DNA of 32,465 nucleotides from a virus: positions 1-32,465 of IMG/VR virus record IMGVR_UViG_3300036845_000375. One strand, 5' to 3'. This document shows, one piece after another, positions 1-32,465 of this stretch. A model generated the notes under the pieces. It saw nothing but the letters and a program-made list of their open reading frames with translations, ran no database searches and had not been told where the DNA came from. The position numbers and the translations under genes were made by a program. How positions within the stretch are numbered: position 1 is the first letter of the stretch; every line of letters starts with the position of its first letter.

Positions 1-706
1 CACGGCAGGACTGGGCGTGGCAAGGCCTGGCGTGGCGGGGCAGGCGTGGCGAGGCCGGGCTGGGTCCGGCGAGGCAGGGCGAGGCGCGGCAAAGCGCAGC
101 GAGGCGAGGCAGGCGAGGTGTGGCGTGGCGTGGCGTGGCAGGCATGGCGGGGCATGGCGAGGCGAGGCTTGGCGGGACAAGGCGCGGCATGGCGAGGCAG
201 GCGAGGCTGGGCGTGGCGTGGTCAGGTGTGGCATGGCCGGGCGAGGCGAGGCAGGGCGAGGCAGGCGTGGGTAGGCGAGGCGGGGCACGGCACGGCCTGG
301 TCGGGCGAGGTAAGGCAAGGCAAGGTGTGGCAGGCATGGCGTGGCGAGGTCTGGCAGGGCACGGCAAGGTGTGGCTGGGCGCGGCAGGTGTGGCGGGGCA
401 TGGCGAGGCATGGTCAGGCTTGGTTTGGCTGGGCGCGGCACGGCGAGGCGAGGCATGGCGTGGCAGGCAAGGCTCGGCGAGGCGGGGTTAGGCCAGGCAC
501 GGCTGGGCGAGGCGAGGCGAGGCAGGCATGGCACGGTCAGGCTTGGCATGGCGTGGCGGGACAAAGCACGGCGAGGCAGGCATGGCATGGCAAGGTCGGG
601 CGAGGTGTGGCGAGGCGTGGTGGGGCCAGGCAAGGCTAGCGTGGCATGGCACGGCGGGGCGCGGCATGGCGAGGCCTGGCGAGGCGAGGCGCGGCAGGCG
701 GGGCGA
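1..706 (+). repeat. Degenerate GGCNN pentamer array, 0.7 kb
   Basis: The stretch is almost wholly built of GGC followed by two variable bases (GGCAT, GGCGA, GGCGT, GGCAA, GGCGC, GGCTT), with occasional 4-base units that shift the phase. GG pairs recur about every five bases, so the + strand could form many two-layer G-quadruplexes. Several frames stay open only because the repeat lacks stop codons. Their translations are monotonous W-R-G-A-Q-R strings with no ribosome site, so I call no gene here. The array ends just before the ribosome site of the gene at 725. The left end is cut by the window. Function unknown. Confidence 0.9.
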
Positions 707-724
707 AAAAACAGGGAGGAAGTA

Positions 725-949
725 ATGGGGGGCGGGCAGATTTATTGGCTGGGGAATGTTCCGCAGTTTGATGATTTCGGCAGTTTGGTCATTACCCAGT
801 TTGTCGCTGGCAAAACATCAAGCGGCCTGTGGGCTCTCATGAGTTTGCTCTCATTCCGAACCCATGGTGTCGGGATAGGGCCGGGATTGGGGCAGCGCTA
901 CGTCAAGCAGCAAGATGGGCGGTGGCTCAAGATGGAGGGGGAGACATGA
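725..949 (+). CDS. Small hypothetical protein (74 aa), first gene of the left operon
   Basis: The ATG is preceded by an excellent Shine-Dalgarno site (GGGAGGA at 714-720) directly after the pentamer array. An open frame continues upstream through the array, but only as repeat-encoded residues, so I start here. The product begins MGGGQIYWLGN and ends with GLGQRYVKQQDGRW, a short basic-aromatic tail of a kind I associate with small rhizobial proteins, not a named domain. There is no clear membrane segment. It overlaps the next gene by ATGA, so the two are probably translationally coupled. Function unknown. Confidence 0.65.
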   Translation: MGGGQIYWLGNVPQFDDFGSLVITQFVAGKTSSGLWALMSLLSFRTHGVGIGPGLGQRYVKQQDGRWLKMEGET

Positions 950-1179
950 TTTTGATATTGGATATAGCAGGACAGCGTTTCGGAAATATCGACGAAGCGA
1001 CGGAAAACCCGCGCGAGATGCGCGAGATTGCACAATATCTGTATGATATGTCGCGATATGCGAGGTATAAAGCCTCGGCGATGGATGCGCACGGCGCCGG
1101 ATGGAAGCGGCTGGCGAAAACTTACGAGGATAGTTGTGATGGAATCTACAATGAGTTGCCGCAGAAATGGCGATGGTGA
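946..1179 (+). CDS. Hypothetical protein (77 aa)
   Basis: It starts at an ATG overlapping the previous stop (ATGA) and ends in a TGA that overlaps the next ATG. The product MILILDIAGQRFGNIDEA... looks cytosolic, acidic and mainly helical, with a Tyr/Arg-rich middle (YLYDMSRYARYKASAMDAHG). An upstream ATG at 829 would lie inside the preceding gene and is not needed. I recognise no family. The tight overlaps on both sides support it being real. Confidence 0.65.
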   Translation: MILILDIAGQRFGNIDEATENPREMREIAQYLYDMSRYARYKASAMDAHGAGWKRLAKTYEDSCDGIYNELPQKWRW

Positions 1180-1280
1180 TGAACCACCACGAGGAACTCA
1201 TGCGCGGCATGCGCGTCGCATTATGGCTCACGATGCTGACTATTATCCTGCTGATTTTAATCGCGCACTTGGTGCTCTGA
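1179..1280 (+). CDS. Very small single-pass membrane protein (33 aa)
   Basis: This frame is short but sits exactly between two overlapping neighbours (ATGA at both ends), which argues that it is translated. The product begins MNHHEELMRGMRVALW and continues as a hydrophobic helix rich in Leu/Ile (LTMLTIILLILIAHLVL) running to the C-terminus. It therefore looks like a single-pass inner-membrane peptide with a short hydrophilic N-terminus. It could be a holin-like or accessory peptide. No family is recognised. Confidence 0.6.
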   Translation: MNHHEELMRGMRVALWLTMLTIILLILIAHLVL

Positions 1281-1585
1281 TGCGATCCGCACGTCAAACC
1301 ATACTTGTCGCGGTGCCGCTGGCGCTTGCAAGTGCCGCGGTAGCCGGGCCGCTGCCGTCGCAAGACACTCTGACAGCGTCAGACCGGGCAATTCCTTTCA
1401 GTCTGGCACTGCCCGTGTTACGGCCGCCGCTGGGGGGTTCTTGTCCGTTCGGCTACGTGACCAGCGGGAGCTACTGCGCGCCCTCTCAGAGCGCTCAGGT
1501 TGCGATCCCGAAGCCGCCCAATGGGACATGCCCATGGGGCTGGAGTTCGTCCGGGAGTTTCTGCCTGCGCTCGGGAGACAGATAA
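1280..1585 (+). CDS. Secreted protein with two CPxGxxxSGSxC repeats (101 aa)
   Basis: The ATG overlaps the preceding stop (ATGA). Residues 1-22 form a signal peptide (MRSARQTILVAVPLALASAA, then VAG as likely cleavage region). The mature part carries two copies of a cysteine loop, SCPFGYVTSGSYC and TCPWGWSSSGSFC, about 30 residues apart, each with two Cys. Disulfide bonding in the periplasm or outside the cell is likely. Similar CPxGW..SGxYC repeats are familiar to me from small exported rhizobial proteins of unknown role. An upstream in-frame ATG at 1028 would run through two other genes and is rejected. Confidence 0.75.
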   Translation: MRSARQTILVAVPLALASAAVAGPLPSQDTLTASDRAIPFSLALPVLRPPLGGSCPFGYVTSGSYCAPSQSAQVAIPKPPNGTCPWGWSSSGSFCLRSGDR

Positions 1586-1879
1586 ATGACGGAACCGGAT
1601 TTGACATTTATTGCGCTACAGCTTGGAAATCTCGCCAGCGATGTTCGAATCATCCGTGATGAACTTCGGGGCTTTCGCGAAGAGATGTTTTTGCTGCGCG
1701 ATGAGCTTCACCTCGCCACCGGGATAATTAATCGCCTTGCCGATCTCATCATCGAGGATAAAGTCCAAGACTTGGAATCTAAGGAATCAAAATGCGGCGG
1801 CGTCGAGCACAGGAGGGAAATCAGCTTAGGAGAAATATCGGAACTCACACGTAACCTTTGGAAGGAACCCATGAAATGA
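1586..1879 (+). CDS. Small coiled-coil protein (97 aa)
   Basis: It starts at the ATG immediately after the previous TAA. Residues 1-65 are a heptad-like amphipathic helix (LGNLASDVRIIRDELRGF, then EEMFLLRDELHLATGIINRL), suggesting a dimeric or trimeric coiled coil. The C-terminal third is charged and less structured. The end overlaps the start of the exported protein at 1876. Small coiled-coil proteins of this type recur in the window (3697, 10668, 19032, 19196). Function unknown. Confidence 0.65.
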   Translation: MTEPDLTFIALQLGNLASDVRIIRDELRGFREEMFLLRDELHLATGIINRLADLIIEDKVQDLESKESKCGGVEHRREISLGEISELTRNLWKEPMK

Positions 1880-2532
1880 GAAAAATTCTACTGGCCAGTG
1901 TTTTCGCGCTGGCTATCCCCATCGGCGCGCACGCCGATGTCATGATCAGCGACATGCTCAGCGGAACAGGTGACAACGTCACTTTCCAGAGCCTCAATGG
2001 CAACCTCGCCATTGGCAGCTTCAACGGCCAAAACCAGGGCTTGGTGGATTTTAGCTGCTTGGCTGGTTGTACTGGTTTCGTCGGTGCCGCCAACGGCAAC
2101 GACATCAAAATTCAAAACACCACCGACCTGAAAGTCCAGGTCTTCAACTCGGCGGGCACCACCGTCCTGCCGACCGCCACCGACGTGTTCTCGCTCAAGG
2201 GAACTGGCGACGTGCATGCGGTCGTGACCGCCAACGAAGTCGGCGGCGGCACCAAGGTGTTCACCTTCGACCTCGGCAACATCGACCCGAACGCACAGAG
2301 TGGCTTTACGTTGACCGCGATTAACGGCGAGACGATCAGCCAGTTCGCCGTGGTTGACACCACAGTCGGCGGCAACATCACGGACTTCGAGCACTACCGC
2401 ATCGACGTCGCGGCATCGGCAGTGCCCGGCCCTGTTGTCGGCGCGGGGCTTCCCGGCCTCGTCGCCAGCTTGATGACGTTGCTCGGACTCAACGTCAGCC
2501 GCCGCCGCCGCGCGGGAGGACTCGCGGTCTGA
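1876..2532 (+). CDS. Exported protein with C-terminal sorting-like tail (218 aa)
   Basis: The N-terminus MRKILLASVFALAIPIGAHA is a clear signal peptide with AHA-D as probable cleavage site. The mature part is Thr/Asn/Gly/Val-rich and probably beta-structured. The C-terminus has the order VPGPVVGAGLPGL, a hydrophobic helix (VASLMTLLGLNV), then SRRRRAGG. This is the tripartite architecture of PEP-CTERM / VPLPA-type sorting signals (short Pro motif, transmembrane helix, Arg cluster). I chose ATG 1876 over an in-frame ATG at 1858 because it puts the basic residues directly before the hydrophobic core. It resembles the protein at 2874 in architecture and the two are probably paralogues. A bacterial-style sorting tail in phage-like surroundings is unusual. 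Confidence 0.8.
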   Translation: MRKILLASVFALAIPIGAHADVMISDMLSGTGDNVTFQSLNGNLAIGSFNGQNQGLVDFSCLAGCTGFVGAANGNDIKIQNTTDLKVQVFNSAGTTVLPTATDVFSLKGTGDVHAVVTANEVGGGTKVFTFDLGNIDPNAQSGFTLTAINGETISQFAVVDTTVGGNITDFEHYRIDVAASAVPGPVVGAGLPGLVASLMTLLGLNVSRRRRAGGLAV

Positions 2533-2536
2533 CTTA

Positions 2537-2800
2537 GGCATGGCAAGGCAGGCATGGTGTGGCGGGGCGCGGCGGGGCGTGACCCGGTGGGGCATGGCCT
2601 GGCGTGGCAGGCGAGGCGGGGCTTGGCCCGGCGCGGTGGGGTATGGCTTGGCCTGGCAGGGCGTGGCAGGCGAGGCTTGGCAAGGCAAGGCAAGGCTCGG
2701 CTTGGCACGGCATGGCAAGACACGGCAGGCGTGGCGTGGCGCGGCGGGGCATGGCGAGGCTCGGCGGGGGCGGGGCCTGGCGTGGCGGGTGCGGCTCGGC
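2537..2800 (+). repeat. GGCNN pentamer array between two exported-protein genes
   Basis: The same degenerate GGC-plus-two repeat as at the left edge begins five bases after the stop of the exported protein and runs about 260 bases, with G on the + strand. It separates two genes of the same architecture that might otherwise be adjacent. No coding signal is present apart from repeat-driven open frames on both strands. Confidence 0.9.
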
Positions 2801-2812
2801 CGATAACGATTG

Positions 2813-2842
2813 CCCGGTGGCGCAGATCGCCATCGGGGTTTC
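2813..2842 (+). terminator. Possible terminator after the pentamer array
   Basis: CCCGGTGGC (2813-2821) can pair with GCCATCGGG (2829-2837) with one G-U wobble and a 7-base loop, followed by GTTTCCCCCTT. The T-run is short, so this may be only a structured leader of the next gene. Confidence 0.35.
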
Positions 2843-2873
2843 CCCCTTAAACTAAGTAAGGAGCACTCTAGCA

Positions 2874-3539
2874 ATGAAACGACTTCTCCTCGGAACTATT
2901 GCCGCTTTAGCCGTCATCGGCCCGGCAGTAGCAGACGACATCACCTTGAGGGCAACCGCCGACAACGTTTTGGTTGATACGCTCGATTCGGGCGGCTTGC
3001 CGTTCCTCGACGTCAGCAACACGGCATTCGGATCGGCGTTCAATCTGAACTCGCTGACCCTCAACTCGCGCGGCTCGCTGACCGCGCCGGACGAGCTGAA
3101 GACCAACACACTCGACGTGCAGGGCATTATCTCCGGCATGCATACACTGGTCCTCGACATCGTCGCGTCGGGATTGACCGGTACCGGCTCGTTGCAGAGC
3201 TTCCTCAACGAGTTCTCTGTCACGGGGCTGACCTCCGGCTGGTCGGTAACCGAGCAGACCAAGATCAATGGCGTGGTCCAGGCGACCACCCCAGCCATCA
3301 CCGCCAACTCGGCATCGGCGGATGTCACCACGACCGCGCTCGAAAGCAACCCGTTCAGCGCCGAGGCGATCTACACCATCAGCACAAACGGCCTTGGTTC
3401 GTTCAACGGCGGCATCGACATCCAGGCCGTTGCCGTACCCAGCCCGATCTTGGGCGCGGGCATTCCAGGCCTGATCATCGGCCTTGGCGTGCTGGGGTTT
3501 GCCGCCTCGCGGCGTCAGCCTGACGGCGCCGTGGTCTAA
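2874..3539 (+). CDS. Exported protein with C-terminal sorting-like tail (221 aa)
   Basis: A good ribosome site (AAGGAG at 2859-2864) precedes the ATG. MKRLLLGTIAALAVIGPAVA is a signal peptide (AVA-D cleavage). The mature part is rich in Thr, Ser, Asn, Leu and Gly (for example LNSLTLNSRGSLT), with predicted beta character and no Cys. The tail has VPSPILGAGIPGL, a hydrophobic stretch (IIGLGVLGFAA), then SRRQ, the same layout as the protein at 1876. I infer export and membrane anchoring or processing by a host exosortase-like system. The basic cluster is weaker here (RRQ). Role unknown, possibly surface modification of the host cell. Confidence 0.8.
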   Translation: MKRLLLGTIAALAVIGPAVADDITLRATADNVLVDTLDSGGLPFLDVSNTAFGSAFNLNSLTLNSRGSLTAPDELKTNTLDVQGIISGMHTLVLDIVASGLTGTGSLQSFLNEFSVTGLTSGWSVTEQTKINGVVQATTPAITANSASADVTTTALESNPFSAEAIYTISTNGLGSFNGGIDIQAVAVPSPILGAGIPGLIIGLGVLGFAASRRQPDGAVV

Positions 3540-3544
3540 CGCAA

Positions 3545-3583
3545 ATCCTGCTGTGCCTGACCCATCCACAGGCACGGCAGGAT
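3545..3583. terminator. 15-bp hairpin just after the exported-protein gene
   Basis: ATCCTGCTGTGCCTG (3545-3559) pairs with CAGGCACGGCAGGAT (3569-3583) over 15 base pairs with a single T-G wobble and a 9-base loop. It lies six bases after the stop codon. No T-run follows on either strand, so it may be a 3' stabiliser or a Rho-assisted stop, not a classical intrinsic terminator. Confidence 0.55.
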
Positions 3584-3624
3584 GGCGCGAGGCCAAGCCG
3601 CTATAACAAAAACCTCGTGCCGAG

Positions 3625-3668
3625 AGCCGCCGTCATTCCAGGTGACCGCGCGTTTGGCGGCGGCTTTT
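3625..3668 (+). terminator. Possible intrinsic terminator with long loop
   Basis: AGCCGCCG (3625-3632) pairs with CGGCGGCT (3658-3665), followed by TTTC. The 25-base loop is long and itself GC-rich. Together with the hairpin at 3545 it fills the gap before the gene at 3697. No convincing promoter is visible in 3540-3696. Confidence 0.4.
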
Positions 3669-3696
3669 CAAGGGCAGTCATGTGAGGCGATAAAAA

Positions 3697-3870
3697 ATGG
3701 ACGAAGGCTTTACGCTCGTATTCGAACGGCTGGACAGGATCGAAAGCGAACTCGCTGAGCTGCACAGAGGAATTCACGCCCTCATGATTCGCCAGCGGAG
3801 CATAGAGAGCATCCTTTCAGAGATCCGTAAGCAGGTCGTTCCTGCCGTTGTTCCTGCCGAAAGTGAATGA
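3697..3870 (+). CDS. Small coiled-coil protein (57 aa)
   Basis: The ATG follows GAGGCGATAAAAA, with GAGG as ribosome site. The product is MDEGFTLVFERLDRIESELA... with heptads of Leu/Ile and Glu/Arg (LVFERLDRIESELAELHRGI, then LMIRQRSIESILSEI). The C-terminus is VVPAVVPAESE. It probably forms a short coiled coil. It overlaps the next gene by ATGA. No named family. Confidence 0.6.
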   Translation: MDEGFTLVFERLDRIESELAELHRGIHALMIRQRSIESILSEIRKQVVPAVVPAESE

Positions 3871-4064
3871 GGACAAACGAGATGATCATCACTTGGCAAT
3901 GCGAGTTCTGCGGCTGGCTGAACGACAACAACACTGGCCCATGTAGAAAATGCGGGGGACAGGTCGAGGAACGGCTGGTCAAAGGCAAATGGAAGCGCAT
4001 GGTGATTCACGAGCCGCGAAAGCCGAAGCCGGGTTCTGCGGGCGACGATCGCTCGGCAACCTGA
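3867..4064 (+). CDS. Small zinc-ribbon protein (65 aa)
   Basis: It starts at an ATG overlapping the previous stop. An alternative ATG lies five codons downstream at 3882. The protein has CEFCGW (first CxxC) and CRKCGG (second CxxC) 12 residues apart, which is the RanBP2-like or zinc-ribbon spacing expected for one structural zinc. A basic tail (KGKWKRMVIHEPRKPKPG) follows. This suggests nucleic-acid or protein binding in the cytosol. Function not assigned. Confidence 0.7.
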   Translation: MRTNEMIITWQCEFCGWLNDNNTGPCRKCGGQVEERLVKGKWKRMVIHEPRKPKPGSAGDDRSAT

Positions 4065-4065
4065 T

Positions 4066-4332
4066 GTGGCGGGAATGCAAATCAGGATTCCAGGCGTGCT
4101 CGTGCGGGCGTGGGATGCGTTCTGCGATTTCGGCGCTATTCCGCTCGGCCGGATCGGGCGGTTCAAGGTCTGCCGCCTCGACGCCATCGTGGTGGCGCTC
4201 TTCATTTCATGCGTTGGCTACTACTGGATCACGAGCGGCTGGCGCGGCGCGGTGATCGGCGGCGCGCTATTCCTGTTCATTGGCTTTCTGTCGCTGTGTG
4301 CGGCAGGCGCTTTTGACCATGAGTCAGAGTAG
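4066..4332 (+). CDS. Two-helix membrane protein (88 aa)
   Basis: The frame opens with GTG at 4066, two bases after the previous TGA begins to be cleared; ATG at 4075 is an alternative. Two hydrophobic segments are visible: AIVVALFISCVGYYWI and AVIGGALFLFIGFLSLCAAG. A basic N-terminal part (MQIRIPGVLVRAW, RIGRFKVCRL) precedes them. A hairpin inner-membrane topology is likely. It could be a holin-like or superinfection-related protein, but nothing specific identifies it. Confidence 0.6.
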   Translation: MAGMQIRIPGVLVRAWDAFCDFGAIPLGRIGRFKVCRLDAIVVALFISCVGYYWITSGWRGAVIGGALFLFIGFLSLCAAGAFDHESE

Positions 4333-4341
4333 GAGGCGGAC

Positions 4342-4680
4342 ATGCTGAAGGGCATCGTTATCGGCATCGTTGCATTTATCGTTCTCACGGTATTCACATG
4401 GCTATGGTTGCTATGGTTCACACAGCCATCCACGACGGGAAAGGCGGTCACGACGGAAAAGGCGGTTGCCACGATTGAGCTGCCTCTGCCCGCCGCGATT
4501 GATTTGCCCGATGACGCTCAGCCGCACGCTCAGCCGCATGCTTATACGATCGACGATGACCGGCCGCATCTGACCGATTGGACTGGCTTGCAGGGCGGGG
4601 CTTCGCCGGGGGCCAAGACGGTCAAGACTATCGTAATACATCAGCAGGTTCAGCCGCTCCCTTGGCCCGGAGGCCAATGA
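4342..4680 (+). CDS. N-terminally anchored membrane protein (112 aa)
   Basis: A strong ribosome site (AGGAGG at 4331-4336) precedes the ATG. Residues 3-27 are one hydrophobic helix (IVIGIVAFIVLTVFTWLWLL). The rest is hydrophilic, with a short tandem AQPHAQPHA and a GAKTVKTIVIHQQVQPLP end. Most of the chain is probably periplasmic or cytosolic on a single anchor. The small size, N-terminal anchor and Pro/Gln-rich tail are compatible with a spanin-like or accessory envelope protein, but no Cys lipobox is present. Function unknown. Confidence 0.6.
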   Translation: MLKGIVIGIVAFIVLTVFTWLWLLWFTQPSTTGKAVTTEKAVATIELPLPAAIDLPDDAQPHAQPHAYTIDDDRPHLTDWTGLQGGASPGAKTVKTIVIHQQVQPLPWPGGQ

Positions 4681-4817
4681 TGGACTGGTCTGACTGGATA
4701 GCAATCGCCGTATGCGTTGCCTTGATTTTGCTTCCGGCGAGTCACGATCCAGCGATCCGTCTCAAGGAACGGACAGACGACTTCATTAGACGGATTCGGC
4801 GCTGGGTTGCTAAGTAG
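4680..4817 (+). CDS. Small single-pass membrane protein (45 aa)
   Basis: The ATG overlaps the previous stop (TGATG). MDWSDWIAIAVCVALILLPA forms one transmembrane helix, followed by a charged tail (IRLKERTDDFIRRIRRWVAK) that would be cytosolic. It is too short for most gene callers, but the coupling and composition support it. It may act together with the membrane protein encoded just upstream. Confidence 0.6.
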   Translation: MDWSDWIAIAVCVALILLPASHDPAIRLKERTDDFIRRIRRWVAK

Positions 4818-4831
4818 AGTGATGCCAAACC

Positions 4832-5230
4832 ATGCTTAAGGATGTGGAAAATCAGTATATCATGCACTCTGTCTGGCCGCGCTTCATGGGGACCTATCGA
4901 ATATGGTGCCATCGAATGGCGGCGCTGTATGGTCCCGCCGCGCTTGGACAGGCCAAAGGTTTTTTCCTGCCATACATTTTGCGCGGGGAAATTCTGACGA
5001 CAACGTGGGCCGTGCCGAGCAATTGGCGGGGCACCACACTCCAACCGCTGTATGGCACTTTGCAGGATGTTATCGAAGCCGCCAAGTTTATGGGCCTTGT
5101 TGCCTGCGATGCCGTGCTCGATCACGTCAACGCAACGGGTCAGAACTGGTGCACAATGCATTGCGAGAAAGAGGACGGCGCATTGATTCACGGGCGAACA
5201 TATTGGCGCGTATACGGTCCGTTATTTTGA
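4832..5230 (+). CDS. Hypothetical protein (132 aa)
   Basis: The product begins MLKDVENQYIMHSVWPRF and is rich in aromatic residues, Cys and His (CHRMAALYGPAALGQAKGFF; NWCTMHCEKEDGALIHGRTY). The Cys/His cluster near the end (C-x3-C, H) might bind metal but matches no motif I can name. The ribosome site is weak. It ends three bases before the methyltransferase start, so it is probably in the same transcript. No family recognised. Confidence 0.6.
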   Translation: MLKDVENQYIMHSVWPRFMGTYRIWCHRMAALYGPAALGQAKGFFLPYILRGEILTTTWAVPSNWRGTTLQPLYGTLQDVIEAAKFMGLVACDAVLDHVNATGQNWCTMHCEKEDGALIHGRTYWRVYGPLF

Positions 5231-5233
5231 AGG

Positions 5234-6553
5234 ATGACGATTCGCATTCACATCGGCGATTGCAGGGAGGTGCTCGCGAGCATGGCTGCCGAGAGCGTGC
5301 ATATGGTTTGCACCAGCCCGCCCTACTGGGGCCTCCGCGATTACGGCGTTCCGCCGACGATCTGGGGTAATCCTGAGTGTGCGCACGAGTGGGGGAATCA
5401 GATTGTCAGCAATGATCCGAAAGACCGCTATCGCCGTCATACTCTTGCATGGCAATCCGGCGGACAACCATCTGAGATTAAGAACGCAACTCAGGGTGCC
5501 TTCTGCCGCTGCGGCGCGTGGCGTGGCGCGCTCGGGCTCGAACCGACCTACACCGCCTATGTCGAGCACGTAGTCGAGGTGTTTCGCGCGGTGTGGCGCG
5601 TACTGCGTCCGGACGGCACGCTGTGGCTCAATCTCGGCAGCGGGTACCAGGACAAACAACTTGATGGCGTGCCATGGCGAGTTGCCTTTGCGCTTCAAGC
5701 TGACGGCTGGTGGCTGCGGCAGGACATAATTTACAGCAAGCCGAATCCGATGCCAGAAAGCATAACCGATAGATGCACCAAGGCGCATGAGTATCTGTTC
5801 ATGTTAACCAAAAGCGCGCGCTATTTTTATGATGCGGAGGCAATCAAGGAACCAGCCGTTGCTGAAAACGAGCATGATTTGACTGGGCAAGGCTATTTTG
5901 CGCCGGGGCAGACGCCGCATCGTGGCAATCGAGGTCGCGCCAGCGGAAACAAGTCGCACAAAGGCGTCGCCGAATACGAGCGCTCCGATTCCGAGGAGCA
6001 TCGGACAAAAGCGGGGTTGCTCAATATCGCCAGCACTGCTTATGCCATGCGCAACAAGCGTTCTGTGTGGGAGATCGCGACCCAGAGTTTCCCGGACGCT
6101 CATTTCGCAACCATGCCGCCCGCGCTGGTCGAGCCGTGCATTCTTGCGGGGACGAGCGCAAGGGGATGCTGCGCGAAGTGCGGGGTGCCGTTGGTGCGTG
6201 ATATTAAACGTGTCGACAAAGGATGGGACGGCAGCAAGTATGGCGAGGCTACGCTTGCCGCGAGCGGCGGCGTTATCACCGGCGGCACGGCCATATCCAC
6301 ACTCGGTAGCGGCAACGGCAAACTCGTGGGGCAACGCGAGACACTCGGCTGGGCGCCGTCCTGCAAGTGCGATGCCGCGGTCGTTCCGTGCACGGTTCTC
6401 GATCCTTTTTTCGGAGCCGGTACGGTTGGTCTTGTTGCGGATCGTCTTCAGCGCAATTGCGTCGGGATCGAGCTTAACCCTGCCTATGCGACAATGGCGG
6501 AGCGTCGGATCGAGAGCGACGGCGGCATGTTTGCCAACGTCGATCTGGCATGA
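5234..6553 (+). CDS. Phage DNA methyltransferase, beta class (N4-cytosine or N6-adenine)
   Basis: Motif IV TSPPYW lies at residues 27-32 and motif I DPFFGAGT at about 390-397, so the order is IV first and SAM-binding last, as in beta-class amino-methyltransferases. IGDCREVL at the N-terminus and CVGIELNPAYATMAERRI at the C-terminus are typical of the N6_N4_Mtase family. Between them is a target-recognition region with a probable zinc site (CCAKCG and later CKC). It transfers methyl from S-adenosylmethionine to an exocyclic amino group of A or C. No cognate restriction gene is adjacent, so it is likely an orphan enzyme protecting phage DNA. TSPPY does not decide between m4C and m6A. GAAGG sits just before the ATG. 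About 440 aa is normal for phage members. Confidence 0.92.
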   Translation: MTIRIHIGDCREVLASMAAESVHMVCTSPPYWGLRDYGVPPTIWGNPECAHEWGNQIVSNDPKDRYRRHTLAWQSGGQPSEIKNATQGAFCRCGAWRGALGLEPTYTAYVEHVVEVFRAVWRVLRPDGTLWLNLGSGYQDKQLDGVPWRVAFALQADGWWLRQDIIYSKPNPMPESITDRCTKAHEYLFMLTKSARYFYDAEAIKEPAVAENEHDLTGQGYFAPGQTPHRGNRGRASGNKSHKGVAEYERSDSEEHRTKAGLLNIASTAYAMRNKRSVWEIATQSFPDAHFATMPPALVEPCILAGTSARGCCAKCGVPLVRDIKRVDKGWDGSKYGEATLAASGGVITGGTAISTLGSGNGKLVGQRETLGWAPSCKCDAAVVPCTVLDPFFGAGTVGLVADRLQRNCVGIELNPAYATMAERRIESDGGMFANVDLA

Positions 6554-6954
6554 ACGCCTATTTGATCGATCCGCGGACGCAACGGATCGAAATCGTCGAT
6601 CTGGGGCTCGACGACGACGAGATGCGGGAACGCATGCGTCGGATGATCGGCGCCGAATGGCTCGATTACCAGACGATCAGCACGAGGCGGGATTCCCTCT
6701 GGGTTGAGGAGATGCCAATTAGGCGCGGCGTGCCCGTGTGGGCGTTCAAGCTGCCGCTGCGACACGAGCCGTACGGCGGCCGGGCTATCGTTATTGGGGC
6801 TGACGAGATTGGTGCAAGCTGCGCTCCGGCTATTCCACTCGATGTGCTGCGCCGGGATATCGACTGGCTCGGCCTGATAGTGCCGGAGGTTACGTGGGTC
6901 ACGGAGCCGGATGGCGCGCGTGCGGTCATCACCTACCGGAGGGCAAGTCGATGA
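6550..6954 (+). CDS. Conserved-looking hypothetical phage protein (134 aa)
   Basis: It starts ATGA-overlapped with the methyltransferase. The product is acidic, begins MNAYLIDPRTQRIEIVDLG, and includes EWLDYQTISTRRDSLWVEE and GRAIVIGADEIGAS. This arrangement (early EIVDLG, a 'DSLWVEE' strand, then a 'G.AIVIG.DE.G' strand) is what I associate with small phage proteins of alpha/beta fold without known role. No catalytic motif is evident. It overlaps the next gene by ATGATG. Confidence 0.7.
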   Translation: MNAYLIDPRTQRIEIVDLGLDDDEMRERMRRMIGAEWLDYQTISTRRDSLWVEEMPIRRGVPVWAFKLPLRHEPYGGRAIVIGADEIGASCAPAIPLDVLRRDIDWLGLIVPEVTWVTEPDGARAVITYRRASR

Positions 6955-7604
6955 TGTTCATGCTGCGCGAAATGCTGCGCAATGCTTGGCGCAGTCACGT
7001 AAGCAGATGGCGAAATCAAGATGTCCCGACGTGCTCCCATTGTGGAGCGCCAACGGAACATCGTTGCGGCATGGTTTGCGTCGAGCATTGTCCAAATTGC
7101 GACGTGAGGCACGTGCGCCCGATCGTATTTTCAATTGTTGGCGTCGGCGTGGTCGCTTCGTATCTCGTTCTGCGGGCGTTTCATCAGCCCACGCTCGCAC
7201 CGGTACCGGCCGCCCACGCAATCGCACCAGCGCCAGCCAAGGTCGTATCCGCCGCTGCCGCGCTCGACGCCGCTGCGCTCGAACCTAAGCGCGTACGGGT
7301 TATCGAGATGACTGGGCGTGTAGCGTCGGTGCCCGTGTCGGCACTCGCCGTGCCATCGCCGATCATTGCTGCGCCGCGACCTCCGCCAACTGTGATCGCC
7401 GCGGCGCCACCTCCGGCCGCCGCCAGCGAGGATGCTGCCGCTCCGGTGCAGATGGTACAGCCGACACGATCCGTCGGCCCATTAACGTCGGCGGTGGACA
7501 TACCGGCGGGGGCACCGCGCGGCGATGACGTTTGCACCCGCCATCACATGCATAAGGTTTGGTACGGGCGGCACGGCTGGCCATCGTGGCGCTGCGTTAG
7601 GTGA
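6951..7604 (+). CDS. Membrane protein: Cys-rich head, one TM, Ala/Pro-rich linker, C-terminal Cys motif (217 aa)
   Basis: GGAGG at 6938-6942 precedes the ATG, which overlaps the previous stop. Residues 25-50 hold a Cys/His cluster (CSHCGAPTEHRCGMVC then CPNC) that probably binds zinc in the cytosol. A transmembrane helix (IVFSIVGVGVVASYLVLRAF) follows. Next is about 120 residues of Ala/Pro/Val-rich extended linker. The last 25 residues form a compact motif DVCTRHHMHKVWYGRHGW..WRC. Such C-xRH-x-MHKVW..WRC tails are familiar from rhizobial and phage proteins but have no function that I know. A bridge across the periplasm is a reasonable inference. Confidence 0.75.
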   Translation: MMFMLREMLRNAWRSHVSRWRNQDVPTCSHCGAPTEHRCGMVCVEHCPNCDVRHVRPIVFSIVGVGVVASYLVLRAFHQPTLAPVPAAHAIAPAPAKVVSAAAALDAAALEPKRVRVIEMTGRVASVPVSALAVPSPIIAAPRPPPTVIAAAPPPAAASEDAAAPVQMVQPTRSVGPLTSAVDIPAGAPRGDDVCTRHHMHKVWYGRHGWPSWRCVR

Positions 7605-7864
7605 GGGGGCGCAGACATTTGACCGTGAATCGTCAAACTAAACAAACTAAACGAGCGTCACTCGTCGAGTCTCTGCTCAATGTGGCGATCGGCTATGGCA
7701 TCGCCGTCAGCAGCCAGATCATCGTGTTCCCGTGGTTCGGCGTTCACATCCCGCTGCGCGACAATCTCCTCATTGCCGTGGTGTTTACCTTCATCTCGAT
7801 CGCCCGCAGCTTCCTCGTTCGGCGCCTGTTCGAAACGCTGCGGATCAAAGAAATTCTACCGTGA
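7601..7864 (+). CDS. DUF7220-like phage membrane protein (87 aa)
   Basis: It starts at GTG 7601 overlapping the previous stop (GTGA); a later GTG at 7622 is possible. The core SLVESLLNVAIGYGIAVSSQ, FPWFGVHIPLRDNLLIAVVF and ISIARSFLVRRLFE matches my memory of the small membrane family DUF7220, widespread in alphaproteobacterial phages. Two hydrophobic helices are separated by a short amphipathic loop. Function unknown. It ends in GTGA overlap with the next gene. Confidence 0.8.
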   Translation: MRGRRHLTVNRQTKQTKRASLVESLLNVAIGYGIAVSSQIIVFPWFGVHIPLRDNLLIAVVFTFISIARSFLVRRLFETLRIKEILP

Positions 7865-8151
7865 AAAACCGAGCCGCTAAGTTTCGCGTAATGGCGAGGC
7901 CGTGCGACACCTGCATCTATCGCGCCGATTTGGGATGGCACCTCGAAGCGCTTGAGGACGAAGTGCGGGATCGATATATGGGCTTCGCCGGATTTCGCGT
8001 TTGCCATCACGCTGCCAAGCGCGACCCGGTTTGCTGCCGCGGATTTTGGAATGCGCACAAGGATGAATTTGCTGCCGGTCAGATCGCGCAGCGGCTCGAC
8101 CTGGTCGAATTTGTCGAACCGCTCGACGAGGTGCATCACGATGCTACGTGA
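7861..8151 (+). CDS. Cys-rich phage protein of the CxxCIYR...CCRGFW type (96 aa)
   Basis: GTG 7861 overlaps the preceding stop. The longer upstream ATG at 7732 would run inside that gene. The chain has CDTCIYR near residue 15, VCHHAAK at about 53 and VCCRGFWNAHKDEFAAGQIA, then RLDLVEFVEPLDE. This order of Cys pairs, His and the RGFW-x-xH segment recurs in small proteins of many phages, including actinophages, and probably binds zinc. Function unknown. Confidence 0.8.
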   Translation: MKNRAAKFRVMARPCDTCIYRADLGWHLEALEDEVRDRYMGFAGFRVCHHAAKRDPVCCRGFWNAHKDEFAAGQIAQRLDLVEFVEPLDEVHHDAT

Positions 8152-8168
8152 TAATGGGGGGAACCAGC

Positions 8169-8369
8169 ATGCTCAATATCCGGATCGATTGCAGGGATAT
8201 TTCGCCGCTGACGGGCAAGCTATGCGTCAACGAAGCTTCCGTGACGCTTAGCAGGGATTTGCACGTTTGCGCCACATGTGCGCTGCGCCGGTACAAGTTG
8301 AGAATGCCGGAGCTGCGCCGTCGGGCACAGCAAAGCGGCCGCCCAGAGCATGAGCGGCCGCTGGCTTAA
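8169..8369 (+). CDS. Small Cys-containing protein (66 aa), last gene of the left operon
   Basis: I chose ATG 8169 because a G-rich ribosome site (GGGGGGAA) sits at good distance. GTG 8148 and ATG 8154 are in-frame alternatives. The product MLNIRIDCRDISPLTGKLC continues to HVCATCALRRYK, giving four Cys that could hold one zinc ion. The C-terminal codons lie inside the terminator hairpin at 8334-8362. No family recognised. Confidence 0.6.
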   Translation: MLNIRIDCRDISPLTGKLCVNEASVTLSRDLHVCATCALRRYKLRMPELRRRAQQSGRPEHERPLA

Positions 8370-8383
8370 GTTGCCTTTATTTC
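8334..8383. terminator. Terminator-like hairpin between convergent genes
   Basis: AGCGGCCGC (8334-8342) pairs perfectly with GCGGCCGCT (8354-8362), loop 11 bases, followed by GGCTTAAGTTGCCTTTATTT. It lies across the stop of the + strand operon and just beyond the stop of the minus-strand gene, so it may stop transcription from the left. The T-run is interrupted. Confidence 0.5.
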
Positions 8384-8945
8384 AGGTTGACGGCGTCGGC
8401 GCTGGCACCTGCGGCACCGCGATGGTCATCCAGCCGGTCTGAGGGGTCCATGCCGAATGCCATTCGAGCACGGGCGGGGGCTCAGGAGCAGGCACCGGCG
8501 GGCCGATGTAAATCGGCGGGGTCGGGAACGGTTCGTTCGATCCGCCCCATATGCCGGGCGGGCTGCCACCTCCACCTCCACCTCCACCGCCAGGGGCGAT
8601 CGGGTGCGAGGGATGCGGTTGGTGGCCGGGGCCACCGATATCGACGTAGTTCGGCGGGCGGCCGCCCCAGATACCGGGAGGCTGACCGCCCGGCGCGATC
8701 GGCGGCGTGGCATATCCCGGCCATGGTGCGTCGCCACCCCACGTGCCCAGAGGCGGTCCGCCAGGGCCGCCACCTCCGCCGCCTGGCGGGTTGGGCCATA
8801 CCGTCGGTGGAATCGGATGGCTCGGATAGGGCGGCGGTCCACCGGGCGAAATTGGGTGGCTCGGCCATCCCGGAACTCCAAACCCCGGATCAACCGGGCC
8901 GCCGCCACCGACAGGCAGAATGTAGGCGAGAAAACCTCCAGACAT
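8382..8945 (-). CDS. Proline/glycine-rich repeat protein (187 aa)
   Basis: AGAGGAGATT (complement of 8951-8960) is a strong ribosome site before the ATG. The protein begins MSGGFLAYILPVGGGG and consists of repeats of the type PIAPGGxPPGIWGG and HPIxPGG, separated by Gly runs. The last 35 residues (LEWHSAWTPQTGWMTIAVPQ) are less repetitive. Similar Pro/Gly proteins with PPGIWGG units occur in alphaproteobacterial phages, role unknown. It is the only minus-strand gene in the left 20 kb and faces away from the promoter at 9094, so it forms a separate unit. Confidence 0.8.
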   Translation of the reverse strand: MSGGFLAYILPVGGGGPVDPGFGVPGWPSHPISPGGPPPYPSHPIPPTVWPNPPGGGGGGPGGPPLGTWGGDAPWPGYATPPIAPGGQPPGIWGGRPPNYVDIGGPGHQPHPSHPIAPGGGGGGGGGSPPGIWGGSNEPFPTPPIYIGPPVPAPEPPPVLEWHSAWTPQTGWMTIAVPQVPAPTPST

Positions 8946-9070
8946 TATTTAATCTCCTCTTTGGTTGGTCCCCATGTGATTTCAAAGTCAGCGCTGGTTC
9001 TTAGACCACAAACGCGATGATTCCGCGACGGCCGGTCCACAGAAAAATTACCAACATTTAACCATTTAGC

Positions 9071-9135
9071 ATCCACAGCGGGACAAATAGTCCTTGCAGA
9101 GTGCCAGAATGGCACTATATTAGGGATGTAAGAGA
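9071..9135 (+). promoter_or_regulatory. Promoter A with 17-bp palindrome between -35 and -10
   Basis: TTGCAG (9094-9099) and TATATT (9116-9121) are 16 bases apart. The spacer is the perfect inverted repeat AGTGCC-N5-GGCACT (9100-9116). The 28 bases before it (9071-9098) and the 20 from the -10 onward are identical to promoter B at 12828. A repressor binding the palindrome would block RNA polymerase. The expected start is around 9128. It probably drives the 9.35-12.8 kb operon. Confidence 0.75.
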
Positions 9136-9268
9136 CAGACAGAAGGAACCACGGACTACCAAAGAACTGCTGCCGAAGGGACGTCATAGACCAGACGGAG
9201 ACCGCCCAGGCAGACCGAACTGAAAGCTCCCCAAGGTAAGAACCGGAAAGGGCAAGTAGGTCGAATTT
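9128..9268 (+). other. Long T-poor leader RNA (no gene)
   Basis: From the predicted start to the first 63-bp repeat there are about 140 bases rich in A and G and very poor in T (for example 9130-9180), with no plausible ORF and no ribosome site before 9341. It could be an untranslated leader, an antitermination site or a small RNA. The comparable stretch after promoter B is also gene-free. Confidence 0.45.
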
Positions 9269-9331
9269 AGTGAAACGCGGCTTAGCCGCGTTCGACAGGA
9301 TTGACCGCCTGTCGCTGACGATCAGGTCAAA
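9269..9331 (+). repeat. 63-bp structured repeat, copy 1
   Basis: It contains AACGCGG-CTTAG-CCGCGTT, then GACAGG...CCTGTC, then TGAC...GTCA. TTGACC (9301-9306 region) can alternatively pair with GGTCAA at the end. It is nearly identical to copies at 9805, 10098 and 11062. It lies directly upstream of the ribosome site of the gene at 9353. Confidence 0.9.
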
Positions 9332-9352
9332 CCAATAAACGGAGTAACGAAA

Positions 9353-9568
9353 ATGTTGCATATGACCATTGAAGACATCGCCAATGAATACGCCCCCTAT
9401 AACAAGATGGAAGCTTTCCACGAGGGCGTCCGCGATTACGGACGCGCGCTCGACGCCTCGCGAAACTACCATGGCGTTTACAGCCAGGCCTATGACCGTG
9501 GCGCCGAGTGCGCGATGCGAGTTCAGCGCCACAACGATTGGATTGCCAACAATGTGGGGCTGAACTGA
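9353..9568 (+). CDS. Small hypothetical protein (71 aa)
   Basis: GGAG at 9341-9344 (GGAGTAACGAAA) precedes the ATG; ATG 9362 is an in-frame alternative. The product MLHMTIEDIANEYAPYNKME is hydrophilic and rich in Tyr, Arg and Ala, with a helix-like body (GRALDASRNYHGVYSQAYDR). It has no membrane segment and one Cys. It is the first gene of the promoter A operon. No family recognised. Confidence 0.65.
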   Translation: MLHMTIEDIANEYAPYNKMEAFHEGVRDYGRALDASRNYHGVYSQAYDRGAECAMRVQRHNDWIANNVGLN

Positions 9569-9570
9569 AA

Positions 9571-9625
9571 GGTCGAAACCGCGCCTAGCGCGATCGCGGC
9601 GTAAAACGCGCCGCCTGATGAGACC
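9571..9625 (+). promoter_or_regulatory. Structured intergenic spacer
   Basis: GGTC near 9572 can pair with GACC near 9622, enclosing GCGC-CTA-GCGC and CGGCG-TAAAACG-CGCCG. It takes the place that the 63-bp repeat occupies before other genes of this operon and is followed by AGGAGTAAAACC before the next ATG. A structured RNA role is inferred. Confidence 0.4.
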
Positions 9626-9637
9626 AGGAGTAAAACC

Positions 9638-9805
9638 ATGAATGTCAAGTTTGACCTGTTCGAAGTCTTCCAGATTGTCGCAACCTGCGCGTTTAGCGCG
9701 AACCCCTGGCTTTCGCCGGGCGGCGCAGTCGGGGCGATCGTCGGCGGCGTCGCCGCCGTGACAGTGATCTTGATCTGCAAGAAGATAACGTCGAGCTTTT
9801 CCTAA
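9638..9805 (+). CDS. Small single-pass membrane protein (55 aa)
   Basis: AGGAG at 9626-9630 precedes the ATG by a good distance. MNVKFDLFEVFQIVATCAFS leads into a Gly/Ala/Val-rich helix (GAVGAIVGGVAAVTVILIC) and ends KKITSSFS. It is one probable transmembrane segment, perhaps two weak ones. The stop TAA touches the second 63-bp repeat. It is shorter than usual annotation cut-offs but has a clear start signal. Confidence 0.6.
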   Translation: MNVKFDLFEVFQIVATCAFSANPWLSPGGAVGAIVGGVAAVTVILICKKITSSFS

Positions 9806-9867
9806 GTGAAACGCGGCTAAGCCGCGTTCGACAGGATTGACCGCCTGTCGCTGATGATCAGGTCAAA
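9805..9867 (+). repeat. 63-bp structured repeat, copy 2
   Basis: It begins on the last base of the preceding stop codon. It differs from copy 1 only in the first hairpin loop (CTAAG instead of CTTAG) and in TGATGATC instead of TGACGATC. Confidence 0.9.
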
Positions 9868-9906
9868 ACCACGATTAGGTCCGAGGAATTCAATCAGGAG
9901 TCAATG

Positions 9907-10098
9907 ATGAAGACCAACGTTACCGAGATCGCGTCCTACTTTAATGCGGACACCGGCCTGCGGGCCGACATCTTCACGGTCGGCAATTCCAAGCGCGTTC
10001 GCTTGGTCGATACCGACTGCGGCGAGGTGCTGCCGACGATCAAGTTTTTCATGTCGCTCGAACAAGCGCACGCCTACGCGCGGAAATGCGTGTCTTAA
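9907..10098 (+). CDS. Small hypothetical protein (63 aa)
   Basis: The upstream GGAGTCA gives a six-base spacing to ATG 9907, matching neighbouring genes. ATG 9904 would be only three bases from the GGAG. The product MKTNVTEIASYFNADTGLRA continues with strands FTVGNSKRVRLVDTDCG and a C-terminal helix (SLEQAHAYARKCVS). A small alpha/beta fold is likely. No family recognised. Its stop lies against the third 63-bp repeat. Confidence 0.65.
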   Translation: MKTNVTEIASYFNADTGLRADIFTVGNSKRVRLVDTDCGEVLPTIKFFMSLEQAHAYARKCVS

Positions 10099-10160
10099 GT
10101 GAAACGCGGCTAAGCCGCGTTCGACAGGATTGACCGCCTGTCGCTGACGATCAGGTCAAA
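10098..10160 (+). repeat. 63-bp structured repeat, copy 3
   Basis: It begins on the last base of the preceding TAA. It carries the CTAAG loop and TGACGATC. GGAGTCAAAC and the ATG of the next gene follow directly. Confidence 0.9.
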
Positions 10161-10173
10161 GCTGGAGTCAAAC

Positions 10174-10617
10174 ATGATGAAACTCTTGAAAGGCCATATC
10201 TCACCCGAAACTGCGTACGTTGTGGAATCGTACCCTTATTCCTTCCGGCTGCGCTGCCGCATCCGGTACTGGCTCGAACACAAGAATGGCAAGGGCTTCA
10301 GGTTTGTCAGCCAAACGACAAATCCCAAGCGCGGCGATGTGTGGAACAAGCCGAAGGCCAGCACATATTGCCGCTTTGGCGGCGCCATGTATCTCGACGA
10401 CGCCGAGCATGTGCATTGGTCAGGGTTGACCGAGTACTGCTCCGGCGCCGAGGCGGCTTCCTGGCAGCAAACCTATGGCGCGGCTGTGCCGGAAGCGGGC
10501 CGCGAGGAGCTTAACCGATGGGTGGCCGCCAAGGTCGCCTATGACGCTGCGCGCAAGAACGGCGATCCGCTCAATGTTGGATTGCCCGAGGCGCGGAAAG
10601 CTTATTTCGAAGCGTGA
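10174..10617 (+). CDS. Hypothetical phage protein (147 aa)
   Basis: GGAGTCAAAC (10164-10173) gives six bases between GGAG and the ATG. The protein begins MMKLLKGHISPETAYVVESY, with a beta-like basic part (PYSFRLRCRIRYWLEHKNGK; RFVSQTTNPKR) that could bind nucleic acid. A C-terminal helical part (EELNRWVAAKVAYDAARKNG) follows. There is no catalytic motif that I can name. I believe similar proteins occur in rhizobial phages, but cannot check. A GC-rich hairpin follows the gene. Confidence 0.7.
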   Translation: MMKLLKGHISPETAYVVESYPYSFRLRCRIRYWLEHKNGKGFRFVSQTTNPKRGDVWNKPKASTYCRFGGAMYLDDAEHVHWSGLTEYCSGAEAASWQQTYGAAVPEAGREELNRWVAAKVAYDAARKNGDPLNVGLPEARKAYFEA

Positions 10618-10626
10618 GCCATCACC

Positions 10627-10648
10627 GAGCCGCTGTCCGCAGCGGCTC
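10627..10648 (+). promoter_or_regulatory. Intergenic hairpin
   Basis: GAGCCGCT (10627-10634) pairs with AGCGGCTC (10641-10648), 8 base pairs with a 6-base loop, just after a stop codon and 20 bases before the next start. There is no T-run. Confidence 0.55.
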
Positions 10649-10667
10649 AAACGAAAACGGAGTCAGA

Positions 10668-11000
10668 ATGACCGATCTCACAGCAGAGGCCATGCGAGCC
10701 GCATTAGATGCGCACTTCAATCCTCTCAATACACGCCTAGACAATATCGAAACACACTTAAACAGTATCGAAACACGCTTGGACCGCATCGAGGTTCGCG
10801 TTAATGGCTTACCTTTGATCGGCGAAGCAATCGGCACATTGCAGCGAGATACACGGCTACTTCGCGCCGCTGTTAATGATTTGGGTAAAACGAACATTAC
10901 AGCAGGCGAGGTTGAGGCGATGCATGCCGACATCGACCGCGCCTTGGGAGAACTGCGCGAGCTTGGTGCGCGTGTTCTTGCGCTCGAAGAAAAAGATTAG
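10668..11000 (+). CDS. Coiled-coil protein (110 aa)
   Basis: CGGAGTCAGA precedes the ATG. A tandem heptad stretch (LNTRLDNIETHLNSIETRLD, then RIEVRVNGLP) is followed by a second helix (LRELGARVLALEEKD). The repeat-like I-E-T/R-L-D pattern is typical of small phage coiled-coil proteins. The proteins encoded at 19032 (RIEPRIDGIPLINRKL) and here (RIEVRVNGLPLIGEAI) share a related R-I-E-x-R-x-x-G-x-P-L-I segment, suggesting common origin. Function unknown. Confidence 0.7.
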   Translation: MTDLTAEAMRAALDAHFNPLNTRLDNIETHLNSIETRLDRIEVRVNGLPLIGEAIGTLQRDTRLLRAAVNDLGKTNITAGEVEAMHADIDRALGELRELGARVLALEEKD

Positions 11001-11061
11001 ACCGAAACCGGCGCAAACCGGTCGCACCGTTGATGAGGCCAGCAACTTAGGTGAGGCTACA

Positions 11062-11124
11062 AGTGAAACGCGGCTTAGCCGCGTTCGACAGGATTGACCG
11101 CCTGTCGCTGACGATCAGGTCAAA
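11062..11124 (+). repeat. 63-bp structured repeat, copy 4
   Basis: Identical to copy 1 at 9269 over the whole unit, as far as I can align by eye. Unlike copies 2 and 3 it lies about 60 bases after the previous stop. GGAGTCAAAA and an ATG follow. Confidence 0.9.
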
Positions 11125-11143
11125 CCACGGAACGGAGTCAAAA

Positions 11144-11341
11144 ATGAGCGTTATAGATAACGGTATAGATAACATGATAAACCCCAAGTTTACCCTAATT
11201 AACATCTTCGTCGTCATTGTGTGCTGCACCTTCGGTGCGGCGAGCTACGGCGCGGTTGGTACGTTCCTCGATGGCATCGTCACCGTGGCGGCGCTCTGGT
11301 TCATCAATCGCCACAACACTGAAACGAAACCCAAGCACTGA
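11144..11341 (+). CDS. Small membrane protein (65 aa)
   Basis: CGGAGTCAAAA precedes ATG 11144. The longer frame starting at 11051 would run through the 63-bp repeat. After a polar start (MSVIDNGIDNMINPK) come two hydrophobic segments, FTLINIFVVIVCCTFGAAS and AVGTFLDGIVTVAALWFI, and a polar end (NRHNTETKPKH). A membrane hairpin is likely. The role is not evident. Confidence 0.65.
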   Translation: MSVIDNGIDNMINPKFTLINIFVVIVCCTFGAASYGAVGTFLDGIVTVAALWFINRHNTETKPKH

Positions 11342-11364
11342 AACAAAGAAACGGAGTCAGCTCT

Positions 11365-11991
11365 ATGAATACCTTCCGCAAAATCGACGGCCAATGGGCC
11401 GTGCAGTGTGACGCCGAGCAGCCGCTCGGAACGAGCGTGACGGTCACGACGCGCAGCGGCCAAGCCAAACAGGTCAAGGTCGGCGCGCTGATCGAGAGCA
11501 ACAGCTACGGCCACACTTACGCGGTCGCGGTGGACAAGGCCCCGACAGCCACGGCTGTGGTCGGCGATCTTTCCGGCGTGCTCGCGCTCTTTGCTCACGC
11601 GAAGCAGCACCTCAAATACCCCGCGATCGTTTTGAGCGTGCCGGATGCCGGGATGGCGATCCGGCTCAATGTCGCGGGCGAGCGCGCCCAGGTGCCGGGC
11701 TCGATCACGGTGCTTGAATCCAATGGCACGGGCAGCGATGGCCGTGAATGGCTCGGCCGCATCACGACGGACGGGACCTACCAGCCCTCGCGAAGCGCCA
11801 ATGGCCGGACCACTGCGATCACCTCGCGGCTTCGCGCATTCGCATGCGAGCCCGCCAAGGTGGCCGCCGAGCACGGCAAGCTGACCGGTGCGTGCTGTTT
11901 TTGTAACAGATCGCTCAGCGACGACCGCAGCACGGCGGTCGGCTACGGCCGGACTTGTTCCAAGCATTTCGGCCTGCCATGGGGAGCGTGA
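11365..11991 (+). CDS. Protein with C-terminal DUF6011-like zinc motif (208 aa)
   Basis: CGGAGTCAGCTCT precedes the ATG. The N-terminal 130 residues are beta-rich (SVTVTTRSGQAKQVKVGALI). The last 35 residues read CCFCNRSLSDDRSTAVGYGR then TCSKHFGLPWG. This is the CxxC-x-x-L-D/S..S..VGYG..C...G..WG pattern I know as DUF6011, a short treble-clef-like zinc motif in phage and bacterial proteins. DNA or protein binding is possible. The gene ends in a GTGA overlapping a possible start of the next. Confidence 0.8.
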   Translation: MNTFRKIDGQWAVQCDAEQPLGTSVTVTTRSGQAKQVKVGALIESNSYGHTYAVAVDKAPTATAVVGDLSGVLALFAHAKQHLKYPAIVLSVPDAGMAIRLNVAGERAQVPGSITVLESNGTGSDGREWLGRITTDGTYQPSRSANGRTTAITSRLRAFACEPAKVAAEHGKLTGACCFCNRSLSDDRSTAVGYGRTCSKHFGLPWGA

Positions 11992-11996
11992 TCCAC

Positions 11997-12221
11997 ATGG
12001 CGAAATCTCTAACTGAGGAGACACAACGCAAGGCGTGGGACGAATTACTGCTTGATATCGAGCACCGCACCGAACAGTTGCGGCAAATGAAGGGTGCATC
12101 GCATGAGAAATTGCGTCAGATGAAAACTTACGAGCCTTGGCGTTTGGCATTCGCCGGGATGACCGCGGGTGCAGCTTTGTTTGCGGCCGGAGCTGCATTC
12201 GTCAAAGTGTTCGGAGGGTAA
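11997..12221 (+). CDS. Helical protein with C-terminal membrane anchor (74 aa), paralogue of 15514
   Basis: GGGGAG (11981-11986) precedes ATG 11997; GTG 11988 is an alternative. A charged helix (ELLLDIEHRTEQLRQMKGAS) is followed by PWRLAFAGMTAGAALFAAGA and ends AFVKVFGG. The protein at 15514 ends in GMTTGAALFAAGAAFIKLLG, so the two are clear paralogues with divergent N-terminal helices. I infer an inner-membrane anchor holding a cytosolic coiled coil. Confidence 0.7.
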   Translation: MAKSLTEETQRKAWDELLLDIEHRTEQLRQMKGASHEKLRQMKTYEPWRLAFAGMTAGAALFAAGAAFVKVFGG

Positions 12222-12234
12222 GTGACCATCGAAG

Positions 12235-12255
12235 TGCGGCGCCACGCGCGCCGCA
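12235..12255 (+). promoter_or_regulatory. Post-stop hairpin
   Basis: TGCGGCGC (12235-12242) pairs with GCGCCGCA (12248-12255), 8 base pairs and a 5-base loop, shortly after a stop codon. It belongs to a family of GC-rich hairpins placed the same way at 14228, 15180, 17429 and 17910. Confidence 0.55.
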
Positions 12256-12277
12256 TCACGATGCTCATTCGAGCGTC

Positions 12278-12302
12278 CACCGTTTTGAATGACGGTGTTT
12301 TT
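12278..12302 (+). terminator. Intrinsic terminator or attenuator
   Basis: CACCGT (12278-12283) pairs with ACGGTG (12292-12297), followed by TTTTT (12298-12302). This is the clearest stem plus T-run on the + strand. Genes continue downstream without a visible new promoter until 12851, so partial termination is likely. Confidence 0.6.
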
Positions 12303-12322
12303 CTAAGAAGGAGTCAAAACAA

Positions 12323-12553
12323 ATGACTGACAAGGTCGAATGCGAACTTTGGATCGCGATCAATGAAGATGGCGGTTACGTTGTCGTCATCGACGAAAGC
12401 GAGGCACTGGAGAAACTCATTGAGGACGAAGGCGGCTATGCCGCCCGCGTCGTGAAAATAACGGCACTAATCCGGCCGCCAGTTATCGAGGCCGTCATGG
12501 TAGACGTGCCCGACGAAGCTGGCAAGACCGTCGAGCAAGTCAAGGCGGAATAG
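12323..12553 (+). CDS. Small acidic hypothetical protein (76 aa)
   Basis: AAGGAGTCAAAACAA precedes the ATG. The product MTDKVECELWIAINEDGGYV continues as beta-alpha-beta (VVIDESEALEKLIEDEGGYA; RVVKITALIRPPVIEAVMVD), strongly acidic. Small proteins of this shape, with W-x-A-x-N-E-D-G near the start, are common in phages; no role is known to me. It lies three bases before the next start. Confidence 0.7.
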   Translation: MTDKVECELWIAINEDGGYVVVIDESEALEKLIEDEGGYAARVVKITALIRPPVIEAVMVDVPDEAGKTVEQVKAE

Positions 12554-12556
12554 GCC

Positions 12557-12769
12557 ATGGCAGAATCAGAAGTTGATCACGCTATGAAACAAGAATTGCT
12601 GCGGCTCGACATCTTGTTGCGCCGCAAGCAAGTCTTTTGGGACACGCCGCGCGGCGTTCTGCTTGTTGTCGCCACCACGGCAGCTTTGGTTGCAGCCGTG
12701 GCTGGTTTCATCGGGTTCAAGATTGGCCAGACACCACCTCAGCCGATCGTGATCCAAATACCGAAGTGA
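12557..12769 (+). CDS. Small membrane protein (70 aa)
   Basis: The ATG lies just after the previous stop. A charged helix (DHAMKQELLRLDILLRRKQV) is followed by a transmembrane segment (GVLLVVATTAALVAAVAGFI) and a short polar tail (GQTPPQPIVIQIPK). It has the layout of several small anchored helical proteins in this window. It is the last gene before the terminator at 12791. Confidence 0.65.
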   Translation: MAESEVDHAMKQELLRLDILLRRKQVFWDTPRGVLLVVATTAALVAAVAGFIGFKIGQTPPQPIVIQIPK

Positions 12770-12790
12770 GCCGCCAGCGTGCGGCACGCG

Positions 12791-12825
12791 AGGGGACGTC
12801 GGGCAACCGGCGTCCCCTAATTATT
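12791..12825 (+). terminator. Hairpin terminator with GCAA tetraloop
   Basis: AGGGGACGTCGG (12791-12802) pairs with CCGGCGTCCCCT (12807-12818) over 12 base pairs with one T-G wobble, closed by a GCAA tetraloop. AATTATT follows. It sits immediately before promoter B and so separates two transcription units. Confidence 0.6.
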
Positions 12826-12827
12826 CC

Positions 12828-12893
12828 ATCCACAGCGGGACAAATAGTCCTTGCATGGTGACGTTCTGTCACCTATATTAGGGATGTAAGAGA
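12828..12893 (+). promoter_or_regulatory. Promoter B with variant palindrome between -35 and -10
   Basis: TTGCAT (12851-12856) and TATATT (12874-12879) are 17 bases apart. The spacer is exactly the inverted repeat GGTGAC-N5-GTCACC (12857-12873). Flanks match promoter A over 28 bases before and 20 bases from the -10. Relative to promoter A both arms have changed at two positions in a way that keeps the symmetry. It probably drives the MoxR/VWA operon to 20.46 kb. Confidence 0.75.
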
Positions 12894-13151
12894 GAGATGG
12901 TCCTGGCGAGACAGAAACAACGCCCTGCTTGGTAGAGCCCGCGGCCCCTTGGACGAACCGGAAACCGGCGCCAAAGCCCACCACGGTAACGGCCCTAGCC
13001 TGCCCCATCGCCAGCACGACGGTGTGGTGTGGCCCTCCTGAACGGCGACGACGCGCCTGGGGGAAACCTTCCAAGAAAGCCAAGAGGCATGCGGAAGGAA
13101 GTTGACAGACTGAAACCGGCGCAATCCCGCGCCAACAAACCGGAGTCTCAA
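12886..13151 (+). other. Long leader RNA before the MoxR operon (no large gene)
   Basis: About 265 GC-rich bases follow promoter B without a credible gene. Several short inverted repeats are visible (for example GCGCAATCCCGCGC near 13118). A leader ORF with a proper ribosome site follows at 13152. It could be a regulatory leader or contain a small RNA. Confidence 0.45.
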
Positions 13152-13202
13152 ATGAAGAGCGGCAATTCCCCTCAAACCCCGACCCGGAGTCATCCACCAT
13201 GA
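13152..13202 (+). CDS. Putative leader peptide (16 aa) coupled to the MoxR gene
   Basis: CCGGAGTCTCAA precedes ATG 13152, and the frame reads MKSGNSPQTPTRSHPP then TGA. The stop overlaps the ATG of the ATPase gene (ATGA at 13199-13202). A second GGAGTCA lies within the ORF and serves the downstream gene. A Pro-Pro end before a stop is a known context for slow translation termination, so an attenuating or coupling role is plausible. This is inferred from sequence alone. Confidence 0.45.
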   Translation: MKSGNSPQTPTRSHPP

Positions 13203-14218
13203 ACGGAATTACACAACACGAAGTCAACATCGCCGAGGCCGCAACGCTACTTGAGATTCTCACCGACGCTGGCGACTCGGTGATGCTATGGGGAACATAT
13301 GGTATCGGGAAGACCGACATCGTTCACCAGCTCGGCGCTCGCAAGAACCGCAAGGTTCTCGAATTCCACGCCGCGCTGCGCGAGACTGTTGATCTTCGCG
13401 GCATCCCGGTCCCCGATCTCGTGACCGGCAAGACCCGATGGCTTGTGCCCGACGAGCTACCGCAAGCCGAGCGCGATGGCGAGTTTGGCTATCTGTTCGC
13501 CGACGAGATCAACCAAGCGAACCCGCAGATGCAAGCCATTCTTGGCGGGCTCTTTCTTTACGGGACGGTTGGCGACTATCGACTGCCGCCCGGCTGGCGC
13601 GTCATCGGCGCAGGCAATCGCATCAGCGACAAAGCGGCGGCGCAGCGCATGCCGACGCATCTCCGCAATCGACTCGCGCACCTCTACGTCACGCCCGACG
13701 TTGATGCGTGGTGCAAGTGGGCGAACGCGAACGATGTGCCTGCCGAGATCGTCGCCTACATCCGCCTGCGGAGAGAGAACCTGCACGTCCCGTTCAAAGG
13801 GGACGAAAACGCGACGCCAACGCCGCGGTCTTGGACGAAGGCATCGAAGTACATCAACGCCCCCGCAAAGCACCGATTGCGGCTGTTCGCGTCGCTGGTC
13901 GGCGATGCTTACGCGGCCGACCTTGAGGCGTTTCTCGAACTGTATCGCTCGCTCGGATCGCTCGACGACATCATCGCCGACCCGGACGGCGCGCCGGTCC
14001 CGACCGAACCGTCGTGCAGGTTCGCGGTCTGCACCGGGCTCGGCCGCATGGCCACGCGCAAGTCGCTGCCGAGCATAATCACCTATGCGAAGCGACTGCC
14101 GCGCGAGAGCGAAATCCTGGTCGTGCACGATGCGACAACGCGCGACGAGAAGCTAAAGGAAACCCAGGCTTACGGAGCTTGGGCTTGCGCGAACCAAGAC
14201 ATCATCCTTCAGATGTGA
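13199..14218 (+). CDS. MoxR-type AAA+ ATPase (339 aa)
   Basis: Walker A is GTYGIGKTD (residues 32-40, Lys38), Walker B YLFADE (98-103), sensor 1 GAGN (137-140), with conserved Arg residues following (THLRNR). The line DEINQANPQMQAILGGLF is typical of MoxR-like ATPases, which remodel partner proteins as ring oligomers and normally work with a VWA-domain protein. Such a partner is encoded 1.5 kb downstream (15749), with a helical protein between. The C-terminal 120 residues are helical. It is likely cytosolic. CGGAGTCATCCACC precedes the ATG. Length is normal for the family. The substrate is unknown. Confidence 0.9.
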   Translation: MNGITQHEVNIAEAATLLEILTDAGDSVMLWGTYGIGKTDIVHQLGARKNRKVLEFHAALRETVDLRGIPVPDLVTGKTRWLVPDELPQAERDGEFGYLFADEINQANPQMQAILGGLFLYGTVGDYRLPPGWRVIGAGNRISDKAAAQRMPTHLRNRLAHLYVTPDVDAWCKWANANDVPAEIVAYIRLRRENLHVPFKGDENATPTPRSWTKASKYINAPAKHRLRLFASLVGDAYAADLEAFLELYRSLGSLDDIIADPDGAPVPTEPSCRFAVCTGLGRMATRKSLPSIITYAKRLPRESEILVVHDATTRDEKLKETQAYGAWACANQDIILQM

Positions 14219-14227
14219 ACAGCGAAG

Positions 14228-14248
14228 CGGGCACGCATGTCGTGCCCG
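14228..14248 (+). promoter_or_regulatory. Post-stop hairpin of the AGCGAAGCG family
   Basis: AGCGAAG, then CGGGCACG (14228-14235) pairing with CGTGCCCG (14241-14248), then TCACGGTGTTCATTC. The flanks AGCGAAGCG and CACGGTGTTCAT recur around the hairpins at 17429 and 17910, although the stem sequences differ. Confidence 0.6.
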
Positions 14249-14304
14249 TCACGGTGTTCATTCCCGAGCATCGAAAACCCCCAACCTAAAATCGGAGTCA
14301 TCCA

Positions 14305-15174
14305 ATGTCCAAGATTGTCACCCCGCTTGCCCGCAAGGCTGTTCTCGTGTCCGTCAAGATTTGCCAATGGTCGGCCAGAAAGCTCGACCGCAAAGTCACC
14401 GACGAGGTGAACCGCGCACACAATGCATCGAAAGATGCCGGACGGTTCAACAAGCTCCTGATCGAGGCCGAGCGCCTCGCCAAGCTCACATCGCTGGTTT
14501 CGGCGGCGCGCACACTGCACTACACGCTGACGCGGCCATGGGCCGATGAGGGCCCGCGCATTCTGCCGAACAAGCTATTCGCCAAATTTAGCGATGAATT
14601 TCGTGTGCTCAAGCGCGAGTTCGAACAGGCTGCGGATGAATTCGCCAGCGGCTATCCGCAATTCGTCGAGGAGCGCAAGCGGGCGCTCAACGGCTTGTTT
14701 AACGATGCCGACTATCCCGGCGCCAATGAGATTCGCAGCCGGTTTAAACTGGAGATGACCATCCTGCCGTTCCCCGACGTGACGGATTTTCGCAGCGATC
14801 TTGACGAGGACACGGTCGCCGACATCAAGGCCGAGATGGCCGAAACGTCGGATCGGGTTGTCGATAATGCGATGCGCCACACGACGGCACAGATCGTTGA
14901 CATCGTCGGCCACATGGCAGCCAAGCTCAGAGAGTTCGGCGGCGGCAGTAGCTACTTCAAAAACTCGCTGGTCGACAATGTCCGCGAATTGGCCGAACTG
15001 CTGCCCGCGTTCAACCTGACCGATGACGCAAAGCTCGCGGCGATCACGGCCCGCATTCAGCGCGAATTGTGCGTCGAGGATGCTAGTTCGCTTCGCGAGA
15101 ACGAAGGTGCCCGCGAGGCGGTCGCCAAATCGGCCGACGAGATCGTCGCCGAAGTCGAGAAAATCTTCGCGTAA
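14305..15174 (+). CDS. Helical phage protein between MoxR and VWA genes (289 aa)
   Basis: CGGAGTCATCCA precedes the ATG. It starts MSKIVTPLARKAVLVSVKIC and is almost wholly helical and charged. Diagnostic pieces are QWSARKLDRKVTDEVNRAH, HYTLTRPWADEGPRILPN, LFNDADYPGANEIRSRF and LPFPDVTDFR. Large helical proteins with this start (VLVSVKICQWSARK) are what I expect beside MoxR ATPases in phages, loosely resembling DUF3150 proteins. No catalytic residues are evident. An adaptor or substrate role in the ATPase/VWA module is inferred from position. Confidence 0.8.
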   Translation: MSKIVTPLARKAVLVSVKICQWSARKLDRKVTDEVNRAHNASKDAGRFNKLLIEAERLAKLTSLVSAARTLHYTLTRPWADEGPRILPNKLFAKFSDEFRVLKREFEQAADEFASGYPQFVEERKRALNGLFNDADYPGANEIRSRFKLEMTILPFPDVTDFRSDLDEDTVADIKAEMAETSDRVVDNAMRHTTAQIVDIVGHMAAKLREFGGGSSYFKNSLVDNVRELAELLPAFNLTDDAKLAAITARIQRELCVEDASSLRENEGAREAVAKSADEIVAEVEKIFA

Positions 15175-15179
15175 TCGAG

Positions 15180-15204
15180 TGCGGTGCGCCCCACGCGTGC
15201 CGCA
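15180..15204 (+). promoter_or_regulatory. Post-stop hairpin
   Basis: TGCGGTGCGC (15180-15189) can pair with GCGTGCCGCA (15195-15204), using two G-U wobbles, loop of five bases. It sits just after a stop codon and upstream of AAAGGAGTCAGCAC. Confidence 0.5.
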
Positions 15205-15228
15205 TTCACCAACAAAAGGAGTCAGCAC

Positions 15229-15504
15229 ATGTTTTCCTATGATGAATGGGTTTCTGAGCAAACCGAAAAAGTAAGATCGGCTGTCAATCGGCTTGCCATG
15301 TCCGGCATTTACGAAGGTGCTGTCCATGTGATGCCGTCAAACGGAGCAACGCAGGGCGAGTTGATCGTTTGCACCGAGCCATGCGTGTTGCCGGTGCTGG
15401 CGTTCCGGCAATACGGAACGCGTGTTGCGGCGGTACCGTCTTCCCATCTGTGGAAATTCATTTGGGAAGTCTGTCGTCACGAACCAATTTGCCCGACGGA
15501 GTGA
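15229..15504 (+). CDS. Hypothetical protein (91 aa)
   Basis: AAAGGAGTCAGCAC precedes ATG 15229. The product MFSYDEWVSEQTEKVRSAVN is followed by HVMPSNGATQGELIVCTEPC, an alternation of helix and strand with three Cys (one near the end, CRHEPICPTE, adding a fourth). No family recognised. It lies inside the ATPase/VWA operon and may be an accessory part of it or only a passenger. Confidence 0.65.
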   Translation: MFSYDEWVSEQTEKVRSAVNRLAMSGIYEGAVHVMPSNGATQGELIVCTEPCVLPVLAFRQYGTRVAAVPSSHLWKFIWEVCRHEPICPTE

Positions 15505-15513
15505 ACTAAAAAA

Positions 15514-15711
15514 ATGTCTGACCCAAACGACGATCTCCCGCAGATCAATCTGCGGGAGAAGCTCGCGCATATCGACCAGATGCTCGCCGATCACGATCGC
15601 AAGCGTCAGGAAATTCGCTATGCGCCATGGCTCGCTGCACTGTCTGGCATGACGACAGGGGCTGCTTTGTTCGCGGCGGGAGCCGCGTTCATAAAGCTGC
15701 TCGGAGGTTGA
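15514..15711 (+). CDS. Helical protein with C-terminal membrane anchor (65 aa), paralogue of 11997
   Basis: A weak GGAGTGA lies before the ATG. The N-terminal helix (LREKLAHIDQMLADHDRKRQ) is followed by PWLAALSGMTTGAALFAAGA and ends AFIKLLGG. The membrane segment is almost the same as in the protein at 11997. Two copies in successive operons, each under its own version of the same promoter, suggest duplication of a module. Confidence 0.7.
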   Translation: MSDPNDDLPQINLREKLAHIDQMLADHDRKRQEIRYAPWLAALSGMTTGAALFAAGAAFIKLLGG

Positions 15712-15748
15712 AACTGTACCAAATCAAAAACGGAAAGGAGTCAGCACA

Positions 15749-17266
15749 ATGAACGCGATTACCAATATCGAACGGGAAGCAACAGCGCGCGTCATGAAGG
15801 CGCGCGCCGAGCTGATACTGGCGCGCCGCTTCTACGGCGTGCTGGTGTCCAACGTCGAACCGATCTGTTCCCGGCAGGTTCGCACGATGGCAACAAACAG
15901 CAAGCAGCACTTTTTCAATCCCGACTTCATCGAGAAGCTGACGCAAACCCAGCTTCTCGCGGTGCAAGCTCATGAAAGCGAGCACGATGCGCGCCATCAT
16001 TCGACGCGCCGCGGCTGGCGCGACCCGCTGAAATGGAACATAGCCTGCGATTATGCGATCAACCTCGACATCATCGACCAGGGCTTTGATCTCCCGGAAG
16101 GCGCTTTGATTGATGAGCGCTTCCGCAACATGGGGGCCGAAGATATCTATCGGTGCCGCGAGCTTGACGAGGAGCGGGAGCGCCGCGAACAAGAGCGGCA
16201 ACAGCAACAGCCGGAGCCGACACCCAAGCCCGAGCCGGACGAAAACGATGGCGAGCCGGACGAGGACGAGCCGGACGAACCCGAGCCCGATGGCGACGAT
16301 AACGGCGATGGCGACGATAACGGCGAGCAACCGCCGCCTGAAGATGATAAGAGTGAGGATGAGGCCGGTTATCAACCCGACGAAACCGGCAACGAGACTG
16401 GCGAAGCTGATGGCAACACCAGCGACGACAGTTCGGCGGCTACGGCCGCCGATATGCAGGGCGAGGCGCGGCAGGGCAAGGCAGGGCGGGGCAAGGCAGG
16501 GCTAGACCAGGCCGGTGGAAGCGAGGCGGATGATGAGTCCGCCTCGCCTTTTACTTCCTGCGGCGAGGTGCTCGACGCCCCAGCCGATGGCGATGGCGAC
16601 CTCGCCGAGCAAGACCAGCGATGGGAGCGGATCGTTCGCCAAGCCGCATCGATGGCGCGCGCCGTCGGCCAGTGTCCAGGCCACATCTCGCGAGACATCG
16701 AGCGAGCGAACAACGTGCCGCAGGATTGGCGCGAGGTGCTTCGCACGTGGTTCGATCAGGGCGCGCTCCGACGCGAGACATGGGAGCGGCCGAACCGCCG
16801 CTTTGCCGGATCGGGCCTCTATCTGCCCGGCAATCGCAAGGACGGCGTCAACAAGGTCGCCATCCTTGTGGACACGAGCGGCTCGATGGATGCGAAGGCG
16901 CTCGCTTGCGTCCGTAACGAGGCGCAAGCCGCGCTCGACGACGGCGTGATCGACGAAGTTATCGTGATTTTTGGCGACACGCGGGTAACCCGAGTCGATA
17001 CATATTGCACGGGCGACGAGTTGGAATTCGATCCCCGCGGCGGCGGCGGCACGCTGTTAGTGCCGCTGTTTAAATACGTCGAGGAGCACTTCGATGATGT
17101 CAATCTGATCGTAACTTTTACTGACATGGAATTCCGTGATCTTCATTCCATGCCAGCGCCTTCGCAACCGGTGCTGTTCGCCGTCACCGGCTACCCGGAT
17201 CGTGTTCGCCAGCACATCGCAAGCGCGCCATGGAACGCGCCGGGGATCGATGTCGGGGCCCATTGA
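15749..17266 (+). CDS. HExxH metallopeptidase-like / VWA-domain protein (DUF2201-type, 505 aa)
   Basis: AAAGGAGTCAGCACA precedes the ATG. Residues 1-130 form a DUF2201_N-like domain with HESEH at 75-79, the HExxH zinc-peptidase signature. Residues 145-235 are an acidic Pro/Glu/Asp linker (EPDEDEPDEPEPDGDDNG). A pentamer-repeat insert follows at 236-252. The C-terminal VWA-like domain has KVAILVDTSGSMD (MIDAS motif DxSGS from about 375) and TFTDMEF later. The pairing with the MoxR ATPase encoded upstream is the classical MoxR/VWA arrangement; metal-dependent binding of a target is expected. Whether the HExxH site is catalytic is not known for this family. Cytosolic, no signal peptide. Confidence 0.88.
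   Translation: MNAITNIEREATARVMKARAELILARRFYGVLVSNVEPICSRQVRTMATNSKQHFFNPDFIEKLTQTQLLAVQAHESEHDARHHSTRRGWRDPLKWNIACDYAINLDIIDQGFDLPEGALIDERFRNMGAEDIYRCRELDEERERREQERQQQQPEPTPKPEPDENDGEPDEDEPDEPEPDGDDNGDGDDNGEQPPPEDDKSEDEAGYQPDETGNETGEADGNTSDDSSAATAADMQGEARQGKAGRGKAGLDQAGGSEADDESASPFTSCGEVLDAPADGDGDLAEQDQRWERIVRQAASMARAVGQCPGHISRDIERANNVPQDWREVLRTWFDQGALRRETWERPNRRFAGSGLYLPGNRKDGVNKVAILVDTSGSMDAKALACVRNEAQAALDDGVIDEVIVIFGDTRVTRVDTYCTGDELEFDPRGGGGTLLVPLFKYVEEHFDDVNLIVTFTDMEFRDLHSMPAPSQPVLFAVTGYPDRVRQHIASAPWNAPGIDVGAH
16457..16503 (+). repeat. GGCNN pentamer array inside the VWA coding sequence
   Basis: The run GGGCGAGGCGCGGCAGGGCA and onward has the same degenerate unit as the large arrays and is translated in frame as GEARQGKAGRGKAG. 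It lies in the acidic low-complexity linker, where the basic Arg/Lys/Gly residues stand out. The reading frame is preserved. Confidence 0.75.
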
Positions 17267-17270
17267 GAAA

Positions 17271-17297
17271 ATGGGCGGGTCATAACGACCCGCCCAT
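17271..17297. terminator. 11-bp hairpin after the VWA gene
   Basis: ATGGGCGGGTC (17271-17281) pairs perfectly with GACCCGCCCAT (17287-17297), loop ATAAC, starting four bases after the stop codon. There is no T-run. It may be a 3' stabiliser or Rho-assisted terminator. Confidence 0.55.
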
Positions 17298-17298
17298 A

Positions 17299-17372
17299 GC
17301 TTGTCCGGCCATGCCTCGCCAAGCCACGCCTCGCCAGGCCTCGCCGTACCAAGCCGCGCCACGCCATGCCTT
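17299..17372 (-). repeat. Inverted GCCNN pentamer array
   Basis: GCCATGCCTCGCCAAGCCAC and onward is the same degenerate pentamer in the opposite orientation (G-rich on the minus strand), in the gap after the VWA gene. The following 100 bases (17373-17504) carry no gene, only a hairpin at 17429 and the next ribosome site. Confidence 0.85.
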
Positions 17373-17428
17373 AACAATCTTTCCATACAGAGAAATCGCT
17401 CAATTGGAAAGAGCAGTGAGCAGCGAAG

Positions 17429-17449
17429 CGGCGCCCCATGCGGGCGCCG
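17429..17449 (+). promoter_or_regulatory. Hairpin of the AGCGAAGCG family
   Basis: AGCAGCGAAG, then CGGCGCCC (17429-17436), loop CATGC, GGGCGCCG (17442-17449), then TCACG. The flanks match the hairpins at 14228 and 17910 while the stem differs. Confidence 0.6.
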
Positions 17450-17504
17450 TCACGCTGCCTACCGCAGCGAACCGTCCCACAGGGACGTAGCAAGGAGAAA
17501 TATC

Positions 17505-17771
17505 ATGGCCAAAGTCTCATTCGATCACGAAAAGCTCGCTGAAGCGATCAATGCTGCCGTGCGAATCTTGCGCATGCTCGAAAGGACTAACACCTTTATG
17601 ACCATCGACGAATTCGCCAAGGAAATTGGCTTGGCTGGACGCAGTGAGAAGCCACAGCAATGGTACCGCGATCAAGCTACCTACGTCTTGCAGATCATCG
17701 ATGCAATGCGGTGTAACGGCAAGCCGATCAATATCAAGCGTATCACCTATTTGAGCAGCGAAGCGGCGTGA
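17505..17771 (+). CDS. Hypothetical helical protein (88 aa)
   Basis: CAAGGAGAAATATC precedes ATG 17505; the upstream open frame runs through the inverted pentamer array and is discounted. MAKVSFDHEKLAEAINAAVR leads into MTIDEFAKEIGLAGRSEKPQ, which resembles the helix-turn-helix spacing of small DNA-binding domains, and ends with ATYVLQIIDAMRCNGKPI. A wHTH-like fold is possible but not established. Confidence 0.65.
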   Translation: MAKVSFDHEKLAEAINAAVRILRMLERTNTFMTIDEFAKEIGLAGRSEKPQQWYRDQATYVLQIIDAMRCNGKPINIKRITYLSSEAA

Positions 17772-17773
17772 AA

Positions 17774-17893
17774 ATGGCCTCGTTCGAAAACCGTCTTGCC
17801 AACCTTGAAGCCAAGCTTCTGCTCATAACGTGGATGGTTGGCTTCAATCTCGTTCTAACCCTTGCCGTCGTCGGCAGATTATTCAGCAGATAA
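17774..17893 (+). CDS. Small coiled-coil/membrane peptide (39 aa)
   Basis: The ATG lies two bases after the preceding stop. MASFENRLANLEAKLLLITW is an amphipathic helix merging into a transmembrane segment (MVGFNLVLTLAVVGRLF), ending SR. The shape resembles small phage membrane proteins. It is below usual length cut-offs; tight placement in the operon is the main support. Confidence 0.55.
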   Translation: MASFENRLANLEAKLLLITWMVGFNLVLTLAVVGRLFSR

Positions 17894-17909
17894 GGAATGA
17901 GCAGCGCAG

Positions 17910-17927
17910 CACGGCCCACGGGCCGTG
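17910..17927 (+). promoter_or_regulatory. Hairpin of the AGCGAAGCG family
   Basis: GAGCAGCGCAG, then CACGGCC (17910-17916) pairing with GGCCGTG (17921-17927), then TCACGGTGTTCATGCGAGCAT, which itself can pair CGGTG with a CACCG further on. Flanks are shared with 14228 and 17429. Confidence 0.6.
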
Positions 17928-17988
17928 TCACGGTGTTCATGCGAGCATCACCGCGCTTGCCACGCGGGTAAATCTAGGAGTCCACCTC

Positions 17989-18741
17989 ATGAAATTCGAA
18001 CTACTCAATCGCTACTCGGGTGTTATTCAGGTTACGGCCGAAATCGAGTGTGCTGATAACGCGCCGACCAGCATCAAGACTGGCCTCGCCGTCATATGGG
18101 CTTACCGTGAGGGTGCTGATCTCATGGGTACTGATCTCAGGAGAGCTGATCTCACTTTGGCCAATCTCGCAGGGGCCAACCTCATGGGTACTGATCTCAT
18201 GAACGCCAATCTCGCGGGAGCTAATTTCACCAGGACCAATCTCGCGGGTGCTGATCTCATGAACGCCAATCTCAGTGAGACCAATTTCACTGGGGCTAAT
18301 CTCACGGACGCCTATTTCGAGAACGCCAATCTCATGGGGGCCGATCTCACAGGGGCCGATCTCACGAATGTAGACACCATAATTCCCAACGATGAAATCC
18401 CCGTCGTGCCGAATATCGATGCGGCCATTTTATCGGAGATCGAGGCTGGTGGCATTCTCGACATGTACACGTGGCACGGCTCACCCGGATATTGGTGCGG
18501 TACGACACATTGCCGGGCAGGATGGGCAATCCACCTTGCTGGCGCGAAAGGCAAGGAACTTGAGGACAAGTACGGCGCACAGATAGCCGGGATGCTAATC
18601 TATATCGCATCGCGGCCGGGCCCGGCGCCGTGGTTTTTCGATACAACTGAGAACGCGCTGGCGGACATCAGGAAATGCGCGGCCGAACAACAAAGCGAGC
18701 CTGATCGCTGCAACGTCACAAACAAAGGAGTCAGCAAATGA
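17989..18741 (+). CDS. Pentapeptide-repeat protein (250 aa)
   Basis: TAGGAGTCCACCTC precedes ATG 17989. Residues about 40-130 are an unbroken run of A(D/N)LxG pentapeptides (GADLMGTDLRRADLTLANLA and onward), expected to fold as a right-handed quadrilateral beta-helix. The underlying DNA is a visible 15/30-base repeat (GATCTCATG, AATCTCGCG units). The C-terminal domain has HGSPGYWCGTTHCRAGWAIH, with two Cys and several His, and continues GMLIYIASRPGPAPWFFDTT. Proteins with this repeat can mimic DNA (for example gyrase inhibitors), but most have unknown roles. Probably cytosolic. Confidence 0.88.
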   Translation: MKFELLNRYSGVIQVTAEIECADNAPTSIKTGLAVIWAYREGADLMGTDLRRADLTLANLAGANLMGTDLMNANLAGANFTRTNLAGADLMNANLSETNFTGANLTDAYFENANLMGADLTGADLTNVDTIIPNDEIPVVPNIDAAILSEIEAGGILDMYTWHGSPGYWCGTTHCRAGWAIHLAGAKGKELEDKYGAQIAGMLIYIASRPGPAPWFFDTTENALADIRKCAAEQQSEPDRCNVTNKGVSK

Positions 18742-18797
18742 ATCGCAATTCTGCACGTCACCCACTAAAACCAAAGGAGTCAGCAAATGGCTATTAA
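18738..18797 (+). CDS. Tiny ORF (19 aa) with strong ribosome site
   Basis: AAAGGAGTCAGCAA precedes ATG 18738, which overlaps the stop of the pentapeptide gene. It encodes MNRNSARHPLKPKESANGY and runs over the start of the next gene. A second AAAGGAGTCAGCAA lies inside it (18773-18786). It may be a leader peptide or the leftover start of a lost gene. Confidence 0.35.
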   Translation: MNRNSARHPLKPKESANGY

Positions 18798-19035
18798 CTG
18801 GCCCGACCTAGTCGCGCCCAAGAACGTCGAGATCATCATCGATCATGAAGGCACGCGCGTATGGGTCAACGTCGATGGCATCTGTGCCTTCCGCGCCTAT
18901 CGGATCGGCAAGCTAACGGTCCTCGACAAGCGCTTGCCGCCCGAGCCCGAGCCGCCTGAGCCCGAGACCGGCGCCGACCGTCAGACACGCGAGGCGATGG
19001 AACGGCTTACGGGTGTCATTGAGAAACGCCAATGA
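18787..19035 (+). CDS. Hypothetical protein (82 aa)
   Basis: AAAGGAGTCAGCAA precedes ATG 18787. MAINWPDLVAPKNVEIIIDH is followed by a beta-hairpin (TRVWVNVDGICAFRAYRIG), a Pro/Glu-rich linker (PPEPEPPEPETGAD) and a charged helix (REAMERLTGVIEKRQ). It overlaps the next gene by ATGA. I recognise no named family; the N-terminal half looks like a small beta domain of phage proteins. Confidence 0.65.
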   Translation: MAINWPDLVAPKNVEIIIDHEGTRVWVNVDGICAFRAYRIGKLTVLDKRLPPEPEPPEPETGADRQTREAMERLTGVIEKRQ

Positions 19036-19199
19036 CCGATCTCGAACGCCTTCTGGAACGCATCGATGCCCGGCTCGCTCGCATCGAGCCGCGCATTGAT
19101 GGCATCCCGCTGATCAACCGCAAGCTGGTCGTCATCGAGCAGGAAATGCGGTCGCTGAAAGCTGCCTTCAAATGCCAAACAAAGGGAGTCAATAAATGA
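19032..19199 (+). CDS. Small coiled-coil protein (55 aa)
   Basis: It starts at an ATG overlapping the previous stop. MTDLERLLERIDARLARIEP has regular heptads, followed by RIDGIPLINRKLVVIEQEMR. It is related in pattern to part of the protein at 10668 (RIEVRVNGLPLIGEA). Its stop overlaps the next ATG. Confidence 0.6.
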   Translation: MTDLERLLERIDARLARIEPRIDGIPLINRKLVVIEQEMRSLKAAFKCQTKGVNK

Positions 19200-19417
19200 G
19201 CCATGAGGAAAAGGTTGAAGCACAGCTCACAGGAATTGAGCATCGGCTGGCCGCAATCGAGCATCGCTTCGCCGCCGTCGAAGGGCGGCTCATACATCTG
19301 CAAACCATCGGCACGTGGCTGTTCGCCGGATTGCTCGCTTCCTATGCGGCAGTTTCTCGCGGTGGCTCTGCGCGTCACACACTGAAAAAGGAAAAAACCA
19401 CATGGTCACCGTTGTAA
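19196..19417 (+). CDS. Coiled-coil protein with membrane segment (73 aa)
   Basis: AAGGGAGTCAATAA precedes ATG 19196, which overlaps the previous stop. Heptads (GIEHRLAAIEHRFAAVEGRL) repeat almost identically. A hydrophobic stretch (IGTWLFAGLLASYAAVS) follows, then a basic tail. It resembles the anchored helical proteins at 11997 and 15514 in layout. The last 16 bases overlap the next gene. Confidence 0.6.
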   Translation: MSHEEKVEAQLTGIEHRLAAIEHRFAAVEGRLIHLQTIGTWLFAGLLASYAAVSRGGSARHTLKKEKTTWSPL

Positions 19418-19659
19418 CTCAAGCTCAATTCACGACGATTAACCGCCTCTGCGACTATGCAGACCAGATCGATGGTTTGCTTCGACAGGACGGATTGTCG
19501 CTGCGGGATAAGTTGGAGCTTAGAGACCTTGCCTGCGCGATCCGCGATGTAACCTACCGAATAGGGAGTCAGCAAAATGAACCAGGGACCCAAGTGCCTA
19601 TGCTGCAACAAGCCGCTGCGCAAGGCGACGCGCACGGTCTGGATCGGAAAGGCGACTGA
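19402..19659 (+). CDS. Hypothetical protein (85 aa), long overlap with the next gene
   Basis: AAAAGGAAAAAACCAC precedes ATG 19402. The first 55 residues (MVTVVTQAQFTTINRLCDYA; LRDKLELRDLACAIRDVTYR) look like a normal helical protein. The last 28 residues lie over the start of the gene at 19577 and are low in structure (QVPMLQQAAAQGDAHGLD). An 83-base overlap is unusual here. The original stop was perhaps lost by a small indel near 19560-19577. Confidence 0.5.
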   Translation: MVTVVTQAQFTTINRLCDYADQIDGLLRQDGLSLRDKLELRDLACAIRDVTYRIGSQQNEPGTQVPMLQQAAAQGDAHGLDRKGD

Positions 19660-19984
19660 CAAGATCAAGCACACCGATCAAAGCTCACATCTCCGTCACG
19701 TCTATCTGCCGGAGGCCGAACGGCCGACGACGCTCCAACAATGCCAGCGCCTCAGCAACTGGCAGGTCGTCAGCATCAGAAAAGGCTATGGCGGCACCGA
19801 TGCCGATCGAGTGGCGGTTGGCCGCTTCGCCGAGTGGGACGGCGAGAGCTACGAGTCGCGCTTTGGCTATTTCTGTTCCGTGTCCTGTGCCGCAACATAC
19901 GGGCGCAGAGCGGCCGAGCGCGAGACCTTCGCCCAGCGCGCGAGTGCCGGAGTCAAGCGCGTCATAAAGGAGAACGTAAAATGA
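19577..19984 (+). CDS. Cys-rich zinc-ribbon-like protein (135 aa)
   Basis: AGGGAGTCAGCAAA precedes the ATG. CLCCNKPLRK at the start and FCSVSCAATYGRR in the last third give two Cys pairs, probably one zinc site. Between them lies a strand-rich region (NWQVVSIRKGYGGTDADRVA). The C-terminus is a basic helix (ASAGVKRVIKENVK). It may bind nucleic acid. It overlaps the next gene by ATGA. Confidence 0.7.
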   Translation: MNQGPKCLCCNKPLRKATRTVWIGKATDKIKHTDQSSHLRHVYLPEAERPTTLQQCQRLSNWQVVSIRKGYGGTDADRVAVGRFAEWDGESYESRFGYFCSVSCAATYGRRAAERETFAQRASAGVKRVIKENVK

Positions 19985-20208
19985 AAGCCGATGCACTGCT
20001 CGCCCTGCTGGCGGGCTGCCCGTGCGGCGCCACCGAACCGATGCTCGAAAGGCTTGGTGCCGCCAGCACGGCGCTTCGCAAGCTCCACCGCGCGGAACTG
20101 GTTTCCGCTCGCACCGAGCGCTTTGTCAATCCGCCCGGCCTCGTGGTGACCCGCTATGCGATTACCGGCAAAGGCCGCGCTGCGATCCGGCGGGGCACTC
20201 CGCAATAA
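19981..20208 (+). CDS. Small winged-helix-like protein (75 aa)
   Basis: The ATG overlaps the previous stop and follows AAAGGAGAACGTAAA. MKADALLALLAGCPCGATEP, LRKLHRAELVSARTER and VVTRYAITGKGRAAIRRG have the helix-helix-wing order of small winged-HTH regulators (the 'YAIT-x-KGR' end is common in them). A DNA-binding role is likely. It directly precedes the XRE regulator. Confidence 0.7.
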   Translation: MKADALLALLAGCPCGATEPMLERLGAASTALRKLHRAELVSARTERFVNPPGLVVTRYAITGKGRAAIRRGTPQ

Positions 20209-20226
20209 AAAGAAAGGACGATCCCC

Positions 20227-20457
20227 ATGTCCGTCAAAGCAGGTGCATTAAAAACGGCCCCATCGATATCCGATGGAGCGGAATTTGCGCGACAGGCGCG
20301 CGACAGGCTCGGCCTGTCGCAAACCGAGTTCGGCGCCCGCCTCGGCCTCAGCAAAAGGACCATCATTCGCTGGGAGCAGGGCGAAATCGCGCTGAAGCGC
20401 CGCGACCGGGCCGCGATCAGGCTCCTTCTGTCGCTTGAGCGCGATCCTCTATTTTGA
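20227..20457 (+). CDS. XRE-family (Cro/CI-type) transcriptional regulator (76 aa)
   Basis: GAAAGGACGATCCCC precedes the ATG. Residues about 20-70 form a HTH_3 domain: FARQARDRLGLSQTEFGARL, then GLSKRTIIRWEQGEIALKRR. The LSQ-x-x-x-A/G-x-x-LG-x-S...WE-x-G signature is diagnostic. It has no peptidase or oligomerisation domain, so it resembles Cro-like or plasmid-type small regulators. It is a candidate to bind the palindromes in promoters A and B (inference). Its end overlaps the 3' end of the minus-strand gene by nine bases. Confidence 0.88.
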   Translation: MSVKAGALKTAPSISDGAEFARQARDRLGLSQTEFGARLGLSKRTIIRWEQGEIALKRRDRAAIRLLLSLERDPLF

Positions 20458-20661
20458 TGGTGCCACGCAATTCTTTGCCATCTCGGCCAGCAGGACATCG
20501 CGCCGCTCCGCTGACGCCGAGATTTCGCGGAATACACCGTAAAAAATCAACAGAAAAAGCACGTTGAGCACCACGAGCGCAAGCGACACCGGCTCGCGGC
20601 GGAGCGCATCGACGACGCCGTGGGCAACCTTCGCGCCTTCCTCGATCGGGCCGGGGTTAAC
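20449..20661 (-). CDS. Small membrane protein, holin candidate (70 aa), no canonical start
   Basis: On the minus strand GGGAGG is followed after five bases by GTT, then codons reading NPGPIEEGAKVAHGVVDALR, a transmembrane segment (LALVVLNVLFLLIFYGVF) and a charged end (RRDVLLAEMAKNCVAPSK). Small phage proteins that begin with a similar xPGPIxEGxKVA are, to my memory, normally preceded by ATG or GTG. Here no ATG/GTG/TTG lies in frame near the ribosome site. Either GTT is used or the start is mutated. An internal GTG downstream would lose the N-terminus. Its position after the fibre genes suits a holin. Confidence 0.55.
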   Translation of the reverse strand, partial: VNPGPIEEGAKVAHGVVDALRREPVSLALVVLNVLFLLIFYGVFREISASAERRDVLLAEMAKNCVAPSK

Positions 20662-20700
20662 GTTCGCCTCCCAATATGCTAGAGAACATGAGACCGAGCC

Positions 20701-21855
20701 TCACAGCTCCGCGCTAGCAGTGAAACCCCAGACATAAAGTCCCTGGCCTGTTACGTTGCATGTTTTCTGCACCAGTACGGCATCTGTCGTAAGCGTATTT
20801 AACGTGACCGGTCCAGCCGGGAATCCACCGTTTGAGCCGTCTATAAATGTCATTGTCGGCTGCGTTCGCTTCTGTACGCGAAACCTTGTTGAGCTGTAAT
20901 AGATGAACCCGGATGTAATATTGCTACAGAAAACTAAATTGTTCCCTGTTTCGTAATATCTCTGGCAGGCAGTGAGAGTGTCGGCGCTAGAGCGCCAGTC
21001 GAACGGCGTCGCGGTCGCGCCAAGCTCCAACTGCATGTTGGCCACATAAAGAGAAGCGCCAGCGGTCGCAACTAACACAGCCGTGCCGTTGGCACCAATG
21101 TAGTTTCCGCCGATCCACGATCCGACGGTGCCTGTGCGATAAGATGATCCGCACCCGAGATCAAACCGCAGTTCGAGTCCATTTTGACTTGGTCCGCCGG
21201 TCGGAAGCCACGTGCCCGCAGTGTCGCCAGGAATGGTGATGACGACTTTCGTCCATGTGTTCGCAGCGAGCGCAAACGTAAAGATATAGCTGCGCAGTAG
21301 AGATTGTGAAGCCCCGCCAGTACCGCCGTAGAGGCTGCCTGAATATGTCCCGCCAATGGTGGCAAAAGCCCAGAACGAAAGCGTAATTGTTGATGGATTT
21401 GGATAACCGAATCCTAAATCCCTAATGTCGTTGAATTCAATCTTCTGGCCAAATTGGAAAACATCCGCCGCCGCCGACGTATATGCTGAAGCTGTTTGAA
21501 TTGACATGCAGCCAGCAGCGCCAGGCAAAATTTGGTTGCCGGGGGGAACGGCCGCGAACGTCAACTTGTTGGGCTGCGTGATATTCGCATTCCAGCGGTC
21601 GCAGACATAGTTTGCGCCAAGCGCCACTGGTGTCACCGGCACAAAATTGTGGTATTGATCAACAATGAAATGGCCGTTGATGAACCTGTTGCGGTTCTGG
21701 ACAGGCGTGATCGGCGCCTGTGCGGGCTGCCAGGACGCGGTGCTGCCTTGCCGCGCATAGATTTGCCCGTCCTTAGGCGCCTCCGGCACGGCTCCAGCGG
21801 GGCCTGTCGGCCCGGTCTGGCCGGTGACGTTGATGTCCCAATCCGCGTAGGTCAT
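20701..21855 (-). CDS. Tail fibre / receptor-binding-type protein (384 aa), paralogue of 31137
   Basis: I choose ATG 21855 because the N-terminus then matches the neighbour (MTYADWDINVTGQTGPTGPA against [20 protein letters not shown]). A short collagen-like piece and a linker lead into NRNRFINGHFIVDQYHNFVP, then a beta-rich domain (FDLGCGSSYRTG; ANMQLELGATATPFDWRS) and CQRYYETGN. From INGHF onward it parallels the fibre at 31137-32465, ending in the same TASAEL. The last 60 residues diverge most, as expected of a receptor-binding tip. Located at the virion tail tip. Confidence 0.85.
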   Translation of the reverse strand: MTYADWDINVTGQTGPTGPAGAVPEAPKDGQIYARQGSTASWQPAQAPITPVQNRNRFINGHFIVDQYHNFVPVTPVALGANYVCDRWNANITQPNKLTFAAVPPGNQILPGAAGCMSIQTASAYTSAAADVFQFGQKIEFNDIRDLGFGYPNPSTITLSFWAFATIGGTYSGSLYGGTGGASQSLLRSYIFTFALAANTWTKVVITIPGDTAGTWLPTGGPSQNGLELRFDLGCGSSYRTGTVGSWIGGNYIGANGTAVLVATAGASLYVANMQLELGATATPFDWRSSADTLTACQRYYETGNNLVFCSNITSGFIYYSSTRFRVQKRTQPTMTFIDGSNGGFPAGPVTLNTLTTDAVLVQKTCNVTGQGLYVWGFTASAEL

Positions 21856-23219
21856 CAAGCGGCCTTCTGCTTCGTCCACGGGAGATGGAGCGTCGGCGGC
21901 TTGCCCTCCAATGCACGCACGCGCGCGCTCAGCTCCTTGACGGCATTGATCAGAACATAGACCAGCGCGCTAGGATCGAGCGTCCGCAGATCGTTGACTT
22001 GTCTACCGTCGATGTAGCCGATGGTCCGGCCGACAAGCTCCGGCAGCACATCTTCGCAGTCCTGCGCAGTCAGTCCGATGAACCGGCGCTGCGACAGAGC
22101 CGCGTCACGATGCTGGCTGATTGCGTGAATGCTAGTGCCCTTCGGCGAATCGCGAGTGTCGTTTCCTTTGTAAACGTACGTGACAGGCTTAAGCTGCTCG
22201 ATCTCGGCGAGACCGTGTGTATATCCCTCAAGCACCGTCTTGATGCGGCTGTCGGAGCCAGCTGACCATGAGCCGCCGCCGGGTTTGTTAGCAGTACCGC
22301 TCGCGATAGAGAAAACGCCGCCGCTGTTATAATCGAAAGCACAATACCACGTACCTGCGTAGTTTCCGTTTATGTCCATCTTCGCCAAATAGAGTGCCGG
22401 GCTTGTGCCACCCATCATCAGGCCACCGCCCAAGCCGAAGCCCGAAGAATAAGCCGTCGGCCCAACGTTACTACCAGGCGCCACGACGAGGTTCTGAACT
22501 GTAACCACGCCAGTCGCGCGATTGATTTGCAGCGGCAGCCCTGCAGTCTGACCAGCGTCATTGCAATTGTATATTACGAAATTGCTGCCGGTATTGCTGC
22601 CGGTTTCCACTGTGCTATCGCCAAGGCCCATGATCCATCTCGCCTGACCAGCTGTAGAGCCGTAAATCTGATTGAAATGTCCTGACGGAGGACTTGACCC
22701 AGATACAATTCCTGCGGCCTTGTTCATTCCTATGGCTGAATCGCCGGGCGCAATAGTATGCGTGAGCGTATACGGCCCCGAAGGCGAGACGTTCAGTTGG
22801 GCGCCCGTAAGTGTGACGGTGCCGGTGGCGCGACTGATCTGCAACGGTGTATCGACGTAGGCGCCTCCATCCGTATAGCGGCCGACACCGAAGTCGCTGC
22901 CGACGTTGCTGCCAGATTCGGCCACGCCATTGACATAAACGATCCAGCGAGGTGAGCCGCTCGTGTAGAAAAAGATCGGTTTATTCTGTCCAGCCGGAAA
23001 ATCGAGGCTGACCGCGGCGCTGGACATGGTTAGCGCACCGGTCAACGTGCCTCCAGCCAGCGGCAGATAAGTGCCGAGCGGCGCCACTTGCTGCCACGCC
23101 GCAGCCTGTCCGTTCCGGCCATAGAGATGGCCATCGGCAGGCGCTTCCGGAATGAGACCCTGCGGACCCGTCGGACCCGCTGGACCTGTAATATTGATGT
23201 CCCAGTCGGTGTAAGTCAT
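21855..23219 (-). CDS. Tail fibre with C-terminal S74 intramolecular chaperone (454 aa)
   Basis: The start is [20 protein letters not shown]; an upstream TTG at 23231 is possible but weaker. The body is beta-rich with repeated NRATGVVTV / SRATGTVTL segments, as in trimeric fibre shafts. The C-terminus has SDSRIK (Ser322, Lys327), the autocleavage dyad of peptidase S74 chaperones, followed by LKPVTYVYKG, RFIGLTAQDCEDVLPELV and LDPSALVYVLINAVKEL. The chaperone domain aids trimer folding and cuts itself off. It shares its first 40 residues with the next gene, so the two fibres may use the same attachment site. Confidence 0.9.
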   Translation of the reverse strand: MTYTDWDINITGPAGPTGPQGLIPEAPADGHLYGRNGQAAAWQQVAPLGTYLPLAGGTLTGALTMSSAAVSLDFPAGQNKPIFFYTSGSPRWIVYVNGVAESGSNVGSDFGVGRYTDGGAYVDTPLQISRATGTVTLTGAQLNVSPSGPYTLTHTIAPGDSAIGMNKAAGIVSGSSPPSGHFNQIYGSTAGQARWIMGLGDSTVETGSNTGSNFVIYNCNDAGQTAGLPLQINRATGVVTVQNLVVAPGSNVGPTAYSSGFGLGGGLMMGGTSPALYLAKMDINGNYAGTWYCAFDYNSGGVFSIASGTANKPGGGSWSAGSDSRIKTVLEGYTHGLAEIEQLKPVTYVYKGNDTRDSPKGTSIHAISQHRDAALSQRRFIGLTAQDCEDVLPELVGRTIGYIDGRQVNDLRTLDPSALVYVLINAVKELSARVRALEGKPPTLHLPWTKQKAA

Positions 23220-23220
23220 T

Positions 23221-23988
23221 TCATGGCCCAATTGTATCTACGGCGACCGTCATCGACGTCCCGGAATACGCAGTCACATTGCCGACCATCCAGGCTGCGG
23301 CCGTTCCGCGCGACGCTATGCGCACCCGTGCGCCCGCAGTGTAGGCGAGCCCCGATTGCGTCGCGAGCACGACGGTGCCGATCGCCACCGGCAACGGGCT
23401 GTTCGATGTCGCAAGATATCCGGGGCCGGTTAGCCCGATTGGCCCAGTCGGCCCGAGCGGTCCCGTTGGCCCCGCCGGGCCTATCGGCCCAGCCGCGCCC
23501 TGCTGGCCCGCTGGCCCGAACAGCCAATCGCTATGACTGCCGCTGCCACCGATCGCGTCGACGTTGAGGGTGATGTTATTTCCGGCATACGAGGCGATGA
23601 AGCCTTCCATCCAATTCGTCGTTGGCGCCGCGCTCGACATGGCGCGCAAGCGCGTGCCCGCCACATAGGCCAGACTGGCTTGCGTAGCGAACACCTGCGA
23701 GCCCGTGGCGATCGTCAGCGCCGACAGACTCGTTCCGCCGTAGCCGGGGCCGGTAGCGCCAGGCGTTCCCTGCGGGCCCTGCGCTCCTGGTGCGCCTCCT
23801 GCGCCCTGCGCTCCGGCAGGCCCGGCAGGCCCTTGCGGCCCCGGCGGCCCGAGTGGACCCGGTGGGCCGGGAGGTCCAGGCGGCCCAACCTGCGGCACGA
23901 TCAGCGACGGTCCGCCCGCTACAGGCGCCACATTGGGCGTCAGCAGCAACCGATTCACGCCCTGGGATATCTCAACCAGCTGTGTCAT
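23221..23988 (-). CDS. Collagen-like tail protein with tandem beta modules (255 aa)
   Basis: ATG 23988 overlaps the previous stop (ATGA). [20 protein letters not shown] is followed by a Gly-x-y run ([20 protein letters not shown] and on to PGATGPG). A module of about 65 residues ([20 protein letters not shown]...), a second collagen run ([17 protein letters not shown]) and a second copy of the module ([20 protein letters not shown]) then follow. The protein is thus two collagen-plus-beta units. It is expected to be trimeric at the tail tip. Confidence 0.85.
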
Positions 23989-24368
23989 CGCGTGGTGCCC
24001 GTCGCAACGATTGCAGAACCTTCGAAGATTCTTTCCTGATAGCCGTTCGGCTGAAGCCGCACGAGGTCGGCAAAGAACGTAGCCGCCCATAAGCGGGCTA
24101 GCTTGCTGCGGTCAATCGTGATCGTGAAGTATCCGCTCGTGGGGTCGTTGTTGTAAAAAGCGATGCCCTGGTCCGGTGATGCAACATAAACGAGCGCAAT
24201 ATTATCGGTTTCCTCGCGGCGGATTTCGAGCTTCAGCGTCGAGCCCGTCAAATCGATCGGCTCAACGGTGATACCGTCGCTGGCAAAATAGCCGTACTGC
24301 AGCGGGACAATCCAGTCCTCGTTGAGCGCAATATTCATGGTCGCTTCGTAGTAGCACGGCCCAGACAT
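23985..24368 (-). CDS. Small tail protein, baseplate-upper-protein-like (127 aa)
   Basis: ATG 24368 overlaps the preceding stop. [55 protein letters not shown] and [20 protein letters not shown] give a compact beta-sandwich pattern. I recognise this as a phage tail family resembling the N-terminal domain of BppU proteins, which links fibres to the baseplate. It lies next to the collagen-like protein, which it may attach. Confidence 0.75.
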
Positions 24369-24913
24369 CACACACCTGCGAAGCGGGAATCGACACTGTC
24401 GTAAGTAGTCAGAGCCGCGCTGTCGATGTCAGTGTAGCATTGCGCCTCGATCGTCCGGCACTGCTGCACGCGCGCGCTGATCTGATTGTTCAGATTGATC
24501 ACCTGCTGCGCCGTCATCGGCGTGTGAACATTGCCTTGAGTGAAATCGATCGCGGCAGTCGTCGCCAGCGTCGCGGCGTACTGGGCCAGATTAGCGATCA
24601 GCATCTGGCTCATGCGATCGGTGAAGACCGTGATGCCCGAGACCGGCTCGACAACCCCAGCGGTCGTGGTGTCGTATCGCACTTGCGATGCATAGGCTTT
24701 CAACAGCGTGGCCGTTTCAGCTGGTTGCCCATATGGCCGCGTATCGGCCAGCCTGAGATCGGCTGGCGCCGATCCGACCTTACTCAGCGTGTCGATCGGC
24801 TGGTCATAGGGAATAATCCGAACGCCGGTCCCATATGCGCTCGCGTCCACGGCAGGAGCTGAATCATCGTGCCAAGCGAGCACGATCCCGTTGGCGCAAT
24901 AAAGCAAATTCAT
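24368..24913 (-). CDS. DUF4376-type tail protein (181 aa)
   Basis: AAGAGGAAAAAC precedes the ATG. The N-terminal half (MNLLYCANGIVLAWHDDSAP; VRIIPYDQPIDTLSKVG) is beta-like. The C-terminal half has SGITVFTDRMSQMLIANLAQ, AAIDFTQGNVHTPMTAQQVI and a helical end (RVQQCRTIEAQCYTDI). This matches the DUF4376 pattern (substrate-like 'V..TDR.S..ML' then 'G..H.MTA..V..L'), common at the ends of phage tail operons. It may act in tail-fibre assembly. Confidence 0.8.
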   Translation of the reverse strand: MNLLYCANGIVLAWHDDSAPAVDASAYGTGVRIIPYDQPIDTLSKVGSAPADLRLADTRPYGQPAETATLLKAYASQVRYDTTTAGVVEPVSGITVFTDRMSQMLIANLAQYAATLATTAAIDFTQGNVHTPMTAQQVINLNNQISARVQQCRTIEAQCYTDIDSAALTTYDSVDSRFAGV

Positions 24914-24924
24914 GTTTTTCCTCT

Positions 24925-26289
24925 TTAAGCGCTGATCATCGAATTGTTGTTGCCGATGGCATTATAAGCAGGCGAGCACACGCCGATGTTGGTCGAGCCC
25001 GACAGCGCGATGCTTGAGTTATCCATGGCGTAGCAATTTCCGGCAACGTTATTGTATCCACTCGCGCCGAGGTCTCCGGAAAAATTTATATTAGCTTGAA
25101 ACGCATACAATCCCCAACCGCCGTTACGATAACAATGCGAAGTATAAGTTGGGCCGCCCCATTGACCGGCACCGAGATAAACATTAGCCGCGTCAAAAGC
25201 AATTACACCCTCTTGAGCGTTTGCGTTGGTGAAAAGTGCCGCATCGATCTGGCAACCGGCGCGAGGATACGCCAGAAAACCGTGAGCCGCATTGCTGAGA
25301 CAGATCAAGTTGTGGCACGTGCAGTGAAATGAGCCGTTGCCCAGACACATGCCAGCTTGGCCATTGCCGATCGCAAGCCACGTCGCGTTCGCAACAGGCG
25401 ACGCATTGGAGCCAACCGCGTAATTCGAAATCGCCGAGCCCGTATCCCAGTTGAACCCATGATAGGAAAACCCGACCACGGCCAAGCCCATCATCGGCCG
25501 CGTCGTCGAGCTATTGAAGAACCCATGGCACATGAACATGACGCCGCAAGCCAGTCCGGCGCCGTCACTCGTGATAAGCAGCCCGTCGAAGTCCGCCAGC
25601 ATGTTGCCGCGGATGATGAACCCGGCGCCAACGGCGCCGGACGCGGTCGGCGTTCCGGTGATGGTGCTGCCAGGGAAAAACAACTCGGTCGCGAACTTGC
25701 CGCGCAACGTGGCCAGGTTCGTCGAGGTGTCTATCGTCCGCTGCGCTTGGCTCGATCCGTTCCATGCGTACCCAGAATCGTTCGGCACCAGGCTGCCAAG
25801 CATAGGCGCGCCGAGCAGCGAGATGCGGTCGTTATTCGGATGGTCGACAACGATGGGCTGATTATAGGTGTACTTGGCCGCAATGCCTGTGCTCGATCCG
25901 CCGAGCTGCAATGTCACATGGCCGGTCGTCGTGATCTTGTATTTGCTCAGATAGGCGAATGCGGTGATGAGATCGGGGAAATTAGCGCCGGGTCCATGCA
26001 CTGTGAAAGTCACGTTGGTCGTGATCAGAAATTGCCAATCGGTGATGAAGCCTTCGATTGCCTTCCGCAGCTCCGTCAGATCGGCATTGCTCGGTGACGG
26101 GCAAGCCGTGCCGGTGAAGTCGGTATAGCCCCGAAGATTGGCCTGATTGATGACCTCGACAATCTCACGCTGCGGAAACTCGCACATCGCCGCAGGCACG
26201 ATTGACCCTTCAATGCCCGCGGCCGGATTGCCGTCGATGTACGGCGCATTCGGATTTGACGGCTGGTCGAGCGGCCCATTGTATTGCAT
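24925..26289 (-). CDS. Tail spike/fibre, probable beta-helix protein (454 aa)
   Basis: TGAGGACACC precedes ATG 26289 (MQYNGPLDQPSNPNAPYIDG); the longer start is less likely. The N-terminal part carries PQREIVEVINQANLRGYTDF, frequent in phage fibre N-termini. From about residue 180 the chain is Gly/Asn/Ala-rich with short strands (RGNMLADFDGLLITSDGAGL; HNLICLSNAAHGFLAYPRAG), as in parallel beta-helix spikes. No depolymerase active site can be recognised by eye. Several Cys are unusual for a fibre. Confidence 0.8.
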   Translation of the reverse strand: MQYNGPLDQPSNPNAPYIDGNPAAGIEGSIVPAAMCEFPQREIVEVINQANLRGYTDFTGTACPSPSNADLTELRKAIEGFITDWQFLITTNVTFTVHGPGANFPDLITAFAYLSKYKITTTGHVTLQLGGSSTGIAAKYTYNQPIVVDHPNNDRISLLGAPMLGSLVPNDSGYAWNGSSQAQRTIDTSTNLATLRGKFATELFFPGSTITGTPTASGAVGAGFIIRGNMLADFDGLLITSDGAGLACGVMFMCHGFFNSSTTRPMMGLAVVGFSYHGFNWDTGSAISNYAVGSNASPVANATWLAIGNGQAGMCLGNGSFHCTCHNLICLSNAAHGFLAYPRAGCQIDAALFTNANAQEGVIAFDAANVYLGAGQWGGPTYTSHCYRNGGWGLYAFQANINFSGDLGASGYNNVAGNCYAMDNSSIALSGSTNIGVCSPAYNAIGNNNSMISA

Positions 26290-26296
26290 GGTGTCC

Positions 26297-26980
26297 TCAG
26301 AAATTCGCGACTTCATCCCAGCGCGTCGTCACGCCGAAGCTCCAGGTGCCGTCATTCGGCACCTTGGCGGTGATTACAAAACCCTCGTTCTGCGCCAGCA
26401 GCAGCGGATGCTGCTCGCCGACCTGCTTGTCGAAAATCGTCATCGGGCTGTCGAGAAATGGCACGCCTGCCGCGGTCGCTGGCGCAATCCAGGAATCCAG
26501 CGGCGCCGTGTCGAGCGTGCGGGTCCCCGGCGCCAGGCCGCCAGTGTTGGCATAGGCGATGCTGGCGCCGGATGATGCCATGCTCGTGCGCAGCTTGTTG
26601 TTGTTGCCGGTGAGATCAGCGGTCAATCCGCCCGTGCCGATCGCAGTGTAATTGCGGGCCGCGTAGATGTTGAAGGCAACGAAGCCCCCGGCAAAAGCCG
26701 TGACACTCCATGCCGTGATCTTCACTTTCCAGATCAGCGCCAGCATGGTCGGCGCGGGCCAGCGGAACGCATAGATCACCGAGTTGTCCGGCATCGCCTG
26801 GGCCATGACTCCGCTAGCCGCATAATGCTGATATTCGCCGCCAGGACCATAATCGAGCGGATAAGGCGTCGCCCGCACGATCGAGCACTGCACGCTTCCG
26901 TCACCCGCTGACGAGATGTCTCGCATGCGAAGCGTGAAGATGTTGCCGAGCCCGTCTTTGATCTGCCGATTGTCAGCCAT
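26297..26980 (-). CDS. Tail-associated protein (227 aa)
   Basis: ATG 26980 lies directly at the stop of the upstream gene (GTGATG); GTG 26983 is an alternative. MADNRQIKDGLGNIFTLRMR, SAGDGSVQCSIVRATPYPLD and a Gly/Thr-rich beta C-terminus (FVITAKVPNDGTWSFGVTTR) are typical of small structural tail proteins. A middle part with FRWPAPTMLALIWKVKITAW suggests a strand sandwich. I cannot name a family; the position between DUF2313 and the spike supports a distal-tail role. Confidence 0.75.
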   Translation of the reverse strand: MADNRQIKDGLGNIFTLRMRDISSAGDGSVQCSIVRATPYPLDYGPGGEYQHYAASGVMAQAMPDNSVIYAFRWPAPTMLALIWKVKITAWSVTAFAGGFVAFNIYAARNYTAIGTGGLTADLTGNNNKLRTSMASSGASIAYANTGGLAPGTRTLDTAPLDSWIAPATAAGVPFLDSPMTIFDKQVGEQHPLLLAQNEGFVITAKVPNDGTWSFGVTTRWDEVANF

Positions 26981-27702
26981 CACATGATCCCAAGCGCGAG
27001 ATATTCAGTGTTGAAAAGCTGCGTGAAGTCGAGGGCGTCGTTCGGCGAATAATCATAGACGATCTGAGTCTGCGCTGGCTTCAACGCGTCGAAAACGCAT
27101 TCGAGATCGTTCGCTATGCCGATGTCGAGCAGGCGATCGACGCCGACTTGGCTCGAATTGCAGTGGAAATATTTATAGGTGAGCGAGCTGACGTGAACGG
27201 TCCAATAGAACCTGATCTCGCGCGGACCGAGCTGCCAGAAGTAATGCGCTGTATCGTCTGGATTGTACCAGCGGCTATCGCCGCAGCGCGACACGCCAGC
27301 CATATACGGCGCATACTCCGTGATCGTTACGGTGTATCCGTAGGCCTTGGCAAGATTCAGAAAGAACTGCCTGCTCTGGCCACCAAGCATCGTCATCTTG
27401 GTGACGAGCGCGGTGCGGCGCCCATCAAGAGAATTCGGCGGATTTGTCAGACACGGATCGGGCAGCCCCCAATTGCGTTCCCAGTCCGGCAGCAGCTCTA
27501 ATGTCGCACGCGGATCGCTTTCAATCTCCAGAAGATCAGCAGCGCGGCCATCGACGGTGCCCCAATAATTGCAAAGACCATCGCAGGTCTGCCACAGCAG
27601 GCTATCGATATCGTGCTTAGGCCACGCCGGTCCGGTCGGCAAGAGAGCGAGAAAGGCCTCGCGATAATCTGCGCCAGTTCGTCTGATATGCTGGTCTGCC
27701 AT
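26980..27702 (-). CDS. Mu gp48-like baseplate protein (DUF2313, 240 aa)
   Basis: MADQHIRRTGADYREAFLAL, LLPTGPAWP, DLLEIESDPRATLELLPDWE and WGLPDPCLTN show the DUF2313 (phage tail protein, YmfQ-like) signature. The C-terminal part continues to FDALKPAQTQIVYDY. In Mu-like phages this protein follows baseplate J and helps close the wedge. It has the same order here (GP46, baseplate J, DUF2313). Length is slightly above the usual 190-210 aa. Confidence 0.88.
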   Translation of the reverse strand: MADQHIRRTGADYREAFLALLPTGPAWPKHDIDSLLWQTCDGLCNYWGTVDGRAADLLEIESDPRATLELLPDWERNWGLPDPCLTNPPNSLDGRRTALVTKMTMLGGQSRQFFLNLAKAYGYTVTITEYAPYMAGVSRCGDSRWYNPDDTAHYFWQLGPREIRFYWTVHVSSLTYKYFHCNSSQVGVDRLLDIGIANDLECVFDALKPAQTQIVYDYSPNDALDFTQLFNTEYLALGIM

Positions 27703-27704
27703 CG

Positions 27705-28769
27705 TCAGCCAAAAGTTATGTCACCCAACACTGCCATGTACCCAGGTGCAGGCATCGGCACGTCGCTGGCCACAAGAGCATACGCATTGACGCCAGCAGC
27801 GTTGAGAATGCCTTCGTCCGTCCAGGCGCGATACCACAGCTGACCAGGCGTGGCGCGGACGAGAAACTCATTTATCAAGCTCTGCTGAATTGACGTCCGC
27901 GTCGAAGGAACGTCGCTATCAAGATAAGAAAGCCTAAAGTTCACGGGATACGGAATTGGCGCCTCGACAAAGAAATCCTTAACCGCGACCGGCCGCACAG
28001 TATCGAGGTAGGCCTCGACCGCGGAGATGTCTTCCGGCAACGGGAAACCGTTGTTATCGGCACGCAAATCGTCACACATGAATCTCAAGGTTACAGTGCC
28101 CATGCCCATCTCAAGAGCAGCGCACCAAGCACGCGTCACCCCTGGAACGGCCAGCGCCCAAGCCTCGTAATCCCTGGCCGCGCCACCCATTGGCGGCTGC
28201 CGAATCCGCCGTAGAATCCGCGCGCGAAGCTCGTCGTCGGTCTCCTCGTCGGCGCCCCCGGACATGTCGATCACGGTGACCGAAGTGATGCCCGCAACGC
28301 CCGTGGACATCGCGGTGCCCTGGTCGAGATTACTGACGGAGCCTGGATCGAGCGCCCTGGCAGCAACGGGCGTCGGAGCCGCACTCAGCGTCACGTCGGC
28401 GGTCGTCTCGTACGCGATATTGGCAGCCGCCAGCACCGCACCGGATACGACGACGAGACCATCTTGGCCCGTCATGTTCACGGTTCCCTGAGCCGCCGTC
28501 GCGACCTTGCGGCCGGTCGAACCATCGGCATTCACCAGCCAGATCGTACCGAACCGAGAGAGCCAAACCGTCTCCGCCGTATCGGGCATTATCTGAAGTG
28601 CGAGCCAATCCTCGTATTCAAGCGTAAGAAAACATAGCGCCCCCTGAACGTCCGACATAACGCGGAGCACGCTGTTAGGGACGAGCGCATCGGCGCCGGG
28701 CAAGCTCGCCTGGATAGAATCCCGAACTAGGCCGCGCACAGTCTTTAGGGAAGGCGTTGACCAGGGCAT
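27705..28769 (-). CDS. Baseplate J-like protein (Mu gp47 family, 354 aa)
   Basis: The sequence MPWSTPSLKTVRGLVRDSIQ, PNSVLRVMSDVQGALCFLTL, AETVWLSRFGTIWLV, GGADEETDDELRARILRRIR and WALAVPGVTRAW is typical of Baseplate_J (wedge subunit, T4 gp6 relative). The length fits Mu gp47. It forms the baseplate wedge that holds the tail tube platform together. It is separated from GP46 upstream by a pentamer array, where Mu-like phages usually have almost no gap. Confidence 0.93.
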   Translation of the reverse strand: MPWSTPSLKTVRGLVRDSIQASLPGADALVPNSVLRVMSDVQGALCFLTLEYEDWLALQIMPDTAETVWLSRFGTIWLVNADGSTGRKVATAAQGTVNMTGQDGLVVVSGAVLAAANIAYETTADVTLSAAPTPVAARALDPGSVSNLDQGTAMSTGVAGITSVTVIDMSGGADEETDDELRARILRRIRQPPMGGAARDYEAWALAVPGVTRAWCAALEMGMGTVTLRFMCDDLRADNNGFPLPEDISAVEAYLDTVRPVAVKDFFVEAPIPYPVNFRLSYLDSDVPSTRTSIQQSLINEFLVRATPGQLWYRAWTDEGILNAAGVNAYALVASDVPMPAPGYMAVLGDITFG

Positions 28770-28825
28770 GGATACCTATAAAGTTCAGCGGCCGACTGGG
28801 TCGTGTCCAGGATCGGCAAGACGTA

Positions 28826-28903
28826 AGGCATGGTTAGGCGTGGCAAGGCGCGGCGTGGCAGGGCGTGGCGGGGCCAGGCGAGGCTGGCTTGGCAGAGGAG
28901 CGG
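28826..28903 (+). repeat. GGCNN pentamer array between baseplate genes
   Basis: GGCATGGTTAGGCGTGGCAA and onward is the same pentamer unit. It is G-rich on the + strand, that is, opposite to the transcription of the tail operon. It occupies most of the 159-base gap 28770-28928 between the baseplate J and GP46 genes. Confidence 0.9.
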
Positions 28904-28928
28904 CGATCCACAAAATCGCCGTTCTTTT

Positions 28929-29450
28929 TCATGGATAGTAATTGATCATCGGCACGGTTGGGATTTCGTCCCACAAAATCTGATATCGCAGATCGACCGC
29001 CAGCACGGGACCGCGATAAAGTTGCACCAGCGCGTCAATTCTTTCCTGCCCAACTCGAATCGCCGCGACGTACATCTGCGAGGCGGCCTTCAACTCGATG
29101 AACGGCTGAATTGCCTCGCGGATATATTGCTCGACCCGCGTCACTGTCGCTCCATCCGCTGCTTGCGAGCCGACGATCTTCGATCGCCGCAACAGCCACA
29201 GCCGCGAGCCGATCGGCCAGCCGCCCCAAATCTCCTGAGCGTCGAGATCGCCCCACCAGCCAGCCCGATCGGTCGAATCCGGATCGGGCAGGATGTCGCT
29301 CGCAAGCGCCAGCCGATTGGTGCCGAGCGCGACGATCACTGCCGTAGCGAGCGCCTCGCTCGAATCCAGCGTGCCGTCGCCCAGGAGGACGAAATCGATG
29401 TTGATGTCAGCCGGAAATATCCCGTACTGAACCAGCCTGATATCCGGCAT
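28929..29450 (-). CDS. Phage GP46 family baseplate protein (173 aa)
   Basis: MPDIRLVQYGIFPADINIDF, LGTNRLALASDILPDPDSTD, RAGWWGD and IWGGWPIGSRLWLLRRSKI make this a clear GP46 family member (PF07409). The family has lysozyme-free wedge/hub roles beside the spike in Mu-like baseplates. It is somewhat longer than Mu gp46. It is upstream of the baseplate J gene, as in Mu. The ribosome site is weak. Confidence 0.9.
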   Translation of the reverse strand: MPDIRLVQYGIFPADINIDFVLLGDGTLDSSEALATAVIVALGTNRLALASDILPDPDSTDRAGWWGDLDAQEIWGGWPIGSRLWLLRRSKIVGSQAADGATVTRVEQYIREAIQPFIELKAASQMYVAAIRVGQERIDALVQLYRGPVLAVDLRYQILWDEIPTVPMINYYP

Positions 29451-29459
29451 TTTACTATT

Positions 29460-30419
29460 TTACATCCCCAGCATCGGCATGTTGAAACCAGCCTTGGGGA
29501 GCGGCGTGTAGGCGATGAAGATCAGACCGCCGCTGCCGACACCGCCGACAGTTCCGGAGACGGTGTTGCTGCCAGCGCCGCCGCCGCCGCCGCCATACGA
29601 TCCGCCAGCCCCACCATTTTCGGGATTGCCTGCACCGCTGCCACCGCCACCGCCACCGGAGCCGTGCGACGCGTCGAAGTCCTGCCCGGCTCCGCCAGCA
29701 CCACCGTTCGCTGGGCTGCCGCCATAAGCGCCACCTCCGCCACCGCTGCCGCTGCTTCCTGGACTCCCGGCATTCGTGGCTCCGCCAGCGCCTCCCGCAG
29801 TGCCGTTGCCGGATGCGCCTCCAGCGGCTGCGACGTTTCCACCGGAAGAACCGCCAGCCGTTGACGATGGACCGCCGCTGCCACCTCCGCCGCTGCCAGC
29901 ATATGTGTTGCCAGCAGTGGTACCACCCGCGCGGCCAGCACCAGTCAAGCTCGCGGCACCGCCTCCGCCAGCGCCGCCAAAGCTCGCGTTGAACGCCACA
30001 CCTCCGCCTCCGCCTCCAGAAAACTTTGTCGTGCCGATGCCATTGGCAGCAAGCGCAAGGCCACTACCCCCAGCGCCGGTAGCAGCGCAACCGGCGCCGC
30101 CCTTGGCTGCAACCAACGAAGTCGCGTAGCTGGTGCCACCAAACCAGGAGTCGCCGCCGTTCCCGCCTGCGACGTTGAAAACACCCGCAACGCCGCCGCC
30201 GCCAGCGTTGTAATTGATGATGCTCCCTGGAGTCAGTGTAGCGTTGACGATGCCGCTGCACGCGCCGCCCTCACCACCGCCGCCTGCTTCGGAAGTAGTG
30301 TAACCACCTCCACCACCACCGCCGCCAATAGCCGCGATCTTATTATTCGCGCTATTCCAGTCTGACGGAACCGTCCATGTGCCTGACCCTGTCAGTGCTA
30401 TGTTGACCGGGGTTACCAT
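29460..30419 (-). CDS. Polyglycine-rich tail protein / adhesin (319 aa)
   Basis: The ATG overlaps the stop of the upstream gene. MVTPVNIALTGSGTWTVPSD is a fibre-type N-terminus. From residue 35 to about 300 the chain is dominated by Gly runs (GGGGGGGGY, GGGGSGG, GGAGGAG) and ends with a strand (GLIFIAYTPLPKAGF). This resembles polyglycine-II sandwich adhesins, in which Gly-rich helices pack and the loops bind receptors (known for T-even-like gp38 adhesins). It is rich in Gly with Ala, Ser and Asn, without Pro repeats. Confidence 0.8.
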   Translation of the reverse strand: MVTPVNIALTGSGTWTVPSDWNSANNKIAAIGGGGGGGGYTTSEAGGGGEGGACSGIVNATLTPGSIINYNAGGGGVAGVFNVAGGNGGDSWFGGTSYATSLVAAKGGAGCAATGAGGSGLALAANGIGTTKFSGGGGGGVAFNASFGGAGGGGAASLTGAGRAGGTTAGNTYAGSGGGGSGGPSSTAGGSSGGNVAAAGGASGNGTAGGAGGATNAGSPGSSGSGGGGGAYGGSPANGGAGGAGQDFDASHGSGGGGGGSGAGNPENGGAGGSYGGGGGGAGSNTVSGTVGGVGSGGLIFIAYTPLPKAGFNMPMLGM

Positions 30420-30970
30420 TACTGAAGCGCCTTGATCGTGTAAGTCGAGATGGCGTTGATCCGCCGGATCGAGATGACGAACCTGTTGCCGCTGGTCGTG
30501 GTCAACGCATCCCCGGTGTTGGAGCCGACCGTGTAGCCGAAGAACGTGATGGCACCCGCGCTCGCACTATTAATAACCAAGATATCCATGGCGCAGTCCG
30601 ATGTCGGCGCGTTGATCGTGATCGCGCTGCCGTTCGTGCCAAACTGATAGTTACCGAGAAGCGGATTCGGCGTTAGCGAGCTGGCAATCGTCCCGAGATT
30701 GTTCGGTGCCAGCACAAATCCGCCACTGATGGTCTGCCCGCCAGAGGCAGACAGGGCCTTGCCCCAGGCTCCATTGGCGCGACCATACGTCGAGCCATCG
30801 TGCACCGCGTCAGGAACATAGATAAGGCTGTCACTGCCAAGAGTTGCTAAATTCAATGCATCGGTACTGACGGCACCACCACCGCCGCCTGTCGTTACCC
30901 ACTTTGCTCCATCCCATTTCCAATTATTAAAAACCTGTCCGGTCGTCGGACTATTTGGGAAATCAAGCAT
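30419..30970 (-). CDS. Tail fibre-type protein (183 aa)
   Basis: I start at ATG 30970 because [20 protein letters not shown] is the typical N-terminal strand of phage fibres (FPNSPT-x-GQ...WDG-x-KWV). Beta-rich C-terminal parts follow (ISGGFVLAPNNLGTIASSLT; ITINAPTSDCAMDILVINS). It is short for a fibre, so it may be a tip or adaptor. Its stop overlaps the start of the polyglycine protein. TGATG coupling to the gene upstream. Confidence 0.8.
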   Translation of the reverse strand: MLDFPNSPTTGQVFNNWKWDGAKWVTTGGGGGAVSTDALNLATLGSDSLIYVPDAVHDGSTYGRANGAWGKALSASGGQTISGGFVLAPNNLGTIASSLTPNPLLGNYQFGTNGSAITINAPTSDCAMDILVINSASAGAITFFGYTVGSNTGDALTTTSGNRFVISIRRINAISTYTIKALQ

Positions 30971-31134
30971 CACAGCGCGCTCGGCGGATTTGGCGTATTG
31001 CCCTCGGCGAGCCACGCCTGATATTCCTGCCAATCCTTATTAGCCGGATCGTCAGGAATGGTAGCACCATCGGAATCGCGAATGATGTACGTGTGCACTT
31101 CTCCGGTCAGCGAGTTGATACACTGAGTGTACAT
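30970..31134 (-). CDS. Small tail protein (54 aa)
   Basis: GGAGCTATAATC precedes ATG 31134. [20 protein letters not shown] is followed by [20 protein letters not shown] and [12 protein letters not shown]. The motif IPxDPxNxDxQEYxxWxxxGNTPxP is widespread in small proteins encoded next to phage tail fibres. It is probably an assembly or accessory factor. The longer frame beginning at 31212 overlaps the fibre gene and is rejected. Confidence 0.75.
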
Positions 31135-31136
31135 GA

Positions 31137-32465
31137 TTATAGCTCCGCGCTGGCGGTCCAACTCACTTGGTAAAATCCGCCATTGACTGTAGCATTCGAA
31201 GTAACCGTCCAAGTCAATCCATTAAGCTGGGCGTTGTTGACAGTTGGCAAAGTAGATGGGAAACCACTTGCGTTGTTATAGACGAAGGCTATCGTCGGCG
31301 GCGGAGCACGTTTGGTGACAGCGAACGGCGTATACTTATAGTAAGCAGCCGCGCTAACCGTGTTAATACTAATCATATCGCCAGCCTGAACCTCATAGTA
31401 TCTTTGGCATGCCGCAAGCGTGTCAGCGACGCTCCGAAAGTCGAACGGCGTGGCGACCGAGCCAAGCTCTAGCTGCACGTTGGCGAAGTATATCAACGCC
31501 CCTGAGATCGCCACTAAAGACACAGAGCCACTGGCGCCGACATAGTTTCCGGCCACCCACCCTGATGGAGCCGCGCGATAGCTCGCGCCGCAGCCAAGAT
31601 CAAACCTTACCTCTAGCCCTTTGACGGACACACCGCCGCTTGGCAGCCACGTCCCAGCAGTGTCGCCGGGGATCGTAAGGCTAATTTTCTGCCACCCACC
31701 TCCACCAGTGTATGAGAAAGTGAACACATAACTGCGATTACCACCACCAAACAACGAACCTGAGTATGTCCCATTGTTATTCGCGGCAAACCAGAACGAA
31801 AGCGTGACTGGAGATGCTGAGGAATAGCCGAACTGAAAGTCGGCGATGTTCTGGAATTCAATAGGCTGACTAATCTGGAAAACGTCCGTTGCCGCTGGCG
31901 TAAAAACCGCCGACGTAAATACCGCTATAATTCCGGTGACACCTGTAGGATACGGACCGCTTGATGTCGCCTGCGTCTGTATCTTGCTCGCCTGCGTCAG
32001 ATACAAGGACCAGCGGTCGCAGACGTAGACTGCGCCAGTTGTCGCTGGAACGACCGCCGCAAAGTTGTGGTACTGATCGACGACGAAGTGGCCGTTGATG
32101 ATCCGATTGCGGCCCTGCACAGGCCCAGCAGGGCCTTGCGGCCCTGTCGCTCCTGCCGGACCGGTAGCACCGGCTGGACCAGGAACGCTGTTGGCCGCTA
32201 CCCACTGAGACGAAGTGCCGTCATTGTAGAACAAATAAAGCTGGCCGCCGACACTGTCCCACCACAAAGCGCCGACGTTCGGGCTCGCTGGTGGAGTATC
32301 GCTGATCGTGACCGAACCGCCGCCAATCGGAATGATGCTTGTCGCTAGGCCGCCGCTGTTTCCTTTGCCATACCAAAAAGTATTATCAGTTTCATTGCAG
32401 CAGATTTCGCTCGCAGCCAATGATGCCGGTGGCCCTGCTGCCCCAGAGGCGCGGCGCTTGATGCG
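31137..32465 (-). CDS. Tail fibre / receptor-binding-type protein, 5' end outside window
   Basis: The frame is open to the window edge: before the TTG at 32420 it reads [15 protein letters not shown], the usual N-terminus of phage fibres carrying a (K/R)IKRRASG-x-AG-x-P stretch, so the true start lies beyond 32465. [20 protein letters not shown] and [10 protein letters not shown] continue this N-terminal region. A collagen-like stretch ([20 protein letters not shown]) precedes [19 protein letters not shown]. The C-terminal part ([36 protein letters not shown]) parallels the fibre at 20701. Both end in TASAEL. Confidence 0.87.

Follow-up and report, generated by a model that had tools for sequence, protein, structure and literature searches.

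DUF3150 proteins are, by locus content, a fixed third partner of the pair formed by a MoxR ATPase and an HExxH–VWA protein. Our window, the whole stretch of DNA that was analysed, is a virus record of 32,465 bases, linear and probably a fragment, and its plus strand holds three ORFs at 13199-17266 (Table 1). The first encodes an AAA+ ATPase of MoxR type, the second a DUF3150 protein, and the product of the third has an HExxH metallopeptidase connected to a VWA domain via an acidic linker. These three main genes of the original prediction proved to be real and conserved, and relatives at 56-73% identity retain all of them. The original prediction did not recognise the kinship with N4 gp24/gp25, the constancy of the helical protein as third partner or the presence of the trio on conjugative plasmids. 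We lean towards the explanation that this locus is the phage version of an AAA+ remodelling module made of three proteins, which would act early and inside the cell in the establishment of element DNA. The ATPase/VWA pair is already known from N4-like phages (PMC4193335, PMC2784036) and, named as a MoxR and peptidase-vWA pair, from jumbo phages (Iyer 2021, PMC7824862), and MoxR/VWA genes are known to be carried by pCAR1 (PMC2642839). DUF3150 as the fixed third partner, the link between phages and plasmids and the peptidase-dead copies appear to be new here. In a search of the literature open without subscription, the word DUF3150 was absent, so no link of DUF3150 to the pair was found there.

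Table 1. Features of the three-gene locus and its flanks, in window positions.
Feature	Position	Strand	Evidence or remark
Promoter-like block	12827..12879	+	Inverted repeat GGAC-AAATA-GTCC; TTGCAT 12851-12856; dyad GGTGAC-GTTCT-GTCACC 12857-12873; TATATT 12874-12879
MoxR-type AAA+ ATPase, 339 aa	13199..14218	+	phrog_1297 E 7.8e-76; Pfam AAA_5 E 4.7e-5
Walker A GTYGIGKT (residues 32-39)	13292..13315	+	Conservation in ATPase relatives
Walker B DE (residues 102-103)	13502..13507	+	Conservation in ATPase relatives
Hairpin between ATPase and DUF3150 genes	14220..14253	+	Flanks as in the 17421-17454 hairpin, stem different
DUF3150 protein, 289 aa	14305..15174	+	PF11348 E 2e-4; AlphaFold2 pLDDT 94.1
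Small gene 1	15184/15232-15504	+	Between DUF3150 and VWA genes; no relative in any fetched locus
Small gene 2	15514-15711	+	One relative elsewhere and one paralogue in the window
Metallopeptidase–acidic linker–VWA protein, 505 aa	15749..17266	+	PF13203 (DUF2201_N) E 6.3e-35; PF09967 (DUF2201) E 5.1e-12
HESEH zinc-peptidase motif (residues 75-79)	15971..15985	+	H75/E76/H79 intact in 77/84 relatives
Asp101, probable third metal ligand	16049..16051	+	Present in 80/84 relatives
MIDAS DTSGS (residues 375-379), completed by T435 and D459	16871..16885	+	Intact in 83/83 sequences reaching the MIDAS
Second copy of the intergenic hairpin element	17421..17454	+	Just past the VWA gene

The ATPase scored 23.9 bits against AAA_5 (cutoff 22), and its P-loop domain shows both Walker motifs (A and B) and both sensors (1 and 2), which makes it a MoxR-type enzyme; its best PDB profile matches were midasin, CbbQ and NorQ. 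The DUF3150 protein of the window reached 21.1 bits against PF11348, for which the Pfam gathering cutoff is 24.9, while 49 of 85 relatives matched this family at E ≤ 1e-3 and profile comparison of window-type with plasmid DUF3150 proteins gave E 1.2e-5. Its AlphaFold2 model consists of two helices of about 43 residues and a small beta part. The protein, predicted originally to be large and helical, thus does have long helices but is not purely helical, and no PDB structure matched its fold at an E below 0.08. In the model of the VWA protein (pLDDT 85.2), an acidic, disordered linker separates an N-terminal helical peptidase domain from the VWA domain, and the C-terminal half matched VWA structures in Foldseek. 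Matches for the ATPase, DUF2201_N, HESEH and MIDAS support the earlier claim of a chaperone-like MoxR/VWA machine with a metallopeptidase-like part; the HExxH–VWA protein is metallopeptidase-like by motif and is predicted to cleave. NCBIfam gave no match for the window proteins. HNH endonuclease as a function of the VWA protein was rejected, because Pfam gives peptidase and VWA domains and no HNH.

A link between the three genes is seen in the content of their loci. Among DUF3150 loci of phages and chromosomes that are flanked by 6 kb or more on either side, all 82 carry the three genes on one strand, some of these loci being repeat finds of the same virus and thus not all independent. A set of 90 non-redundant loci gives the same picture, with the genes of the trio in 90, 89 and 87 loci and no other distinct neighbour family in more than 16; bigger neighbour clusters overlap the trio at distance 0 and were read as antisense or alternative frames of the trio genes. 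All three genes were present in 133 of 139 DUF3150 loci, the other six being cut by contig ends, and, as the loci were mostly found by DUF3150 search, this means that DUF3150 implies the ATPase/VWA pair and not the reverse. The tree implies at least six changes of gene order. The distance matrices of the three proteins correlate with r of 0.82-0.88, and none of 2000 permutations gave values as high.

The ATPase and peptidase–VWA protein of the window are homologous to gp24/gp25 of N4, the core pair of Schitoviridae, and, as in this pair and that of jumbo phages, the AAA+ ATPase and the DUF2201_N–VWA protein are encoded by neighbouring genes of one strand. N4-like phages of many hosts have the pair among their core genes, where it sits in the early/middle gene region and gp24/gp25 of N4 are middle genes (PMC4193335), and hundreds of sequenced phages give matches, with 800 records for the ATPase and 499 for the VWA protein. 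Pairs of the N4 type adjoin helicase and polymerase genes. They have no DUF3150 gene nearby, whereas the window has one. Searches for a hidden DUF3150 in N4, phage G, RaK2, phiFa, XC38 and SABI gave no significant match, and DUF3150 was not found in six further two-part loci. In a concatenated ATPase–VWA tree of 90 sequences, all 12 two-part sequences split from all 78 three-part sequences with a support of 0.966, and the window falls in the three-part clade, outside the two-part clade.

Motif conservation was scored across 76-84 diverse relatives. The Walker A lysine, N140 of sensor 1 and R210 were present in all 76 ATPase relatives and D102 of Walker B in 75 of them, with E at position 103, or D in 10. 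In DUF3150, residues W22, K50, R69, P138 and N237 are invariant. In the VWA protein, the HExxH centre was lost in 7 of 84 relatives. Both histidines are gone in four sequences, and exactly those four also have no Asp101; they fall in two separate tree groups, one of a Rhizobium element and one of integrated elements in uncultured Alpha- and Gammaproteobacteria. H84 and R87, on the other side, never change. Because Asp101 is lost together with both histidines while H84/R87 are invariant, Asp101 is the probable third metal ligand, and H84/R87 may serve something other than metal ligation. Since HExxH was lost in several lineages, with ATPase and MIDAS residues near-universally kept, proteolysis would be optional, and ATP use and MIDAS binding would not. 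The natural peptidase-dead copies indicate which activity is the core.

DUF3150 relatives also occur on more than 1,100 plasmid records, 969 of which are typed as conjugative. On plasmids and integrated elements, the trio is found with ParB-like, PRTRC, type IV secretion (T4SS), relaxase and primase genes in a TraI/TraD context, and recT/ssb/toprim genes adjoin it in three loci (L039, L040 and L042), ParB, recT and ssb being neighbours in part of the loci only. A second, remote branch of the trio lies on IncP-7, IncC and related conjugative plasmids, often near ssb, recT or bet, and exo, with the order ATPase...ssb-bet-exo-DUF3150-VWA in IncC and ssb-recT-exo-MoxR-DUF3150-VWA in another plasmid. 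Like the phage locus, the clusters of IncP-7 pCAR1 (ORF101-103), IncC and related plasmids combine a MoxR ATPase and DUF3150 with a protein in which an acidic linker separates HExxH from a VWA domain with MIDAS. However, they are very distant, with an acidic LEDIRIE after HExxH where the phage type has ACDxxIN, and their VWA protein is classed as NorD/VWA_CoxE-like, not DUF2201. Profile comparison connects the plasmid and phage branches for all three proteins (E 1e-5, 1e-6 and 4e-9), and this tie through DUF3150 leads to tractable model systems. According to the authors of pCAR1, genes of ORF100-103 are also present in R478, Rts1, SXT and R391. In IncC plasmids and SXT, a transfer-activated promoter drives the bet-exo operon (PMC4542580, PMC4344509), and gene order suggests that the IncC trio may share this promoter. 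Deletions of bet, exo, s067, s068 and s070 in SXT lower transfer at most 10-fold (PMC2791158); thus, the trio, if among the deleted genes, is not essential there.

In accordance with our preferred explanation, we infer a three-protein complex that works in ordered steps. The MoxR ATPase would form an ATP-driven ring, on which, or on the substrate, the VWA domain would dock via its MIDAS metal; DUF3150, with its long helix pair, may act as the constant partner by bridging or presenting the substrate, and the N-terminal zinc peptidase would usually cut what the ring pulls on. The target may be a DNA-bound or DNA-processing protein complex of the element or the host. Accordingly placed in time, the module would be active in the cell early, during entry, replication and recombination of element DNA, and would not be part of the virion. 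In favour of this explanation are the constancy of the trio, its correlated distance matrices, the independent losses of the peptidase site, the location with early and DNA genes in phages, on the strand opposite to terminase and portal, the middle-gene timing in N4, and the plasmid setting with ssb, recT or bet-exo nearby. A wider form is put forward tentatively: the trio may be one ancient DNA-establishment machine of phages, PRTRC plasmids and IncC/IncP-7-type conjugative elements, with a non-proteolytic core, as some copies have a dead peptidase, that frees incoming or replicating element DNA from a bound host protein. Several observations stand against the explanation as an early remodelling module. 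Pairs of the N4 type work without DUF3150, so DUF3150 is not needed in every lineage; the RaK2 pair adjoins virion genes; the association with ParB, recT and ssb is partial; and the SXT deletions, if the trio is among the genes concerned, have mild effects.

A narrower form of our explanation, which we regard as rather doubtful, is counter-defence, in which the machine would pull apart or cut a host restriction or abortive-infection complex that encounters the incoming DNA. Phages and conjugative elements both carry the trio and meet the same defences, its distribution is patchy, its expression is probably early, and a Lar-type restriction-alleviation gene and methylases are found on the same plasmid as the trio or nearby. 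However, a core gene pair shared by N4-like phages of so many hosts is unlike most anti-defence genes, and none of the three window proteins matched a defence family in PADLOC. The original suggestion that the operon may remodel a host complex or counter a defence was not confirmed, as no result pointed to a particular target.

Virion assembly or maturation, in which the ATPase/VWA pair would serve as a folding machine for virion parts and the peptidase as their processing enzyme, is unlikely, also as a general function. An assembly role was proposed for jumbo phages by analogy with p618/p892 of Acidianus two-tailed virus (ATV) (Iyer 2021, PMC7824862), and the position of the RaK2 pair is in line with it. 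Against this, the trio occurs on conjugative plasmids, and the genes listed for the whole circle of pATCC31433, in a table that is incomplete by design, are free of capsid, portal, terminase and tail genes. In phage loci, terminase lies on the strand opposite to the trio in all 21 loci showing it and portal in all nine, and the middle-gene status of N4 gp24/25 also speaks against assembly. It is the absence of capsid genes from pATCC31433 and the opposite strand of terminase and portal that make a general virion role unlikely, and the phage–plasmid tie via DUF3150 weakens the standing proposal. A sliding clamp gene follows downstream of the trio on the same strand in nine phage loci.

Known MoxR systems suggest two further explanations, both very improbable. 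RavA-ViaA, CbbQ-CbbO and NorQ-NorD resemble the trio in that a MoxR AAA+ ring works with a VWA partner, but they are cellular maturation systems. They are not known to have DUF3150 or a fused HExxH peptidase. A system of conflict or exclusion akin to the VMAP/bpMoxR ternary systems (PMC7159879), in which the trio would be the sensor and the peptidase the harmful effector, would share MoxR, VWA and a third protein, but the third protein there is a different one, the effectors there are variable, the window VWA protein has no fused C-terminal effector domain, the components are not variable as effectors are, and the candidate effector site is repeatedly dead with the rest kept. The earlier claim of relatives in conflict systems fails for these closest candidates at the ATPase family test (PF20030: E 0.23, 10.9 bits versus a cutoff of 27). 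A machine that inserts metals or cofactors in the manner of CobST, NorQD or magnesium chelatase, suggested by the CbbQ and NorQ profile matches, by plasmid relatives annotated as NorD or cobalamin biosynthesis and by NorQD being a metal-insertion machine (PMC13036017), is hardly credible, since neither a chelatase large subunit nor a metalloenzyme is encoded with the trio and HExxH is usually present.

The original prediction gave the operon its own regulated promoter, and this is probably right. The promoter-like block ahead of the trio is repeated at 9070-9121, ahead of the first plus-strand early genes, with 94% identity over 34 nt (9070-9103), and the 17-mer GACAAATAGTCCTTGCA is present at both blocks only (0.01 expected). 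In each block, a spacer of 16-17 nt with an inverted repeat separates a TTGCA hexamer from TATATT. Sequences of the two spacer dyads differ and their pairing is kept, as expected of operators. From these features, both blocks may act as promoters, and the repetition fits, and does not prove, shared control of the trio and the early region. In a scan with the sigma-70 consensus, sites were no commoner than in shuffles, and the repeated block was not among them. A 16-codon upstream frame overlapping the ATPase start was rejected as a leader peptide, similar frames being present in 9 of 35 relatives only, with unrelated sequences.

Two small genes do lie between the DUF3150 and VWA genes, as predicted for the operon, but they were rejected as module parts, since they are not conserved across the fetched loci. 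Rfam gave no match in the window. The intergenic hairpin element has two matches in the window against none expected in shuffles, and both fold. Between about 9.3 and 20.5 kb, the plus strand encodes, among others, DUF6011, pentapeptide-repeat and HTH proteins; further left is a gene for a DNA methyltransferase, and tail genes follow on the minus strand from 20.7 kb.

The HNH endonuclease label carried by the peptidase-VWA family in PHROGs (phrog_1314) and in many phage records looks like an annotation error, because the window member comprises by Pfam a metallopeptidase domain and a VWA domain. On one uncultured gammaproteobacterial chromosome, OY282433.1, an integrated element is present five times in nearly identical form (DUF3150 loci L055, L056, L057, L060 and L062). 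Each copy contains a relaxase, a RepB primase, a ParB-like gene and the trio of ATPase, DUF3150 and peptidase-VWA genes, with a dead peptidase site.

Stems of the two hairpins with common flanks, one within the window trio and one just past it, differ in sequence, and pairing is kept in both. The four copies of the 77-nt element are 84-96% identical, and each can form two hairpins. The products of the three small genes are predicted to be repeated small membrane proteins. A protective or DNA-mimic role is possible for the methyltransferase and the pentapeptide-repeat protein.

Features of the window and of compared loci
Feature	Location	Remark
Intergenic hairpin pair	14220-14253, 17421-17454	common flanks CAGCGAAGCG...GTCACG
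Further hairpin	~15178-15209	
Three small genes	11955-12221, 12557-12769, 15514-15711	similar C-terminal hydrophobic helix in products
77-nt intergenic element	9269-9345, 9805-9881, 10098-10174, 11062-11138	each directly ahead of a + strand gene
DNA methyltransferase	5234-6553	same strand as pentapeptide-repeat gene
Pentapeptide-repeat protein	17830-18741	same strand as methyltransferase gene
N4 gp25	L018:5165-6307	RefSeq example with HNH endonuclease label
DUF3150 loci L058, L059	OY282353.1	grouped with the OY282433.1 loci

Degenerate, G+C-rich GGCNN-like repeats with five-base phasing were seen at 1-900, 2540-2860, 17310-17370 and 28780-28930. These repeats are intergenic, occur on both strands of the window, and apparently also lie once within the linker part of the VWA gene, near 16460-16520.
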